Shown here: piece by piece, positions 1-64,000 of the stretch
Numbering within the stretch: position 1 is the stretch's first letter
How the letters are laid out: the number at the start of each line of letters is the position of its first letter
Source: Bacillota bacterium
GTDB taxonomy: Bacteria > Bacillota > UBA4882 > UBA8346
NCBI GenBank assembly: GCA_029974635.1
Contig: JARKQY010000043.1
Span: 124,001-188,000 of the forward strand
Length of the DNA: 64,000 nt
Direction of reading: 5' to 3'
Notes under the pieces: model-generated
Told to the model about the DNA's origin: nothing
Databases searched by the model: none
Seen by the model: the letters and a program-made list of their open reading frames with translations, nothing else
Program-made: the position numbers and the translations under genes

Positions 1-461
1 AAGCTTTACTGATTTATCATATTAAATCACACTAACTTTGCCTTTATAAAATCCCCTTAATCCCGTAAATCCTATCCTTGTTTTGAGCCTATTAAATTCA
101 CCAACATATTTTTAGACGGGATTTACAGGATTTATTGGATTAAATCATTTTTGCCCTTCATTTTTCTTTGCCTTTATGAAAATCCCCTTAATCCAGTTAA
201 TCCTGTCCAAGTAGCCTTGTTTTGAGCCTATTAAATTCACCAACATATTTTTAGACGGGATTTACAGGATTTATTGGATTAAATCATTTTTGCCCTTCAT
301 TTTTCTTTGCCTTTATGAAAATCCCTTAATCCAGTTAATCCTGTCCAAGTAGCCTTGTCTTGGGCCTATTAAATTCACCAGCATACTTCTAGACGGGATT
401 TACAAGAGTTATTGGATTAAAACATTTTGCGCCTTCGTTTTAACTCTAGGCCCAGCAAAGA
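1..461. repeat. Tandem ~139-bp repeats in gene-free DNA
   Basis: No gene is visible here. The segment starting CCTATTAAATTCACC recurs at 88, 227 and 365, so the unit is 139 then 138 bp. Two full copies (88-226, 227-364) are followed by a partial one running to about 440, and 1-87 is a diverged partial copy. Each full unit holds two imperfectly inverted 19-mers (125-143 with 188-206, and 264-282 with 326-344; 17 of 19 positions match), so each unit could fold into a long hairpin. The array abuts the 3' end of smc; ftsY, a frequent neighbour of smc, is not seen in these 461 bases. Confidence 0.85.
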
Positions 462-3400
462 TCACACCGCTTTTTGGTTTAAATCAAGCGAGATTAACTT
501 GGAAACTCCGAGTTCCTCCATGGTCACACCATAGATGGCATTGGCAATTTCCATTGTACCGCGGCGGTGGGTTATAACGATGAATTGCAAATCCTTACTG
601 AATAACTCCAGACAACGGGAAAAACGTTGTACGTTCACTTCATCCAAGGTAGCGTCGATCTCGTCCAGGACACAAAACGGCGAAGGCTTTACGGCTAAAA
701 TGGCAAATAACAGCGCAATGGCAGTCATGGCCCTTTCTCCCCCGGATAGCAATGATAAAGCCTGCAGTTTTTTACCGGGAGGTTGGGCGGTGATTTCAAT
801 CCCCGATGTCAAAGGATTTTCGGGTTCCACCAGGAGTAGATCGGCGTTGCCCCCTTCGAAGAGTTCGGTATAAAGCTTTTTGAACTGGGCCCGCACCTGT
901 TCGAAAGTATCGGTAAACCGTTTGGTGATGGTCCTTTCAATCTCCGAAATTACCTTTAAAAGGGATTCCTTGGCTTTAATCAGATCTTGCGATTGATTGG
1001 TCAAAAATTCATATCGGCCTTTTAATTGCTGATAATCATCAATGGCCGCCAGATTTACCGCTCCCAATTCCCGCATGCCGACTTTCAATCCTTCGATCCG
1101 GGACCCCACATCTTCCTGCCGGACCCATAACGGATCGATTTTTTCCATCCAATCCACACCGTAATCTTCCTTTAAATTATTGAGAATGTTCTCAACTTCC
1201 AACTGGTTTTGATTGATGGTCAGATCGATTTTGTAAATCTGATTTTGATAATCATTTTGCTTTCTGCGAAAACTGCGCTGCCGGTTCTCCAACTCCTTGA
1301 TCTGGATCAGGATCTCATCTTTTTCCCGTTTACCGCCATCAATTAAGCTCTGTTGTTCCGTTAATCGGAGCTTTTCCGTTTCAATCTTCCGCGTAAGGTC
1401 GGTTATTGTTTCCCGGATCCGGAGTGAATCCGTCTGGATTTGTTCTTGTTTTAAGGCTAATTCCTGCAAGTAAAGCTCAATTTCCTGGACTTGTTTTGCA
1501 AGCTGGCTTTTTAATGCCAGTTTACCCTGTTGTTCCTGTAGACTGGCGCTTAATCTGGATTTTATATCCGAAATCCGTTGAATCGTCTCATCTTTATTCT
1601 GCTTAGCCGTCCGGAGCGACGCTGTCAACCCGGTTAGTTTGCCCTCAATTTCCTGAAGCAATGATTCTTTGGTTTGAATCAGCCGCAAAAATTCTTCCTT
1701 ACCCGCATCGTATTTTTGACTTTCAACCTGCAAATCTGCCAACTGAGTTGAGTAAGCATCCAGTTCATCGTTGACCCGGGCCAGGTTTTGCTCCAATGTT
1801 TGGATCTCCCGGTCCAAACCCACTCTTTTCAATTTAATCTCGTTCTCTTCCTTTTTCGCCTGTTCCAATTGAGCCGCCAGGTTTTGGAGCTGCTTTTTCA
1901 ACGATTGCGCGTTTGAAATCCCTTTCTCCAAAAAGGCCTCGGCATCCAGCTTTTCCCTTTTCAAATCCTCAATCTCCCGGCGGCGGCTTAAAAGTCCCAA
2001 ACGGCGTTTATCCACGCTGCCCCCGGTGATGGACCCTCCCGGATTCACCAAGTCGCCTTCGGGCGTAACGATCCGGAAGCTCTTGTCCAATTTGGCGCCA
2101 ATTTTTACGGCAGTTTTCAAATCAGGGGCAATCACCGTAGTATTTACCAGGTAATTCAATATATTACGGTATTCATTTGAGAACTGCAATACCGAAAGCA
2201 GGGACTGGCATCCGAATTGCTGCATAACCCCTTGATACTGCAAAATTTTACCTTCGGTGCTTTGGATTAAATTTAACGGCAGAAAAGTCGCTCTTCCTTT
2301 GGCTTGTCTTTTTAAATATCCAATGGCATCTTGCGCCTGTTGATCGGTTTCAATGACAATATGCTGCAAACTCGACCCCAACGCCGTTTCAACAGCCAGC
2401 TCCATTCCGGACTGCACATGAATCAGATCGGCAACAATTCCCCGGATCCCTTTATGAAAGGGTTGGCCTTCGGCTTCGGCCATAATTGCTTTGACACCCT
2501 GGAAATACCCTTGCAAACTACGCTCCATTTCATCCAATAAGCTGATTTTGCTCTCCAGGCCCCTCAGTTTATCCTTCCAATCCAGGTTTTTGGTTTCAAT
2601 CGAAACCAGATCCTCTTCCATTTTCAGGATTCGCTGAGCGTATTCTCCCTGGATTTGATGCCGTTTACCCAATTCCTGATCAAAGGTTTGCAGAGTATCC
2701 GTTTTGGCGGAGGCATCCTGCTGGAATTGTTCAGCTTGCTTACGTAACAAATCAGCTTTTTTTTGAAACTCGGTTACTTGCTTGACGGCAAAATCTTTCT
2801 GCAAATTCGCGGAATTCACCTTGTTCTTTAAAGCCGCAATTTCGTTTAAAATCTCGATGAGTTCATTTTTTAAATCTTGCTCCTCCGCCTCCAAGGTAAC
2901 TAATTCATGATTCTGAGAGATCAGAATTTGTTCAACGGCGGATAGATCGGTTTCACTGCTCACCTGCTTACTGCTGACAGCTGCTATCTCGTCATCTATG
3001 GCGGATTGTTCCCCGATGACTTCTTCTTTGCGCTGTAAATTGAGTTGATAGTTATGATAATGTTCCTGTCCCTGGCGTTCCAAATCGGCCGCTTTTTCCT
3101 GCAGAAAGGCGACTTGTTCATGGCACTTATCGATTTGGTTCTGGATACGGTAAAACTCCTCGTTCAAAGTGCCGATATGATTGTCATGATCCAACAAGCG
3201 AAGCCGTTCTTCTTCAAGCTTGGAATCAATAATGCTTTCCTGTCCTTCGAAATCTTGAAACTTCTGTTCCAAATCAGTCTTGCTCTTTACTAAATCATCC
3301 AATTTTAATTGCAAGTTTTGGACAATCGTTCCATAATGATTGATTTCCAGATGGGTTAGTTGTCCCTTTAAACTAAGATATTCTTCGGCCAACGAAGCTT

Positions 3401-4022
3401 GTGTGCTTAAAGGTCCTAGTTGATTCTCAAGCTCGGTGATGATATCCTGCAGCCGGACCAGATTACGGTCAGTCTCTTCCAGCTTACGTTCGGCTACCTG
3501 TTTGCGTACTTTATATTTGATAATTCCGGCCGCTTCCTCGAAAATCGTACGACGATCCTCGGCCTTTGCAGAAAGAATCGCGTCTATTTTTCCCTGACCG
3601 ATGACCGAATAAGCTTCTTTTCCCAAGCCGGTGTCATAAAACAGCTCCAAAATATCCTTCAGCCGCACCGGCGATTTATTGATAAAAAATTCACTTTCCC
3701 CGGAACGAAACAGCTTACGGGTTACGGAAACTTCGGTGAAATCTATAGGAAGCGCTTTATCGGAATTGTCCAAAACCATGGTCACATCTGCCAGCCCCAA
3801 TGGCTTCCGGGTTGTACTTCCCGCAAAAATCACATCATCCATTTTGGAACCGCGCAAGCTTTTTACGCTCTGTTCGCCTAAAACCCAGCGCAAAGCATCC
3901 GAGATATTGCTTTTACCGCTGCCATTGGGTCCGACGACTGCAGTGACGCCAGGCAAAAAGTCAAGCCGGATCTTATCGGCGAAGGATTTAAATCCAACGA
4001 TTTCCAAGCGTTTAAGATACAA
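462..4022 (-). CDS. smc: Chromosome segregation protein SMC
   Basis: Structural maintenance of chromosomes ATPase, the core of the bacterial condensin that compacts and segregates the chromosome with ScpA and ScpB. The 1186-residue length is the family norm. Walker A GPNGSGKS lies at residues 31-38. Long heptad coiled coils flank a hinge at about 515-650. The C-terminal head carries the LSGGE signature and the Walker B stretch CVLDEIDATLDE near 1090-1125. The start codon is TTG, preceded at seven bases by GGTGG. It is the last gene of a minus-strand block; rnc-smc proximity is conserved in Firmicutes, although spoVS and a sigma gene separate them here. Identity is very secure. Confidence 0.98.
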   Translation of the reverse strand: MYLKRLEIVGFKSFADKIRLDFLPGVTAVVGPNGSGKSNISDALRWVLGEQSVKSLRGSKMDDVIFAGSTTRKPLGLADVTMVLDNSDKALPIDFTEVSVTRKLFRSGESEFFINKSPVRLKDILELFYDTGLGKEAYSVIGQGKIDAILSAKAEDRRTIFEEAAGIIKYKVRKQVAERKLEETDRNLVRLQDIITELENQLGPLSTQASLAEEYLSLKGQLTHLEINHYGTIVQNLQLKLDDLVKSKTDLEQKFQDFEGQESIIDSKLEEERLRLLDHDNHIGTLNEEFYRIQNQIDKCHEQVAFLQEKAADLERQGQEHYHNYQLNLQRKEEVIGEQSAIDDEIAAVSSKQVSSETDLSAVEQILISQNHELVTLEAEEQDLKNELIEILNEIAALKNKVNSANLQKDFAVKQVTEFQKKADLLRKQAEQFQQDASAKTDTLQTFDQELGKRHQIQGEYAQRILKMEEDLVSIETKNLDWKDKLRGLESKISLLDEMERSLQGYFQGVKAIMAEAEGQPFHKGIRGIVADLIHVQSGMELAVETALGSSLQHIVIETDQQAQDAIGYLKRQAKGRATFLPLNLIQSTEGKILQYQGVMQQFGCQSLLSVLQFSNEYRNILNYLVNTTVIAPDLKTAVKIGAKLDKSFRIVTPEGDLVNPGGSITGGSVDKRRLGLLSRRREIEDLKREKLDAEAFLEKGISNAQSLKKQLQNLAAQLEQAKKEENEIKLKRVGLDREIQTLEQNLARVNDELDAYSTQLADLQVESQKYDAGKEEFLRLIQTKESLLQEIEGKLTGLTASLRTAKQNKDETIQRISDIKSRLSASLQEQQGKLALKSQLAKQVQEIELYLQELALKQEQIQTDSLRIRETITDLTRKIETEKLRLTEQQSLIDGGKREKDEILIQIKELENRQRSFRRKQNDYQNQIYKIDLTINQNQLEVENILNNLKEDYGVDWMEKIDPLWVRQEDVGSRIEGLKVGMRELGAVNLAAIDDYQQLKGRYEFLTNQSQDLIKAKESLLKVISEIERTITKRFTDTFEQVRAQFKKLYTELFEGGNADLLLVEPENPLTSGIEITAQPPGKKLQALSLLSGGERAMTAIALLFAILAVKPSPFCVLDEIDATLDEVNVQRFSRCLELFSKDLQFIVITHRRGTMEIANAIYGVTMEELGVSKLISLDLNQKAV

Positions 4023-4192
4023 AATTGATCCACCTTTTTTAGACTGTTTACTTTAATTGTATCACGAACGCATTCTTACCGTAAACTTGGTCTCAAACAT
4101 TTTACCATAACCGGGTTAAAAAAGAAATACCCGTACCCGTTAGATAAGGAATCCATGTAATAGTTTTTCTTCTTTGTTAGGAAAATTTTGGA

Positions 4193-4885
4193 TTAAATTG
4201 CTTTCGGCCGGCGGGATGCCAAAGGAATGGCCAGGTCTTTTCGTTTTCTGGCTTTAAGGGGAATTTGGGGGCACAACAAAGAACCATAGCGGAATAGAAT
4301 CTTTTTTAGCTTTAATTTGGCTCTTGTCCTGGCATTATCAATTACTTTCAATGATAACGATAAGGCATCTTGAATGTCCTGAAGCTTATAACCGTTGATT
4401 ATCATCTGCAAAACCCGAAATTCAACGGGAGACAAATACGCTTCCAGAACCGCATCCAACCGGCATTTGATCCAGCCCTCTTCAATCCGAGTGAAAGGCT
4501 CATTGCTTTCATCAGGTATCATATCCAGTAAAGTACAGGATTCCGTTTCATTAAGGAAAGTATTTAGAGAGATCATCCTGCTTTTAATGAAGGTTTTTTT
4601 AGCAAAAGAGCGTTTGAGAGAGTTAAAAACCCTTCTCAGTATGCAAATATAAGCAAAAGTACTAAATTTAATGGAGTAATTCTCCGGGTCATATTCATCA
4701 ATAGCTTTTAACAAGCCAATGGCACCTTCTTGAAAATAATCTTCAAAATCCATTACCGGCACATTATAATTTTTTACAATATGGCCAATCATCGGTAAGT
4801 ATTTTCTTACCAGTTCTTCCCGGGAAAAAAAATCCTGTTCCACACGAAAACGCTGGATCAACCTGAGATCTTTTTCCTGGTTCAT
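4193..4885 (-). CDS. SigH-like sigma-70 family sigma factor
   Basis: A 230-residue RNA polymerase sigma factor. Region 2 is recognisable at about 28-95 (FEDYFQEGAIGLLKAIDEYD followed by the KFSTFAY segment), and region 4 at about 148-195 (LSPVEFRVLQMI then a helix-turn-helix ending in KLKLKKIL). The order and spacing resemble the sporulation sigma factor SigH (Spo0H) more than ECF factors. It has a basic C-terminal tail of about 30 residues beyond region 4. Its location between spoVS and smc is not the usual sigH locus, so it may be a SigH paralogue rather than SigH itself. The ATG has only a weak upstream purine run (AAGGG touching the start), suggesting low expression or a different start. 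Confidence 0.85.
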   Translation of the reverse strand: MNQEKDLRLIQRFRVEQDFFSREELVRKYLPMIGHIVKNYNVPVMDFEDYFQEGAIGLLKAIDEYDPENYSIKFSTFAYICILRRVFNSLKRSFAKKTFIKSRMISLNTFLNETESCTLLDMIPDESNEPFTRIEEGWIKCRLDAVLEAYLSPVEFRVLQMIINGYKLQDIQDALSLSLKVIDNARTRAKLKLKKILFRYGSLLCPQIPLKARKRKDLAIPLASRRPKAI

Positions 4886-4981
4886 CCCTTATCCACACCA
4901 TTCTTTATTTTAGGATATTTCTTAATCCAATATATGACGGGGTTGTCCTAGATATTCCAAAATATTATAAAAATGTATCAT

Positions 4982-5012
4982 AAAATCAAAAACCGCTGGG
5001 AGATAGCGGTTT
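4982..5012 (-). terminator. Rho-independent terminator after spoVS
   Basis: Perfect 8-bp stem AAACCGCT (4990-4997) with AGCGGTTT (5005-5012) and a 7-base loop. Read on the minus strand it is followed by TTTTTGATTTTA. It lies 73 bases past the spoVS stop and would separate spoVS from the sigma gene. Confidence 0.75.
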
Positions 5013-5084
5013 AAAAAGTCTCTTTATGATATTGCGGCGCTAAAACATTGATTCGCCCCTATACATTATGGTTATTAAAGGATT

Positions 5085-5345
5085 TTAACGTGGTTCTACA
5101 ATGAATTTAATTGCAGTACGAATTTGACCATCAATATTAATTTCCGAAAAACCCGGAGTACAGATTAAATTTATTCCATTCGGCGCCACATAGCCGCGAG
5201 TGATGGCAATTGCTTTGACAGCTTGATTTACCGCCCCGGCCCCAACCGCCTGGACTTCCGCCACTCCTTTTTCACGCAATACGGCGGCTAAAGCGCCGGC
5301 AACAGATTTTGGGCTGGAATTTGCTGAAACTTTTAATACGTCCAT
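5085..5345 (-). CDS. spoVS: Stage V sporulation protein S
   Basis: SpoVS is a small conserved protein of the Alba-like fold needed at the late coat and cortex stage of spore formation in Bacillus; its biochemical role is not settled. The 86-residue product begins MDVLKVSANSSPKSVAGALA and contains the conserved GAGAVNQAVKAIAIARGY-like core (here with TRGY) and the C-terminal TAIKFIVEP. I chose the ATG at 5345 because a GGGGGG ribosome site lies seven bases upstream and family members start exactly here; the frame is open 26 codons further upstream. A SigH-like promoter precedes it and a terminator follows, so it is probably a single-gene unit. Confidence 0.95.
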   Translation of the reverse strand: MDVLKVSANSSPKSVAGALAAVLREKGVAEVQAVGAGAVNQAVKAIAITRGYVAPNGINLICTPGFSEINIDGQIRTAIKFIVEPR

Positions 5346-5384
5346 TAGAAAGCCCCCCATAAAAAATATAGCTACTTTCCTATC

Positions 5385-5414
5385 ATATTCAATTAGGGGG
5401 AAAAAAAAACCTAT
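5385..5414 (-). promoter_or_regulatory. Candidate SigH-type promoter of spoVS
   Basis: On the minus strand ATAGGTTTT (5414-5406), a 12-base spacer and ATTGAATAT (5393-5385) match the published SigH consensus (RnAGGAwWW, 12 or so, RnnGAATwW) except for one position in the -35. The predicted start would be about 30 bases before the spoVS ATG. B. subtilis spoVS is transcribed by SigH, which agrees. Single-site match, so tentative. Confidence 0.55.
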
Positions 5415-5426
5415 CTCAGACAAATC

Positions 5427-6155
5427 TTAACATTTTAATTGATTGAGCGCGAAACCGGCTGCCCGATTTTGGGCCTCCTTTAAGGTACGCCCGGTGCCGG
5501 AACCAAGAACTTCACCGTTTAACAATACCTCAACGGTGAAAGATTTATTATGAGGAGGGCCTTCTTCATGAATCAGCCGGTATTCCGGTTTAAACCCCCG
5601 GGACTGGGTAATCTCCTGCAGATTGCTTTTGGCATCGATAAGATCGCATTGATTCAGGATCTCCGGCAGGATTGAACTGATGAGGGGCAGTAAGAAAACA
5701 TTCGTTTTTTCAAAACCGAAATTTAAAAAATAAGCCCCGATGAATGCTTCAAACAGATCCGCCAGGATATTTTGTTTCTCCCGACCGTTGGTCCTTAGCT
5801 CCCCTTGCCCCAGCCGGATATAAGAATTCAAATCTAACTTTTTTGCCAGAGAGGCCAGTATCGGAGCACTGACGATAATTGATTTGAGTTTCGCCAATTC
5901 CCCTTCATTGGAAACGGGATATTGTGAAAATAAAAACCGGCAGACCACCAGAGAAAGAACACTATCACCCAGAAACTCCAGCCGCTCATTACTGGAAATG
6001 TTACGTTCATTGGCAAATGAGGAATGGGTAATAGCCTCTGCAAATAACTCTTCCTGTACCGGTACAATTTTTAATTGGGCCATCAATTGTTTAATCGATG
6101 GCCCCTGATTCACTTTCGAACGGTATAAGTTCTGCTTCGGATGATCTTTGTTCAT
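5427..6155 (-). CDS. rnc: Ribonuclease III
   Basis: Double-strand-specific endoribonuclease that processes rRNA precursors and some mRNAs. The catalytic signature NERLEFLGD is at residues 56-64 and the second acidic cluster (DLFEAFIGA) about 60 residues later; a double-stranded RNA-binding domain fills the last 70 residues (KSFTVEVLLNGEVLGSGTG, then KEAQNRAAGFAL). The chosen ATG at 6155 gives 242 residues, follows AAGGA by ten bases and avoids overlap with fabF. An upstream in-frame start at 6221 would overlap fabF by 28 bases and add 22 unconserved residues. Placement after acpP/fabF and before smc is typical. Confidence 0.95.
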   Translation of the reverse strand: MNKDHPKQNLYRSKVNQGPSIKQLMAQLKIVPVQEELFAEAITHSSFANERNISSNERLEFLGDSVLSLVVCRFLFSQYPVSNEGELAKLKSIIVSAPILASLAKKLDLNSYIRLGQGELRTNGREKQNILADLFEAFIGAYFLNFGFEKTNVFLLPLISSILPEILNQCDLIDAKSNLQEITQSRGFKPEYRLIHEEGPPHNKSFTVEVLLNGEVLGSGTGRTLKEAQNRAAGFALNQLKC

Positions 6156-6193
6156 CAAGCCGTCATCCTTACTCTTTATTTCTCCCCAGTTCC

Positions 6194-7432
6194 CTATTGA
6201 TATTCTCGGAACGCGAGACAAATATTATGCCCCCCAAACCCCAGAGAATTGGATAAAACAGTATCAACTTTAGCTTTTCTGGCTTTATGTGGAACATAAT
6301 CCAAATCACAATCAGGATCCGGTGTATTATAGTTAATTGTGGGCGGAATGATTCCATGCACGATGGAACAAACTGAAATAATGGCTTCAATTCCTCCGGC
6401 AGCGCCCAATAAATGTCCGGTCATTGATTTAGTGGAGCTTACCGCCACAGATTTGGCATACTCACCAAAAACACGCTTGACCGCAATTGTTTCCAGCCGA
6501 TCATTATGAGGCGTTGAGGTCCCGTGGGCATTGATATAAGATATTTCTCCCGGTTCCAGACCGGCGTCAGCCAAAGCCCGTTTCATGGCCCTGGCAGCAC
6601 CGTCACCTTCAGGGTCTGGAGCTGTCATATGATAAGCGTCCCCGGTTTCTCCCATACCGATGATTTCAGCATATATGGTGGCGCCCCGTTTTAGGGCATG
6701 CTCCAATTCCTCTAAAATGAGAACCCCGGCTCCCTCTCCCATGATAAAACCATCCCGGTTCAAGTCAAAAGGCCGGCTGGCTCCCTTGGGATCCTGATTA
6801 TTGGTTGATAAAGCGCCGGCAGAGGTGAAACCCGCATAACTCAGTCCGGTAATCGCAGCTTCACTGCCTCCGGTAATCATTACTTTGGCGTCACCTTTTT
6901 GAATTATACGGAGAGAATGCCCGATGGAGTGAGATCCGGACGCGCAAGCCGTAACAACCGTATGGTTTGGCCCTTTAGCTCCGATAACAATGGATACATA
7001 CCCGGAACTCATATCCGGAATCATCATCGGAATGAAAAATGGGCTTACCCGGCCCGGTCCTTTCTCAACAAATATTCTGGCTTGATCCTCAAAGGTTTTA
7101 ATACCGCCAATTCCGGAACCGATTATAACACCAATATCCTCAGCGTTCGCCGGGTCAATGACCAATTTGGAGTCTTCCAAGGCCATTTTACAAGCGGCAA
7201 CCGCAAATTGAACCACGCGATCGGTTCTTTTCAACTCTTTTCTATCCAAGAATTGACCCGGATCGAAATTCTTAACTTCAGCGCCTATTTTTACATCAAA
7301 ATTGGTCGTATCAAAACCGGTAACATAATCAACCCCTGAAACACCATTTACAATTGAATCCCAAAACTGGGTAATTCCAATCCCTACAGGTGAAACCACT
7401 CCAAGTCCGGTAATAACCACACGATGTTTCAC
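6194..7432 (-). CDS. fabF: Beta-ketoacyl-ACP synthase II
   Basis: Condensing enzyme that elongates acyl-ACP with malonyl-ACP in type II fatty acid synthesis. All 412 residues match the thiolase-fold family: active-site Cys163 in [11 protein letters not shown], the first catalytic His in the NAHGTST motif near 303, and the second in GHLLGAAGG near 340. The start is GTG with GGTGG seven bases upstream. It follows acpP after a 137-base spacer containing a strong hairpin, and its end meets rnc. No fabH is present in the cluster, so initiation must be encoded elsewhere or done by another enzyme. Confidence 0.98.
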
Positions 7433-7532
7433 TTTTTCACCACCAATTACTAAATGTTATGGTTTTTTAATAACAATTGTATAATTTTATGATCGGTCAT
7501 TTAATGCAGCATTAATGATGCATTATTTAAGA

Positions 7533-7558
7533 GAGTCCCGCAGTTGTCTACGGGACTC
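7533..7558 (-). terminator. Hairpin between acpP and fabF
   Basis: GAGTCCCG (7533-7540) pairs with CGGGACTC (7551-7558) around a 10-base loop, about 12 bases past the acpP stop. The minus-strand sequence after it (TCTTAAATAATG) has a poor U-tract, so it may act as a partial terminator or mRNA-stabilising end that lets acpP be expressed above fabF. A second inverted pair, TAATGCA (7502-7508) and TGCATTA (7519-7525), follows. Confidence 0.45.
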
Positions 7559-7569
7559 ATTTAGAACTT

Positions 7570-7803
7570 TTACTGGGTATTTTCCTTAATGTAATTAACT
7601 GCATCTCCTACAGTCACGATTTTCTCGGCGTCCTCATCCGGAATTTCCAGGTCGAACTCCTCTTCCAAAGCCATAACCAGTTCGACGATGTCCAATGAAT
7701 CCGCTCCCAAATCATCCACGAAAGATGCTTGTTCAGCTACTTCCTCTTCATCAACACCTAATTGTTCTACAACTATATCCTTTACCTTACTGAAGATATC
7801 CAA
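7570..7803 (-). CDS. acpP: Acyl carrier protein
   Basis: Carries growing acyl chains on a 4'-phosphopantetheine arm attached to Ser36 of the GADSLD motif. Strongly acidic, 77 residues. Start choice: the frame also offers GTG at 7812, but the AAGGAGG site ends right at that codon. TTG at 7803 lies eight bases past GGAGG and gives a 77-residue protein beginning [17 protein letters not shown], which aligns end to end with B. subtilis AcpP. It sits between fabG and fabF as in most bacterial fab clusters. Confidence 0.95.
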
Positions 7804-7910
7804 CCACTTCACCTCCTTCCAATGGGGGGTTGGTTAAAAATACGACGTTTTATATATACGATAGATTCGGAGTTTTATTATTTAAATACGATATTTCCTT
7901 TCTCCGTAGT

Positions 7911-8648
7911 TTACATCGCCATTCCGCCATCAATATTCAACACATGGCCGGTTATATAGGATGCAGCGGGAGAAGCTAAAAATACAACGGCATCCGCCAC
8001 GTGCTCAGGTTTTCCCAAAAAATTCAACGGAATTAAACGCATTAAATTTTCCCGGGCTTCCGCCGAAAGAGCGTCGGTCATTTTCGATTCAATAAATCCG
8101 GGTGCAATGGCATTGACCCGAATATTCCGGGAGCCTAGTTCCTTGGCCATTGTTTTGGTGAAAGAGATCAGACCGCCTTTGGAAGCCGCATAGTTGGCTT
8201 GCCCGGCATTTCCCATCAAGCCGATAACCGAGGCGATATTGACGATCTTACCCGAACGCTGTTTCATCATCGGTTTGATGGCAGCTTTGGTACAAAGGAA
8301 CGCTCCTTTTAAATTGATAGTTAAAACAGCGTCCCAGTCTTCTTCGGACATTCGCATCAATAAATTATCCTTGGTAATCCCCGCATTATTAACCAAAATA
8401 TCAAGTTTACCGAAAGTTTTTATAGCTTCTGCCACCATGGCTTCACAATCAGCCATTTTGGTGACATTCCCAACGATAGAAGCCGCCTGCCCGCCCAGTT
8501 TACGAATCTCCTCAGCAGTCTGGTGAACTTCCTCCATAACATCGGAAATAACTACGGAAGCACCCTCAGCCACAAGCCCCAATGCAATAGCTTTTCCAAT
8601 TCCTCTTGCAGCACCGGTGACAATTGCAACTTCGCGAGCTAATCTCAT
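7911..8648 (-). CDS. fabG: 3-oxoacyl-ACP reductase
   Basis: NADPH-dependent short-chain dehydrogenase that performs the first reduction of the fatty acid elongation cycle. It has 245 residues with the cofactor loop TGAARGIGKA near the N-terminus, the structural NNAG motif near 86-89, and the catalytic Ser, YAASK Tyr and Lys around 138-156. The ATG follows AGGAGG by nine bases. The gene starts four bases after the fabD stop, so the two are probably translated together. The C-terminal GHVLNIDGGMAM is the usual FabG end. Confidence 0.97.
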   Translation of the reverse strand: MRLAREVAIVTGAARGIGKAIALGLVAEGASVVISDVMEEVHQTAEEIRKLGGQAASIVGNVTKMADCEAMVAEAIKTFGKLDILVNNAGITKDNLLMRMSEEDWDAVLTINLKGAFLCTKAAIKPMMKQRSGKIVNIASVIGLMGNAGQANYAASKGGLISFTKTMAKELGSRNIRVNAIAPGFIESKMTDALSAEARENLMRLIPLNFLGKPEHVADAVVFLASPAASYITGHVLNIDGGMAM

Positions 8649-8652
8649 ATTA

Positions 8653-9576
8653 CTAGACCTCCTTTAAAATTGCAAGAGCTTTTTTAAGAGAACCTAAATC
8701 TTCACAATTAATAATAGTGGCAGTTTTTAATGTTTTTTTGACCAAACCCGACAATATTTTTCCGGGCCCGACTTCACAAAAAATCCGAACATCTTGGGAT
8801 GCCAAATAATTCAACGTATCTTCCCAAAGCACCGGAGAATAAATCTGGCGATAAAGATTGTCCACCAATTGTTCTGAAGATACCGGCAAGGCGGACACAT
8901 TGGAAATCAGCGGAATACGTGGTTGTCTCCACGTAACTGCGGTTAAATCCGTTTTGAAGATTTCAGCGGCCTTTTTCATAAAACTGGAATGAAATGCACC
9001 ACTAACCGGTAACGGTATAAATTTGCCGCCCTTGACATTTACTGATTCCTGAAGTTTAGCCATATTCGCCTTGGCGCCTGAAATCACAATTTGTCCGGGA
9101 CAATTATAGTTCGCCGCTTCAATTTGATTGACAGTTTGTAAACAATCATTCAATGCCTCACGGTTTAGGCCCAAAACTGCGGCCATAGCGCCTTGTTGTT
9201 CAGGGTCGGCTTCCGCCATTAATTGCGCACGGCGATTCACCAACTGTATAGCTTCCGCAAAAGTACCGGCTTCCGCGGCTACTAAAGCGCTATATTCACC
9301 CAAACTATGACCGGCCATAAAATCCGGCCGGACTCCTTCAGTTGTCAATACTCTAAGCAAAGCCATGCTGGTGGTAAGAATACATGGCTGACTATTCCGG
9401 GTATCCTTCAACTGCTCTTCCGGTCCGTTAAAACACAAACCGGAGATGGAACGGGCTAACACAGCATCAGCCTCTTGATAAACTTCGCGGGCTACTGCAA
9501 AATTCTCATATATTTCCCTACCCATTCCCACGGATTGAGAACCTTGTCCCGGAAAAATAAATGCTATTTTCGGCAT
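8653..9576 (-). CDS. fabD: Malonyl-CoA:ACP transacylase
   Basis: Transfers malonyl from CoA to ACP to supply the elongation cycle. The protein (307 residues) opens with PKIAFIFPGQGSQ, holds the nucleophile in GHSLGE near residue 91 and the family motif SGAFHSSFM near 198. Two adjacent ATG codons (9579 and 9576) are possible; the second lies six bases from GGAG and is preferred. The gene stands between plsX and fabG, as in B. subtilis. Confidence 0.97.
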   Translation of the reverse strand: MPKIAFIFPGQGSQSVGMGREIYENFAVAREVYQEADAVLARSISGLCFNGPEEQLKDTRNSQPCILTTSMALLRVLTTEGVRPDFMAGHSLGEYSALVAAEAGTFAEAIQLVNRRAQLMAEADPEQQGAMAAVLGLNREALNDCLQTVNQIEAANYNCPGQIVISGAKANMAKLQESVNVKGGKFIPLPVSGAFHSSFMKKAAEIFKTDLTAVTWRQPRIPLISNVSALPVSSEQLVDNLYRQIYSPVLWEDTLNYLASQDVRIFCEVGPGKILSGLVKKTLKTATIINCEDLGSLKKALAILKEV

Positions 9577-9610
9577 CATGGTCTCCTTTTAGAAGGATGA
9601 AATACACAGA

Positions 9611-10609
9611 TTAAACGGCATACTGCGTGTTGATTGATGTGGAAATAATTGAAATAATATCCTCATTGATGGTTTTAATTGCTGCTTTAATCGCATTTTT
9701 AATAGCTTTGGCGTTGGAATTGCCGTGACTAATCATGCTAATCCCGTTCAGACCCAGTAAAGGCGCTCCGCCGTACTCAACAGGATCAAGCCGACGTTTG
9801 AGTTTTCGGATGGAGTTTTTAATCAACAGTCCACCCAGGGAAGAGAGGTAATTGGAAGCGATAGCCCCTTTGATCTCGGCAAATAAAACCTCTGCCAGTC
9901 CTTCTGATACCTTTAAAATAGTGTTTCCAACGAAGCCATCACAAACGATTACTTCGCAATCGCCTTGATGAACGTCATTACCTTCAATATTCCCGATAAA
10001 ATTGAGCTTACTCATTTTTAAGAGCTGATGCGCCTCAACGGCAAGTCTATTCCCTTTGGTTTCTTCCTGGCCGACATTAAAAAGACCGATTCTGGGCTTT
10101 ACTAACCCCAATACTTTTTCGGCATATATGGAACCCATAATGGCAAACTGCAATAAATTTTCCGGTTCACAATCCGCATTGGCACCGGCATCAAGCAAAA
10201 CGCAAACTCCTTTTTTGGTTGGCATAGGAACTGCGATTGCCGGTCTTTTGATGCCCTTTATTCTGCCTAGATTCAATAATCCGGCAGCCATTGCCGCGCC
10301 GGTATTGCCGGCTGAAATCACTGCCGCTGCTTTGCCTTCGTGTACCAAACGGTTGGCAACAACCAGGGAGGAATCAGTCTTTCGTTTTACAGCCGCCGCC
10401 GGATGCTCATCCATTGAAATCATTTCCGAAGTTGGAAAAACTTCAAGTTTCAAACTGGAAAGAGATCTTCCCGTCAGTTCTTTTTTTATATCTTTTTCCA
10501 TGCCCACCAATATTATATCGGCGTCAAATTCTTGGCACGCGTCAATTGCTCCTAAAACTGTCTCCTTTGGAGCAAAATCTCCTCCCATAGCGTCAATAGC
10601 TATTCTCAA
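9611..10609 (-). CDS. plsX: Phosphate acyltransferase PlsX
   Basis: Converts acyl-ACP to acyl-phosphate, the acyl donor for PlsY in phospholipid synthesis. The 332-residue sequence starts MRIAIDAMGGDFAPKETVLG and shows the conserved SAGNTGAAMA and DAGANADC segments; the region with GGAPLLGLNG near 279 is typical of PlsX. The start is TTG, the only start consistent with the conserved N-terminus. The gene has its own likely SigA promoter upstream and heads plsX-fabD-fabG-acpP-fabF. Neither fabH nor the regulator gene fapR is adjacent, unlike B. subtilis. Confidence 0.97.
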   Translation of the reverse strand: MRIAIDAMGGDFAPKETVLGAIDACQEFDADIILVGMEKDIKKELTGRSLSSLKLEVFPTSEMISMDEHPAAAVKRKTDSSLVVANRLVHEGKAAAVISAGNTGAAMAAGLLNLGRIKGIKRPAIAVPMPTKKGVCVLLDAGANADCEPENLLQFAIMGSIYAEKVLGLVKPRIGLFNVGQEETKGNRLAVEAHQLLKMSKLNFIGNIEGNDVHQGDCEVIVCDGFVGNTILKVSEGLAEVLFAEIKGAIASNYLSSLGGLLIKNSIRKLKRRLDPVEYGGAPLLGLNGISMISHGNSNAKAIKNAIKAAIKTINEDIISIISTSINTQYAV

Positions 10610-10655
10610 AAAACAAAAACACCCCTTTTAATATCATGTAGAATAAACTCTATTA

Positions 10656-10683
10656 AGTATAGCTAAAATGGGTCAAAAGTCAA
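10656..10683 (-). promoter_or_regulatory. Candidate SigA promoter of plsX operon
   Basis: Minus-strand TTGACT (10683-10678) and TATACT (10661-10656) separated by 16 bases, 47 bases before the plsX start. Both hexamers match five of six consensus positions. No FapR-type operator is visible nearby. Confidence 0.6.
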
Positions 10684-10701
10684 GGTAATTTTTGCTAAAC
10701 A

Positions 10702-10725
10702 AAAAAATAAGGTCAAAACGACCTT
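10702..10725 (-). terminator. Weak terminator after rpmF
   Basis: AAGGTC (10709-10714) and GACCTT (10720-10725) form a 6-bp stem; the minus strand continues with ATTTTTTTG. It lies between rpmF and plsX and precedes the plsX promoter, dividing the two transcripts. Confidence 0.5.
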
Positions 10726-10783
10726 TTTGAATTAAGGAGAACCTAAGTTTAACTTAAGATCCCTTAAATGGATGAATTATGCT

Positions 10784-10987
10784 TTAAGCATTTTTGGCTT
10801 TGGGTTCTTTAACAGCCTTGGAAACAACTTCCCGATCCTTATAAAATCCACAATTCGGACAAACTTGATGCGGTAATTTGGGTTCATGACATTGTGGACA
10901 AGCACCAGTTGAAGGAATAGCCAACTTCAAATTTGCACGTCGTAACCGTTTCCGGGTCCGGGAGGTTCTGTTTTTGGGATTTGCCAT
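10784..10987 (-). CDS. rpmF: 50S ribosomal protein L32
   Basis: Small basic zinc-ribbon protein of the large ribosomal subunit, 67 residues. The N-terminus MANPKNRTSRTRKRLRRA is the family hallmark, and two Cys pairs (CPQC and CPNC, 13 residues apart) form the zinc site, so this is the zinc-binding (C+) form. The ATG at 10987 follows GGAGG by nine bases; the frame is open a further 15 codons, but that extension is an arginine-rich artefact of a CG-repeat tract. Cotranscription with a DUF177 gene upstream and plsX downstream is conserved widely in bacteria. Confidence 0.97.
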   Translation of the reverse strand: MANPKNRTSRTRKRLRRANLKLAIPSTGACPQCHEPKLPHQVCPNCGFYKDREVVSKAVKEPKAKNA

Positions 10988-11033
10988 CGGAATCCACCTC
11001 CTTTTAAGTACTCGCGCCCGCGCGCGCAGCAAT

Positions 11034-11579
11034 CTAATTTTTTTGTTTTTCGTGCCGGATAGCTTCTTTGGACAATAGAACTTTTAAACTCTCAAACTGA
11101 GGGTTAATTGTTTCCAAAGAACAATTACAAGTTTTTATATTAAAGTTTTGGCCACATATGGGACATAATCCTTTGCACTCATCCCGGCAGACAAAACTCA
11201 TCGGCAATGCCAGAAAAACTTGTTCCTGAATGCATTCCTGCAAATCAACAACATCCCCGGTAAATGTAAACACCGGGTCATCTTTTAACGATTCGTCATA
11301 TAAATCAAGGGTGCTTTTATTTATATATGCTTCTTGTACTTTCACTTCGCCGGAAGCGCCATATTTTTCAAGACACCGGCCGCAATTCACCTGATACTTA
11401 AAGGATAAAACAGCCTGGACCAAAAAATCCTTGCCGGTGTTAGTGACGGTTCCACGAACAACAACAGGCTCAATAATTTTCAGCTCCAGCTCCGGATCGG
11501 AGATTTCAACCTCCTGTAAGCCTTCAAAACTGATTGTATCGCCGCGTATCTCAAGGATCGAACCAATATTAACCTTCAC
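11034..11579 (-). CDS. DUF177 (YceD family) protein
   Basis: Member of the YceD/DUF177 family, whose genes are nearly always just before rpmF; in plants and E. coli the family is connected with 23S rRNA accumulation. The 181 residues include one early Cys pair (CGRC near 92) and a C-terminal cluster CRDECKGLCPICG, then CNC, that could bind metal. I prefer GTG at 11579, eight bases past AGGTG, over the TTG one codon upstream. The 46-base gap to rpmF holds an unusual CG-alternating run. Function in this organism is inferred only from context. Confidence 0.9.
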   Translation of the reverse strand: MKVNIGSILEIRGDTISFEGLQEVEISDPELELKIIEPVVVRGTVTNTGKDFLVQAVLSFKYQVNCGRCLEKYGASGEVKVQEAYINKSTLDLYDESLKDDPVFTFTGDVVDLQECIQEQVFLALPMSFVCRDECKGLCPICGQNFNIKTCNCSLETINPQFESLKVLLSKEAIRHEKQKN

Positions 11580-11685
11580 CAAAAATCACCTGCGAATAAT
11601 TATATAGGGTAATCTTTGAAAAGTCAATGATTCCCTTTGAGTAGTTTTTTAGGTTCGAAAAAAATCTATTTAGCAGGTATTTTCC

Positions 11686-11714
11686 GCATCTTCCAGAAAA
11701 AATGCAACATAGCC
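11686..11714 (+). promoter_or_regulatory. Candidate SigG-type promoter of SASP gene
   Basis: GCATC (11686-11690), a 17-base spacer and CATAGCC (11708-11714) resemble forespore SigG promoters (GHATR, 17-18, CATWHTA) in the first four bases of each element. Located 46 bases before the SASP start. The -10 tail does not match, so this is tentative. Confidence 0.35.
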
Positions 11715-11759
11715 CGAAAATGAATGGGTATCCTAACTACACAGGAGGAGGTGAATCAA

Positions 11760-12113
11760 ATGGGCACTGGCCAAAAATCAAATACTCCGGTAGTTTTGGG
11801 AGCACAACAAGCTTTAAACAAATTCAAATATGAGATTGCCAACGAATTAAATATCGACACTTCCAAAGTTCAGGGTGGTTACTGGGGCTACGTCATAACC
11901 CGGGATACCGGCGCCATCGGTGGAAACATGGTCCGTCGCATGATCGAAGCCGCTGAACGGTCCCTTGCCGAGCAGACCTTTGCTGACGTAAACGCTGGTT
12001 TCCAAACCGCTTTGAGTAATCAAGCTCAAAACGCTCAGAGCTTCCAAACCCAGAATCAGAACCAAAATCAAAATCAGTTTAAATTCAATAATTTCGGTGG
12101 CTATAGCAGCTAA
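11760..12113 (+). CDS. Alpha/beta-type small acid-soluble spore protein
   Basis: DNA-binding protein that coats and protects the spore chromosome and is degraded at germination by the GPR protease. The 117-residue product has the conserved FKYEIANEL segment around the GPR cleavage site and the second DNA-contact block GGYWGYVITRDTGAIGGNMV with RRMIEAAE. The C-terminus is an unusual Gln/Asn-rich tail (repeated QN pairs, then FKFNNFGGYSS). The ATG at 11760 follows GAGGAGG; an upstream in-frame ATG at 11724 lacks a ribosome site. It is monocistronic, with its own terminator. Good evidence that the organism sporulates. Confidence 0.96.
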   Translation: MGTGQKSNTPVVLGAQQALNKFKYEIANELNIDTSKVQGGYWGYVITRDTGAIGGNMVRRMIEAAERSLAEQTFADVNAGFQTALSNQAQNAQSFQTQNQNQNQNQFKFNNFGGYSS

Positions 12114-12144
12114 TCTATTGTCGATACTTATCATAATTAAGCCG

Positions 12145-12175
12145 GGGAGGAGTATATTCCTCCCTCTTTTTTTTA
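12145..12175 (+). terminator. Terminator after SASP gene
   Basis: GGGAGGA (12145-12151) and TCCTCCC (12158-12164), a perfect 7-bp stem with a 6-base loop, followed by TCTTTTTTTTA. Strong intrinsic terminator. Confidence 0.9.
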
Positions 12176-12301
12176 TTTTTTATTGCCTTTTTTTTATTTT
12201 CAGTTTAATATAAGTTAGAATTAGTTGAATAAAATGCGTCAATTTATTTCGTATATAATTTGTAGTTATTACTCAATATAGGTGATAAAGGACGACTATT
12301 A

Positions 12302-13240
12302 ATGTCCGGTAATACGGTAATCGAATGTATAATTCCGCCGGAATGGACGGGAAAAACCGTAGATTCGTTCCTCCGCAATGAATTAAAACTTTCCAGAAGC
12401 GGAATCCGTACTCTAAAAAAAAATCAGGGCATCTTTATAGGCGGCAGCCCGGTGTGGAGTTCTTTCAAGCTCCAAGGCGGCGAGCAACTCAAAATTATTT
12501 TTCCGTGTCAACGCCAGTTTATACAGTCTGAAGCCGTACCACTAACGATTCTTTACGAGGATAACGATATCATAGTATTAAATAAACCTGCCGGGCAAGT
12601 GACACATCCGGTCCGGCATTATCAAAGCGGCACTTTAGCAAATGGCCTGGTGGATTATTGGCGCCGCAATGCAGAATTGGCCGCAAGAGTCCACCCGGTT
12701 CACCGTTTGGACCGTTTAACGTCGGGCATCATTTTGATTGCCAAGTCCGGATGGGCCCATCAACAATTGACGCTTCAACTGGGGAACAAACGGATTCACC
12801 GGCTTTATCTGGCGGTTTGTGAGGGGGTTCCTACCCGTTGTTCCGGGAAAATAAGCTTACCGGTGCGGCAATGGATTCCGGAAAAAGAATTTATACCGGG
12901 AGAGACTCCCGGTGTCCGTTGGACGGTGGATCCACTGGGTAAACCCGCTGTAACCCATTACCGGGTTTTGCGTACATTTAACAACGCTTCGTGTCTCGCG
13001 GTAAAATTAATGACCGGAAGAACTCACCAGATCCGGGTTCATCTCTCCCATTCAGGGTTCCCTCTTTGGGGTGACACTTTATATGGCGGCCGGGATCTGG
13101 AATTGAACCGTCCGGCATTGCATGCGCTCCGTTTAATTTTTTTCCATCCGCGCAGCCGTGAAAGATTGAAATTTTGCGCTGAAATTCCTCCCGATTTTGA
13201 TTTGCTGCTAAAAAAATTAGCTGCTACGGAAAACAGATAA
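12302..13240 (+). CDS. RluA family pseudouridine synthase
   Basis: Isomerises uridine to pseudouridine in rRNA or tRNA. It has an N-terminal S4-like RNA-binding part (about 12-75, with RSGIRTLKKNQGI) and a catalytic domain whose HRLDRLTSG motif near 141 contains the catalytic Asp. Also seen are LNKPAGQVTHP near 95 and the C-terminal GRTHQIRVHLSH block. 312 residues is normal for RluD-type enzymes. Which uridine it modifies cannot be read from the sequence. Transketolase starts 19 bases downstream, suggesting cotranscription without an obvious functional bond. Confidence 0.95.
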   Translation: MSGNTVIECIIPPEWTGKTVDSFLRNELKLSRSGIRTLKKNQGIFIGGSPVWSSFKLQGGEQLKIIFPCQRQFIQSEAVPLTILYEDNDIIVLNKPAGQVTHPVRHYQSGTLANGLVDYWRRNAELAARVHPVHRLDRLTSGIILIAKSGWAHQQLTLQLGNKRIHRLYLAVCEGVPTRCSGKISLPVRQWIPEKEFIPGETPGVRWTVDPLGKPAVTHYRVLRTFNNASCLAVKLMTGRTHQIRVHLSHSGFPLWGDTLYGGRDLELNRPALHALRLIFFHPRSRERLKFCAEIPPDFDLLLKKLAATENR

Positions 13241-13259
13241 AAATAAAGGATGATCTGCG

Positions 13260-15233
13260 ATGATGAAGAAAATTGCCAATACCGTCCGCGGACTGGCTGC
13301 GGATATGGTTGAAAAAGCCAAGTCGGGGCATCCGGGTATGCCCCTTGGCGCCGCCGAGATTGGCGCGGTGCTTTTCAGCGAGCACCTCAAACACGACCCT
13401 GCTCAACCGGCCTGGCCGGATCGAGATCGGTTTGTCCTTTCGGCAGGACATGGTTCCGCATTTACATATAGCTTGCTCCATCTTACCGGGTATAACTTGG
13501 GGCTCGATGAGTTAAAACGTTTCCGGCAACTGGATTCTAAGACACCCGGGCATCCTGAATTCGGTGTTACCGATGGCGTAGAAACGACAACCGGTCCGTT
13601 GGGCCAGGGGATCGGTAACGCAGTTGGAATGGCATTGGCTGAACGAATCCTTGCCGCCCGCTTTAACAAGCCCGGTTTGGAGATCGTCAATCATTATACA
13701 TATGTTATTGCCGGTGATGGTTGCTTGATGGAGGGTGTGAGTTCCGAGGCTTCATCATTGGCTGGTTACTTGGGCTTGGGGAAACTGATTATGATTTATG
13801 ATGATAATGATATCTCCATCGAAGGCTCAACGGACTTAGCTTTTAAGGAGGATGTGGCTCAAAGGTATCAAGCCTATGGATGGCAGGTCTTGGAGATTGA
13901 CGGCCACGACCCCGGACAAATTCAGAAGGCTCTTACAAATGCCAAAGCTGAAACAAAGCGGCCCACTTTAATCATTGCCAAAACAGCCATCGCCAAGGGA
14001 AGCCCTCTGGAAGGCAATTCGGAGTCCCATGGCGCACCGCTGGGGAAAGATAACGTAGCCAAGTTAAAGCGCAATCTTGGCCTTCCGGAGCAAGAATTTT
14101 ATATACCGGCGGAGATTACCGGATTTTTTTCGGAAAAACGCTTACTATGGCAGCAGGCTCATGGTGAATGGATTGCGATGTTTCAATCCTGGTCGGAACA
14201 ATTCCCGGATTTGCGCCGGGAATGGGACCGGGTAATGAAACAGGAACTCCCGCCGAATTTGGAAACATTTTTACCTCAATTCCAACCCGGCGCTACGACG
14301 GCTACCCGGGAGGCCAGCGGCGCAATATTAAACAATCTCGCCGCCCGGTTACCGGAATTGCTGGGAGGATCCGCGGACCTCGCCCCTTCAACCAAAACAT
14401 ACTTAAAAGGTTGTGCGGATATAACAGTCTGTAATTTTGACGGCCGGAACTTGCATTTTGGGATTCGGGAGCATGCCATGGGGTCTATTCTAAACGGAAT
14501 TTCGCTTCACGGCGGTTTCCGGGTCTACGGGTCGACTTTTTTGGTTTTCTCCGATTATATGCGCCCGCCAATCCGGTTGTCAGCTTTGATGAGACAGCCG
14601 GTGATCTACATATTCACTCATGATTCGTTTTGGGTAGGCGAAGATGGACCGACTCACCAGCCCGTTGAACATATCGAAACTTTGCGCCTGATTCCCGATT
14701 TATGGGTAATTCGGCCGGGGGATGCCAATGAAACGGCTTGGGCGTGGTTGTTCGCTTTAAACGCCAATAAGCCGTGCGCTCTGATTTTAACCCGCCAAAA
14801 ACTGCCGGTGCTAAACGGAACAACATCAACTGGTTTCCAGCGCGGCGGCTATATTATCCGGAATCCGGAATCCGGAACTCCTGATGTAGTTTTCGTCGCT
14901 TCCGGAAGCGAACTTCCTTTGGCCCTGGATACGGCTGATCTGCTGCTGAAAGAAGGCAAAAAAGCACGGATTGTTTCCATGCCCTGCCGGGAACTCTTTT
15001 GGCAGCAGGATGCAGGCTACCGGGAACAAATCATTGATAAGCAAACTCCGGTAGTGATTATTGAAGCCGGTACATCTGCCGGATGGTACCGGATCTTGGC
15101 AGAATCAGCGGGAGGCTTCATCGTTTCTCTGGATCAGTTCGGTAAAAGCGCTCCGGCGGAAGAACTGGCCGGGGTGTTTGGGTTCACACCGGAGGCAATC
15201 ATCCAGAAGGTGAAATCCAGATTTGGATGGTAA
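13260..15233 (+). CDS. tkt: Transketolase
   Basis: Thiamine-diphosphate enzyme moving two-carbon units between sugar phosphates in the non-oxidative pentose phosphate pathway. The 657 residues cover all three domains. Visible motifs: [13 protein letters not shown], the [13 protein letters not shown] stretch that binds TPP and Mg, DDNDISIEG, and in the middle domain the catalytic Glu in [12 protein letters not shown] with [15 protein letters not shown]. Full length, so active in principle. AAAGGA lies nine bases before the first of two ATG codons. It ends nine bases from a convergent gene with no terminator between them. Confidence 0.97.
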
Positions 15234-15242
15234 AATCAATTA

Positions 15243-16106
15243 TTAAATACCGGCGCCATTGTCGATATCATCCCGGAGTAAATCCCAGACATTTTGCTGC
15301 ACCGGGGAATATTTAAAGTAAAATTGTTCTTGATTTGATAAATGAATAGTAGCTTCGTTTAGGTTACCCTTTCCGTTTTCATTACAAGTGATCTTGGAGA
15401 CACGGTTCAAAGGGATGTAATTCCAGATGCCTCCGTAGCTGAAATGTCTATTTTTATCACTCTCTTTGATGACAATCAGTTCTTTATCCGTTAGAATAAT
15501 GATCTGAGAAGGGGAAAGGTACTTCCAAAACCGCCTGAACAGCTGTTCTTTGATCTCCGGTTGATAGACAATGCGGGTCACTTTTTCACCGGGAAGGATG
15601 CTTTGCCGGCCGAAATTCATGAATTTATAATTTATGAAATTTAAATAGTCGAATTTGGTTTGCTCGGAGTCAGGACAGACTAGGGAGGTGGTATCGCAAC
15701 TGCTGATTTCCCGCCGGATTCGGTTAATAACGGGCGAAAAAATTTTCTCGACCACCGTATTATATTCAATAGTTTCACCAGCCGTTGTTTGACCTTTAGT
15801 AGCGTTGATTCGCAGCCAGGAATATAATAGGCATTTGCCTCTTTCCAGTCGATATATGTCGTTATAACAATAACCGGTAACCCTAATTTCCTTTTTTATT
15901 TTTTCGAAGACAAGCAACTTCGTATCAACCAGACTAAGGAGCTTGGAGTTGGCCCGCCTTCGCCCCCAGCGATCCGGCGGTGCAAAAACGGTATAAGGAA
16001 AACCGGCCGTTTTCTTTGTAATTTCATTAAATTTGTCCCGGAAAGCCTCGGGGACTTCATCTCCGGTTCGGACCAGCCTGGCCCAGGAATCCACCGCATT
16101 GAACAT
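15243..16106 (-). CDS. Hypothetical protein with PH-like C-terminus
   Basis: A 287-residue soluble protein that I do not recognise. It has no signal peptide or membrane segment. Residues about 40-70 contain a proline/arginine patch (FAPPDRWGRRRANSK). The last 110 residues alternate short beta-like strands with the sequence ILTDKELIVIKES, then YIPLNRVSKIT, then ATIHLSNQEQFYFKYS. This is the rhythm of bacterial PH-like domains, where a protein reports its own default-on expression or binds lipids or peptides; that reading is inference. The start has AGGGG eight bases upstream. It stands alone, convergent with tkt, and reads away from a coat-like gene behind a terminator. Confidence 0.7.
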   Translation of the reverse strand: MFNAVDSWARLVRTGDEVPEAFRDKFNEITKKTAGFPYTVFAPPDRWGRRRANSKLLSLVDTKLLVFEKIKKEIRVTGYCYNDIYRLERGKCLLYSWLRINATKGQTTAGETIEYNTVVEKIFSPVINRIRREISSCDTTSLVCPDSEQTKFDYLNFINYKFMNFGRQSILPGEKVTRIVYQPEIKEQLFRRFWKYLSPSQIIILTDKELIVIKESDKNRHFSYGGIWNYIPLNRVSKITCNENGKGNLNEATIHLSNQEQFYFKYSPVQQNVWDLLRDDIDNGAGI

Positions 16107-16180
16107 AGACTTATCCCCTTTTCGACTATTTTAACACTGTTCATTATACTATATGGATTTATTTTCCACAAGAACCAAAT

Positions 16181-16207
16181 AAAAAGCCGGGGGTATATCC
16201 CTCCGGC
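16181..16207 (-). terminator. Terminator after coat-like gene
   Basis: GCCGGGGG (16186-16193) and the CCTCCGGC end at 16207 form a GC-rich stem with one G-T pair; the minus strand continues TTTTTATTTGG. Lies 62 bases past the stop at 16269. Confidence 0.75.
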
Positions 16208-16268
16208 TATTGTTCACCACCTGAAAAAGCTTTAACCTCTCTACTCTTTAACCTTTACACTTTCCTTT

Positions 16269-16631
16269 CTAATAATATATTCTTCTCCGCCGGAATAATT
16301 CTTGAAGCAATAGAATCGCTACTAAATCCCGGAAAACTCCCCGGGGACGGTTTGAGAAACGCCGATCACGCCTATACCGGTCATCATCCCAATATTGTTC
16401 TCCGGTTACTTGGTCTTCCTCATCCCAGATTTCGGAATAGTCCCGGATTAATATATTATATACGTGATCGGTCATTGTGTCTACCTCAGCTTGCATTGGA
16501 AACGGCATATTTACATCATCCATTTCCATACAGGTTCGATGTACAACAGGTTGTACCATGTAGTAGACATCCGGATATCTTACCGGATAAACCGGTTGCG
16601 GGTTATAGCAATTACAGTCATTGACATTCAT
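16269..16631 (-). CDS. Hypothetical spore coat-like protein
   Basis: A 120-residue protein with a Cys/Asn/Pro/Tyr-rich head (MNVNDCNCYNPQPVYPVRYP), a mid part with many Met and acidic residues (MEMDDVNMPFPMQAEVDTMTDHVYN) and a tail full of Arg and Tyr (RRDRRF, then LFRRRRIYY). Such composition is common in small coat or exosporium proteins of spore formers, but I recognise no named family. The ATG at 16631 has GGAGG seven bases upstream; the frame extends 13 codons further without a ribosome site. It has its own terminator and is probably monocistronic. The function is inferred from composition only. Confidence 0.7.
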   Translation of the reverse strand: MNVNDCNCYNPQPVYPVRYPDVYYMVQPVVHRTCMEMDDVNMPFPMQAEVDTMTDHVYNILIRDYSEIWDEEDQVTGEQYWDDDRYRRDRRFSNRPRGVFRDLVAILLLQELFRRRRIYY

Positions 16632-16780
16632 TGACAAGCCTCCATTTTGACAATTATTACACCCTAACATCTGAGCTTATCATATGTGCCATTAACCAGA
16701 TTTGTGAAATACCAACTGCAATTGCTCTAATCGGACTTTCAACTGCATTATAAGATGCTTCTTAATATATAAATATAAAA

Positions 16781-17872
16781 TTATTGATAAGCCGGTAGCC
16801 CGATCAGTTCCGGCAACGGAACTATTTGGTATCCCAAACCGCGTAAAGTGGTCACCAATTCGCTGATTGCTTTAACTGTAGGTGTTAAATCCTCTCCTGT
16901 TCCTCCGGCGCTATGAAATAGAATGATCGACCCCGGTTGTACCTGGGGCAATACATTAACCAATACTTGATCGCTACTACCGACCCGCCAATCACCCGAA
17001 TCTACCGACCAGTTGATCATCCGATAACCGTGGTCAACCATCCAATCCAAACCAGCCTCCGACATTTCCCCATATGGAGGCCGAACCAATGTTGGTTGCT
17101 TGTGAATAATTTTCTGAATTGCATCATCGGTCTTGGTAATCTCGGTAGCGATAGCAGTGGTGCCCATTTTTCGTAAATTGAGGTGGTTGTAAGTGTGATT
17201 TCCGATTATATGACCTTCCCGGATCATCCGGGTAACCACCCATTCATTTCCGGGAATCCGTTTACCCATCAGGAAAAAAGTGGCTTTCACACCCAATTTG
17301 CCCAACTCATCTAAAATCAAAGGCGTAAACCGGCTGTCCGGGCCGTCATCAAAGGTCAAGGCCACCTTTTTCTCGGTAGTCGAACCTTTCAAAAACACAT
17401 ATCCGGGATGCCGCTTCATCAAATCCGGGATGTTATAAACATAAGCTTGTTTCGAATTTGTTCCACCCGCTTGTCCCGTATCCGGCGCCGGAATCCTGAT
17501 CATCTGGCCCGCGTATATCCGAGAATTGGCATTTAAATTATTGCGCTGAAAGAGCCAGTCCAAACTAACCTCGTACTTCTGGGCAATCTTGCTCAAAGTA
17601 TCTCCCAGCTTTACCTCATATACCCTTTCATCTACCTTAATAGACGGCTCCGGAATCAACAACACCTGCCCCGGAACAATATACCCGGGATTTGCCAAAT
17701 GATTGGTTTGAATCAAACTCTCCGTTGAAACTCCATACCAAACGGCAATTTTTTGAATGTTGTCTCCCGGTCCGATCCGGTGAATCTTATACGCCATGGC
17801 CGGAAATGCAAGCATTAACAGGATTGCAACCACTAAGCATAGCCCGGCCATATGTCTTATCATTTTTCTCAT
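16781..17872 (-). CDS. LysM polysaccharide deacetylase, exported
   Basis: Predicted exported carbohydrate esterase of the NodB family that removes acetyl groups from peptidoglycan or another N-acetylglucosamine polymer. A signal peptide (1-27, ending AMA) is followed by two LysM wall-binding modules (about 29-74 and 84-128) and the NodB domain (about 165-355). Catalytic motifs are visible: TFDDGPD with the base and metal Asp, HTYNH with the metal histidines, RPPYG, and a last motif LFHS. This is the PdaA/PgdA-like layout, common among sporulation and envelope enzymes. AGGAGG lies six bases upstream of the ATG. It is divergent from a LysE-type gene. Confidence 0.93.
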   Translation of the reverse strand: MRKMIRHMAGLCLVVAILLMLAFPAMAYKIHRIGPGDNIQKIAVWYGVSTESLIQTNHLANPGYIVPGQVLLIPEPSIKVDERVYEVKLGDTLSKIAQKYEVSLDWLFQRNNLNANSRIYAGQMIRIPAPDTGQAGGTNSKQAYVYNIPDLMKRHPGYVFLKGSTTEKKVALTFDDGPDSRFTPLILDELGKLGVKATFFLMGKRIPGNEWVVTRMIREGHIIGNHTYNHLNLRKMGTTAIATEITKTDDAIQKIIHKQPTLVRPPYGEMSEAGLDWMVDHGYRMINWSVDSGDWRVGSSDQVLVNVLPQVQPGSIILFHSAGGTGEDLTPTVKAISELVTTLRGLGYQIVPLPELIGLPAYQ

Positions 17873-18074
17873 GTCTAACCTCCTAAAAATAATTCATTAA
17901 ATTACTTCATTTAGCGATAAAATTACGTTAGCCTGCAAGTAAATAGTGGAATACCGGGAGGATTTTGCGCGGGATAAAAAAGTTTAGCAAATTACATTTT
18001 TAAAAAAGGAAATAATTGTTAAGAGACGAATTATAAATAAATCCAATGCTTGAAGATAAATATGAGGTATTTCA

Positions 18075-18686
18075 ATGATTTTAAAAGGATTTAAATTCGG
18101 AATGATTTTGCAATTGGCTGTAGGCCCGATTTGTTTATTCATATTCAATCTCGCAAGTAACAAAGGATTTCTTCAAGCTGAATCTGCAGTTTTGGCAGTG
18201 GTAACCATTGACGCCACATACATTTTATTAGCTTTACTCGGGATCGGCACTTTAATTGAAAAGAAACAAATAAAGAGCGGCCTAACCATATTCGGATCAA
18301 TAATTATTGCCATATTCGGCCTTAATACAATCCTTGAGGTTCTCGGATGGCATGTTTTACCGAGTCTAAAAATCAATCCCGCTTTGATGAATCATTCTTT
18401 TTTGAACGGGCTCATTCTAACCGCCGGAAATCCTTTAACCATATTATTCTGGGCCGGCATATTCAGCACCAAAGTGACTGCCGAAAGGCTCACCAAACAA
18501 GAGGTCTATTATTTCGGACTCGGTGCCGTACTGGCAACATTATTCTTTTTGACAGCCATATCGGTGGTGGGCAGTTTCACGAGATACTTTTTGCCGGTAA
18601 TCGTAACCAAAGTTTTAAACCTTATTGTAGGTTTCACATTACTCTATTTTTCTGTAAGAATGCTGACAAAAAAGAAAGGAGCTTAA
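18075..18686 (+). CDS. LysE/RhtB family exporter
   Basis: Integral membrane protein of 203 residues with six hydrophobic segments, matching the LysE/RhtB amino acid exporter fold. Family hallmarks: the first segment with QLAVGPICLFIFNLASNKG, and the mid segment NPLTILFWAGIF corresponding to the conserved NP motif. The substrate (an amino acid or similar small molecule) cannot be told. GAGGT precedes the ATG by six bases. It stands alone between the divergent deacetylase and the downstream PspC operon. Confidence 0.88.
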   Translation: MILKGFKFGMILQLAVGPICLFIFNLASNKGFLQAESAVLAVVTIDATYILLALLGIGTLIEKKQIKSGLTIFGSIIIAIFGLNTILEVLGWHVLPSLKINPALMNHSFLNGLILTAGNPLTILFWAGIFSTKVTAERLTKQEVYYFGLGAVLATLFFLTAISVVGSFTRYFLPVIVTKVLNLIVGFTLLYFSVRMLTKKKGA

Positions 18687-18738
18687 TTCATGGAAAATCA
18701 TAATTTGATAACTGTTCAGTAAAAAAATAGTAAAAATT

Positions 18739-18777
18739 TTCACCATCTGAAATAAATTAGTGTATAATAAACGTTAC
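18739..18777 (+). promoter_or_regulatory. Promoter region of PspC/LiaF-like operon
   Basis: A perfect TATAAT (18763-18768) with TTCACC (18739-18744) 18 bases upstream forms a likely SigA promoter. Overlapping it, TGAAAT (18748-18753), 18 bases, and CGTTAC (18772-18777) resembles the two ECF-type promoters at 35084 and 36145, with one extra spacer base. Only the TATAAT is compelling. Confidence 0.45.
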
Positions 18778-18834
18778 ACTGGTAGGTGAAAATTGCATAT
18801 AAATTGGAAATCATATGTATAAGGGGGTCATATA

Positions 18835-19032
18835 ATGGAACCCAAACGTCTTTACCGCTCGGTCAAGGATCGGCGGATTGCCGGTGTCGCCGGAGGCATC
18901 GCCGAATACTTCAATGTTGATCCCACCTTAGTACGCCTGGCATGGCTGCTGGCTATTTTTGTCATCGGCGGCGGTATTCTGGCTTACCTGATCGCCTGGA
19001 TCGTCATTCCCGATGCTCCAAACTCCAATTAA
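18835..19032 (+). CDS. PspC domain membrane protein, single-domain
   Basis: A 65-residue PspC-domain protein: [20 protein letters not shown], then [20 protein letters not shown], then one hydrophobic stretch ([18 protein letters not shown]). PspC proteins sit in the cytoplasmic membrane and take part in phage-shock-type responses to envelope stress. Near-identical in its first 50 residues to the next gene, so the two arose by duplication. GGGGGT lies eight bases upstream of the ATG. First gene of an operon with the next two. Confidence 0.93.
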
Positions 19033-19068
19033 ATGTGAAAATTTCAGGATAAAAGGGGGTAAATTTTT

Positions 19069-19497
19069 TTGAGCTACAAACGTTTATACCGTTCCGTGAC
19101 CAACCGGCGGGTTGCCGGTGTCGCCGGGGGCATTGCCGAATATTTCAATATCGATCCGACTCCAATCCGGTTATTATGGCTGTTGGCCATCTTTTTCGGC
19201 GGCACCGGGCTGCTCGCTTATTTGATTGCATGGATTGCCATCCCGGAGGCACCACTTTCCGAAACGAATCAAGATCCGACTATCATCAATGTAACTCCAT
19301 CCCAGTCATCCACCCAGTCAACATCACCGGACGTTCCCCGGAGAGGCGCGGCTTATATCGGAATCTTCCTCATCCTTCTGGGCGGGTTCTTTTTACTGCG
19401 CCAATTCCTTCCCTGGGAATTTTGGCGCTTCTCCTGGGCGTTTATCCTGATTGCATTAGGTATAATCCTTTTAATACCTCGTAGAAGGGAGCCCTAA
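19069..19497 (+). CDS. PspC domain protein with extra membrane helices
   Basis: 142 residues: an N-terminal PspC domain (1-60) paralogous to the previous gene, a Ser/Thr/Pro-rich linker (about 70-95), and a C-terminal membrane part with two helices separated by the FLPWEFWRFSW loop, as in LiaF/LiaI-type membrane anchors. The start is TTG with AGGGGGT before it. The next gene begins two bases after the stop, so translation is coupled. Probably an envelope-stress sensor component together with the LiaF-like protein. Confidence 0.9.
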   Translation: MSYKRLYRSVTNRRVAGVAGGIAEYFNIDPTPIRLLWLLAIFFGGTGLLAYLIAWIAIPEAPLSETNQDPTIINVTPSQSSTQSTSPDVPRRGAAYIGIFLILLGGFFLLRQFLPWEFWRFSWAFILIALGIILLIPRRREP

Positions 19498-19499
19498 TC

Positions 19500-20450
19500 A
19501 TGAACCGCAACTCTTCGGTCTTTACCGGCCTACTCCTGATACTGGCCGGAATTATTGTATTGTTACTCAGCTTGGGATACGGATCCTGGAGTTTGATTTG
19601 GCAGATCTGGCGTCTATGGCCGTTAATCCTGATTATCATCGGAATTCGAATCCTGTGGCATGGCCCCTCTTCCCAGTGGTTTTCCTTTGGGGTCCTGTTT
19701 TTACTGGGAGCCGGTATCATCGCGTTATTGATCATCAACCCCAAAACCCATATTTGGCCCGGAAACGCCGCTTGGAACGCCACCTCCAATGACCTGGTTG
19801 TTCATCGCGCCGCTTATCCCGGGGTAACCTCTGGCAACGCGAAAATCAATTTTGGCGGCGGCATGCTTACGGTAAGTTCCGATACGACACAATGGGCGGA
19901 AGGACGCTTTGGCGGGTTCAAAGCCCGTACCGCGGTGAAGAGTCTTAATAACCGTTTAGCGGTTACCATGAAACAGTCCGGACATTTTCCCCGGCGGCGG
20001 CATCGCGATTGGGACCGATCCGGCACATGGAACGAAAACAATCCATCCAACCGGGACTTTCATTGGGATGTTCAACTCTCCCCGGACCTGGACTGGAAGA
20101 TTGATTTGAAGACCGGAGCCTCAAAAGCCGAGGTTAACTTAGCGAACCTGCGAGTTAAGGAACTGGATCTAAAAATGGGAGCCGGAGATTTGACCTTGAC
20201 ATTGGGTGATAAAAGCGGCGACTCATCCGTAAAAATCAATTCCGGAGCCTCCAAGGTTAAGGTGATTCTTCCGAAAGGCCTGGGAGTAAAAGTGAAAACC
20301 TCCGGCGCTCTGCTTCATACCAATTTGGGGAGTCAGGGATGGATTTACAACAATCACGAATATCATTCCCCCGAATATGATGAAGCTGCCAGCCATTTAA
20401 TGATTGATTTGAATATGGGCGTAGGTGATTTTGAACTGGTGAGGAAATAG
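19500..20450 (+). CDS. LiaF-like membrane protein with toastrack domain
   Basis: 316 residues. The N-terminal 90 residues hold about four hydrophobic helices with the LWPLILIIIGIRIL motif of LiaF-type membrane domains. The rest is a beta-repeat (toastrack, LiaF C-terminal/DUF4097-like) domain in which short strands repeat in a ladder, such as MGAGDLTLTLG, SGASKVKVILP and MGVGDFELV. In Bacillus, LiaF restrains the LiaRS two-component system that answers lipid II antibiotics; no such system is adjacent here. A GHFPRRRHRDW patch is a basic insertion. Paralogous in design to 36748-38064. Confidence 0.88.
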   Translation: MNRNSSVFTGLLLILAGIIVLLLSLGYGSWSLIWQIWRLWPLILIIIGIRILWHGPSSQWFSFGVLFLLGAGIIALLIINPKTHIWPGNAAWNATSNDLVVHRAAYPGVTSGNAKINFGGGMLTVSSDTTQWAEGRFGGFKARTAVKSLNNRLAVTMKQSGHFPRRRHRDWDRSGTWNENNPSNRDFHWDVQLSPDLDWKIDLKTGASKAEVNLANLRVKELDLKMGAGDLTLTLGDKSGDSSVKINSGASKVKVILPKGLGVKVKTSGALLHTNLGSQGWIYNNHEYHSPEYDEAASHLMIDLNMGVGDFELVRK

Positions 20451-20457
20451 AAATCAT

Positions 20458-21300
20458 TCAGGAATTCGTCGCCGCTGCTTCATCCGTACGCTTGCCAAAC
20501 AAAGAAACCAACTGTTGTAAAACTCCCTCCGGGAGTTTTTTGATTAATCCCATTAAAACATGACCTTGAATAATGAATTCCAACACATCGGGCCGGCCCC
20601 GCCAATTTTCCCGGATAACCTCAGCCGGTATTTCCGAAATCAAACTGCTCATCATGAGTCCCATGGCAACTGCGTCATCCACGAAACCCAATGGACCAGC
20701 CAAAAATTCGGGTAATAAATCGACCGGAGATACCAAATACGCAATGCATAAAGCGATTTTTAGTTTTAACACCGTCGGAATCCGGGAATCCCTGATCAGG
20801 TTGGCACATAAAACGACAAAGTCGGGAATGGTAAGGATGTAATCAACCACATCTTTCAATAGCTCGCCGCCGTGTTTTTCGGTCCAGGCCAGCAGTCGCT
20901 CCCGAAACGAGTGGATCTCCTGTTCCGATATTTCCAGGGTTTGAGGTTGAATCAATATCCGGATACCGCTGGAATCCGGTAATAACTTGTTGGGATCAAT
21001 CCGCAGCAGATCCCCCTCCACTTCCGCCGCTACTGCAAACCGGCTGTTGAAACGCTTTATCAGGCTTAAAGCTCCCGGGATAAGAAAACCGGGCATCTTT
21101 CCAATGGAACGTATCTTAATCCGCAGGCAATTATCCATAGCCGTGTCAATTGAACCCCGGATATTCACTGCAACCCCCAAAATACTTCCCACCAATTCAA
21201 TGTCACCCAGGATTTCGGAGATGAACACCATACCATTGGCTTCATCCCATTCACCGCTGATGGATAATCCTTGGAAACTAAACTTTGTAGGGGATTTCAT
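20458..21300 (-). CDS. DUF1232 (YkvA-like) domain protein
   Basis: 280 residues with a C-terminal DUF1232 domain (about 175-235) marked by LKIALCIAYLVSPVDLLPEF and FVDDAVAMGLMM, the hydrophobic hairpin typical of YkvA proteins. The N-terminal half is mostly beta-rich and resembles no family I know; it repeats forms such as SIGKMPGFLIPGALSLIK. YkvA-type proteins have no settled role. The ATG at 21300 has AAAGGA eight bases upstream; a start seven codons earlier has none. It converges with the LiaF-like gene across seven bases. Confidence 0.85.
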   Translation of the reverse strand: MKSPTKFSFQGLSISGEWDEANGMVFISEILGDIELVGSILGVAVNIRGSIDTAMDNCLRIKIRSIGKMPGFLIPGALSLIKRFNSRFAVAAEVEGDLLRIDPNKLLPDSSGIRILIQPQTLEISEQEIHSFRERLLAWTEKHGGELLKDVVDYILTIPDFVVLCANLIRDSRIPTVLKLKIALCIAYLVSPVDLLPEFLAGPLGFVDDAVAMGLMMSSLISEIPAEVIRENWRGRPDVLEFIIQGHVLMGLIKKLPEGVLQQLVSLFGKRTDEAAATNS

Positions 21301-21409
21301 ATTATGAATCCTTTCTCCCATTTGTTAATTTACTAATTGCAATAAATTTCCCCGTATCTTTTCATATACCTGCCGGAAGATTCCCGATTTTGCCGCTGAA
21401 TTTTGTCAA

Positions 21410-21442
21410 AAAAAAGCCCATTAACCTAAACTGGGCTTTTTT
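21410..21442. terminator. Bidirectional terminator after beta-barrel gene
   Basis: Perfect 11-bp stem AAAAAAGCCCA (21410-21420) with TGGGCTTTTTT (21432-21442). It closes the minus-strand export operon that ends at 21483, and could also function on the plus strand. Confidence 0.9.
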
Positions 21443-21482
21443 GTAATACTGATGACCTTATTGGTAATCATATTGAATATAA

Positions 21483-22745
21483 TCAGAAGCTAAGTTTGCC
21501 TTTCACATAAAAGGTAGGCTTAATTATCTCATAACCAATACCGCCCATAGTATAAGTACCATTAAATTCACTTCCCTGGGAACCTCCAAAGAGAAGCACT
21601 CCCGTGGCAATGATGCAATCCAGATACGGCGCATACGAAAACTCCGGATAAAAAACATAACTACCGTCATTTAAATTCAATATCGTCGCTATGGTCAGTT
21701 TATAGTAATCGGAGAATTCCTTCTCCGCCGCTAAAAATAGGTAATCTTCCGCAAGCATGGGAAGCTCGCCGGTAAGAAGGCGCATAAAGTTGTAATTTAA
21801 TATATCAGCTTCACCTTTGCCTTGATGATGAAGTTCAAACCGGGTGGTAAGATTCATCTCTGAGATTGAGTAATCACCACCCAGGCTGATCTCGATTAAG
21901 TCTTTCAGATCGTTATCTCCAAACTCAAATGCAGTATCGGCGGCATTACGGGGGAGATTTAGCGCCATTTCGCCGTAAACCCCCACGTTTCCGATGGCGC
22001 CCACCCAATCCGCTCCCAGATAATGATTTTTCTGATAAGCGCCGTTCACATAAAGCACTTCTTTGATCCAGCTGACCGACCAATCGAATTTGCCCGAGGC
22101 CGACTGAAGTTTTAAGCCGTAAGGGATGTTTTCCGATTTGCCGTCGCTGATGAAGGCGGTATTTTTGGCAAGCTTCTCCTGGAAGGCCACATAGCCAAGA
22201 ATTGAATATTGCTCATTCAACGTGTAACTGGGAATGATCGCCGGCGTACCGGGGGTCTCTTCGGTCACCATGTCCAGAAAAGGAGGCAGGGACGCTTTGG
22301 AAGTCGGATTAAACACATAAGCCGTTCCCCAAGCCAAGGGGATCTTGCCGAACTGGATATTGAACTGCTTGATGGTCGCCGAGGCCCAGTAATGGTCCAG
22401 CTTTAGCTCCTGATTAAAATCGGTTAACGGATATTGATTCTGGTCAACCGGACTGAGGCCAATGCCGCCGAACAGGGCATAAGGGTTTAAATTCCCCATT
22501 TTAAAGGCATTTGAAAACTCCATATGGAATAAAAGGTTTTCGTTGGGCTTCCATTCCCCTTTCATACGCAGATAAATCTCATCGCCAAAATCCCCATCCA
22601 TAACATTTAAGTAATTTACAAGATACCCGTAAAGGCTAAAGCTCTCTTCGACCGGAGACGGATCGTCCAAGGCTATAGCCATGGTTGAAGTAAATAATGT
22701 TAGCAATATCGCAATCAACATTATAATAAATGCTTTCGTTTTCAT
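21483..22745 (-). CDS. Predicted outer-membrane beta-barrel protein
   Basis: 420 residues with a clear signal peptide (1-25, cleavage after AIA). The mature part is rich in alternating polar and hydrophobic strands with aromatic belts (YLRMKGEWKP, LLFHMEFSNAF, FNIQFGKIPLAWG, YYKLTIATILNLN). The last residues, YVKGKLSF, end in Phe with hydrophobics at alternate positions, the signature recognised by the BAM assembly machine. This is porin or transporter-like and implies an outer membrane. It is the last gene of MMPL, LolA-like and barrel; similar three-part cassettes are known from Gram-negatives. GGAGGG precedes the ATG. The specific family is not identified. Confidence 0.8.
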   Translation of the reverse strand: MKTKAFIIMLIAILLTLFTSTMAIALDDPSPVEESFSLYGYLVNYLNVMDGDFGDEIYLRMKGEWKPNENLLFHMEFSNAFKMGNLNPYALFGGIGLSPVDQNQYPLTDFNQELKLDHYWASATIKQFNIQFGKIPLAWGTAYVFNPTSKASLPPFLDMVTEETPGTPAIIPSYTLNEQYSILGYVAFQEKLAKNTAFISDGKSENIPYGLKLQSASGKFDWSVSWIKEVLYVNGAYQKNHYLGADWVGAIGNVGVYGEMALNLPRNAADTAFEFGDNDLKDLIEISLGGDYSISEMNLTTRFELHHQGKGEADILNYNFMRLLTGELPMLAEDYLFLAAEKEFSDYYKLTIATILNLNDGSYVFYPEFSYAPYLDCIIATGVLLFGGSQGSEFNGTYTMGGIGYEIIKPTFYVKGKLSF

Positions 22746-22800
22746 GAATCATCCCTCCTTATTTACTTATTTCCGGCTTACCTTCAACTCAAGCAAATCT

Positions 22801-23562
22801 TTATTTATAAAACTGGCCGGGGTTGAAATATTTTTCGTCGATGGGCAGATCGTATTCGGTTTTGGTCATCAGAACCACCGTCTTACTATTCTTGACATGA
22901 TTGGTCATGGTCATTTTAGTCGGCACATCCCGCCCGCTGATTCGGCTGATCTCATCCATGGTAAGGTTTTTGCAAAGACCCTCTTTTTGCTTATAGTAAT
23001 CGATGCGCAAAATCTGATAGTCCTTTTTTCTGACGGTGATGACCAGTTTGACATAACTGGATTGTTTCTCCGGCAAGGGCAGTGCCTGAATAACCCAACT
23101 ATCATTTTGCTCGGCGGCAATTGCAAAGGAATATTTCTCCTGCCATTTACCGGCTTCCATGTCTTCATTGGAGAAATCGCCGCCAATCCCGCCCATGGAC
23201 TCACTCTTTGATTTGCTGGCAATCTTTCTTACCCGGCCGGTGGAGGGGAAATAGATCCATTGGTCCTGGTTCCGGGAAAGAATACACAAACCCTTGATGG
23301 ATTTCGGGTTAAGCACCGCCATATAACTGTATTCATCGCCTTTTTGGTAGGAAAGCATCTCCATTTTCCGGCCCGTCTTTTCGTCGTCTTTATCCGGGTA
23401 TACAATCATGCTCATCTGGCTTTTGCTGGTCGTAAAGTTCTGTTTCGCTTCCACATTTTTGATGATGGAATCCGCTGTTTCCCTGGTTCCATCTTCCGCC
23501 ATGCTCAACGGGATCATTAACAAAAGACATCCGATGAAAAGTGACATCGTTTTATTCAGCAT
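22801..23562 (-). CDS. Outer membrane lipoprotein-sorting (LolA-like) protein
   Basis: 253 residues with a signal peptide (1-22) and a single soluble domain of the LolA-like type (COG2834), a half-barrel that shuttles lipid or lipoprotein across the periplasm. Recognisable features: ESM/SKSQMSMIVY strands, KGLCILSRNQDQWIYFPSTGRVRKI, and the C-terminal SKTVVLMTKTEYDLPIDEKYFNPGQF, all typical of the family members found next to RND/MMPL genes. It overlaps the transporter gene by 11 bases, indicating coupled translation. It likely hands cargo from the MMPL protein to the barrel, which is inference. AGGAGGG lies seven bases before the ATG. Confidence 0.88.
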   Translation of the reverse strand: MLNKTMSLFIGCLLLMIPLSMAEDGTRETADSIIKNVEAKQNFTTSKSQMSMIVYPDKDDEKTGRKMEMLSYQKGDEYSYMAVLNPKSIKGLCILSRNQDQWIYFPSTGRVRKIASKSKSESMGGIGGDFSNEDMEAGKWQEKYSFAIAAEQNDSWVIQALPLPEKQSSYVKLVITVRKKDYQILRIDYYKQKEGLCKNLTMDEISRISGRDVPTKMTMTNHVKNSKTVVLMTKTEYDLPIDEKYFNPGQFYK

Positions 23563-26320
23563 TGATATTCCCTCCTAAAATTTGATCGGTTGATGAGTTG
23601 GATTGGCTATTTTTTTTGAGAAATCCCAGCAGGGCCGGTTCGATGAAGATCGCCGTCAGCAGTGAGGTCGTGATGCCGACAAACAGGATCATCCCCATGG
23701 AGGAGATCGCCGCCCAGGTGCCCACCAGGGCGAGGGAGCCGAACCCGAACATGGTCGTCAGGGCCGAAAGGGTGACCGCTTTCCCCGTAGTCTTGTAAAC
23801 CTCGGGTATATCGGGTTCAAGGAGATAGCGGCAGACAAAGTGGACGCCATAGTTGATTCCCAGGCCAATAACCAGGGGGACCATGGTGAGATTGATCATG
23901 TTGAGTTTCAAGCCCAATAACGGATAGATCCCGAGCATCCAGATCATGCCCAAGACCAGGGGGATGGTGGCGATGAGCGATGCCTTGAAATTTCGCAACG
24001 TGAACAGTATGATGAGGAACATGAAGAAAAAGATATACAGGGCTGCTTTTCCCGCCGAGTTGATCAGCTCATTTTGCCAGATGGCGACAATGGTGGTTAA
24101 CCCCGTGATATTCGTGGAGATGTTGCCCAGTCTTTCATTGTATCGTTGGATTTTTTCGCGGCTGGCCAGCACGTTATCCTTGGGAAACGCGGTAACCAGG
24201 TTCTCTTGCCGCTCGGCATCCATGAATTGATTGACGATGTTCCCGGGCAGATCGGCCAGGGTAATTGGGCGCGTGATGTTGGTCATGCTTGAGACGATCC
24301 GGTCCATCTCCGGGGCAAAATGGCGGTCCAACTGGGTGAGTTTGACGGCGCTGAGTTGCGGCTCCGCCCGCAACCGGGCGATCACGCGCTGGAATACTTC
24401 CCGGCCCGGCGCGCCGGCCTCGGCGCCGAAGACCTCGCGCACGATCTCATTTCGTTTCTTGACGATCTTGTTGTCTTCGCCGAGTCCGGCGATGGAGAGA
24501 TCGCCGATCTCAATGACGTTATACTCGAGACGCTGGATCTCATCGATAAACCGCTGGACATCCTGGCGGGTGAGGGTGGCGGTTTGATATCGCGGTCCCA
24601 TCCGGCGGAATTTGGCGATCTCATTCAGCCTCGCCTCCTGCTCGCCGGGCGGGGCGATGAACTGTGAAATGGAACGGACCTCGGCAATGGAGCTTTCCTG
24701 TTCGAGCTGCTCGGTGAGCTGCCGCGCTGCTTCGATGCTGTCGCACGAAACCATGGAACTGATCGGCATGAGACCGAACTTATCCAGGATTTTATGATAG
24801 GTTTTTACCGCCGGCATCTGTTGCGGCTCCAGTTTCATCATGTCATACTCGAAACCCAGGTTGAACATGGATACGATGAATACCAGGGTAAGGGTGATCG
24901 CCACCCCGGCCGTGAACCGCTTCCGCTTGCTCATGAACCCGGCCAGGCCGGCCAGGAAATCGTAGTTTATCCTGGGCAGCCGGGTGGGCTTGGGGTCTTT
25001 TGGCGAGAACCAGACCAGCAGGGCCGGCAGGACGAACGTCATAGCCAGGTAGCAGCACAGGATGCCCATTCCGGCGAGCAAACCGAATTGGGCGAAGGCT
25101 TTGGAGCCGGTGGCCGCCAGGACGAAAAACGCGGTGGCCGTCGTGGCGGCTGCCAGCATGGTGCCGATACCCGCCTTGGCAAAGGTTTCTTTTAGAGCGT
25201 CTTTCGGACTGAGGCCGCGATCCATAAACTCGCTATAGTTAGTGATGGTCTGAATGCCAAAGTCATCGCCCATGCCGATCAGCAGCGCGGCCATCATACT
25301 GGTGATAATGGTGATCTCTTTGAAGGTAATCCCCAGGAGTCCATAGTTGAAAACGATCCCGACCACCAGCGCGATCAGATAGAAGATGATGAACCGCAGT
25401 TGCCGGTATGAAAAGATGGTGATGGCGGCGACCAGGATAAACGCCAGGATGGAAGGAACCATGAGATCAAAGTTCATGGCCAGGTTCTCATCGGCTTGCA
25501 TGCCGATGTCGCCCGCGTAGCCGATGGCCAGCCCCGGGAAATCGCCCTCCACCGCCGCGATGGTCGCCCGGATCTCGGCCATCAGCCGGTCGATCTTTTC
25601 CATCTCGATCAGGTTGAAGTTGGGATAGATGGACATGAGCAGCATGGAATAATCCGGCGCGTAGGTGTATTCATCGCCGTACACGAAGGTCTCGGCCAAT
25701 CGTCTGGCCTCGGGGGCGGCCCCCTCCGTTCCCGGAGCCTCCAGGTATTCCCTGAGCCCGGTAAAGAACGACGCCAGGTTGTTCAGCATCTGCACCGCTT
25801 CGTTTTCCTGGCTGCCCGTCTCGATCTGCTCCTCGGCTTCCTCGCCCGTATAGATCTTTTCAAAGGAATCGTTGAGCGAGGTGACGAACGGAACCAGGTT
25901 GAGATTGGCAAACGAAGCCCGCGTATCCGCCAGGTCTTTCTCTTTCTGTAATATCAGGCCCCATTGGGTGATGAAGTCCCGGTCAACCTTGAGATCGATG
26001 GCATGGATCAGTTGCATCGCCTGCCCGTTGGCCTCGAGTTTCCCGGCGAAGGCCTCGGCGGCGGCGGCCATCTTCTCTTTGTCCTTGCCTTCGAAGGCGA
26101 TTAGCAGCGAACTGCCGCCGGAAAATTTCTCGGTGATCCGGTCAAAGCTGGCGACTTGAGGGTATTCCATGGGGAGCATGTCTTTGAGCTGCGTCCGAGT
26201 CTGGATGTTACCCATGGCGATCAGGCTCAAGATGAAAAGCACCAGGGCTATCACCGGGATGATCTTGTGGTACCGGGTGATGAACCCCGCCAGATGCGCC
26301 ATTAATTTTTGGCCTTTCAT
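23552..26320 (-). CDS. MMPL/RND family transporter, HpnN-like
   Basis: A 922-residue RND-superfamily exporter with two repeats, each one membrane helix, a large exoplasmic domain and five more helices. First half: helix at 20-37, loop to about 290, then helices with the GMGDDFGIQ proton-relay motif. Second half repeats this with GLGINYGVHFV. Architecture matches proteins annotated as MMPL or hopanoid/lipid RND (HpnN) exporters. Likely exports a lipid or hydrophobic molecule with the LolA-like partner. The gene looks far more GC-rich than its neighbours (44 of 60 bases G or C in 25501-25560), so it may be recently acquired. GGAGG lies seven bases upstream. Confidence 0.92.
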   Translation of the reverse strand: MKGQKLMAHLAGFITRYHKIIPVIALVLFILSLIAMGNIQTRTQLKDMLPMEYPQVASFDRITEKFSGGSSLLIAFEGKDKEKMAAAAEAFAGKLEANGQAMQLIHAIDLKVDRDFITQWGLILQKEKDLADTRASFANLNLVPFVTSLNDSFEKIYTGEEAEEQIETGSQENEAVQMLNNLASFFTGLREYLEAPGTEGAAPEARRLAETFVYGDEYTYAPDYSMLLMSIYPNFNLIEMEKIDRLMAEIRATIAAVEGDFPGLAIGYAGDIGMQADENLAMNFDLMVPSILAFILVAAITIFSYRQLRFIIFYLIALVVGIVFNYGLLGITFKEITIITSMMAALLIGMGDDFGIQTITNYSEFMDRGLSPKDALKETFAKAGIGTMLAAATTATAFFVLAATGSKAFAQFGLLAGMGILCCYLAMTFVLPALLVWFSPKDPKPTRLPRINYDFLAGLAGFMSKRKRFTAGVAITLTLVFIVSMFNLGFEYDMMKLEPQQMPAVKTYHKILDKFGLMPISSMVSCDSIEAARQLTEQLEQESSIAEVRSISQFIAPPGEQEARLNEIAKFRRMGPRYQTATLTRQDVQRFIDEIQRLEYNVIEIGDLSIAGLGEDNKIVKKRNEIVREVFGAEAGAPGREVFQRVIARLRAEPQLSAVKLTQLDRHFAPEMDRIVSSMTNITRPITLADLPGNIVNQFMDAERQENLVTAFPKDNVLASREKIQRYNERLGNISTNITGLTTIVAIWQNELINSAGKAALYIFFFMFLIILFTLRNFKASLIATIPLVLGMIWMLGIYPLLGLKLNMINLTMVPLVIGLGINYGVHFVCRYLLEPDIPEVYKTTGKAVTLSALTTMFGFGSLALVGTWAAISSMGMILFVGITTSLLTAIFIEPALLGFLKKNSQSNSSTDQILGGNINAE

Positions 26321-26476
26321 GGTTCAACCTCCTTTTTAAATGAAAATATTAATTTTAAGTAAAATACTAATTATGGGTCTTTTTTCACCTCCCGGACAAG
26401 TCATGGACTACTTGGGGTAAATACACGGTTGAAATGATGTTTTCGGAAGAATCGGTGTCTCCCTGGAGCTGATATG

Positions 26477-26495
26477 TTGACTGTTAATCAGTCAA
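26477..26495. promoter_or_regulatory. TetR-type operator O1 before MMPL operon
   Basis: TTGACTGTTAATCAGTCAA: perfect 7-bp arms TTGACTG and CAGTCAA around a 5-base centre. It lies 157 bases before the MMPL start, between tetR and MMPL. Two more copies follow at 26549 and 27291. Confidence 0.75.
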
Positions 26496-26548
26496 TGAGA
26501 ATCGAAAAAAATAGCCATGGATTCCCATCCGAACACTTGGACAACTTA

Positions 26549-26567
26549 CCGACTGTTAATCAGTCAA
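26549..26567. promoter_or_regulatory. TetR-type operator O2 before MMPL operon
   Basis: CCGACTGTTAATCAGTCAA, 54 bases beyond O1 centre to centre 72, with arms GACTG/CAGTC intact. The second site in the tetR-MMPL intergenic region suggests co-operative repression. Confidence 0.7.
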
Positions 26568-26599
26568 TGGTATGGTAAAAATTTTTATCCCGTGCTTGA

Positions 26600-27244
26600 T
26601 TAGCCGGGCCGCTCGTTGTGTAAACCGTCAATCCGCAGGCTGCCTTTGGGGGCGCCCAGCGCTTTTTCGATCACTGAAAAACCGGCGCGGAGTTTGTTCA
26701 CAAACTGCTCCGTATCGCTTGGCAATATTTTAAATATGCTGGGCATATACCCGATCCCGGTCAGCAAAACTTCCGCTGTTTCCAGGGGATGACTGACATC
26801 GAACACTTTCTCCCGAACGCCTTGCTCGATGATTTTTACGAATATGGAGATCATTTCATCCAAAAACTTATGGGTCAGCCGGTAATGCAATAATTCATTG
26901 GATGCTTGGTGCATATAATGAACAATTTTCTCTCTTTGGAAGGTGGTTAATAACACTGAGGAAAACATATTGTTTAACTTTTGAATGGCGGTCAGCTGTT
27001 CATCATTAGCGATCAGGCGGAATTCTGAAATCGAATTGTCACCGAAACACTCGATCACCGCATCCAAGACCTCAGTCTTGGATTTAAAATAATAATAGAA
27101 TAAACCCTGGGCTACTCCAACCTTGTTGACGATATCGCTGACGGTAGTGTCTTCGAAGCCTTTGGTGAAAAAAAGCTCCTCGGCGGCGGCGATGATTTCA
27201 TTCTTCCGCACCTCTGGCTCTTTGGTAATCCGGATTTTTGCCAT
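26600..27244 (-). CDS. TetR/AcrR family regulator of the export operon
   Basis: 214-residue repressor. The N-terminal DNA-binding domain (about 12-58) holds the TetR helix-turn-helix: IIAAAEELFFTKGFEDTTVSDIV, then GVAQGLFYYYFKSKTEVLDA. The C-terminal 150 residues form a ligand domain without recognised specificity. The gene reads in the same direction as the MMPL operon 280 bases ahead of it. Three near-identical palindromes, one upstream of it and two before MMPL, make it the likely repressor of both. By analogy with other TetR-controlled exporters, the ligand is probably an exported compound or a lipid precursor. GGGAG lies six bases upstream. Confidence 0.92.
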   Translation of the reverse strand: MAKIRITKEPEVRKNEIIAAAEELFFTKGFEDTTVSDIVNKVGVAQGLFYYYFKSKTEVLDAVIECFGDNSISEFRLIANDEQLTAIQKLNNMFSSVLLTTFQREKIVHYMHQASNELLHYRLTHKFLDEMISIFVKIIEQGVREKVFDVSHPLETAEVLLTGIGYMPSIFKILPSDTEQFVNKLRAGFSVIEKALGAPKGSLRIDGLHNERPG

Positions 27245-27290
27245 TACGAACTCCCTATAAATTTTTGAATCTAATACAAATTATAGTTCA

Positions 27291-27309
27291 CTGACTATTA
27301 ATCAGTCAA
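27291..27309. promoter_or_regulatory. TetR-type operator O3 upstream of tetR
   Basis: CTGACTATTAATCAGTCAA, 47 bases before the tetR ATG, matching O1 at 17 of 19 positions with TGACT and AGTCA arms intact. Supports autoregulation. Confidence 0.7.
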
Positions 27310-27321
27310 TATAGAATTTAA

Positions 27322-27353
27322 GAAAACCCCGAAATATTATTTTCGGGGTTTTC
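27322..27353. terminator. Terminator after groEL
   Basis: GAAAACCCCGAAA (27322-27334) pairs perfectly with TTTCGGGGTTTTC (27341-27353) with a 6-base loop; the minus strand continues TTAAATTC. It closes groESL 27 bases past the groEL stop. Confidence 0.85.
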
Positions 27354-27379
27354 GCAGGCTTAATTTTACCCGTGGTAAA

Positions 27380-29020
<1,641 letters not shown>

Positions 29021-29079
29021 CTATTGTTTTAATAATAAAATTCAATACTTCAGTTGAAATCTTTTACGGCGTCCTTACA

Positions 29080-29370
29080 TTACTCATTCACAATTGCCAG
29101 AATATCATTTTCCTTTAATACCGTATACTCTTCATCGTCTACCTTGATTTCAGTTCCGGCATATTTGGCAAAATATACCGTGTCGCCTACTTTGACTTCG
29201 AGAGCAAGTTTTTGTCCATTATCCAAAACTTTGCCCGTACCAACTGCGACGATCTTTCCCTTTTGCGGTTTTTCCTTGGCGGTATCCGGAAGATAAATCC
29301 CGCCTTTGGTTTTTTCGTCGGTTTCGATAATCTTTATGACTACTCTTTCTCCCAACGGTTTGATATTCAT
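29080..29370 (-). CDS. groES: Co-chaperonin GroES (10 kDa)
   Basis: 96-residue lid of the GroEL chamber. It begins [28 protein letters not shown], has the mobile loop ([14 protein letters not shown]) and ends with the typical [14 protein letters not shown]. Standard length. It is the first gene of groESL under the SigA promoter and CIRCE operator just upstream. Confidence 0.99.
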
Positions 29371-29397
29371 GATATCCCTCCCAATTAATCTGACTTA

Positions 29398-29424
29398 TTA
29401 GCACTCACCTAAAATGAGTGCTAA
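29398..29424. promoter_or_regulatory. CIRCE operator of groESL (HrcA binding)
   Basis: TTAGCACTC, nine bases, GAGTGCTAA: identical to the CIRCE consensus on both arms. The HrcA repressor, not found in this window, should bind here. It lies just after the promoter and about 27 bases before groES. Confidence 0.98.
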
Positions 29425-29435
29425 TACCAAGACCT

Positions 29436-29464
29436 ATTTTAATCGTCCCTTTACAGATTTTCAA
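29436..29464 (-). promoter_or_regulatory. SigA promoter of groESL
   Basis: Minus-strand TTGAAA (29464-29459), 17 bases, TAAAAT (29441-29436). Located directly ahead of CIRCE, the expected arrangement. Confidence 0.8.
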
Positions 29465-29839
29465 GACAAAAAAATCACCATAGAACCTCATAGCGGGCAG
29501 AAAAAGACGTTTAAATGAAATTAGCTCCATTTTTCTTCAAAATTCATTTTATGGCAATTTCCACCACGGTTTCTGAAATCCAGTTGCTGATATTCGGTTT
29601 TTCACAATGCTTTGCATTCAAAGAATCGCGTTAAAACCATGTAAACATAAGAGGAACTATTCCTGATTACTCGAATTAGATCAGCATTAAAAGAATTGGA
29701 TCATTTACAGAATTATTGAATTTGCAGAATTAAAACGCGTACAGGATGATTGATCCGAAAAGCTACTATGTTAGCCTAATTGAGCTTTAATAAATTCTGT
29801 TCATTCTCTAATCCTGTAAATTCTGTTTGGAGAGGTTGA
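29465..29839. other. Gene-free spacer with degenerate repeats
   Basis: 375 bases with no convincing gene. It carries short AT-rich motifs such as TTTACAGAATTATTGAATTT (29703 on) and CTAATCCTGTAAATTCTG (29810 on), which share the core ATTTACAGGATT or its reverse complement with the tandem repeats at 88-440. The rest is featureless. Confidence 0.6.
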
Positions 29840-30424
29840 ATGAATATTAAAATTGAACCAAATGTTAAAGCGCTGATCTTTGATTTTGACGGCACACTGG
29901 CAGACACGATGCCGATCCATTATAGAGCCTGGCAGGAAGTGGCCTCCAATTACGGTTTTGAATACCCGGAACAACTCTTTTATAAAAACGCGGGCATGTC
30001 CACCGGTAAAATCGTATCTTGCCTTAACGATCAAGGATATCGTCTGGATCCTGATACCATCATTCAAGCAAAAAATACCGCTTATTTGAAACTAGCCGTC
30101 CATATTGAACCGATCAAGCCTGTATTTGATATTGTAACCCGTTATTACCAAAAAATACCTATGGCCCTTGGAACCGGAGAATGTCGCGCAATAGCCCTCT
30201 CAAATATTAAGGCCGCCGGATTGGATAAATACTTTCAAGTCATCGTCACCGCGGATGAAGTGACCAACCCCAAACCGGATCCGGAAACTTTCCTGGAATG
30301 TGCCCGGCTAATGGGCGTGCCTCCGGAAGTATGCCAGGTTTTTGAGGATGGGGAATTGGGTCTCGAAGCCGCCCGCCGGGCCGGAATGATTGCCACCGAT
30401 GTAAGACCTTATACTAGTGGATAA
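29840..30424 (+). CDS. HAD-superfamily sugar-phosphate phosphatase
   Basis: 194-residue hydrolase of the beta-phosphoglucomutase/YqaB-like group. The nucleophile Asp15 and acid Asp17 sit in FDFDGTLADTMPIHYRAW, the wording closest to E. coli YqaB, a fructose-1-phosphate and 6-phosphogluconate phosphatase. Motif II (GTGE) and motifs III-IV (KPDPETFLECA, then FEDGELGLEAARRAG) are intact. Probably a sugar-phosphate phosphatase; the substrate is inferred from the family. GGAGAGG precedes the ATG. Single plus-strand gene between groESL and recQ. Confidence 0.9.
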   Translation: MNIKIEPNVKALIFDFDGTLADTMPIHYRAWQEVASNYGFEYPEQLFYKNAGMSTGKIVSCLNDQGYRLDPDTIIQAKNTAYLKLAVHIEPIKPVFDIVTRYYQKIPMALGTGECRAIALSNIKAAGLDKYFQVIVTADEVTNPKPDPETFLECARLMGVPPEVCQVFEDGELGLEAARRAGMIATDVRPYTSG

Positions 30425-30562
30425 TGTGGAAAAAAAAAGAATTTGCCGGTTCCCCGGTGTGCTTAAGTGAAAGCGGCTAATTACACAGGGGCAATAATGG
30501 ATTTCTTGTTGTTTTCGTAGTTAATTGCATTTGGAAAACTTTTATCAAGAGGTATGGATGAA

Positions 30563-32380
30563 ATGCCTGCTGAAAATACGACCCTTTCATCTCAAATCGC
30601 TCAAGCCGAGCAATTTTTAAGAAAATATTATGGTTATCCGCAATTCAGACCCGGACAGGAGCGGATCATCCGGAGTATTCTTGAAGGCCGGGATGTCTTC
30701 GCAATTATGCCGACCGGCGCTGGAAAATCCATTTGTTATCAAATACCGGCGTTATTGTCCCCGGGGATCACCTTGGTGATTTCACCCCTAATCTCGCTAA
30801 TGAAGGACCAAGTGGATGCCCTAACGAATTTGGGAATCCCGGCCAGTTTTATCAACAGCTCCTTGTCTTTACGGGAAGAAAAAAACCGGATCAAAAAAAC
30901 GGCGGAAGGAGCATACCGATTGCTATATATCGCCCCGGAGCGACTGGAGACCGATTCCTTCGGAATACTGATCGATTCCCTTTCTCAGGCGGTATCCCTG
31001 GTGGCTATCGATGAAGCGCATTGCGTCTCTCAATGGGGGCATGATTTCCGTCCCAGTTACCGCCGGATCGGTCCTTTTATCACGGAACTTCCCAACCGGC
31101 CTATCGTGGCGGCCTTTACCGCTACAGCGACTCAGGAAGTGCGGGAGGATATTTTACACCTGTTGGCTTTGGCCGACCCGGATCTTCATGTCACCGGATT
31201 CAATCGCCAAAACTTAGCATTCACGGTATTGCGCGGGGTCAACAAAAAAAATTTCGTATTGGAATATGTAGCGAATAATTCCAATAGTTCAGGAATCATT
31301 TATGCCTCCACCCGCAAGGAAGTGGATCAATTATACGATTTATTACGAAAAAAAGGGTACTCCGCAGGAAAATACCATGCCGGACTCAGTGATCAAGAAC
31401 GGATCAGGAGCCAAGACGCCTTTTTATATGACGATTTCCGGATCATGGTGGCGACCAATGCTTTTGGGATGGGTATCGATAAATCCAATGTACGTTATGT
31501 GATTCATTATAACTTGCCGAAAAACATTGAAGCCTATTATCAGGAAGCAGGCCGTTCCGGACGGGACGGGGATCCCAGCGAATGTATCTTATTATTTGCG
31601 CCGCAAGATATTCTGCTTCAGAAATATTTGATTGATCAGACCGTGCTTTCACCACCCCGGAAGCAGCATGAGTTCAAAAAACTGCAGACGGTGGTTGACT
31701 ACGGCCATACCCAGCGCTGTCTCCGGCAATTTATTCTGGAATACTTCGGAGAAACCGATGCGCCCCATGAATGCGGCAACTGTAGTAATTGCAACAATTT
31801 AAGCGAACAAAGCGATATCACCACCGAGGCCGAAAAGGTCTTTTCTTGCATTCTGCGGATGCGGGAACAATATGGCGTTGTCATGGTGGCTGAGGTATTA
31901 AAGGGCTCCAAAAACAAAAAAATCCTGGCCTTTGGATTTAACCGGCTGTCTACTTATGGGATCATGCAAGATGTGGCCTTATCCGAAATCAAAGATCTGA
32001 TTAACTGGCTGGTGGCCGAAGGATACCTGAAACTCACCAACGGTCAATACCCGGTGTTGCGGTTGGAATCCAAGGCAGTGGCCGTACTTAAACAACAAGC
32101 CCGGGTATTTCAAAAACGGGCTAAAGCAACCGAAACTCTGGTTGCCAAGGATGAACTCTTTGAATTACTCCGGGGACTCCGGCGGGAAATTGCAAGCCAG
32201 GAACAGGTGCCACCGTATATTATTTTCGCCGACAGCGCCTTGCATGAGATGTCACGCTTACTGCCTACAACTGCGCAAAGATTTCTGACCATCAAAGGGG
32301 TGGGAGAATCCAAACTTGAAAAATACGGGGAGCAATTTATGAAAGTCATTAGAGAATATATCGCTGCTGTGAATCATTAA
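30563..32380 (+). CDS. recQ: ATP-dependent DNA helicase RecQ
   Basis: 3'-5' helicase that unwinds recombination and replication intermediates. The order is: N-terminal QxxxRPGQ motif (FRPGQERIIR), Walker A MPTGAGKS near 45, DEAH box (AIDEAHCVSQWGHDFRPSYRR), helicase C domain with YYQEAGRSGRDG, zinc-binding Cys cluster (CGNCSNC), RQC winged helix, and a C-terminal HRDC domain. About 605 residues, standard. ATG at 30563 is ten bases from AGAGG; an ATG three codons earlier is closer than ideal. Confidence 0.97.
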   Translation: MPAENTTLSSQIAQAEQFLRKYYGYPQFRPGQERIIRSILEGRDVFAIMPTGAGKSICYQIPALLSPGITLVISPLISLMKDQVDALTNLGIPASFINSSLSLREEKNRIKKTAEGAYRLLYIAPERLETDSFGILIDSLSQAVSLVAIDEAHCVSQWGHDFRPSYRRIGPFITELPNRPIVAAFTATATQEVREDILHLLALADPDLHVTGFNRQNLAFTVLRGVNKKNFVLEYVANNSNSSGIIYASTRKEVDQLYDLLRKKGYSAGKYHAGLSDQERIRSQDAFLYDDFRIMVATNAFGMGIDKSNVRYVIHYNLPKNIEAYYQEAGRSGRDGDPSECILLFAPQDILLQKYLIDQTVLSPPRKQHEFKKLQTVVDYGHTQRCLRQFILEYFGETDAPHECGNCSNCNNLSEQSDITTEAEKVFSCILRMREQYGVVMVAEVLKGSKNKKILAFGFNRLSTYGIMQDVALSEIKDLINWLVAEGYLKLTNGQYPVLRLESKAVAVLKQQARVFQKRAKATETLVAKDELFELLRGLRREIASQEQVPPYIIFADSALHEMSRLLPTTAQRFLTIKGVGESKLEKYGEQFMKVIREYIAAVNH

Positions 32381-32673
32381 TAAATAATACTGGTAATGAC
32401 GATGGCCGAACCGATAATTACGATTCCCAACGCAACACTTCGTTTGCGATGAGTATCTGCGCTAGGAAAGGCCAATCCGCCCATAACCGCAATAAATGCC
32501 CCGACAATGCCGATGAAGATCAAAATTTCCTTGCGGTTTAAAGATATCGCGCCTTCGCCCAATTTGATATCGGGATTTTTAAGCAATACGGCCAGCACCA
32601 GTAAAACAATACCCGTAATGATCAAGATGTTATACATCCATTGAAAATTCTTTTTTAAGGTTTGGTTGGTCAT
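32377..32673 (-). CDS. Small three-helix membrane protein
   Basis: 98 residues with three strong hydrophobic helices (about 15-33, 50-70 and 81-98) and a short polar region PSADTHRKRS between the last two. No family recognised. GAGGG lies seven bases upstream of the ATG at 32673; an in-frame ATG six codons earlier lacks a ribosome site. Its end overlaps recQ by four bases on the opposite strand. Function unknown; a small accessory membrane protein is all that can be said. Confidence 0.7.
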   Translation of the reverse strand: MTNQTLKKNFQWMYNILIITGIVLLVLAVLLKNPDIKLGEGAISLNRKEILIFIGIVGAFIAVMGGLAFPSADTHRKRSVALGIVIIGSAIVITSIIY

Positions 32674-32979
32674 AAATAGGCCCTCTACCATTATTCATTA
32701 TTATTTGTTATTAGGTGTCCAGTTTTTCCAATACTATAATAAATATCGGTTAAATTCCGAACTTCATAATAATTTGTCCCAAATTTAAATCATTTCCAGA
32801 ACCGGTTCCCCTTGCATAAATTTATGGTTCTTGCTAAAATACCTAATGAAACCCCCCGCTACCGGGTTATAAAAAATCAAACCGATTTCACGGGGAAATT
32901 ATCATTAGCCTCAATCGGGCCAAAAATTTGTTACAAAAGCAAATTTTGTGAGGATAATTATATAACGGAGGTTTGCCAG

Positions 32980-34950
32980 ATGTCGAAGAACATAACCAAA
33001 GAAACTAAGGAATTTCAAGCCGAAACCAAGCAATTACTTGACTTGATGGTTCACTCCATTTACACCAACCGGGAGATCTTCCTGCGGGAGCTGATCTCCA
33101 ACGCCTCTGACGCCATCGATAAAGTCCGGTTTGAGGCGTTAACCAACCAGGAATTGCTGGAAGGCGATTCGGAATTGGAGGTTTTTATCGAGATTGATGA
33201 AGCTGGACAGACTTTGAGCATTACCGATAACGGAATGGGAATGACTTACGATGAAGTGGTGGAGAATATTGGAACCATCGCCAAATCAGGCACCAAAAAT
33301 TTTATTCAGAGCTTGGAAAACCGGGAACAAGCCAAGGATAACCTGGAACTCATCGGCCAATTCGGAGTTGGTTTTTACTCGGCCTTTATGGTCTCCGATA
33401 AAGTAACCTTGATTACCAGAACTCCCGGTGAGGTCCAGGGAGTTAAGTGGGAGTCCACCGGAGACGGTACTTATACCATTGAAGAAGTAGCTAAACCCAA
33501 GCGGGGGACTTCAGTGATTTTAACCATTAAGAAAGAGCATTCCGATGCCGAGAAACCGGAGGAGAATTTTTTAAACCAATATACCATTCAAAACCTGGTT
33601 AAAAAATATTCGGATTATATCCGCTACCCCATTAAAATGAACTTCTCCCGGGAGGAGAAACCGGTTGATCAGGACGGTAAGGTGATTGAAGGCGCACCCA
33701 GTAAACATACCATTGAGACCCGGACTTTGAATTCCATGACTCCCCTGTGGTCCCGGAATAAAACGGAGATCACCAAGGACGAATACTTTCAGTTCTATAA
33801 AAATCTCTTCCACGACTGGGAGGAACCCACCGACATTATTCACACCAAGGTTGAAGGAGCCGTGGAGTACACCGCTTTACTGTTCATTCCTTCCCACGCG
33901 CCTTATGATTTTTATACCCGGGATTACCATTACGGAATTAAACTCTATTCCAAGCATGTCTTCGTAATGGATAATTGCCAGGAACTGTTGCCGGAGCACT
34001 TCCGGTTTGTCAGGGGATTGGTGGATTCGCCGGATTTCTCTCTGAATATTTCCAGAGAAATCTTGCAGCACAGTCAGCAACTTAAACTCATCGGCAAAAA
34101 CCTTGAAAAAAGTATCCTCAAAGCATTGGAGTCCATGCTGACCAAAGACCGCCCCAAATACGAAAAATTCTGGGAGGAATTTGGCAAGGCCATCAAAGGC
34201 GGCATCTATATGGATTACCAAAACCGCGAAAAACTGCAGGACTTCTTGTTGTTTCCGTCTTCCCATTCCAGCGAAGGCCTGACCACCCTGGAAGAATATC
34301 TGAAACGGATGCCGGAGAAACAAAGCTTGATTTATTACGCTACCGGAAAAGACCGGGCGGCGGTTGAGAAGTTGCCGCAAATGGAAGCCTTGCGGGAAAA
34401 GGGCTATGAGGTATTATATTTCTTTGACCGAGTTGATGAATTTGCCATTGATTCCTTGCGGGAATATAAAGAGAAAAAATTCCAATCCGTCAGCCGGGGG
34501 GATTTAAAACTGGACGATGCCGATGGTCAAACGGATCAGGAGAGTAAAACCAAAGCCGAGGAGATCAACAAGGAAAGTGAACCCATCCTGAAAGCCATTA
34601 AAGAGAGCTTAAATAACAAGGTTACCGATGTAAAAATAAGCACCCGGTTAAAATCAAGCGCCGTTTGTTTGGTCAGCAGCGAAAACGGCATCAGCCTTTC
34701 CATGGAACATATCTTGTCCGAGATGAACCAGTCCCTGATGAAGGCCAGCCGGATTTTGGAGATTAATTCGGATCATGAAGTCTTCACGACATTAAAACGG
34801 CTTTATGAAACCAATCCAGCCTCCGATACATTCAAAGAATATTGCGAGTTGTTATATGGACAGGCCTTGTTGATGGAAGGCCTGGAGCTTGAAGATCCGG
34901 TAGGTTTCGCCAACCGGGTGGCCAGTCTCATGGCCAAAGTTCAATCGTAA
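32980..34950 (+). CDS. htpG: Hsp90-family chaperone HtpG
   Basis: ATP-dependent molecular chaperone of 656 residues. The N-terminal ATPase shows the GHKL motifs LISNASDAIDKVR near 38, DNGMGM near 89 and GQFGVGFYSAF near 127. A middle domain and dimerising C-terminus follow. The ATG at 32980 starts at MSKNITKETKEFQAET, the conserved beginning, and has GGAGG eight bases upstream; the frame is open another 56 codons without similarity to HtpG. It is monocistronic and ends in a terminator. Heat shock control is likely, but no CIRCE is visible upstream. Confidence 0.98.
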   Translation: MSKNITKETKEFQAETKQLLDLMVHSIYTNREIFLRELISNASDAIDKVRFEALTNQELLEGDSELEVFIEIDEAGQTLSITDNGMGMTYDEVVENIGTIAKSGTKNFIQSLENREQAKDNLELIGQFGVGFYSAFMVSDKVTLITRTPGEVQGVKWESTGDGTYTIEEVAKPKRGTSVILTIKKEHSDAEKPEENFLNQYTIQNLVKKYSDYIRYPIKMNFSREEKPVDQDGKVIEGAPSKHTIETRTLNSMTPLWSRNKTEITKDEYFQFYKNLFHDWEEPTDIIHTKVEGAVEYTALLFIPSHAPYDFYTRDYHYGIKLYSKHVFVMDNCQELLPEHFRFVRGLVDSPDFSLNISREILQHSQQLKLIGKNLEKSILKALESMLTKDRPKYEKFWEEFGKAIKGGIYMDYQNREKLQDFLLFPSSHSSEGLTTLEEYLKRMPEKQSLIYYATGKDRAAVEKLPQMEALREKGYEVLYFFDRVDEFAIDSLREYKEKKFQSVSRGDLKLDDADGQTDQESKTKAEEINKESEPILKAIKESLNNKVTDVKISTRLKSSAVCLVSSENGISLSMEHILSEMNQSLMKASRILEINSDHEVFTTLKRLYETNPASDTFKEYCELLYGQALLMEGLELEDPVGFANRVASLMAKVQS

Positions 34951-34970
34951 TTGGATTTGATTTTTATCCA

Positions 34971-35007
34971 AAAACCCGCCCTCAATCAGTCAACGGGCGG
35001 GTTTTAT
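34971..35007 (+). terminator. Terminator after htpG
   Basis: Perfect 11-bp stem AAAACCCGCCC (34971-34981) with GGGCGGGTTTT (34995-35005) and a 13-base loop, ending in T's. Confidence 0.9.
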
Positions 35008-35083
35008 AAATCCAGTTTTCGAATCGGTAAAAACAAAGCCAAATTTATTCATTCCATCCATTCATAAGTATTGATCAATTTTT

Positions 35084-35112
35084 TGAAAGAAATTTCCCGG
35101 TGATAACGTTAT
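35084..35112 (+). promoter_or_regulatory. ECF-type promoter of the sigma gene
   Basis: TGAAAG (35084-35089), exactly 17 bases, CGTTAT (35107-35112). The same layout occurs at 36145-36173, and ECF promoters generally pair an AAC/AAAG-like -35 with a CGT-containing -10. Suggests the sigma factor activates its own gene. Confidence 0.55.
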
Positions 35113-35151
35113 AAATAATGGAATGTACGTTTATCTGGAGGGTATGACCGT

Positions 35152-35730
35152 TTGGAAAACGAATTGGATTTAATCGCAAAAGCAAAAAAAGGCAACAAAT
35201 ATGCCTTTGGTGAGCTGGCGCTTTTCTACCGCAAAAACATATGCGGTTTGGCATATCGTTTTACTGGTAATCTAGCTACAGCCGAGGATATAACCCAGGA
35301 TGTCCTGGTACGGGCATATACCTCCCTTTCCGGATTTACTCCGTCACACCCAGGGGCCTTTAAATCCTGGCTATTAACCATTACCTCCCGGATGTGCATT
35401 GACCATTTTCGTCGTAAACGCAACCTGGAAGTTGAACTTCAACCGGGCCAGGAATTGGCCATATCAGAAACACTGGAAAGCTTGCCGGAAATCGTAGCCC
35501 GGGCAGAGACCCGGCAAATTGTCCAAGAAGCTTTGCTCCGGCTACCTCCCAACTATCGGATGGCCGTGGCGTTAAAATATCTCGAAGATCTGGATTACCG
35601 GCAAATCGCCGAAATTGCCGGTGTTCCGCTGGGTACGGTAGGTACCTGGATTCGTAGGGGCCTACTTCTCTTACGTGCCGATCTGCAAGGGAAAGGAGTT
35701 GTATCTGATGTCCAATTTGCCGTCAGATAA
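35152..35730 (+). CDS. ECF-type RNA polymerase sigma factor
   Basis: 192-residue ECF sigma-70 factor. Region 2 is at about 17-85 (LAYRFTGNLATAEDITQDVLVRAY, then WLLTITSRMCIDHFRR) and region 4 at about 120-180 (LPPNYRMAVALKYLEDLDYRQIAEIAGVPLGTVGTWIRRG). TTG start with GGAGGG nine bases upstream; the ATG two frames away gives a stop after nine codons. Its end overlaps the next gene by 23 bases. With that gene it should form a sigma/anti-sigma pair answering an envelope signal. Confidence 0.93.
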   Translation: MENELDLIAKAKKGNKYAFGELALFYRKNICGLAYRFTGNLATAEDITQDVLVRAYTSLSGFTPSHPGAFKSWLLTITSRMCIDHFRRKRNLEVELQPGQELAISETLESLPEIVARAETRQIVQEALLRLPPNYRMAVALKYLEDLDYRQIAEIAGVPLGTVGTWIRRGLLLLRADLQGKGVVSDVQFAVR

Positions 35731-36097
35731 TGAGGAATTGACTGCTTTTGAAAAACTCATCGCTGATTCACTGGGCCCAGGGTCGCTGCCCGATTTTTCT
35801 CCGGATGACCGGTTCCTGAATTCCTTGAATCGTAAGTTGAACCAGCTGTCCTCACCCGCTTCCGGAGGCAGCCGGACCTGGTTGAACGGTATTTATCAGG
35901 GAGCCGCAGCGGCGGCCTTCGGGTTCATTCTCTTCACCGCCCTAAATGTTCTGCCGCCGGTATTTGTCAATACTTCGGTTACCGGAGCAGGGATCGCCCA
36001 AAAGACAGTGGTTGAGGCAACCTTACGGAGCCGGATTTTATGGCAGCAATTCATCGTCTATCTGGGGAATCAAGCCCGTTCCATTACCGAAATTTAG
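35708..36097 (+). CDS. Candidate anti-sigma factor, membrane-anchored
   Basis: 129 residues: an acidic N-terminal cytoplasmic part (1-60), a hydrophobic helix (GAAAAAFGFILFTALNVLPPVF, about 70-92) and a short outer part. This fits the layout of single-helix anti-sigma proteins of ECF factors. The zinc-type HCC motif is missing, as no Cys or His occurs, so it is not a ZAS-family anti-sigma. Position right behind the sigma gene with a 23-base overlap is the main argument. AAAGGAG precedes the ATG at 35708. Confidence 0.7.
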   Translation: MSNLPSDNEELTAFEKLIADSLGPGSLPDFSPDDRFLNSLNRKLNQLSSPASGGSRTWLNGIYQGAAAAAFGFILFTALNVLPPVFVNTSVTGAGIAQKTVVEATLRSRILWQQFIVYLGNQARSITEI

Positions 36098-36141
36098 TAT
36101 AGCGCTTCCAGAATAATGTACAAATAGAAAAGCGCTATACT
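36096..36141. repeat. 12-bp perfect inverted repeat past the anti-sigma gene
   Basis: AGTATAGCGCTT (36096-36107) and AAGCGCTATACT (36130-36141) are perfect mates around 22 bases. The left arm overlaps the TAG stop. A short T run follows the right arm. It may be a weak attenuating terminator or a protein site located right before the second ECF-type promoter. Confidence 0.85.
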
Positions 36142-36144
36142 TTG

Positions 36145-36173
36145 GCAAACGTTTATTTTGATTGTAACGTTAT
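36145..36173 (+). promoter_or_regulatory. Second ECF-type promoter
   Basis: GCAAAC (36145-36150), 17 bases, CGTTAT (36168-36173), the same -10 and spacing as the sigma gene promoter at 35084. It would drive the next two genes, making them candidate members of the sigma regulon. Confidence 0.5.
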
Positions 36174-36236
36174 TTCAAAGACGTTTTGCGAGACGAAAAT
36201 AACCTTTATTCAATCATGTCAAAGGAGGAAAGCTTT

Positions 36237-36746
36237 ATGTCCGTGAGTCGCAAAAAAAGTCCGATTATTGCCGGAGCTTTATCGGTCATATTCCCCGGGG
36301 CCGGCCAACTGTATAATGAAGATTTTATCAAAGGGGTCATTCTGATTGCCGGCGCCATCGCCTCGATTGTCAGTATTGTCTACGCCGCTCTCTCACTGGG
36401 CGGGATGTTTATGAACGGGGAAATCATCCCGGAAGCCGTTCAAATCGTAAAGATTGTCATTGCCGGCCTTATCTTTGCCGGAATTTGGTTTTACGGGGTA
36501 ATCGACGCCGTAATCAGAGCCCAACGCTCGGCTACAGATACCAATCCCCCGGTTGAACAAGCCAAAACCAGAGAGGGAACCATCGCCCTAGGAGTGGTGC
36601 TGGTGATATTCGGCATTCTCTGTATCGCGGTCCAAATGGGGTTAAAATTTGAATATCTTGTCAAATATGGTTTGCCGGGGGCATTGATATTATATGGCGT
36701 TTACTTGCTTGCAAAGACCGGCGGTTTCACCAAAGGGGGTAAGTAA
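36237..36746 (+). CDS. Multi-helix membrane protein with PGxGQ motif
   Basis: 169 residues with about four hydrophobic helices. The first follows the motif IIAGALSVIFPGAGQLYNED, like the start of TM2-type or DUF5683-like membrane proteins, whose PGxGQ.Y turn is conserved. ATG at 36237 follows GGAGG by nine bases; an upstream in-frame ATG at 36186 has none. It ends in TAA one base before the next gene's TTG. Likely a membrane component of the sigma-controlled unit; function unknown. Confidence 0.82.
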   Translation: MSVSRKKSPIIAGALSVIFPGAGQLYNEDFIKGVILIAGAIASIVSIVYAALSLGGMFMNGEIIPEAVQIVKIVIAGLIFAGIWFYGVIDAVIRAQRSATDTNPPVEQAKTREGTIALGVVLVIFGILCIAVQMGLKFEYLVKYGLPGALILYGVYLLAKTGGFTKGGK

Positions 36747-36747
36747 T

Positions 36748-38064
36748 TTGCAGCGCGGTTTTTCCTTGTCGGGAATCGGATTGGGCCTCTTTTTGATAGG
36801 CTTGGGAATCGCATATATGATGGATGTATCATCCGGAACCCATTTTTTAACGGCTGTATTCCGTTTCTACCCCGCTCTTCCTATATTACTGGGATTGGAC
36901 TTTATACTGGCCGGGACGCCTCAAAACCGGATAACCGGCGCCCCCATGCGTCCCGAGGGCTGGATCACTACGGTTATAATTTTGATAACCTTCGGAGGGC
37001 TGACAGCGACCCTTGTTCCCCGGGTATTGGACCATGAATTGAAACAGATTGAGGGATATGCTTTTCCGTCCGATTTTCACATGCGTTTTCCTCAGAAAAC
37101 CATTGAAACTCGTGATGATAAATTCATATTACCCTCCGGAATAACTACTGTTCGTGTTGAAAACGGTTTTGGAGAATTACGGGTTACGATGGGAACCCAC
37201 AGTATTGTAACAGCTACCACCGAACTGAAATCGGGAAGTATGCGGCGCCGGGATCTGGACTCCTATCTCCAGCAGATTCAACTCCTGGGTGAAGCCCAAG
37301 GCAGCGTTTATTCCATCAAACTGGCGCATCCGGATACCAAGGCCCACCTTTCAAGCTTGATTACAGCAGATATTGATTTGGAAATTCCCGGGGGTATTAC
37401 TGTAGAGCTTAGCAATTCATTTGGCGGAATTAAGGTTACCGAGGTTCATGGAAATCTAAATGTTAAGAACAGCGGCGGCCGGATTGAAATCGGCAAGGTA
37501 ACCGGCGACGCCACGGTGCACAACCAGTTCGCCCAGGTGTCCATCGGAGAAATAAGTGGAAACCTTTCGGTGACTGTGTCCTCCGGACAGATTAAAATTA
37601 ATCATGTGGGTAAAAACCTGATTTCCCGGAATGATTTTGGTAATTTAAAAGCCGGTGAAGTGTTGGGAGATGTAACGGCAGTGGGTAAAAGCGGCAATAT
37701 GGAGATTGCCAATGTCGGGGGCAAGGTCAAAGTCGAAAACAACTTTGGCCAGGTTCAGTTAAAGAATTGTCGCGGACCGGTGACTGCGGATATCAGTACC
37801 GGCGATTTGACCATAGCCATGAATCAGGTAAAAAGTCCTTTAGATTTAAATATCACTTTTGGAAGCATCAATTTATCCCTGCCTAAGAATGCCGGTTTTT
37901 CATTAAACGCCGATGCTTCCTTCGGAAGTATCAACTCGGAATTCGACATCAACCGCTACAAAAAAACTTCCGGGGAATCTGTCCGCAGCGATATCAACGG
38001 CGGCGGACCTTTGGTTAAGATAACCGTCCAAAACGGCAGCATCCGGTTGAAAAAGAATTCGTAA
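36748..38064 (+). CDS. Membrane protein with long toastrack beta-ladder
   Basis: 438 residues: N-terminal hydrophobic part with about three to four helices (to 105), then about 330 residues of short repeated strands of the DUF4097 type. Phrases such as GNLNVKNSGGRIEIGKVTGDATVHNQ, NLSVTVSSGQIKINHVGKN and VKVENNFGQVQLKN recur with a period of about 20 residues. TTG start with AAAGGGGG upstream, directly after the previous stop. Such domains lie on either side of the membrane in LiaF- and PspC-type envelope stress proteins. A second copy of this architecture is at 19500-20450. Confidence 0.85.
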   Translation: MQRGFSLSGIGLGLFLIGLGIAYMMDVSSGTHFLTAVFRFYPALPILLGLDFILAGTPQNRITGAPMRPEGWITTVIILITFGGLTATLVPRVLDHELKQIEGYAFPSDFHMRFPQKTIETRDDKFILPSGITTVRVENGFGELRVTMGTHSIVTATTELKSGSMRRRDLDSYLQQIQLLGEAQGSVYSIKLAHPDTKAHLSSLITADIDLEIPGGITVELSNSFGGIKVTEVHGNLNVKNSGGRIEIGKVTGDATVHNQFAQVSIGEISGNLSVTVSSGQIKINHVGKNLISRNDFGNLKAGEVLGDVTAVGKSGNMEIANVGGKVKVENNFGQVQLKNCRGPVTADISTGDLTIAMNQVKSPLDLNITFGSINLSLPKNAGFSLNADASFGSINSEFDINRYKKTSGESVRSDINGGGPLVKITVQNGSIRLKKNS

Positions 38065-38150
38065 CGAATTTGTCGTGTAAAAATTGTATCGAATTGGCTA
38101 ATATATAAGTTGATATTTCTTCCACTTATTTAAATTATTATTAGGAAATA

Positions 38151-38188
38151 GAAAACGCCGAAGCCGAAAATCCTCCGGCGTTTTCTAT
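38151..38188 (+). terminator. Terminator after toastrack gene
   Basis: GAAAACGCCG (38151-38160) and CGGCGTTTTC (38176-38185), a perfect 10-bp stem followed by T's, 87 bases past the stop at 38064. Confidence 0.85.
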
Positions 38189-38405
38189 TTCATTAACTAG
38201 TATTGCAATTCATTTCTTTTTTCTTTCCATGGCAGAATCGTCAGATCAATCGTTATATCGGCGCAATTTTTTAACGATCTGAAAAATTTATGATACAAGC
38301 CAACATTTTCATGACAAATACATACTGTATATTGATCCATATATACAAAAATCACAACTATATAGCTTTAGTGTTTATCAGTTTTTTATTGGGAGGAAAT
38401 AGACA
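38189..38405. other. Upstream region of LysM gene
   Basis: 217 bases with no gene. It has one bulged inverted repeat: TCAGAT then CGTTA (38241-38255) against TAACGATCTGA (38272-38282). The ATACTGTATATTGATCC tract and the CATATATAC at about 38339 look promoter-like, possibly sporulation-type, but I cannot assign a sigma factor. GGGAGG at 38391 serves the next ATG. Confidence 0.5.
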
Positions 38406-38950
38406 ATGTATTATGAGGAAGAAACCATTTTTGCGAGTCAGGTAGCCTGCCCCGGCGGGTTCTTATACACAATCACCATTAACGACACTTTCTAAGTATT
38501 GCCCGGCGTTTCGGCATTACTGTGCCTGCTCTGGCGGCGGCAAATCCCGGAGTCGATCCCAACCGGCTGCAAATCGGCCAACAAATCTGCGTTCCGGCGA
38601 CAGCGCCGCCTCCCGTACCCTGCCCTGGCACCCCGTATACCATCCGCCCCGGCGATACCTTTATCGGATTAGCCCGGCGTTTTGGTTATACGCTGGATGC
38701 GCTTTTGGCAGCAAACCCGGGCGTGAACCCGCAAACTCTCCAGGTGGGCCAGGTCATCTGTTTGCCGCCCGCTCCCGGCGGCGGACCCTTCCCTTGTTAT
38801 GGCGGCTCCATTTACATCATCAGATCCGGCGATACTTTCTACAGCATTGCACAACGCTTCGGCGTTCCATTGAACCAGTTAATCACAGCCAACCCCGATG
38901 TGAACCCCAATGCGCTCCGGATCGGTGATCCGATATGCATTCCACGATAG
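38406..38950 (+). pseudogene. Three-LysM protein, frame-shifted in first repeat
   Basis: An ATG at 38406 with GGGAGG upstream encodes CPGGFLYTITINDTF and then meets TAA at 38493. One base further, the frame at 38495-38950 reads on without a stop as SIARRFGITVPALAAANPGVDPNRLQIGQ, followed by two complete LysM modules (YTIRPGDTFIGLARRFGYTL... and YIIRSGDTFYSIAQRFGVPL...). So the gene once encoded three LysM repeats of about 45-55 residues each, a spore or wall-binding protein, and lost one base near 38493-38495. The first repeat also has IND instead of PGD. Either the gene is broken or there is a sequence error. Confidence 0.85.
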
Positions 38951-38957
38951 ATTTAAG

Positions 38958-38988
38958 AGAGGCTTCCGTTTTAAGGAAGCCTCTTTTG
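38958..38988 (+). terminator. Terminator after LysM gene
   Basis: AGAGGCTTCC (38958-38967) and GGAAGCCTCT (38975-38984), perfect 10-bp stem, then TTTG. Confidence 0.85.
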
Positions 38989-39678
38989 TCTGACTAAGAA
39001 ATAACTCATTTATTTAGTGCTGTTTCGGCAACTGTTGAAGAACCGCTACCAACGCCGCAGGATGGACCAGATTCGAAACAAGTAATAGTTCGGGTGTCCA
39101 CCCCTATATAACAGGTTCAAGAAGCGGTTGGTACAACCAGCTTCCATCTGCTATAAAACACATAATCATAATAACACTTTTACAACAAATTTTAATAAGT
39201 TAAAAATAAAGTTATTTATGGTCTTCAAAGTATCACCCTTTATATCATAAAAATGCTAGCGTTCTCTCTATTTCCTAACAAAAAATCACCCGAGGAATGC
39301 GTTCCGTTCCCAATCCGCTTGCCTCACTGCCAAATTCTTTCGTTTGATATCGTACATATCAAGCTTATCCACATAGGTACCCGTCCGCGATACCTCCAGC
39401 TTTCAAATCCCATAGTATCCGAACCTTTTTATTCTTTCTCCACTTTTTGCTAAGTTCCTGTTGCATAAAAAAGTGGAACTGGGTATTATTTTAAATATAT
39501 CAATACTTATTAATCAATTTTTGAAGAAGAGATGAACGAACGGTGAGAAACGAACGAATTAACTATTCGGAGCAGTTAATATAATCTGATAACAGATTGT
39601 ACCGGGATTATTTTATTTCTTATCAGTTAACTGCACTGCTTTTCATACCTCAATAAAATATAAAAAGGGGTAAGTTAT
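38989..39678. other. Decayed AT-rich gene-free region
   Basis: 690 bases without a supportable gene. On the minus strand, stretches of 30-40 codons without stops occur (around 39060-39150 and 39280-39400), with no family similarity I can name and no ribosome sites. Base composition is lower in GC than the flanking genes. Read with the stub at 39679, this looks like remains of lost genes. Confidence 0.6.
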
Positions 39679-39777
39679 ATGAATTTGGAACAATTAAAAG
39701 CAGACTTGAGGAATGAAGCAGAGCAAGCTTTTAACGGCTGGAATTTTTCATATCTGGATAAAAACTGTGATATCTGA
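39679..39777 (+). pseudogene. Methyltransferase N-terminal stub
   Basis: An AAAAGGGG ribosome site eight bases before an ATG begins a 32-codon frame: MNLEQLKADLRNEAEQAFNG then WNFSYLDKNCDI and TGA. It matches the opening of a common Firmicute SAM-dependent methyltransferase type (LK..LR.EA..AF.GWDFS.L), but the rest of the gene is absent. It reads as a truncated remnant, about 30 residues of an expected 240. Confidence 0.6.
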
Positions 39778-39825
39778 TGAACTAAAAATTTGTCATTTGT
39801 TGATTCGGTTTTTTAATTAAATGAT

Positions 39826-41814
39826 TTATGGGTCTTTGGTACTAAAAATTGATTCGTCGCCTTTTTCCCCAAAACATTCAGTTACCATCAATACCATTAT
39901 CAAACCGATACCAAATAAGAAAGTCATTGCCGCGGAAACGATCCCGGAATCATTGGTCAACAAACCAATAAGGGCGGTAATCGCCAATCCAACCAGACCG
40001 GAGATGATCACGGGATATTTCACTGCGAATTCACCGATGGGACGGGGCGGAAACCGGTAGAGCAACGGGATGGCCCCCAGAACTCCAATCAAAACCACCG
40101 TCAATGGAGTACTGCTTATTAATCGCAAATTTAGGCCGATTTTGCGGATTACCAAATGAACGAAGACTTCCATTCCATTCTTTTGAACCCCCAGCAACAG
40201 CTTCCCCAAATGGCTCATGGAACTTTGGTAAACATACAAATCCAAAACTCCCATACTGATAAAAATCAGCACTACAGCCAGGCATAGCCCGGCCATCTCC
40301 TTTATCCGGACCGGCTGTTTCAGCCATAAGAAATTGGTAATCCCTAAGCCCAATAACGCCGTGATTCCTCCACCCACATCAGCGCCAAAATACGGATGCA
40401 TAAGCAGTAAACCGATAAAAAAAGTAAAGAACCACAGAAGTTCCTTTCTCCATTTCGTTAATTTTTGCAGACTCAAAGTGATAGCCGTAATATACGATCC
40501 CAATAATATCCCCATATACTCATTCCCCACTCCATAATACCGGGCGCCGGCGACTACGGAGTAGCCCAAAAACGATTTATGCTCGTAATAACCATTGATA
40601 AACCCGTCGCCGATCATTATTCCCGTAGTTAAAACCGCGATACATAACAGCGTTTTCGCTAAGTTTTTTCCCGCAACGAAATAGGATACGAAGAATACTA
40701 TTCCGGAGAACAGAAAAGTACAAACCGTAATCGCAATCCAATTCAAGGGATCGATAAGCGCTTCTAATAACAATGCGGCCGGGAGAGTAAGCAGAAATAA
40801 GAAACTGAATGCGAAAAGTTTAATGAACCTGCGGGGGAAACGCAAAATAACACCCACCGTAAATAAAAAAATAACTCCAATCAATACATAACCGAAAATC
40901 GTAAGCAACGGCCAGCGAATCATGTAGTTTGCGACTAAAGCGTGTTGACTATAGGCAAGGTTGCGCCACTCACCGGGTATGTTCCTTACCGGTAACATTG
41001 CGGTTGTTTCCGGATTAAGGCATTTGCGAATGACGGCGCGGAGGTCATTCATGGTAATAATTCCGGCTTTGCGGGTGCTGGGAGCATATAAGATCCCGCT
41101 GGAAAAATTCAATCCTTTCAACACCACGGGAGTTAACGATGAATTCCCGGCGGCCAACTTTTCAGGAGGACGGGAAGAGCAAATCATGAGCAGTGTCTTC
41201 GTAAAATCAGTCTCCGCCGCAATACGGGAAATCAGATAATCATAGGTGTTCTCCATTCTTTGCGTTGAAGATCCGGCTTGTTTTGGATGGCGCGAAAGGC
41301 TTTCCGGAAAGGTTATCAATAAGATACCGCTCTGTTTCCGGCACCTCCGGTAATACTCGAGGAGGAAATCGGCATTGGTTTTTTGATTATCAGCCGGCTG
41401 AATGACACTATGGAATCTCTTGGGAGTCCCGGCTTTGATATCAATGAAATCACCGCCGGCGATGACCGCCGCCGGCCGGGATTGCTGTGGCAAACTTCGT
41501 TTTTCATCAATATGAATCGTGGGGATTGATAGTTGCCGGGAGATTTGTTCAACGAAACGTTGCAGCAAAAAGCCGGATTTATCCGCCGCCGGGGTTAGCG
41601 GAATCCTCATCAGTCCGGTTGCGCCAGTTGAAATATGGCGCGTCAAATTTGGGCAATTGGTGGAACATTTCTCTAGATCAAGATAAGGTATATCCAAGAT
41701 GACCAACCGCAGCTGGGCTCCAGCGGCACAGGCCCGTGAGGCTGCTAAAAAATTAGGCAGCAGAAAGATTGACAGCAAGAATAGCCAAACAAAATGCCGG
41801 AGTATATGGGCCAT
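39826..41814 (-). CDS. Alkaline-phosphatase-like multi-membrane protein
   Basis: 662 residues. After a signal-like helix (1-28, ending ACAAG) comes an outer domain of about 250 residues with the alkaline-phosphatase-like opening RLVILDIPYLDLEK, TNCPNLTRHI and later KTLLMICSSRPPEK, AGNSSLTPVVLKG. The nucleophile Ser/Thr of true phosphatases is not obvious, so it may be inactive. The second half has about ten membrane helices. ATG at 41814 is the start nearest the signal helix; the frame stays open 43 codons further into the previous gene. It follows the activase gene by 13 bases, the last gene of a four-gene operon. Role unknown. Confidence 0.8.
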   Translation of the reverse strand: MAHILRHFVWLFLLSIFLLPNFLAASRACAAGAQLRLVILDIPYLDLEKCSTNCPNLTRHISTGATGLMRIPLTPAADKSGFLLQRFVEQISRQLSIPTIHIDEKRSLPQQSRPAAVIAGGDFIDIKAGTPKRFHSVIQPADNQKTNADFLLEYYRRCRKQSGILLITFPESLSRHPKQAGSSTQRMENTYDYLISRIAAETDFTKTLLMICSSRPPEKLAAGNSSLTPVVLKGLNFSSGILYAPSTRKAGIITMNDLRAVIRKCLNPETTAMLPVRNIPGEWRNLAYSQHALVANYMIRWPLLTIFGYVLIGVIFLFTVGVILRFPRRFIKLFAFSFLFLLTLPAALLLEALIDPLNWIAITVCTFLFSGIVFFVSYFVAGKNLAKTLLCIAVLTTGIMIGDGFINGYYEHKSFLGYSVVAGARYYGVGNEYMGILLGSYITAITLSLQKLTKWRKELLWFFTFFIGLLLMHPYFGADVGGGITALLGLGITNFLWLKQPVRIKEMAGLCLAVVLIFISMGVLDLYVYQSSMSHLGKLLLGVQKNGMEVFVHLVIRKIGLNLRLISSTPLTVVLIGVLGAIPLLYRFPPRPIGEFAVKYPVIISGLVGLAITALIGLLTNDSGIVSAAMTFLFGIGLIMVLMVTECFGEKGDESIFSTKDP

Positions 41815-41827
41815 CTTAATCCGGCCC

Positions 41828-42793
41828 CTATGCGGAGATACTTTCACTATACCGGCCGCATTTGTCGCCCCAAACCGCAATGACTTTTTGTTCCTGTTCC
41901 ACCCGGATAATCTCGCACCGGTTACTGCAAAAATTGCATTCAAAGGTCTTCGGGATAAATTTAATATTTAAATCGGCAAATCCGCGAAATTGCGAGTCCT
42001 TGCCCGTCCGGATCCATTGTTTCCGTGCCAGCAAGGCTGCTCCGACCGCCCCCATCACATGGTAATACTGGGGGATAATGATGGTTGTTTTCAATTCCCG
42101 CTCAAAAGCAGCTCGAATCCCCTTGTTGGCAGCCACCCCTCCTTGAAAAACAATAGGTTCCAAAAGTTGTTTGTCCCTGGCCAGATTATTCAGGTAATTC
42201 CGTACCAATGCCTCGCATAAACCATTGATGATCTCAGCCTTGGAAAACCCGAATTGCTGTTTGGCGATCATGTCCGATTCCGCAAATACAGTACAACGCC
42301 CTGCGATCCGCACCTTATTTTCAGCGGTGAGCGCCAGTTCACCAAATTCTTCAATGGGGATCTTCAGCCTTTCCGCCTGATGATCCAGAAACGAGCCGGT
42401 TCCGGCGGCGCAAACCGTATTCATGGCAAAATCAGTCACCACTCCGTTCCGGATCACAATGACTTTGGAATCCTGACCGCCAATCTCCAGGATGGTTTGT
42501 ACGGCGGGGTGAAAATGAACCGCAGCTGCCGCATGAGCGGTAATTTCATTTTTGACCAGGTCCGCTCCCAGAACCGCACCGGCCAGCAACCGTCCGCTTC
42601 CGGTGGTCCCAACGCCGGCGATGGTTGCCGGCTTGATGCTTTCCGCCAGGACGGCCATTCCTTCCTGAATTACTTGCAACGGTTGTCCGTCGTTCCGGTA
42701 ATAATGGGCGGCAAGAGGATTTCCTTCCTCATCAATGACGACCATGTTGGTACTCACCGAACCGACATCAACTCCGACAAACAACTTTGCCAT
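41828..42793 (-). CDS. BadF/BadG/BcrA/HgdC-type ATPase (CoA dehydratase activase)
   Basis: 321 residues of the ASKHA ATPase that injects an electron into 2-hydroxyacyl-CoA dehydratases or relatives. It begins GVDVGSVSTNMVVIDEEG; the GIGTTGSGR-like motif (VGTTGSGRLL), GGQDSK near 103, and NTVCAAGTGSF (with a 4Fe4S cysteine) match HgdC, and the second Fe-S Cys is in RCTVFAESD. C-terminally a CNFCSNRCEII with later CGRY cluster adds four Cys, beyond usual HgdC. It overlaps the DUF2229 gene by 26 bases. The target enzyme is unknown; its partners are presumably the two DUF2229 proteins. Confidence 0.9.
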   Translation of the reverse strand: MAKLFVGVDVGSVSTNMVVIDEEGNPLAAHYYRNDGQPLQVIQEGMAVLAESIKPATIAGVGTTGSGRLLAGAVLGADLVKNEITAHAAAAVHFHPAVQTILEIGGQDSKVIVIRNGVVTDFAMNTVCAAGTGSFLDHQAERLKIPIEEFGELALTAENKVRIAGRCTVFAESDMIAKQQFGFSKAEIINGLCEALVRNYLNNLARDKQLLEPIVFQGGVAANKGIRAAFERELKTTIIIPQYYHVMGAVGAALLARKQWIRTGKDSQFRGFADLNIKFIPKTFECNFCSNRCEIIRVEQEQKVIAVWGDKCGRYSESISA

Positions 42794-43865
42794 CGTTTAT
42801 TTTCTCCTTTGCTTGTCCGTACCGGGTCCAGAGTAATTCCACAAAAGCCTCCAGCCGGATCATATGGTTGACCCAACCTAATTGTTCATCCAGGGAAAGT
42901 GATAAAATCGGCAGGTTCAGATTGGCGGACAAAGCCGGGATAAGGCTTTGAGTCACCAGTTCGGGCATACATCCGAAGGGCAATAGATGAATGATCCCAT
43001 CAAAACCCATTTGCCGGTATTTAAGGATGTAACCGATATTCTCCTTCTCATGACCACCCGCGCTATGCTTGAGATACGGGTCAGCTTGACGCAGTAAGCG
43101 TTTGGGCGGCAATACAAAATGGGTAACCCAGTTGGATATATACTGGTTGCGAACCACCTCGACACCAAGTTTGGCAAGTCTTTCCTCAACCTCGTGATTG
43201 GCGAAGCTCTCCATCACCAGATAAATCTCGCCGACCAGTCCTACCTTCAGGATTGTTCTCTCCGGATCAATAGGTATCCCCGCTATGATCCGGTTTGCTT
43301 CCGGCAGCACCTCTTTTAGCTCTTTGAGGCTATTGCAACTATCTAAAAGCTGTTGTATCTCGATCCATTTCCGGCTGCAATTCCCTGGAATCCGCTCATA
43401 GGGCCGCAAATGATTCAGCTTCTTCTGGTAGTAATCATGGGCAAATATTAGCCGGATAACCAGTTCCAAAGTCCGGACCACTTTGGGGAAAGGTGTATGG
43501 TTTCCCAGCTTGCGGCAGTTTCGTAAAAACCCCCGCAAATCCTCCCCCGGAGAGTCGAATACCGTCACTTCCACAGGGAACCCCAGTTTATGCAAGATCC
43601 GCTCGCTTAAATTTCCATAATAAACTGCCCGGCAAGCTCCGATAAAACCGGTGGTAACTATCAAATCCGCCCCCTGCTCCAATGCTTCCAGGTAACTGCC
43701 CAGGATAATCTTGAAAGGAAAACAGATAAACTCCGGACTATATTTAATCCCTAACTCAATGGTCCTTTGGCTGGGCCGCGGCGGAATGACGACTTCATGT
43801 CCAAGTCCTTCGAAGAGTTTGCGATAGGCAAATACCGGACCCATGTAAGGAAAAGTAATCTTCAA
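42768..43865 (-). CDS. DUF2229/CoA activase-associated protein A
   Basis: 365 residues of the COG3580/3581 group (DUF2229, acyl-CoA dehydratase activase-related), whose Cys-containing fold resembles the HgdB dehydratase subunits. It begins ITFPYMGPVFAYRKLFEGLGHEVVIPPR; YSPEFICFPFK and HLLPFGCMPELV contain the conserved cysteines. TTG start overlaps the stop of the upstream gene in TTGA. The paralogous gene 43862-44899 precedes it. The pair plus ATPase probably equals the single large activase proteins of other Firmicutes, split into three. Substrate not known. Confidence 0.87.
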   Translation of the reverse strand: MKITFPYMGPVFAYRKLFEGLGHEVVIPPRPSQRTIELGIKYSPEFICFPFKIILGSYLEALEQGADLIVTTGFIGACRAVYYGNLSERILHKLGFPVEVTVFDSPGEDLRGFLRNCRKLGNHTPFPKVVRTLELVIRLIFAHDYYQKKLNHLRPYERIPGNCSRKWIEIQQLLDSCNSLKELKEVLPEANRIIAGIPIDPERTILKVGLVGEIYLVMESFANHEVEERLAKLGVEVVRNQYISNWVTHFVLPPKRLLRQADPYLKHSAGGHEKENIGYILKYRQMGFDGIIHLLPFGCMPELVTQSLIPALSANLNLPILSLSLDEQLGWVNHMIRLEAFVELLWTRYGQAKEKINDGKVVCRS

Positions 43866-44899
43866 ACCGCATTGTCCTCCTTGAAGGTGCTCAGCATATC
43901 CGCGAAAGCTTCCAACCGGGTGAACAAATGGCCATCTTCCGTATGCTCATCCAGATTGATCAGTAAAAATGGTTTTTGATGTTTTTCCGCTTCCAGGTTT
44001 AAAATCTCAGCGGCCACCGAATCAGGGCCGCAGCCGAATGTGGTGACATAAATGATGCCGTCTATCGCCGGATCTTTCAGAAAATGCAGCCCGGCCCCCA
44101 GGAGCATCCGGCCGAAGTTCCAAAATATCGGCCGTTTTAATCCCCTCAAACTGGTTTCGATAGTTTCCGGTTCAAGCATTTCCCAAGTATAGACCCTTAT
44201 TTTCAGTTTATCCAGCTTGCGTTGAATTCCCTTGTTGATAAAGGGATCGTAAAGACTATAGGCATAACCGAGAAGACCCACGCACAGATGATGCTCCGGT
44301 TGTTTCAACTTTCCTCTTCCGGCGGTTTCCGGAGAAATTTTCAGAGCGGTTTCTCGAGAGGTTTCTAGAGAGGTTTTCAAGGCGGCTTCCGGAAGGGTTA
44401 TTTGTTGTTTGCGGCAGTTATCAAGGGTCTCCTCCCAATATTTCAGGGCTTGTTTCTCTACCCGTTTCATCTGTTGTAAAGACGCGGCAGCTGTCACCGG
44501 AAATCTAACCACCTTTGGATTAAGTCCATTACAGATGACTTCCGGAGAAAAAAAACGCTTCTCCTCAAGATTTAAGCTAAATTTGACAATCTCCGGCAAT
44601 CCGATCAACTTGGGACAAAAGAAATTGGTTTTATTACGGTCGGTCATCCGGGGCAGCAGGATTTGATCAACGCCTTTATCGAGAAGATCCAGAATATGAC
44701 CCATAAAGATCTTAATTGGAATGCAAAATTCATGAGGCAGCAACCTGCCGCCTCTATCGGCGGTTTCTTTGGTACTTTCACCGGAAAATACCACCTCCAT
44801 TCCCGAAAGGGTCAAAAACCGCTGCCAGTAGGAAAGGTTGTATGACGCGAACAAAGTCTTGGGAACGCCAACTTTTAGACGGTTTGGGATCTGTTTCAT
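43862..44899 (-). CDS. DUF2229/CoA activase-associated protein B
   Basis: 345 residues, same family as its neighbour. It begins KVGVPKTLFASYNLSYWQRF, has the ILLPRM and GYAYSLYDPF motifs and the Cys-containing YVTTFGCGPDS and LPHEFCIPIK blocks. An insertion at about 185-210 (EAALKTSLETSRETALKISPET) repeats short LK.S.ETS units and is absent from the partner, an oddity. First gene of the coupled four-gene operon; divergent from ykvI. Promoter not identified in the 175-base spacer. Confidence 0.87.
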   Translation of the reverse strand: MKQIPNRLKVGVPKTLFASYNLSYWQRFLTLSGMEVVFSGESTKETADRGGRLLPHEFCIPIKIFMGHILDLLDKGVDQILLPRMTDRNKTNFFCPKLIGLPEIVKFSLNLEEKRFFSPEVICNGLNPKVVRFPVTAAASLQQMKRVEKQALKYWEETLDNCRKQQITLPEAALKTSLETSRETALKISPETAGRGKLKQPEHHLCVGLLGYAYSLYDPFINKGIQRKLDKLKIRVYTWEMLEPETIETSLRGLKRPIFWNFGRMLLGAGLHFLKDPAIDGIIYVTTFGCGPDSVAAEILNLEAEKHQKPFLLINLDEHTEDGHLFTRLEAFADMLSTFKEDNAV

Positions 44900-45074
44900 G
44901 GTGTTGATTATTACCGAACCATCGCCAAAATATGCGGCGAGGTTTTGCGATTGTTGATGACGAGGTTATTTTACGCGGATTTCGTCCAATAGTGTACTAA
45001 GTTTCGGTTCGACTGGATAAAACTATTTAAATGGCTCTCTTTCGAAGTGAATACGAAGAGGAAGGAGTTAGCGG

Positions 45075-46130
45075 ATGAAAACCGGTCCGGTTATCGAAAG
45101 GCCTTTGTCGCCCCTTAAATTAGCGGGGGTATATGTGGGAACGGTGGTGGGAGCCGGTTTCGCCTCCGGCCAGGAGATTCTTCAGTACTTCGGATTTCAC
45201 GGCCTTGGAGGAATCGGAGGGATTCTATTCAGCACCATCTTATTTGTGGCCTTTGGAACGGTTATCTTTCTTCTGGGACACCGGCTGCATGCTGTTTCCC
45301 ACCTTGAGATCGTCAGGGAAAGCAGCGGGCCCCGGATTGGCAAGGCAATCGATTACATCATCACTTTTTTCCTGTTCGGGGCCTTTACCGCCATGGCCGC
45401 AGGTTCCGGAGCCATATTTCAGGAACAATACGGTATTCCGCCGGCCGTTGGCAGCCTGCTGATGATTACCGTCAGTATCGTCACGGTGTTGCTGGGCATC
45501 CAGAGGGTTCTCACCGCCATCGGAGCTATAGCGCCGCTGCTGGTGGGTTCAGTTCTGGTCATCAGCATTCTGGCATTAACTAAGTCGCCGGTTAACTGGT
45601 TTTGGTCCCAGGCGCAGGCAGCTCCTGTCCCTTTTTGGCCGCTTTCCTCCTTGGCTTATGTCTCTTATAATATTATACTGTCCGTGGCGGTACTGGCTCC
45701 TGCAGGAACACTGGCGAACGAAGATTCCCTGCGCAAAGGCGCGCTCTATGGCGGATTGGGTTTGGGTTTAGGGGCTCTTGCCATTAACCTGGCCGTCTTG
45801 ACACAGGCCCCACAGATAGCTGGTTTTCAAATCCCCATGCTTCTCCTGGTCCAGAACATCCTTGGACCGCTGGCGCCTATTTATAGCGTCGTATTGTTAG
45901 CCGAGGTCTATACCACCGCGGTAGGCAGTCTTTATGGTTTTGCAGCCCGGCTGACCGATCCCCAGGGATCCTATTTTGTTCCATTGGTAATCACCTTTGG
46001 AATGGCTGGGTTTATCGGGAGCATGATCGGTTTCTCCAATTTGGTGGCGAAGCTATACTCAGTGGTAGGCTATGCCGGATTTGTTTTATTGATCGTCTTA
46101 GTACGGGGTTATTATAAACATATCCGATAA
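45075..46130 (+). CDS. YkvI family membrane transporter
   Basis: 351 residues, about ten hydrophobic helices. It matches the YkvI-like family of the APC/LeuT superfamily by the N-terminal GVYVGTVVGAGFASGQEILQYFGFHG and the following glycine-rich helices; the unwound helix GAGFASGQE is the substrate-site hallmark. Substrate unknown. AAGGAG lies seven bases before the ATG. Single gene, divergent from the DUF2229 operon, convergent with ilvD across 47 bases. Confidence 0.9.
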   Translation: MKTGPVIERPLSPLKLAGVYVGTVVGAGFASGQEILQYFGFHGLGGIGGILFSTILFVAFGTVIFLLGHRLHAVSHLEIVRESSGPRIGKAIDYIITFFLFGAFTAMAAGSGAIFQEQYGIPPAVGSLLMITVSIVTVLLGIQRVLTAIGAIAPLLVGSVLVISILALTKSPVNWFWSQAQAAPVPFWPLSSLAYVSYNIILSVAVLAPAGTLANEDSLRKGALYGGLGLGLGALAINLAVLTQAPQIAGFQIPMLLLVQNILGPLAPIYSVVLLAEVYTTAVGSLYGFAARLTDPQGSYFVPLVITFGMAGFIGSMIGFSNLVAKLYSVVGYAGFVLLIVLVRGYYKHIR

Positions 46131-46177
46131 CAATTGGGGCTATTCACTTTTTACAAAGACATCTTTCAGGCATATTT

Positions 46178-47830
46178 CTATTTACATATAGCCCCGTCTC
46201 TACAAGAAGAAACCAGTTTAACGTATTTTGAAAGGTATCCTGTTTTAATTTTAGGCTCTCTTTTTTGCCAAAGTTTTTTTCTGTTTTCCATTTCTTCATC
46301 AGTGATTAAAACAGCGATAACTTTTTGATCGATATCATATTCAATAATATCATTCTCTTGTAAAAGCGCTATCGGACCACCTTCAAATGCTTCGGGGGCA
46401 ACGTGACCGATACAATTCCCCCGGGTTCCACCGGAAAACCGGCCATCGGTAAGCAGTGCCACCTTATCTCGCAATCCTAATCCAATCAAAGCAGAGGAAG
46501 GCGATAACATTTCCCGCATCCCGGGGCCTCCTTTGGGACCTTCATACCTGATAACAATAAAGTCACCATCTGTAATTTGGTTTCCTAAAATCGCAATCAT
46601 CGCCTCTTCTTCCGAATCAAAGACCCTGGCTTTACCTTGATGCTTTTTCATATTCTCACTCATGGCGGAAACTTTAACCACTGCGCCTTCCGGGGCCAGG
46701 TTTCCGAACAAAATAGCGATTCCACCCTCGTTACAAATGGGGTTATCAATATCTCTGATAAAATCATTATCATACATTAAACTATCGCCGGTAAGTTCCA
46801 ATAAACTTTTTCCGGAAACCGTCGGATTATCTTTTAATAAAGGCTTTATTCTCTTTAATACGGCCGGAATCCCACCCGCATATTCCAAATCTTCCATGGT
46901 GGATTCACCCGCCGGTTGCAGAGAACAAATATAAGGAGCTTTGGCATTAATCCGGATAAAGTCATCATAATTTAAATCAATTCCACCCTCATATGCAATT
47001 GCTGGTAAATGAAGGACAGTATTGGTAGAACCCCCCAAAGCCATGTCCAGATAGATGGCATTCTCCAATGCGGTTTTGGTTATTATTTTTTTAATCGAAA
47101 TATTTTCTTGAACTAATTTTACAATTCTTTCGCCGCTTTCAAAGGCAATTCTCTTTTTCTTCGCTGAGATCGCAAGTGAAGATCCACACCCAAACAGGGA
47201 AATTCCCATTGCTTCACATAAACAAGCCATCGTATTTGCAGTATATAATCCCTGACATGACCCGCAACCCGGGCAGGCTTCCAGCTCAAAACATTTTAAC
47301 TTCTCATCCGATATTTTTCCTGCTTTATATAATCCAACTGCTTCAAATCCATTTTTAATCAAAGTTAGTTTAGCGCCTTCATATTGCCCCGTCATCATCG
47401 GCCCTGCGGTAACTACGATAGTAGGGATATCAAGTCTCATTGCTCCCATAATCATTCCGGGTGTAATCTTATCGCAATTGGTTAATAATACCAATCCATC
47501 CAAGGCGTGAGCTTTACAAACCGATTCAATTGCATCGGCAATGATCTCCCGCGAGGGAAGAGAATAATGCATTCCAATATGTCCCATGGTAATTCCATCG
47601 CAGATCGCCGGAACACCAAAGATGAACGCCTGTCCGCCACCGGCAAAAATTCCATTCTCAATGTGCCGCTCTAAAATACGCATGTCAACATGACCCGGAA
47701 CCAAATCGGTAAAACTACTGGCTATTCCAATAAAAGGCTTGTTTAATGAACTTCTAATAATCCCGGTACTATGGAGAAGCGCCCTGTGGCCGGCTTTTTC
47801 GTATCCTTGCTTAATCTTGTCGCTATTCAT
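46178..47830 (-). CDS. ilvD: Dihydroxy-acid dehydratase
   Basis: IlvD/Edd-family iron-sulphur dehydratase. 550 residues. Cys ligands appear in [10 protein letters not shown] and in [20 protein letters not shown]; further motifs are the [10 protein letters not shown] and GHVAPEAF near the end. Most likely branched-chain amino acid synthesis; because a GntR/FCD regulator sits directly behind and no other ilv gene is present, a sugar-acid dehydratase is a second option. ATG at 47830 (seven bases after GGAGG) is preferred over a GTG two codons upstream. The pair is AT-rich compared with its surroundings (21 of 60 G or C in 47041-47100). Confidence 0.9.
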
Positions 47831-47854
47831 TTTCACCCCTCCAAACTGCGTGGA

Positions 47855-48544
47855 TTATTCTTGACGAAAAGAATTCGTTTCGATGGATTCGTATAATTCC
47901 CACATCGGTCTCATAACATTTTGTTTCATTAACATCATCGTTTTAGCAGCCTCCCTGCTCTCGAACGCCGCAATTAATTCAGCATGCTCCGTAACCGAAA
48001 TCTGTTCCGTTGTTCTGACATGCTTCAGAAAAAGGTATTTGAATCTGCGGATATGCTTTTGCATGGTGGAAGTAAATGAGGAGATATAGGAGTTATCAGC
48101 AACTTCAACAATCAGATTATGAAATTCTTCGTCAAGTTCCATCGCTTTATAAGGCTGTCCTCGATCTAGCAATAAAGAAAATTCGGTATTGATCCTTTTC
48201 AGATTTTCAATCTGTTCATTGGAAATCATCGGAGTTGCCAACTCCGCCGCCAGGGATTGTAAAGCTGCAAATGGGGGATAAATCTTCAAAATATCATCCT
48301 TTTCTATTTTCGTAACCCGTGTCTCCTTGCCGTGATATATTTCTACAAATCCCTGTATTTCAAGAATCTGTAGCGCTTCGCGAATCGGAGTCCTGCTGAC
48401 ACCAAGCGCGTCGGAAAGTTCGGTATCCACCAATTTCTCTCCCGGGATAAGAGTCCCATCAATGATCCAGCGCTGCAATTGACTTAATGCCCTCTCTTTG
48501 GCGCTGATCTTGATGAAAGCGGAAAAATCCTTTGGAATCGGCAT
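47855..48544 (-). CDS. GntR family regulator with FCD domain
   Basis: 229-residue regulator. N-terminal winged helix (about 12-70: LIPGEKLVDTELSDALGVSRTPIREALQILEIQGF) and a C-terminal all-helical FCD ligand domain (about 80-215) with ELDEEFHNLIVEVADN and the histidines HAELIAAF typical of a metal/ligand site. FCD members respond to small organic acids. The gene lies 24 bases before ilvD, so probably controls it and itself. I chose the ATG at 48544, where family members start; a longer frame adds 15 residues. Confidence 0.88.
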   Translation of the reverse strand: MPIPKDFSAFIKISAKERALSQLQRWIIDGTLIPGEKLVDTELSDALGVSRTPIREALQILEIQGFVEIYHGKETRVTKIEKDDILKIYPPFAALQSLAAELATPMISNEQIENLKRINTEFSLLLDRGQPYKAMELDEEFHNLIVEVADNSYISSFTSTMQKHIRRFKYLFLKHVRTTEQISVTEHAELIAAFESREAAKTMMLMKQNVMRPMWELYESIETNSFRQE

Positions 48545-48577
48545 GATGATCACCATCCACAATATATGTATACAATA

Positions 48578-48597
48578 TATCATATTCATATATGATA
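48578..48597. promoter_or_regulatory. Candidate GntR operator
   Basis: TATCATAT (48578-48585), four bases, ATATGATA (48590-48597): perfect 8-bp arms, 33 bases before the gntR start. Next to it TGTATACA (48567-48574) is also palindromic. Either may be the autoregulatory site. Confidence 0.5.
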
Positions 48598-48627
48598 TTC
48601 AATTAAGAATTTCTTTTCGGAGAGATG

Positions 48628-48653
48628 AAAAAGCGCCTTCCCAAAGAAGGCGC
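48628..48653 (-). terminator. Terminator after the M48 gene / long operon
   Basis: GCGCCTTC (48633-48640) and GAAGGCGC (48646-48653), perfect 8-bp stem with loop CCAAA. On the minus strand TTTTTC follows. It is the only terminator seen past 53427-56753 downstream genes. Confidence 0.85.
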
Positions 48654-48753
48654 AGAATAGTTGGACTCAGATATTTATATCAACAATTTTTATAATACAG
48701 CCCCAAAAACGGCACCGCAAGATGCTCCAGTACTCCTGACACCTTCACACTTC

Positions 48754-49869
48754 TTAATGGAGCCGCAGGCGAATTAATCTATCTATCCTGGCTTTCAAAT
48801 CCGGATGCCCGATGAACCATTTCATGATCCACCCAAACCTTCGGGAACTACCGCCAAAGACTCTGTCTAGCGCATCAGCCATCAATTGGCCACCTCCCAA
48901 GAGTTTTGCGGCCATCCCATCGGCTTGAAACTCCTGAAACCTTGAAATGCCCTTATATATGCCAAATGCCAATATGGCATATATTGTATAAACAAACCAG
49001 CTCAACTCAAAATAACCCTCCACCAGCATCGAGCCAAAACCAATAAAAAATAGGATAACCGCTACCCGGATTATCAAATGCCGCTGTTTCAAATGAGCGC
49101 ACTCATGGCCCAATATCATTTTTAGATCAGCGGGACTTGCGGTTTCGGCCAATAAGCGGGTTAAAAAAATGCTTTGCATAAATATGCCGGTAGTAAAGGC
49201 ATTTTTTATGCCATCCAAATGCCAAATCCGGACCACTCTTACTTTTATCTTAAAACGCCCCGCGACCTCGTCCACTAGTGCCAGCAATTCCGGACTCGCT
49301 TCGCTCATCTTCAGTTTCCGGATTTGTAACACGCCAAGTTGCAGAATGAGAAAAATAGCCAGCACTCCCAATTCAATCAGTGTAAGTTGGTACCAGGTCG
49401 GATTACGGACAATCATGGGCAGATAAAAGTAGTCAAACCGTAAAAAGAGAATAAGATTAACGATAAACAGCCAGATATATCCATGTTGAGCCAGGTACGA
49501 GCCAAAGCCCTTGATGATGACTCCGGACCGCTTCGCCACTAGGAATGATTGATACAGGAAAAACAACATAAAACCGGCCAATGAAATCAGGTTAAGCAAA
49601 TCGCCGATTAGGAAAGCAGCCGCCAGTTCCATTCCGAGTTGCAGCCAAACCCAAAGCGGGTATTGTAATTCCAAAATCACCAAACCAATCAATAGTAAAA
49701 TATTGCAGTATCTAAAAATAATCTGATACTTCCACGGCTTACTCGAATTTGAAATCAACCGGGGAAATATCAACAATACCAAAGAAGCCAATCCCAAATA
49801 GATCAGCTTTAGCAGCAGATAACCCCAGAAACTATTCAACCCCGATAATATCAGCAGCTTTAGAATCAT
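48754..49869 (-). CDS. M48-type membrane metalloprotease
   Basis: 371 residues: four to five N-terminal helices, a cytoplasmic catalytic part with the zinc motif HECAH (about residue 260) and the third ligand region FQEFQAD near 318, plus two more helices. This is the Ste24/HtpX-like M48 family that cleaves membrane or misfolded proteins. The order GHECAHLKQRH then EFQAD is intact, so it should be active. It begins 12 bases after the SDR gene at 49882 and is the last gene of the long operon. GAGG lies ten bases upstream. Confidence 0.87.
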   Translation of the reverse strand: MILKLLILSGLNSFWGYLLLKLIYLGLASLVLLIFPRLISNSSKPWKYQIIFRYCNILLLIGLVILELQYPLWVWLQLGMELAAAFLIGDLLNLISLAGFMLFFLYQSFLVAKRSGVIIKGFGSYLAQHGYIWLFIVNLILFLRFDYFYLPMIVRNPTWYQLTLIELGVLAIFLILQLGVLQIRKLKMSEASPELLALVDEVAGRFKIKVRVVRIWHLDGIKNAFTTGIFMQSIFLTRLLAETASPADLKMILGHECAHLKQRHLIIRVAVILFFIGFGSMLVEGYFELSWFVYTIYAILAFGIYKGISRFQEFQADGMAAKLLGGGQLMADALDRVFGGSSRRFGWIMKWFIGHPDLKARIDRLIRLRLH

Positions 49870-49881
49870 ATCAGCTTTTCC

Positions 49882-50622
49882 TCACCAAGGCATTTCGCGT
49901 CCGCGCCAGTCTCTTAAAACCAGACGGTTTTCGTCAATACGCCGGTTATTGGTATCTGCGGCGCGCTCCCGCAAGAAATAAGCCAGCGCTAATGCAGCCG
50001 CATCCCGGGGCTCCAGGTCCGCCTCCGTATTTTTAGTTCCTCCCATATAGGAGCGCAGCCAGCCGGGATGATATAAACGAAAGGTATAACCTTGCGGCCG
50101 TAATCGGTTAAATAAAATCTTGACCTCCATGTTTAAGGCGGCTTTGGACATGCAATACCCGTACCAGGATTGGCGGTCGCAAGCATTAATGCTCCCCGCT
50201 TCTGAAGAAATAAAGCATAAACGCTTTACAGGGCTTGATTCCAACAACGGCAAAAATGCTTCAACCGTACGTAGCGGTCCCAGAGCGTTAATATTGTATA
50301 GCCGGCACATTTCGGTATAATCCTGAGATTCACGGATATCCCGATACATTGCAGGTGATGTAACCCCGGCATTATTAATAAGCAAATCAAGGTGATCGGT
50401 CAACCCGGAGACCATTTGAGCGGAATGCCGCATCGACTCATCGGAACCCACATCCAACGGAATCATTTCGATGGACGGATATTTTGCGGAAAGCTCCGCT
50501 AGTTCAGGCCATTCGGGCATGTACTGCCCGGCAAATACCTTCCAGCCCTTTGAAATCAAGCCCGCTGTCAGTGCCAAACCCAATCCCCGATCAGCCCCGG
50601 TGATCAATGCAACATTCTTCAA
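49882..50622 (-). CDS. Short-chain dehydrogenase/reductase 1
   Basis: 246-residue SDR. Cofactor loop TGADRGLG at 8-15, NNAG near 83, catalytic Ser in ISSEAGS and YGYCMSK Tyr/Lys near 150. The phrase FAGQYMPEWPELAEL at 28-42 is shared with SDR 2 and rare elsewhere. The C-terminus RDWRGREMPW is also shared in form with the other two. I chose a TTG at 50622, seven bases after GGGAGG, giving the same start as SDR 2; the frame extends eight codons upstream. One of three related SDRs in the operon; substrate unknown. Confidence 0.88.
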   Translation of the reverse strand: MKNVALITGADRGLGLALTAGLISKGWKVFAGQYMPEWPELAELSAKYPSIEMIPLDVGSDESMRHSAQMVSGLTDHLDLLINNAGVTSPAMYRDIRESQDYTEMCRLYNINALGPLRTVEAFLPLLESSPVKRLCFISSEAGSINACDRQSWYGYCMSKAALNMEVKILFNRLRPQGYTFRLYHPGWLRSYMGGTKNTEADLEPRDAAALALAYFLRERAADTNNRRIDENRLVLRDWRGREMPW

Positions 50623-50689
50623 AGGAAGACCTCCCAACCCGGACAAGCCGGAACCAAATGAATGTCAAGAAATCAGAAATCAGCTTCCA

Positions 50690-51400
50690 TTAAAAGGGCC
50701 ATTCACGCCCCAGATTGTCAATCAACACCAAACGGTCCTCATCCTCCCGATCTCCGGTAAAGAACGATATGGCCGCGGCGGCTGATTCTTCCGGTTCCAT
50801 ATCCCCCACGGTACTTTTGTCCCCATGCATAAAACTCCGCAGCCAGCCAGGGTGATACAACCGGAAAGTATACCCCTCCGGGCGCAAATGATTGAACATA
50901 ATCTTTACAGCCATATTCAGGGCTGTCTTGGACATGCAATAGCCAAACATTTCGTCGCGGTGGGCCATTGCAACGCTACCCGCTTCAGAGGAAACGAAGC
51001 ACAATCGTTTCAGCCCGCCGATGGTCAATGGCAAAAAAGCCTCTACCAACCGGATGGATCCCAGGGCATTAACCTCGTAAATCCGGCCCATCTTATCATA
51101 ATCCAACCCTGCTCCGAATTCGCCCTCATCCGCGACAATACCCGCATTGCTGATTAATAAATCGACATGGTCCGCTTCATTGGCAACGGCTTGAACGGCT
51201 GACTTTACAGAGCCCGTAGAGGCCATATCCATGGAAACCACGAAGAGTTTTCCGGCGAATTCTTTAGCCAATTCGGCCAGTTGAGGCCAATCCGGCATAT
51301 ACTGGCCGGCAAAAACATGCCACCCTTCAACCAGCAGGCCTTTGCACAATTCATAACCCAATCCCCGGTCAGCTCCGGTAACTACCGCAACTCGATCCAT
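50690..51400 (-). CDS. Short-chain dehydrogenase/reductase 2
   Basis: 236 residues. TGADRGLG (9-16), SNAG (an S in place of the first N), catalytic SSEAGS and FGYCMSK. FAGQYMPDWPQLAEL and the C-terminal LGREWPF link it to SDR 1, the closest paralogue. The 15-base spacing to the ThuA gene and 67 to SDR 1 indicate a common transcript. A dehydrogenase whose substrate is not known; the neighbouring ThuA suggests a sugar or polyol. Confidence 0.9.
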   Translation of the reverse strand: MDRVAVVTGADRGLGYELCKGLLVEGWHVFAGQYMPDWPQLAELAKEFAGKLFVVSMDMASTGSVKSAVQAVANEADHVDLLISNAGIVADEGEFGAGLDYDKMGRIYEVNALGSIRLVEAFLPLTIGGLKRLCFVSSEAGSVAMAHRDEMFGYCMSKTALNMAVKIMFNHLRPEGYTFRLYHPGWLRSFMHGDKSTVGDMEPEESAAAAISFFTGDREDEDRLVLIDNLGREWPF

Positions 51401-51415
51401 AGTTACCCTTCCTTG

Positions 51416-52045
51416 TCAAATTAATTTTCCGCCCCAGCGCAAAGCATTGATTAAAAGCTTTTGATAGGTTGGATGTCTCCAGACTTCAACATTATGCCCC
51501 GGTGTAAGTACACATACCCTTCCATTCCCCTGGATGCGGGTCCATCCACCGGGCATTTCACAGTGTTCCGAACGGGTGATTAGAAAAAGTTCCGCCCCCT
51601 GAGGGTCAAACTCCATGAAGTAGTGTTCATCCGTTATCGTAAATGGGGAACAACCTGCCGCTATTGGATGTTCCTCTTTGGGAATTACGGCGACCGGGCA
51701 TTGTTCCGGGTGTGTCGTAAAAGCGCCTCCCATCAGACTACGAAGAACCGGGTTTTCCAAGTAACAAGTGCCGGAATGAATCGCCACCAAGCCGCCGCCT
51801 GTTTCAACAAAATGAACAAAGGCCTGTTGTACTTCTGCAGTAACCCAAGGTTCAACATCAATCTCCGAAATATTATCCGATTTAGCAAAAATTATTAACT
51901 GATATTGCTTCATTTTTTCCGCTGACCAATGGATGGCATTTTCCTGGAAGTCAAATTCAAAACCGCACTCTCCCAAAGACTCCAGCCCTAACCTGACTGT
52001 TTGGGCAGGATGCCAGCGATCATTGCATATTACCAATACCCGCAC
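51416..52045 (-). CDS. ThuA-like domain protein
   Basis: 209 residues of the ThuA/glutamine amidotransferase-like fold (trehalose utilisation family). Seen: VLVICNDRWHPAQTV start, the mid GGGLVAIHSG strand, FTTHPEQCPV, EHPIAAG and the final GHNVEVWRHPTYQKLLINALRWGG. The family's role is sugar or sugar-analogue metabolism, incompletely known. The GTG at 52045 follows GGAGGG by six bases and begins with the conserved strand; the frame extends upstream into SDR 3. Located between SDR 3 and SDR 2. Confidence 0.88.
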   Translation of the reverse strand: MRVLVICNDRWHPAQTVRLGLESLGECGFEFDFQENAIHWSAEKMKQYQLIIFAKSDNISEIDVEPWVTAEVQQAFVHFVETGGGLVAIHSGTCYLENPVLRSLMGGAFTTHPEQCPVAVIPKEEHPIAAGCSPFTITDEHYFMEFDPQGAELFLITRSEHCEMPGGWTRIQGNGRVCVLTPGHNVEVWRHPTYQKLLINALRWGGKLI

Positions 52046-52100
52046 CCGAATCCCTCCTTCAAACCCTTTATTATTCATTTTTGGATGGCAACCGAAAGAA

Positions 52101-52802
52101 TTACCACGGTAATTCCTTCCCTTGGTAATCAAAGAAGATGCCGTCATCGGGCTTCCAGTCTCTAAGGATCAGTTTAATAATTCCGTCCGCTGATTCCTGC
52201 GGGCTGATATCCGCATTGGGGCCCCCCATATCGGTTCTGACCCAGCCGGGGTGAAGGGCTAAAATCTTGAACCCCTTGGGTTTCAAATAATTTTGCAGAA
52301 TTTTCGATTGCATATTTAAAGCCGCTTTGGACATGGTATAGTCATACTCTCCCCGGCGCGTGCAATCGCCAATGCTTCCCGCCTCTGATGAAATGTTGAC
52401 AATGGTTTTTGGGGCACCCTGAAGTAAAAGCGGCAAAAAGTACTTTGTTACCCGTAACGGCCCAATCGTGTTAATCGCAAATGTTTTAGGGATGTCATCC
52501 AAAACAACATCCTCCAGTAGATTCATCGTAGTATCCAAATGGACCGCCGCGTTGTTTATCAAGATATCCAGTCCACCGGCAGCTTTGGAAACCAAATCCA
52601 CCGCGCTGAGAACCGATGAATCACTGGTTACATCCAGGGGGATTATCTGCAAACCGGGAAATGACGCCGTCAAACCTTTTAAGTGTTCTTCCACCCGGTA
52701 ACAGCCCGCAAAAACAGTAAACCCCAACTCTAAAAGCTTTTTTGTCAAACAAAGCCCGACTCCTCTTCCGGCGCCAGTGATCAATACACTCTGTGCCAAC
52801 AT
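52101..52802 (-). CDS. Short-chain dehydrogenase/reductase 3
   Basis: 233 residues. TGAGRGVG near 9, NNAA near 84 (the last residue of NNAG replaced), SSEAGS and DYTMSK with Tyr/Lys. It has FAGCYRVEEHL rather than FAGQYMP, and a DYQGKELPW C-terminus related to the other two. The most diverged of the three. Starts at the second ATG (52802), six bases from GGAG. Confidence 0.88.
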   Translation of the reverse strand: MLAQSVLITGAGRGVGLCLTKKLLELGFTVFAGCYRVEEHLKGLTASFPGLQIIPLDVTSDSSVLSAVDLVSKAAGGLDILINNAAVHLDTTMNLLEDVVLDDIPKTFAINTIGPLRVTKYFLPLLLQGAPKTIVNISSEAGSIGDCTRRGEYDYTMSKAALNMQSKILQNYLKPKGFKILALHPGWVRTDMGGPNADISPQESADGIIKLILRDWKPDDGIFFDYQGKELPW

Positions 52803-52819
52803 TATCATCTCCTAATTCA

Positions 52820-53425
52820 TTATATGAGCAAACCAAGGAGCTTAAGTTCATTTCGTAATTGCACCGCCGAACTCATTACAATGCCGGTAATGCCTAACTT
52901 GACCGCCGCATTGACATTATCGGGCTGATCGTCGATAAATACCGTTTGCTCCGGCCTCAGCTCCAAGTAATCCAATACTCGCGCAAAGGCTTCCGGTTCC
53001 GGTTTCCGCACCCCGATTTCGTGGGAAAAAAAGAATTTATCAAAACAACCAAGTACTCCGGCGTAATCCGGGCCGAACTTCAGCAGGTGAATGGGATTGG
53101 TATTCGACAATCCAGCCAGCCGGTAATGTTTTTTCAGATCAAGAATGACGGCTTCCATATCTGGAACCAAATCAACCAGCATCCGGTTCCAACCGTCATC
53201 AAACTCACCATCTGTAAATTGATACCCGATCCGGTTACATACAAGTTTCCGAAAAATCGCCGGGGATATTTCCCCGCGTTCCATCCGCCGCTCATCCTCC
53301 AATGAAAACTTTTGCCGGATTATACTTGCCGGTATCCCGGAAACTTTAGCCCAGTATTCAAAGACCTGGCCCGGTGCAATGCGAATAATGACATTTCCCA
53401 AATCAAAAATAATCGCTTGGTGCAT
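52820..53425 (-). CDS. HAD-superfamily hydrolase (YihX-like)
   Basis: 201 residues of the HAD phosphatase group with a helical cap. Nucleophile region FDLGNVI replaces the usual second Asp by Gly-Asn (DLGNV), as in the YihX/epoxide hydrolase N-terminal type, where the acid is one position off; motif II SNTNP, motif III KPEPEAF with FIDDQPDNV. Probably a sugar-phosphate phosphatase. The ATG at 53425 lies one base after the end of the PHP-UvrD gene and ten past GGAG. The frame extends 37 codons back into that gene. Confidence 0.88.
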   Translation of the reverse strand: MHQAIIFDLGNVIIRIAPGQVFEYWAKVSGIPASIIRQKFSLEDERRMERGEISPAIFRKLVCNRIGYQFTDGEFDDGWNRMLVDLVPDMEAVILDLKKHYRLAGLSNTNPIHLLKFGPDYAGVLGCFDKFFFSHEIGVRKPEPEAFARVLDYLELRPEQTVFIDDQPDNVNAAVKLGITGIVMSSAVQLRNELKLLGLLI

Positions 53426-53426
53426 T

Positions 53427-56400
53427 TTAAAATAACTCCAGTTGTTTTTGGCGGTCACGCAGTTTAACCCATTCGGTTTTTTCCAGGAATTCGGCCGGAA
53501 TTCGCTGCAAAAAGCGGGATACTGCCACTGGTTCATTCCGGCCGTTTTGCAAACGGTATTGGGAATTTATCAAATACAATCTATGCTTCGCCCGGGTAAC
53601 TCCCACATAAAAAAGGCGTTGTTCTTCGTCAATGGTATCCTGATCCGGTTCTTTACCGAAAGGCAGGAGGCCTTCCTCCACCCCGGCCAGGAATACCACT
53701 GGAAATTCAAGCCCTTTCGCGGCATGAAGCGTGGAAAGGGTAATCGTCTCGGTTCCGGTTGTTTTGTCGCCCCTCCGGAATATATCCGCTTCCTGCGCCA
53801 GAGGTAGGAACTTTATCAAATCCTCCAAATTGCGATAATTCTCGCTGATGCGCTTTAAATGCTCCAACTCTTCATTCTCAGCCAGATCCATCCGCAGCAT
53901 CCAATCTTGAACAATCTCCGGAGAAGGACGGTTCATCTGAACCCGGTAATAATCAACCACCCCATAAAACTGGTGCAGTTTTATGGTGATTTCAGGATAA
54001 TTACTATTTATTTCGAGATCTCCGGTTTTTTCTAAGAGGAGCTGCTTGTTCCGGCGTAACAAAGTTATGATTTCATTCAGCTCCGCTCCGTTAAAACCCC
54101 AGCGCGGAAAGCTTATAGCGGACCGTAGGGCAAAAAGGTCATCTACATTGCACAAATAACGGAAAAATCCCAAGAATTCTTTAACGGCTGCATTCTCAAA
54201 GGTTGTAATCTGCCCGACCACCCGGTAAGGTAAACCTTCAATGGCCAGCGCCTCCTCCAGAGCCTGAACCTGCCGGTTGGTCCGGTAAAGGATGGCAAAG
54301 TCACTGAAACCATAAGTTACGGCATCGTTTTTGCCTCCCCTACGGCTGCCAGCTTTTTGCCGGTGGGCGGAGATCATGGTGGAACCGCCTAATAAATCGA
54401 TGATTTCGCTGGTAATGGATTTGGCTGCCGTCCATTCATTCGGGGTCTGAAGCCACGTAATAAGATCATGGTTTTCCAAAGCGCCGGTAGGAAAAGTTTG
54501 ATGATACCGGGATTTTACAAAAACATTGGCGGTTTTTACCACCACCGGCGCGGAACGATAATTCACGTCCAATTTATATGAACTTGCCTCCGGAAAATCC
54601 CGGTCTAAATGCTCGAAAAAAGCAGCACTGGCGCCCCGAAAACCGTATATTGCCTGATTGGGATCGCCAATCACAGTTAGACTACTGTTTCCGTCAGCCC
54701 ATAACCGAATCAGTTGATACTGAATGGAATTAATATCTTGAAACTCATCCACGAATAGATGTCGAAACCGGTTTTTCAAAGGGGTAAGCCAAGCCGGGTT
54801 TTCTCGCCATAATTCAACGGCCTTGATAATTACATCATCAAAATCCATGCGGTCATAAATAGCCAGATTTTCCTGGTATGCTTGATAAAGCTCCCTGACC
54901 GCCGCGGGCAGGTTAAAATCTTCCTCCCAGAGATATTTATTTTTCATAAGGGAAATAATCAGAGACGCTTCCTTGGCGGTCATGGGAATCCGGTTTTGGC
55001 GGAGAACCTCCTCAACCAAGGATTTGGATTCCGCCGCATCCAGTAGTTTCCCATCGAAGGGCGTAGGATTCTGATGTAAGATCTCCCAGGCGATGCTGTG
55101 GAAGGTTCCGAGATTTAGTCGCTGTACTCTTTTCTCACCGGCCAAAATACTGCTCAACCGGTTCTTAAGTTCGGCGGCAGCCCGATTAGTAAAGGTTACT
55201 CCGGTGATTTCCCCGGGATCAACCCCTTGATTCCGAATCAAATAAGCGATCCTTTCGGTCAAAGTCCTGGTCTTACCGGAACCGGGACCGGCAATAATAC
55301 TGGCGTAACGGTAATCGGCGCTAATAACCGCCAATTGCTCACTGCTTAATCCGGCTGCAACGCCGGCCAAAGTATTGGGCGCGGCAAATTCAGTCCCGGC
55401 AACGAATTTTTTAGCTTCGCCAACGATTTCCGAAACCGCTTGCCGTAATATGGTTTCCTTTTTTGGGCGTACCGTTTCACTTTCGAAAAGAGCGGCCTGC
55501 CCCTTTAAAGCCTGGCGATCCGACTCGCTAAACAATGAAATTACGCCGTATTCACCGTCATACCCGGGCTTAATCATGACTTCACCAGCCCGTAATCTTC
55601 TTATTCCTTCTGCAATTAACGGCCCAGCTTCACTCGCAATGGCATCAATCTCAACTTCCCGTAAAATATGCAACTCAGGGCCGAATTTATGCAATAACTC
55701 ATTATAAATTTGATCAACTTTCCGGGTTCCGGAACCTTGATTCAATCCAGAGCCAATGATTTCACACAACGGCACCAAGCTTTGATATGGAATAGCTCTC
55801 GGCGGTTCGGTTCCTTCCGGCCGGTCGGCCAGGTCAATCAGCCGGTGAAGCACTCCCACGGTCACCTTGCGTCCGCAAACCGGGCACAGACACCCCCGGT
55901 TTTTAGTTTCTTCCGGTGTCAAAGATACTTCGCAGCCACGATGACCATCATAATGATATTTCCCCTCTTCGGGGAAGAATTCAATGGTTCCCTGAAACCC
56001 ATGGGACTCTTTGTTGCGAAGCGCTTCCTGCATAGCTGAATATGTAAATTCGGAGTTGAAAATGTTGGCTTCCCTGGCCAAGTTTTTGGGGTTGTGGGCA
56101 TCGGAATTGGAAACCAGTGTAAAGCGGTCTAGGGCGGACCAGCGCCAATTCATCCCCGGATCCGACGAGAGGCCGGTTTCCAAGGCATAAATATGCGGCG
56201 TTAAATCTTCAAAACACTCCTCGATGGATTCAAACCCGGAATTGGAACCGAATACCGAAAAATGAGGCGTCCAGATATGGGCCGGTATATAAATAACCTC
56301 AGGGCAAACATTTAATACCATTTCAAATAAGTTATAACTATCCAATCCCAGGATTGGCCGTCCATCCGAGCGGATATTCATGCCCAGTTCTTCCAAACGT

Positions 56401-56753
56401 CCGCTAATTTTGTCCGCAGCCTCCAACGAAGGCAGAACTATCAAATGGTGAACCTTTCGTACCCGGCCGTTTTTCTTATAAATCGTACTCAATTCCCCGC
56501 TAACTACAAAACGCGGTTCCGGTTGCCCAGGTATCTCCGGGGCCGGGGGCTCTTTTAAACGGTAAAATCCTGGTTCACCAGGAATTAACTCCTCTCGCAA
56601 CCGGTTACGCCAACCAGGGTGCGTAAAATCCCCGGTGCCAATCAAGGATAATCCTTTTAACCCCGCCCAACGATAAAGGTTGTAAGGATCGCATTCCTTA
56701 CTGGTAGCGACCGAATAACGCGAGTGAATATGTAAATCTGCAATCCAAGACAA
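53427..56753 (-). CDS. PHP phosphoesterase-UvrD/Rep helicase fusion
   Basis: A 1108-residue two-part protein. Residues 1 to about 400 form a TIGR00375-like PHP domain: ADLHIHSRYS with metal histidines, GTGDFTHPGW, HIWTPHF and NSDAHNPK, plus a Cys cluster CLCPVCGRKV. Residues about 470-1090 are a complete superfamily I helicase: AGPGSGKTRTLTERIAYLI (Walker A), VTFTNRAAAELK, FVDEFQDINSIQ, VIGDPNQAIYGFRGA, YRSAPVVV, STLHAAKGLEFPVVF and VGVTRAKHRLYL. So a DNA unwinding motor carries a putative phosphoesterase. TTG start at 56753, eight bases from GGAG, gives MSWIADLHIHS; a GTG three codons up touches GGAG. Head of the long operon. Confidence 0.92.
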   Translation of the reverse strand: MSWIADLHIHSRYSVATSKECDPYNLYRWAGLKGLSLIGTGDFTHPGWRNRLREELIPGEPGFYRLKEPPAPEIPGQPEPRFVVSGELSTIYKKNGRVRKVHHLIVLPSLEAADKISGRLEELGMNIRSDGRPILGLDSYNLFEMVLNVCPEVIYIPAHIWTPHFSVFGSNSGFESIEECFEDLTPHIYALETGLSSDPGMNWRWSALDRFTLVSNSDAHNPKNLAREANIFNSEFTYSAMQEALRNKESHGFQGTIEFFPEEGKYHYDGHRGCEVSLTPEETKNRGCLCPVCGRKVTVGVLHRLIDLADRPEGTEPPRAIPYQSLVPLCEIIGSGLNQGSGTRKVDQIYNELLHKFGPELHILREVEIDAIASEAGPLIAEGIRRLRAGEVMIKPGYDGEYGVISLFSESDRQALKGQAALFESETVRPKKETILRQAVSEIVGEAKKFVAGTEFAAPNTLAGVAAGLSSEQLAVISADYRYASIIAGPGSGKTRTLTERIAYLIRNQGVDPGEITGVTFTNRAAAELKNRLSSILAGEKRVQRLNLGTFHSIAWEILHQNPTPFDGKLLDAAESKSLVEEVLRQNRIPMTAKEASLIISLMKNKYLWEEDFNLPAAVRELYQAYQENLAIYDRMDFDDVIIKAVELWRENPAWLTPLKNRFRHLFVDEFQDINSIQYQLIRLWADGNSSLTVIGDPNQAIYGFRGASAAFFEHLDRDFPEASSYKLDVNYRSAPVVVKTANVFVKSRYHQTFPTGALENHDLITWLQTPNEWTAAKSITSEIIDLLGGSTMISAHRQKAGSRRGGKNDAVTYGFSDFAILYRTNRQVQALEEALAIEGLPYRVVGQITTFENAAVKEFLGFFRYLCNVDDLFALRSAISFPRWGFNGAELNEIITLLRRNKQLLLEKTGDLEINSNYPEITIKLHQFYGVVDYYRVQMNRPSPEIVQDWMLRMDLAENEELEHLKRISENYRNLEDLIKFLPLAQEADIFRRGDKTTGTETITLSTLHAAKGLEFPVVFLAGVEEGLLPFGKEPDQDTIDEEQRLFYVGVTRAKHRLYLINSQYRLQNGRNEPVAVSRFLQRIPAEFLEKTEWVKLRDRQKQLELF

Positions 56754-57218
56754 AAAAATCACTCCAATATCTAATTATCCTAAAAAAGTTATTTAAAAAT
56801 AAACTTTAGGGATAATTTTTAAATTGTAGTATTCATGCTACAATATAGGGCTTATCCGCAACCAATAATTCCACAACTCAAAAATTTTTCCTGCGGATTT
56901 TTTTATAAATTTGTAATCCTATATGATCCGAACCAGATTGAATTTTTTCAAAAAATTTATCAATTGATTATTTGTCCGAATCTTACGGGAAAAGAAAAAA
57001 CCGGCAAACTTTCTCCGGTTTTTTATTGACTCTGTCGTAAGATTGTTAACAAAATAATCCGGGTCAACCCTCTATCTTGGGCTACCTTCTTAGACAGCCC
57101 ACATCAGCCATAATTCTAATAGGAGGTTGACAATCTTGAATAAACCCAGTCGATTGTAGTTCAAAAAAAGATATTCCTTGATATATGGGAAAAGCAAGAG
57201 AACATAGACTTAAAAAAA
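56754..57218. other. Gene-free spacer with palindrome and terminator
   Basis: 465 bases. A perfect inverted repeat ATTGTAG (56823-56829) and CTACAAT (56838-56844) and the stretch AAACTTTAGGGATAATTT (56803-56820), which recurs almost identically before topA, lie ahead of the PHP-UvrD gene. The terminator at 56995-57024 is listed apart. An open frame of 64 codons on the plus strand (56835-57029) has no ribosome site and is not a gene in my view. Nothing else is visible. Confidence 0.6.
56995..57025. terminator. Bidirectional terminator near tRNA-Asn
   Basis: AAAAAACCGG (56995-57004) and CCGGTTTTTT (57015-57024), perfect 10-bp stem with 10-base loop. On the minus strand it could end the tRNA-Asn transcript. 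Confidence 0.8.
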
Positions 57219-57293
57219 TGGCTCCCCGAGTTGGACTCGAACCAACAACCACCCGGTTAACAGCCGTGTGCTCTACCATAGAGCTATCGAGGA
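57219..57293 (-). tRNA. tRNA-Asn (GTT)
   Basis: 75-nt tRNA with encoded CCA (57221-57219). Acceptor stem TCCTCGA (57293-57287) with TCGGGGA pairs with one T-G wobble. D-arm GCTCTATGGTAGAGC, anticodon loop CTGTTAA with GTT at 57261-57259, T arm GTTGG TTCGAGT CCAAC. The anticodon stem CACGG/CCGGG has an A-G mismatch at positions 28-42. A T-run follows the CCA on the minus strand (TTTTTTTAAG). Confidence 0.97.
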
Positions 57294-57378
57294 GTTTGAA
57301 AGCTTGTTTATTTGTAGTAAATTATATTAACATGAACTTGTTGTTTAAGTCAACACTAATTTTTTTATTTTTATGGAA

Positions 57379-58122
57379 TTATCTTGCTCGCGATTTTAAA
57401 GCTTCCAAAAAATTCTGATTTTTGATTTTTATATATGTCCCCTTAATCCCCAATGAACGTGAATCTACAATTCCGGCACTCTCCAGCTTACGCATGGCAT
57501 TAACAATTACCGACCTTGAAATACCGATTCGGTCGGCTATTTTGCTTGCAACCAGAAAGCCTTCGGAACCGTTTAAATCTTTAAAAACATTACTAATCGC
57601 CTTAAGTTCGGAAAAGGACAAAGAATCGAGCACCATTTGAGCATTTGCTTTGAGGCGCTCGCTGGAAGAGCCTTCAATGTTATTGCTCTCGTAAAAGTAA
57701 ATCGACACGATTAACGCGGCGGTCTCCAGCAGAATCAACTCTTCATTGGCAAACGGCTTCTTCGGCTTAATGAGCAACAAATACCCTAGAACCAAATGTG
57801 AATTCCGGATCGGTATAATCGTCATATAGGTATCCGGTTGAAAATTCTTTTCCTCTCTAAAAATCCCGTTTTCCAAAGGAAGATTGGCGGCGGTCTCAAA
57901 GATAAAATCGACCCGCTGCTTAAATTCAGGCTTAAGGGATAGGTTGGGATTCTCAAGGGTTTTATTATTCGATGTTGCGTAACATTGGATATCACCAGCC
58001 GAGTTAATCAAATAAGTTTCACACTCAACCGAATTCGAAAGCACGGTAACCAACTCAACTTCGGTCAATTCTTCTTTTGTCATCAAACCTTTAATCTCAT
58101 AAAATTTTTCCAACAATTGCAT
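57379..58122 (-). CDS. codY: Global transcriptional regulator CodY
   Basis: GTP- and branched-chain-amino-acid-sensing repressor of stationary-phase genes. 247 residues: N-terminal GAF ligand domain (about 1-155) and a C-terminal winged helix-turn-helix (205-247) with the family signature ASKIADRIGISRSVIVNAMR and KLESAGIVDSRSLGIKGTYIKI. AAGGAG lies nine bases upstream of the ATG. A TATAAT -10 is seen at 58199-58204 on the minus strand. Cluster position behind xerC is that of B. subtilis except that hslV and hslU are missing. Confidence 0.97.
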   Translation of the reverse strand: MQLLEKFYEIKGLMTKEELTEVELVTVLSNSVECETYLINSAGDIQCYATSNNKTLENPNLSLKPEFKQRVDFIFETAANLPLENGIFREEKNFQPDTYMTIIPIRNSHLVLGYLLLIKPKKPFANEELILLETAALIVSIYFYESNNIEGSSSERLKANAQMVLDSLSFSELKAISNVFKDLNGSEGFLVASKIADRIGISRSVIVNAMRKLESAGIVDSRSLGIKGTYIKIKNQNFLEALKSRAR

Positions 58123-58316
58123 ATTATTTCGCTCCTTGTTCGTTGTATGATGGAACTAAACCGGCAGGTAATTTAGCACCCCCTTTACTATTCCCTAAAT
58201 TATAAAAAAATTTCATGTTTCCGGAAGTGTTTGTCGAAAATTTCGCGGATTTCAAATGCTTACATTTGATTGGCAGATTAATTCTGAAGATTTGAAAGAA
58301 AGTCGCGGAAAGTATC

Positions 58317-59219
58317 TTAGGAGCGCGGATGAGATTTTAGATAAACCGATCGTATCCTCTCTTTGGTCAAGTGGGTATAGATTTGAGTGGTAGAAATATC
58401 GGCGTGTCCCAACAGCTCCTGCACCACCCGTAAGTCAGCGCCGTTTTCCAGCAAATGAGTGGCGAAAGTATGCCGGATGGTGTGAGGGCTCATTTTTCGG
58501 TTAAGGGCTAGTTGTTTAATATATTTATCAAACATACGCTGGATGCTTCGGCCGCTTAAACGCGTACCACGGTAATTCAAAAAAATATTCTCAACCGGCG
58601 GCCCTGATGAATTTCGGGCTGATAAACCCGGCCTAATCTCCTGTAAGTACTTTTCCAGAACACGTTTGGCAGCCCCGCCCAAAGGAACAATCCTTTCCTT
58701 CCCACCTTTACCAAATACCCGTAAATATCCGCGCGAAAAATCAATATCTTTTACAGTAAGGTTTACGATTTCCTGCAAACGAATGCCACAAGAGTATAAA
58801 ACCTCCAAAATAGCAGCATCTCTTAAACCCAGCTCACTCGATTTATCCGGCAAATCCAACAAGTCCTTTATCTCCGTCAAATAGAGAAATTCAGGCAGAC
58901 GTTTCTCACGCTTAAGATTGGCAACCCCCAGAACCGGATTGTTTTCCAGATAACCTTGCTTGCAAAGATACTTAAAAAACGATCTGATACAAGCGACCTT
59001 TCGCGAAATTGAAGATTTAGAAAAACCCTCCATTTTAAGTTTGGCTAAATACTTCCGGATCAAGAAATGATCTACCTTTTCCGCCTGGGCAACATGCTCT
59101 TCCTCTAGGAAAACAAGGAACTGCCTTAAGTCCAGGCCATAACTTTCAAAGGTATGGACCGATGAGTTTCTACTAATCCTTAAATAAATTAAGAATTCAT
59201 CTACTTTGCTGCCTAACAT
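58317..59219 (-). CDS. xerC: Tyrosine recombinase XerC-type
   Basis: Site-specific recombinase that resolves chromosome dimers at dif. 300 residues: N-terminal SAM-like domain (1-95) and catalytic domain with Arg in SCGIRLQEIVN near 148, Lys in GKGGKERIVPLG, the HTIRHTFATHLLENG His-x-x-Arg block near 245-260, LGHADISTTQIYTH with the final His and the nucleophile Tyr near 282. The gene order topA-trmFO-xerC-codY points to XerC (CodV) rather than XerD. AGGAGAGG lies six bases upstream. Confidence 0.93.
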   Translation of the reverse strand: MLGSKVDEFLIYLRISRNSSVHTFESYGLDLRQFLVFLEEEHVAQAEKVDHFLIRKYLAKLKMEGFSKSSISRKVACIRSFFKYLCKQGYLENNPVLGVANLKREKRLPEFLYLTEIKDLLDLPDKSSELGLRDAAILEVLYSCGIRLQEIVNLTVKDIDFSRGYLRVFGKGGKERIVPLGGAAKRVLEKYLQEIRPGLSARNSSGPPVENIFLNYRGTRLSGRSIQRMFDKYIKQLALNRKMSPHTIRHTFATHLLENGADLRVVQELLGHADISTTQIYTHLTKERIRSVYLKSHPRS

Positions 59220-59280
59220 TCGAATCCTCTCCTATCATACCATAAATCACGAAAAATAACAATTAAAACCGAATTTTAAC

Positions 59281-59324
59281 AAAAAAAAACGATAATTTCC
59301 GATATGTGCCGTTCAAAATTATCG
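59281..59324 (-). terminator. Terminator after topA-trmFO
   Basis: CGATAATTT (59290-59298) and AAATTATCG (59316-59324) form a 9-bp AT-rich stem; a nine-base T tract follows on the minus strand (A's at 59281-59289). It separates trmFO from xerC. Confidence 0.75.
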
Positions 59325-59332
59325 CAATTCAA

Positions 59333-60661
59333 TTAAAGCTGATCTGTATCAATTATTGTTTTCAAAATATTCAAAGCTCTATCCGCAATAGCCCGTCCTC
59401 GGTTTAACTGTTTTGGCTTTTTTCCGCCAGCGGCATTTTCGGTGATAATTGGAGTAATCAAACCATAGTTTACATTCATTGGTTGGAAATACCGGGAATC
59501 GGCGCTACAAATATACGTAACCAACCCCCCCAGCGCGGTTTCAGGCGGGAACTCCACTAAAGGTTTTTGAGATACCAACCGGGCGCAATTGATTCCGGCT
59601 AATAATCCAATCCCTGCCGATTCCACGTAACCTTCCACCCCGGTCATCTGGCCGGCAAAGAACAGATCTTCGCGCCATTTACACTGAAGAGTTTTCTTTA
59701 ATACAACAGGGGCATTAATATATGTATTACGGTGCATTACACCGAACCTCACAAACTGGGCATTTTCGAGTCCCGGTATTATCCGGAATACCCGTTCTTG
59801 TTCTCCCCACTTTAGATGAGTTTGAAAACCAACCAAATTATACAATCGGCCTTCGCAATCTTCCGCCCGCAACTGAACAATAGCGTATGGCCGCTTTCCG
59901 GTTGCCGGATTTAGCAGTCCAACCGGTTTCATGGGACCATAACGCAGGGTGTCGAATCCTCGCTTGGCCAAAACTTCTACCGGCATACACCCTTCGAAAA
60001 AAATCGCTCGTTCCTCCGGCAAATGAGCTTCGGAAACATCGGCAGAAACAAGTTCCTTCCAAAACCGCTGATATTCATCGGCGGTAAAAGGGCAGTTTAG
60101 GTATACTCCCTCGCCCTTCTCATACCGGGAAGCCTCGAAAACTATTTCCCGGTTAATGGAATCACCCGTAACAATAGGTGCGGCCGCATCGTAAAAATAA
60201 AAATAATCACGCCCGATAAACTGGTGGATCGCATTGGCCAAATCACCGGCAGTCAGTGGACCCGATGCAATAATAGCAGGACCCTGGGGAATTTCCTTGA
60301 CTTCCCCCCGTTTTACCTCTATCAAAGGATGATTGGACAAGATCTCGGTTATTTTCGCCGCAAATAACTCGCGGTTTACGGCCAGAGCGCCACCTGCCGG
60401 AACCCTGGTCAGATCAGCAGCTTTCATGATTACCGAATCAAGCTGCCGCATTTCCTCTTTTAATAGACCGACCGCATTCTCCAGGGAAGCACCCCGCAGG
60501 GAATTACTGCAGACCAATTCGGAGAAGAAACCGGTGCGATGCGCCGGAGTTAGTTTTTCAGGCCGCATCTCCCATAAATCAACGTTTATGCCTCTTTTGG
60601 CCAATTGCCATGCCGCTTCGGACCCGGCTAATCCCGCTCCTATTATCGTAATCCGGCTCAA
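59333..60661 (-). CDS. trmFO: tRNA m5U54 methyltransferase TrmFO (folate)
   Basis: Folate- and FAD-dependent enzyme that makes ribothymidine at tRNA position 54. 442 residues. N-terminal FAD loop ITIIGAGLAGSEAAWQLA, WEMRP, then LVCSNSLRG (with a conserved Cys), GCMPVEVLAKRG near 228, and the late LFFAGQMTGVEGYVESA block. The ATG overlaps the topA stop by four bases (ATGA), so the genes are coupled. The neighbours topA, xerC and codY are as in Bacillus. Confidence 0.97.
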   Translation of the reverse strand: MSRITIIGAGLAGSEAAWQLAKRGINVDLWEMRPEKLTPAHRTGFFSELVCSNSLRGASLENAVGLLKEEMRQLDSVIMKAADLTRVPAGGALAVNRELFAAKITEILSNHPLIEVKRGEVKEIPQGPAIIASGPLTAGDLANAIHQFIGRDYFYFYDAAAPIVTGDSINREIVFEASRYEKGEGVYLNCPFTADEYQRFWKELVSADVSEAHLPEERAIFFEGCMPVEVLAKRGFDTLRYGPMKPVGLLNPATGKRPYAIVQLRAEDCEGRLYNLVGFQTHLKWGEQERVFRIIPGLENAQFVRFGVMHRNTYINAPVVLKKTLQCKWREDLFFAGQMTGVEGYVESAGIGLLAGINCARLVSQKPLVEFPPETALGGLVTYICSADSRYFQPMNVNYGLITPIITENAAGGKKPKQLNRGRAIADRALNILKTIIDTDQL

Positions 60662-62754
60662 TTGTCTTTATCTTCGGTTAAGTCGGCGGTATAGCCGCAA
60701 CCTTCTTTTAAACAGTTTATCTTTTTCGCCATTTTGCTTCCTTTTACCACGCACATGGAATTGCATTGAGGGCATGGATCCTTGTAAGGCCTCTCCCAAC
60801 TTGTAAAATCACAATTTGGGTATTGATTGCAACCGTAAAACAAACGCCCCTTTTTGGATTTGCGTTCTAATATATCACCGGTTTGGCATTTGGGGCATTT
60901 TACCCCGATAGTCTTCCGGATTGGTTTGGTATTTTTACATTCGGGATATCCAGGACACGCTAAAAACTTACCAAACCTGCCATATTTATAAACCATGGTC
61001 CGGCCGCACTTTTCACATTGAACGTCACTTTCTTCCAGAGGCAACTCGACCTTTTCAATATCATCGCTGGCTTTCCGGACATCCTCATTAAAGGGGGAAT
61101 AAAAATCATGGAGTACCTTGACCCAATCCAAGTCCCCGTCAGCGATTTTATCCAGTTTTTCCTCCATTTCCGCAGTAAAATCGTAATCAACTATCGCGGC
61201 GAATTTTTGCTTCAACAAGTCCACTACCACCTGCCCTAGCTCGGTGGGGCGAAACCGTTTTTCTTCGATATGAACATAATTCCGCTTTAAAATTGTATCA
61301 ATGGTCGGCGCATAGGTGCTGGGCCGGCCAATGCCTTTTTCCTCCAGAGTTTTAATCAAAGAAGCTTCGGTATATCGCGGTGGAGGTTGTGTAAAGTGTT
61401 GTTTCAAATCCAATTTATTGAGCGCGACCTGTTCCTGAGGAATTAGCTCCGGGAGCCGTCCTTCCTCTTCAACAGTTTCATCATCGCGTCCTTCTTGATA
61501 TACCTCTAAAAACCCGGGGAATTTTACAACGCTTCCATTTGCCTTAAACACGTAATTCCCGGTTACGATATCTGCAGAAACGGTATCCAAAACCGCCGGC
61601 CGCATTTGGCTGGCGACAAACCGGCTCCAAATCAATTGATACAATCGATATTGATCTTTGTTCAGGAAATCCTTAATTGTTTCCGGCCGGCGCTCGATCC
61701 GGGTGGGCCGAATCGCTTCGTGAGCTTCCTGGGCGCTGGCGGCTTTAGTTTTATAAACCGGAACCGCCTCCGGTACGAATGAGTCGCCATAGCGCTCTTT
61801 AATCACTTCCCTAGCTTCCAGCTGCGCCTCGGAGGCCACCCGGACGGAATCAGTCCGCATATAAGTAATGAGACCATCCGAGCCTTCACTGCCAAGCTCC
61901 AGTCCCTCATAGAGCTGTTGGGCAACCATCATGGTTTTGCGGGCGCCAAACCCGAGTTTTCGGGCTGCTTCCTGCTGAAGACTACTGGTAATAAAGGGCG
62001 GTGCCGGAAAACGCAAGCGTTCTTTCTTCTTAACTTCACCAACTTGAAACGATTTCGGCTTTAATTCCGCCTCAACCGCTTTGGCTTCCGCCTCATTCTT
62101 TAGTTCCAGCTTCTTTTTGTTGAAAGTGGTTAGTTTCGCAATAAAACTTTCCCGTTTAACGGTTAAAAACTCGCCGGTGATACTCCAGAATTCTTCCGGA
62201 GTAAAAGCATTTATCTCTTGCTCCCGCTCGCAAATAAGACGGACCGCCACGGACTGAACCCTGCCCGCGCTCAATCCCCGGCGTACTTTTTTCCATAGCA
62301 ACGGACTAAGTTCATACCCTACGATTCTATCCAGTATTCTCCGGGCTTGTTGGGCATTTACCTTGTTCATATCAATATCCCGGGGATTTTTTAAGGAGTT
62401 TTCAATGGCTTTCTTGGTAATTTCATGAAATTCAATCCGCTTCACCGGCTTATCCGAAATCTCCAATGTGTTTGCCAGGTGCCAGGAAATAGCCTCACCT
62501 TCACGATCAGGGTCTGTTGCCAGAAATATCGAATCGGCTTTTTTGGCTGACTCTTTCAAATCCTTGATTAGTTTGGCTTTACCTCGTATCTTGATGTATT
62601 TGGGCTGGAAATTGTTTTTTACATCCACCCCAAATTGACTTTTCGGCAGATCGATCACATGACCCATGGAGGCTTTCACCGAAAACTTCCTGCCCAAATA
62701 TTTTTCAATTGTTTTCGCTTTCGCCGGTGATTCCACAATAACCAGTGAACTCAA
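60658..62754 (-). CDS. topA: DNA topoisomerase I
   Basis: Type IA topoisomerase that relaxes negative supercoils. 698 residues: TOPRIM domain (LVIVESPAKAKTIEKYLG, then LATDPDREGEAISWHL with its acidic triad), catalytic Tyr in GLITYMRTDSVR near 300, and two C-terminal zinc ribbons (CEKCGRTMVYKYGRFGKFLACPGYPEC and CPKCQTGDILERKSKKGRLFYGC, the third CPQC...C weaker). The TTG at 62754 has GGAGG seven bases upstream and gives a start at the conserved LSSLVIVESPAK; the frame extends 12 codons upstream. Coupled to trmFO. Confidence 0.97.
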   Translation of the reverse strand: MSSLVIVESPAKAKTIEKYLGRKFSVKASMGHVIDLPKSQFGVDVKNNFQPKYIKIRGKAKLIKDLKESAKKADSIFLATDPDREGEAISWHLANTLEISDKPVKRIEFHEITKKAIENSLKNPRDIDMNKVNAQQARRILDRIVGYELSPLLWKKVRRGLSAGRVQSVAVRLICEREQEINAFTPEEFWSITGEFLTVKRESFIAKLTTFNKKKLELKNEAEAKAVEAELKPKSFQVGEVKKKERLRFPAPPFITSSLQQEAARKLGFGARKTMMVAQQLYEGLELGSEGSDGLITYMRTDSVRVASEAQLEAREVIKERYGDSFVPEAVPVYKTKAASAQEAHEAIRPTRIERRPETIKDFLNKDQYRLYQLIWSRFVASQMRPAVLDTVSADIVTGNYVFKANGSVVKFPGFLEVYQEGRDDETVEEEGRLPELIPQEQVALNKLDLKQHFTQPPPRYTEASLIKTLEEKGIGRPSTYAPTIDTILKRNYVHIEEKRFRPTELGQVVVDLLKQKFAAIVDYDFTAEMEEKLDKIADGDLDWVKVLHDFYSPFNEDVRKASDDIEKVELPLEESDVQCEKCGRTMVYKYGRFGKFLACPGYPECKNTKPIRKTIGVKCPKCQTGDILERKSKKGRLFYGCNQYPNCDFTSWERPYKDPCPQCNSMCVVKGSKMAKKINCLKEGCGYTADLTEDKDN

Positions 62755-62819
62755 ATTTATACCTCCATTATCAAACTTGGCATTCCGCAAATACTTGGAC
62801 GATGATTAATTACCCTTCA

Positions 62820-62842
62820 AAAGTTTGTATAAAACAAACTTT
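62820..62842. promoter_or_regulatory. 9-bp inverted repeat ahead of topA
   Basis: AAAGTTTGT (62820-62828) and ACAAACTTT (62834-62842) around ATAAA, perfect arms, 66 bases before the topA start. Right next to it lies AAACTTTGGGGATAATTT (62836-62853), shared with the region before the PHP-UvrD gene. TGTTATACTAACA at 62862-62874 is a further small palindrome. Protein site or mRNA hairpin; no T tract on the minus strand. Confidence 0.7.
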
Positions 62843-62893
62843 GGGGATAATTTAAGAGTGGTGTTATACTAACATAAGTGAAGCCTTTTAAAT

Positions 62894-62917
62894 AAAAAAA
62901 GGGTTACGAATAACCCT
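62894..62917 (-). terminator. Terminator after smg
   Basis: AGGGTTA (62900-62906) and TAACCCT (62911-62917), stem of 7 bp with loop CGAA; the minus strand continues TTTTTTTATTT. It separates smg from the topA promoter region. Confidence 0.8.
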
Positions 62918-62931
62918 AAATGATCAACTGC

Positions 62932-63411
62932 TTAATTCAACAAAAAATTTGGGTTACCTTCGGAAAGACGTGGCGGTAAAATCATCATCAGTCTTTCCGC
63001 ATCACCGATGACCTTATGTATGATGGTCTCAAGTTCCCGCAGACCAATTTCATTGGAATCGATTTGGGATACTTCAAATAAAATCCTTTCCAGCTCTTGC
63101 AAGGTCAATAACGAACTGCTCATTAGGCGGATAATCTCTCCCTGGCAAACAACCGAAAGCTTTCTTTGTTCATCGGGGCTCAATATCCGGAAACCGTCTT
63201 CCAAATCAAAGTCTGCATCCATTTGAATTTCATTGCTGGTTTTTACCGTATCGGGAAAGGAATATAGGAGCTTGAAGGCCACATTAATCTCTTCCGGACT
63301 GTAACCCAACTGAACCAATGAATCAAATAAATCTCTTTCACTGCAGGGGTTTTCACCATGAACATACACCTGCTTCATTAAATAATTCACAATTTCAATT
63401 ACCCGCTCCAT
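62932..63411 (-). CDS. smg: Smg/DUF494 family protein
   Basis: 159-residue acidic protein of the DUF494/Smg family: MERVIEIVNYLMKQVYVHGEN at the start, ERDLFDSLVQLGYSPEEINVAFKLLYSF and the late SLLTLQELERILFEVSQIDSN all match. The function of the family is not known; its gene sits between dprA and topA in many bacteria, as here. The ATG at 63411 follows AAAGGTGG by seven bases; the frame begins 18 codons earlier without a ribosome site. Confidence 0.9.
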   Translation of the reverse strand: MERVIEIVNYLMKQVYVHGENPCSERDLFDSLVQLGYSPEEINVAFKLLYSFPDTVKTSNEIQMDADFDLEDGFRILSPDEQRKLSVVCQGEIIRLMSSSLLTLQELERILFEVSQIDSNEIGLRELETIIHKVIGDAERLMMILPPRLSEGNPNFLLN

Positions 63412-63629
63412 GATTTTGCCACCTTTATCGTGTCTTTTGACGCTGTTTTGCACAAATCCCGGCACATACTTATAATATTATTTCGGCAGGTCGGCAGTTA
63501 TCCTTAATATTAAAAGGTTTCCAAATTTGTTAATCGTTTTCGATATTGGAAGATTTTCAAGATAAGCACCCTATTCATTATAACCTTTGTTATATTATAT
63601 CATTTTACTCGGTTTGTAAAGCCAACTTT

Positions 63630-64000
63630 TTATTTAATCCGGACATATAATTGACCTGGAAAACGTTTTACCGTACCTTTTAACTCCAATTGAACCAGGG
63701 CCGAATTTACCTGGGCCGATGCTAGTGAAGAACGCCGTAGTATTTGATCAATATGCAGCGGTTCCCGCGACATGACTTCCACAACCCGCCGCTCTGTTTC
63801 CGATAGGGAATCCACTGGAATTGATTCAGCCCGGGTGACGGCAAGATGAGGAATAGACAGTTCCGATAATACGTCCTGATAATTCTCGATTAATTTGGCG
63901 CCTTGTTTAATGAGCCGGTGTGGTCCTTTACTGCCTTCGCTGGCAATATTTCCCGGAACCGCAAAAACCTCCCGGCCTTGTTCCAACGCAAATCCTGCTG
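63630..64000 (-). CDS. dprA: DNA processing protein DprA, C-terminal part
   Basis: Partial: the gene runs off the window's right edge. About 123 codons are present, reading AGFALEQGREVFAVPGNI and GSKGPHRLIKQGAKLIENYQDVL (the end of the Rossmann-like single-strand DNA-binding domain), then a winged-helix domain (LSETERRVVEVMSREPLHIDQILRRSSL, then VNSALVQLELKGTVKRFPGQLYVRI). DprA loads RecA on incoming DNA during transformation. Order dprA-smg-topA is conserved in Firmicutes. Confidence 0.93.
   Translation of the reverse strand, partial: AGFALEQGREVFAVPGNIASEGSKGPHRLIKQGAKLIENYQDVLSELSIPHLAVTRAESIPVDSLSETERRVVEVMSREPLHIDQILRRSSLASAQVNSALVQLELKGTVKRFPGQLYVRIK

Follow-up and report, generated by a model that had tools for sequence, protein, structure and literature searches.

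In a 64,000-nucleotide stretch of a draft Bacillota genome (contig JARKQY010000043.1, positions 124,001 to 188,000 of the forward strand; hereafter the window), we found a four-gene cassette that probably encodes a TetR-repressed, proton-driven line for the export of a hydrophobic molecule across both membranes. Its carrier and barrel turn out to be the constant part of a module whose engine is either an RND pump or a MacB/FtsX-type ABC transporter. The cassette genes, all on the minus strand within 21483-27309, and the element that borders them are:

27322..27350, minus strand, terminator-like hairpin (AACCCCGAAA-ATAAT-ATTTCGGGGTTTTCTT) 3' of groEL, seen in the sequence
26600..27244, minus strand, tetR, a TetR-family regulator of 214 aa (PF00440, 61.7 bits; TetR_C_39, 37.5 bits)
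23552..26320, minus strand, MMPL/RND inner-membrane pump of 922 aa, HpnN-like (PF03176, 113.3 bits)
22801..23562, minus strand, LolA_like periplasmic carrier of 253 aa with an N-terminal signal peptide (PF17131, 156.5 bits)
21483..22745, minus strand, outer-membrane beta-barrel of 420 aa with a signal peptide, about 18 strands and a C-terminal Phe (AlphaFold2, Foldseek)

The pump and carrier genes overlap by 11 bp and a gap of 55 bp separates the carrier gene from the barrel gene, while tetR lies 279 bp from the pump gene and 135 bp from groEL. The terminator-like hairpin after groEL would set the cassette apart from groESL; it has a short T tail and is not among the elements listed by our terminator scan. 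A first-pass annotation of this DNA had described a trans-envelope export cassette of four genes. All four were found on the minus strand at the coordinates above, with the Pfam domains TetR_N, MMPL and LolA_like above their cut-offs, and the export assignment is backed by the gene make-up, the models of barrel and carrier, and the conservation of the trio formed by pump, carrier and barrel. Since this trio is conserved in other phyla, chance is excluded as its origin.

We modelled the barrel with AlphaFold2 from a 37-member alignment and obtained a signal helix followed by about 18 long antiparallel strands (pLDDT 88.6, pTM 0.82). Structure prediction had been chosen beforehand as a check on the barrel assignment, which the model bears out, and the signal peptide was recognised by visual inspection and from the model's helix. 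The terminal ...YVKGKLSF, from which the protein had first been called a barrel, was confirmed, and its final Phe is almost fully conserved (90% or more) across 37 homologues. The best 50 Foldseek matches in the PDB were essentially all outer-membrane barrels, among them porins, OmpM1 of Veillonella, MOMP and AlgE (TM 0.4-0.53 by query length), with no close specific match in these 50. Searches of Pfam and NCBIfam with the barrel gave no Pfam match and no meaningful NCBIfam match. PF06980 (DUF1302) does not match the window barrel and matches 7 of the 37 aligned family members (best E 6e-11), an indirect link by which the window barrel may be a divergent relative of DUF1302 barrels. The predicted fold class is firm and the specific family is not; a general porin fold alone is no proof of a transfer function.

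The carrier is LolA_like both by its PF17131 score, for which the cut-off was 30 bits, and by a predicted LolA-type fold (AlphaFold2, pLDDT 89.9). The nearest folds to this model were 9tp6, which is LolA3 (TM 0.78/0.82), 4z48, 3bk5 and 3buu, with DUF1329 structures among the closest. Since its model most resembles DUF1329 structures and P. gingivalis LolA3, the carrier likely has a hydrophobic groove. With the NCBIfam LolA3 model NF053579 it scored 20.5 bits against a cut-off of 83, and the genome gave no match to canonical LolA (PF03548).

The pump belongs to the MMPL family (PF03176, cut-off 20.5 bits), its score being spread over two stretches that represent two repeats. In keeping with its first description as an HpnN-like RND pump, it could be aligned with HpnN over its full length (PDB 5khn/6wu0, E about 1e-30 to 1e-29), and it scored 342.5 bits with the HpnN model TIGR03480 against a cut-off of 751.85, and 232 bits with the BstA model against 1400. 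By these scores the predicted pump is HpnN-like, yet not HpnN, and is placed in the HpnN branch, similar in kind to AmeD and BstA. In HpnN, an Asp in TM4 and another in TM10 form the proton relay. The motifs of the window pump are GMGDDFG in TM4 and GLGINYG in TM10: the TM10 Asp is kept in 31 of the 32 cassette pumps compared and replaced by Asn in the window pump alone, which retains the TM4 Asp and has one additional Asp beside it. Together, the TM10 Asn and the extra TM4 Asp suggest that proton coupling has possibly changed; the charge may have shifted, or the coupling may be altered or weakened. A distant pump among the 32 (L054) lacks the TM4 Asp.

Three near-identical palindromes, putative operators, flank the regulator gene:

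27293..27309, minus strand, operator 1, TTGACTGATTAATAGTC, palindrome before tetR
26551..26567, minus strand, operator 2, TTGACTGATTAACAGTC, palindrome between tetR and the pump gene
26479..26495, minus strand, operator 3, TTGACTGATTAACAGTC, palindrome upstream of the pump gene

The sequence TTGACTGATTAAYAGTC is present exactly three times, with one copy ahead of tetR and two ahead of the pump gene, and the count expected for the operator pattern in the window was 0.24 sites (up to 3 mismatches). Across the whole 4.29 Mb genome the pattern was matched three times with at most 2 mismatches, always at the cassette locus, and a reversed control pattern gave 0 matches in the genome at the same stringency. 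TTGACT in operator 1 is the -35 box of a promoter (TTGACT-18-TATAAT) in front of tetR, the best sigma-70-like promoter of the region (11/12 consensus). TetR is probably the repressor of the cassette, and the operator pattern fits a local, self-limiting repressor whose binding is predicted from these sites. As the putative operator occurs at the cassette locus only, the TetR regulon names no biosynthesis genes and was ruled out as a clue to the cargo.

The window also holds two sporulation genes:

11724-12110, plus strand, SASP (PF00269, 78.6 bits)
within 5085-5426, minus strand, SpoVS-like ORF, recognised by motif rather than by profile

The genome is a draft of 59 contigs (4.3 Mb; 88% complete, estimated contamination 1.6%). 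It encodes Omp85/BamA with POTRA domains, TamB, two OmpH proteins, LpxD, LpxA, LpxC and SpoIVA; the genes for Omp85, TamB, the two OmpH proteins and LpxD are clustered, with an S55 (SpoIVB-type) peptidase gene beside tamB, and those for LpxA and LpxC lie elsewhere. The LptD model PF04453 had no match in the genome, and this model matches only two proteobacterial controls and misses several diderm controls. Omp85 was present in all sampled members of the class (29 of 29, own genome included) versus 7 of the 32 genomes sampled elsewhere in the phylum. Omp85/BamA, TamB, OmpH and the lipid A genes place the organism with the diderm Bacillota, and the SASP, SpoIVA and the SpoVS-like ORF place it with the endospore formers. 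This gene content supports the diderm endospore former that the first-pass annotation had proposed from its SASP and spoVS, both recovered here, and from the barrel, and the search of the genome for BamA that it had suggested was successful. Diderm status is not new among Firmicutes, the known lineages being Negativicutes, Halanaerobiales and Limnochordia (PMC10628300). That the bin is mixed and the envelope genes are foreign to the spore former, as might be feared of a fragmented and incomplete draft, is very hard to credit given the low contamination estimate: the cassette shares one contig with the SASP and the SpoVS-like ORF, the contig of BamA and TamB carries the S55 peptidase gene, and Omp85 was found in every class member sampled.

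We scanned a genome collection with the barrel and obtained 48 loci, from Spirochaetota, Fibrobacterota, Delongbacteria, Fidelibacterota, KSB1, Cloacimonadota, Bacillota and others, most of them in the order MMPL-LolA_like-barrel. Because no cassette homologue was found in nine sampled genomes of the host's own family, the cassette is, on this sampling, an accessory trait. In a joint pump-carrier-barrel tree, the window and three cassettes from its class grouped together (support 96/99) among mainly spirochaete sequences, and a tree of the barrel only placed the window with other phyla, a single Bacillota clade not being rejected (p-AU 0.49). Transfer from Spirochaetota was considered and set aside, the joint tree grouping the window with its own class and the barrel data allowing one Bacillota clade. 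No cargo biosynthesis gene was linked to the cassette in the window, and none was recurrent in homologous loci. Neighbouring genes recurred only within particular lineages (in Fibrobacterota, GntR and SPFH/Band_7 genes; in Delongbacteria, genes for an M20 peptidase and a T2SSE ATPase) and, tried as a guide to the cargo, name none.

The genome has six PF17131 genes above the cut-off, and all six adjoin a barrel. An RND (MMPL) engine serves two of these modules (window, C3) and an ABC engine the other four (C5 twice, C21, C47), each of which encodes an ABC ATPase plus a pair of FtsX/MacB-type permeases. The barrels of the ABC sister modules belong to the family of the window barrel, not to Omp85. 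Neither the six carrier-barrel modules, four of them with an ABC engine, nor the confinement of the TetR operators to the locus had been seen in the earlier annotation.

To place these modules among relatives, we used 57 PF17131 loci of related genomes, picked by PF17131 and not by the barrel except for two cassettes, and counted as engines those on the same strand within 4.5 kb of the PF17131 gene. An engine was present at 56 of the 57 loci (19 RND, 36 ABC and 1 with both near) and a barrel was detected at 43, three of the misses falling at stretch or contig ends. In 20 genomes of other phyla, which were reached through barrel matches and are not a random sample, engine and barrel were each present at 40 of 41 PF17131 loci; when the 8 loci first recruited via the barrel are left aside, each was present at 32 of the remaining 33. 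The carrier tree (101 rows) required 2 engine changes versus 33 in shuffles, and the barrel tree 4 versus 29, the shuffles in both cases ignoring relatedness. Two engine changes over several phyla suggest that carrier and engine have been inherited together, as would be expected of physical partners, and free swapping of engines was rejected on the same tree. Of the 29 genomes sampled in the phylum that have PF17131 carriers, 28 also have Omp85, and outside the class the co-occurrence gave p 0.025 with no correction for kinship.

From these data we put forward a broader and tentative proposal, in which our confidence falls somewhat short of even: that PF17131 proteins are not general lipoprotein chaperones but carriers of widespread, unrecognised engine-carrier-barrel export machines, in which a dedicated barrel replaces LolB. 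Up to about ten parallel lines per cell would move separate cargoes and would make up the main carrier-based outer-membrane traffic in this diderm Bacillota class, whose sampled member has no canonical LolA, and the engine would have been switched once or twice early and co-inherited since. The literature searched (mostly without subscription papers) yielded no statement of the carrier-based rule, of one carrier family paired with two classes of engine, or of carrier and engine being co-inherited, an absence that is no proof of novelty. Already known are the combination of RND pump, LolA-type carrier and barrel, from AmeABCD, and that of ABC transporter, LolA-like carrier and barrel, proposed for Borrelia (PMC13078400). 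The question addressed is how hydrophobic cargo is transported to the outer membrane in diderms without canonical Lol, diderm Bacillota included. Under the rule, every LolA_like protein would have an identified engine and an identified partner in the outer membrane. The rule also suggests where the partners of orphan carriers like LolA3 may be sought, and it would allow the 'Lol' clusters without LolB described in Halanaerobiales to be read in another way.

For the window cassette, we envisage that a TetR ligand, when present, would take TetR off the three operators and allow the pump-carrier-barrel operon to be transcribed. The pump would then extract the hydrophobic molecule from the outer leaflet of the inner membrane; the LolCDE-like ABC engine that serves related carrier-barrel pairs supports such extraction as a shared step. 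The carrier would shield the molecule in its groove while crossing the periplasm and would dock on its own dedicated barrel, which, in LolB's place, would release the cargo into the outer membrane or pass it through. We infer the order of hand-over, the proton coupling, the repression, the outward direction and the type of cargo, the last two by analogy with AmeABCD, a deletion of which leaves the mutant less tolerant of monoterpenes and accumulating more Nile Red (PMC6394551). These genetics favour export and argue against inward uptake, in which the barrel would import a hydrophobic nutrient (hydrocarbon, sterol or fatty acid) and the pump would draw it towards the inner membrane. Although DUF1302/DUF1329 genes turn up in the hydrocarbon-degrader literature, no catabolic genes are recurrently linked in homologous loci and a MacB-type ABC transporter, an engine of an export type, drives about half of the sister modules, and we judge uptake improbable.

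As to the cargo of the proposed export line, a conditional small hydrophobic compound is more likely than a structural lipid, given that the cassette has a regulator of its own and is missing from all nine genomes sampled in the family; with no linked biosynthesis gene, the cargo rests on analogy. The same machine could instead export a structural envelope lipid (terpenoid, glycolipid or polyketide-like) made elsewhere in the genome, as the full-length alignability of the pump to HpnN and the fact that HpnN and BstA, also of the MMPL family, transport lipids (PMC10942540) would suggest. We consider this rather unlikely, though worth keeping in view, since no lipid genes are linked and both the dedicated TetR and the absence from the nine sampled family members are unlike a core envelope lipid pathway. 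A hopanoid in particular is an unlikely cargo, because the pump lies under the HpnN cut-off and no squalene-hopene cyclase (PF13243) was found in the genome, at its 88% completeness.

The cassette could also be an alternative Lol system, in which the pump would stand in for LolCDE and the barrel for LolB, with the LolA_like protein as the lipoprotein carrier. The LolA-type fold of the carrier, the lack of a PF03548 match in the genome and the resemblance of the sister modules' MacB/FtsX-type ABC transporter to LolCDE are consistent with this; the missing Lol of diderm Terrabacteria is an open question (PMC10665443), and an ABC-LolA cluster of Halanaerobiales has been interpreted as Lol without LolB (PMC5007114). 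However, the RND pumps of this branch, HpnN, BstA, AmeD and MmpL3, are tied to small lipids or hydrophobic molecules and not to lipoproteins, and six parallel modules together with TetR control suit several specific cargoes over one housekeeping sorter. LolA3 of P. gingivalis shows hardly any LolB binding (PMC13103446), and F. johnsoniae lacking lolA3 is unaffected in gliding and type IX secretion (PMC11885536). We therefore regard lipoprotein sorting as quite unlikely and retain export of a hydrophobic molecule as the probable function.

The cassette shares with LolCDE-LolA-LolB the logic of engine, carrier and outer-membrane acceptor as well as the carrier fold, and differs in that an RND pump replaces the ABC transporter and a barrel replaces LolB, in a genome where canonical LolA was not detected. 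We know of no LolA-type carrier and barrel in the HpnN operon. The window pump is homologous to HpnN (TIGR03480, 5khn/6wu0) over its full length, yet reaches 342 of 752 bits and belongs to a host with no detected squalene-hopene cyclase. BstABC of Methylococcus capsulatus (PMC10942540) likewise has an MMPL pump together with the periplasmic lipid binder BstB, of the phosphonate-binding type, and the outer-membrane-associated BstC, which is neither a LolA nor a barrel. LolA3 of Bacteroidota (9tp6) is among the two solved folds closest to the carrier, and the accessible parts of its reports (PMC13103446, PMC11885536) mention no engine or barrel partner. In Borrelia, BBJ23-29 (PMC13078400) similarly clusters a LolA-like carrier, a MacB-like transporter and an outer-membrane barrel; with its ABC engine, Omp85-family barrel and TPR proteins, it is nearer to the ABC sister modules of this genome than to the window cassette. 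The closest studied system is AmeABCD of Castellaniella defragrans (PMC6394551), which consists of an HAE3 RND pump, a DUF1329 LolA-type carrier and a DUF1302 barrel, AmeA. An RND pump and a LolA-superfamily carrier are common to both, and the DUF1302 link of the window barrel is indirect. While AmeABCD has a larger DUF1329 carrier, an extra periplasmic AmeC and a place in a monoterpene catabolic island, the window cassette has neither AmeC nor catabolic genes and instead combines a PF17131 carrier with a TetR and its putative operators.

The RND pump of the window's cassette carries the following motifs in its fourth and tenth transmembrane segments:

25250-25276, minus strand: TM4 motif GMGDDFG (pump residues 349-357)
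23837-23866, minus strand: TM10 motif GLGINYG (pump residues 819-828)

When the motifs were compared among cassette pumps, Asn in TM10 was found in the window pump only, and all other pumps carried Asp at this site (31/31). At four Fibrobacterota loci (L042:1881-3249, L045, L049 and L052), two genes lie upstream of the pump gene, one encoding a GntR regulator and the other an SPFH/Band_7 protein.

The module of PF17131 (LolA_like) carrier, barrel and engine, in which the engine is either an RND pump or an ABC transporter, is strongly expanded in some Spirochaetota, since the genomes G062, G063 and G064 have 11-12 PF17131 matches each. Both engine types also occurred side by side: in a class relative, the TetR-MMPL-LolA_like-barrel cassette has an ABC-LolA_like-barrel module immediately upstream (L081:3883-15000; G013:C22), and a Chitinivibrionales genome bears ABC-carrier-barrel and RND-carrier-barrel modules in tandem on the same strand (L152:3560-13765; G076). 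In the source genome, two ABC-type carrier-barrel modules are consecutive (L071:1085-13721; G000:C5), the first having the order TetR-barrel-ATPase-permease-permease-carrier, which differs from all others. Elsewhere, only the last 85 residues of the cassette's barrel are left, beside a gene for TetR, and pump and carrier are both missing (L011:7657-7914; G022:C27); this remnant is probably a decayed cassette.

The source genome additionally holds a sporulation-type domain inside its outer-membrane cluster (L075:682-7179; G000:C16), where the gene adjoining tamB, close to bamA, encodes an S55 (SpoIVB-type) peptidase domain.
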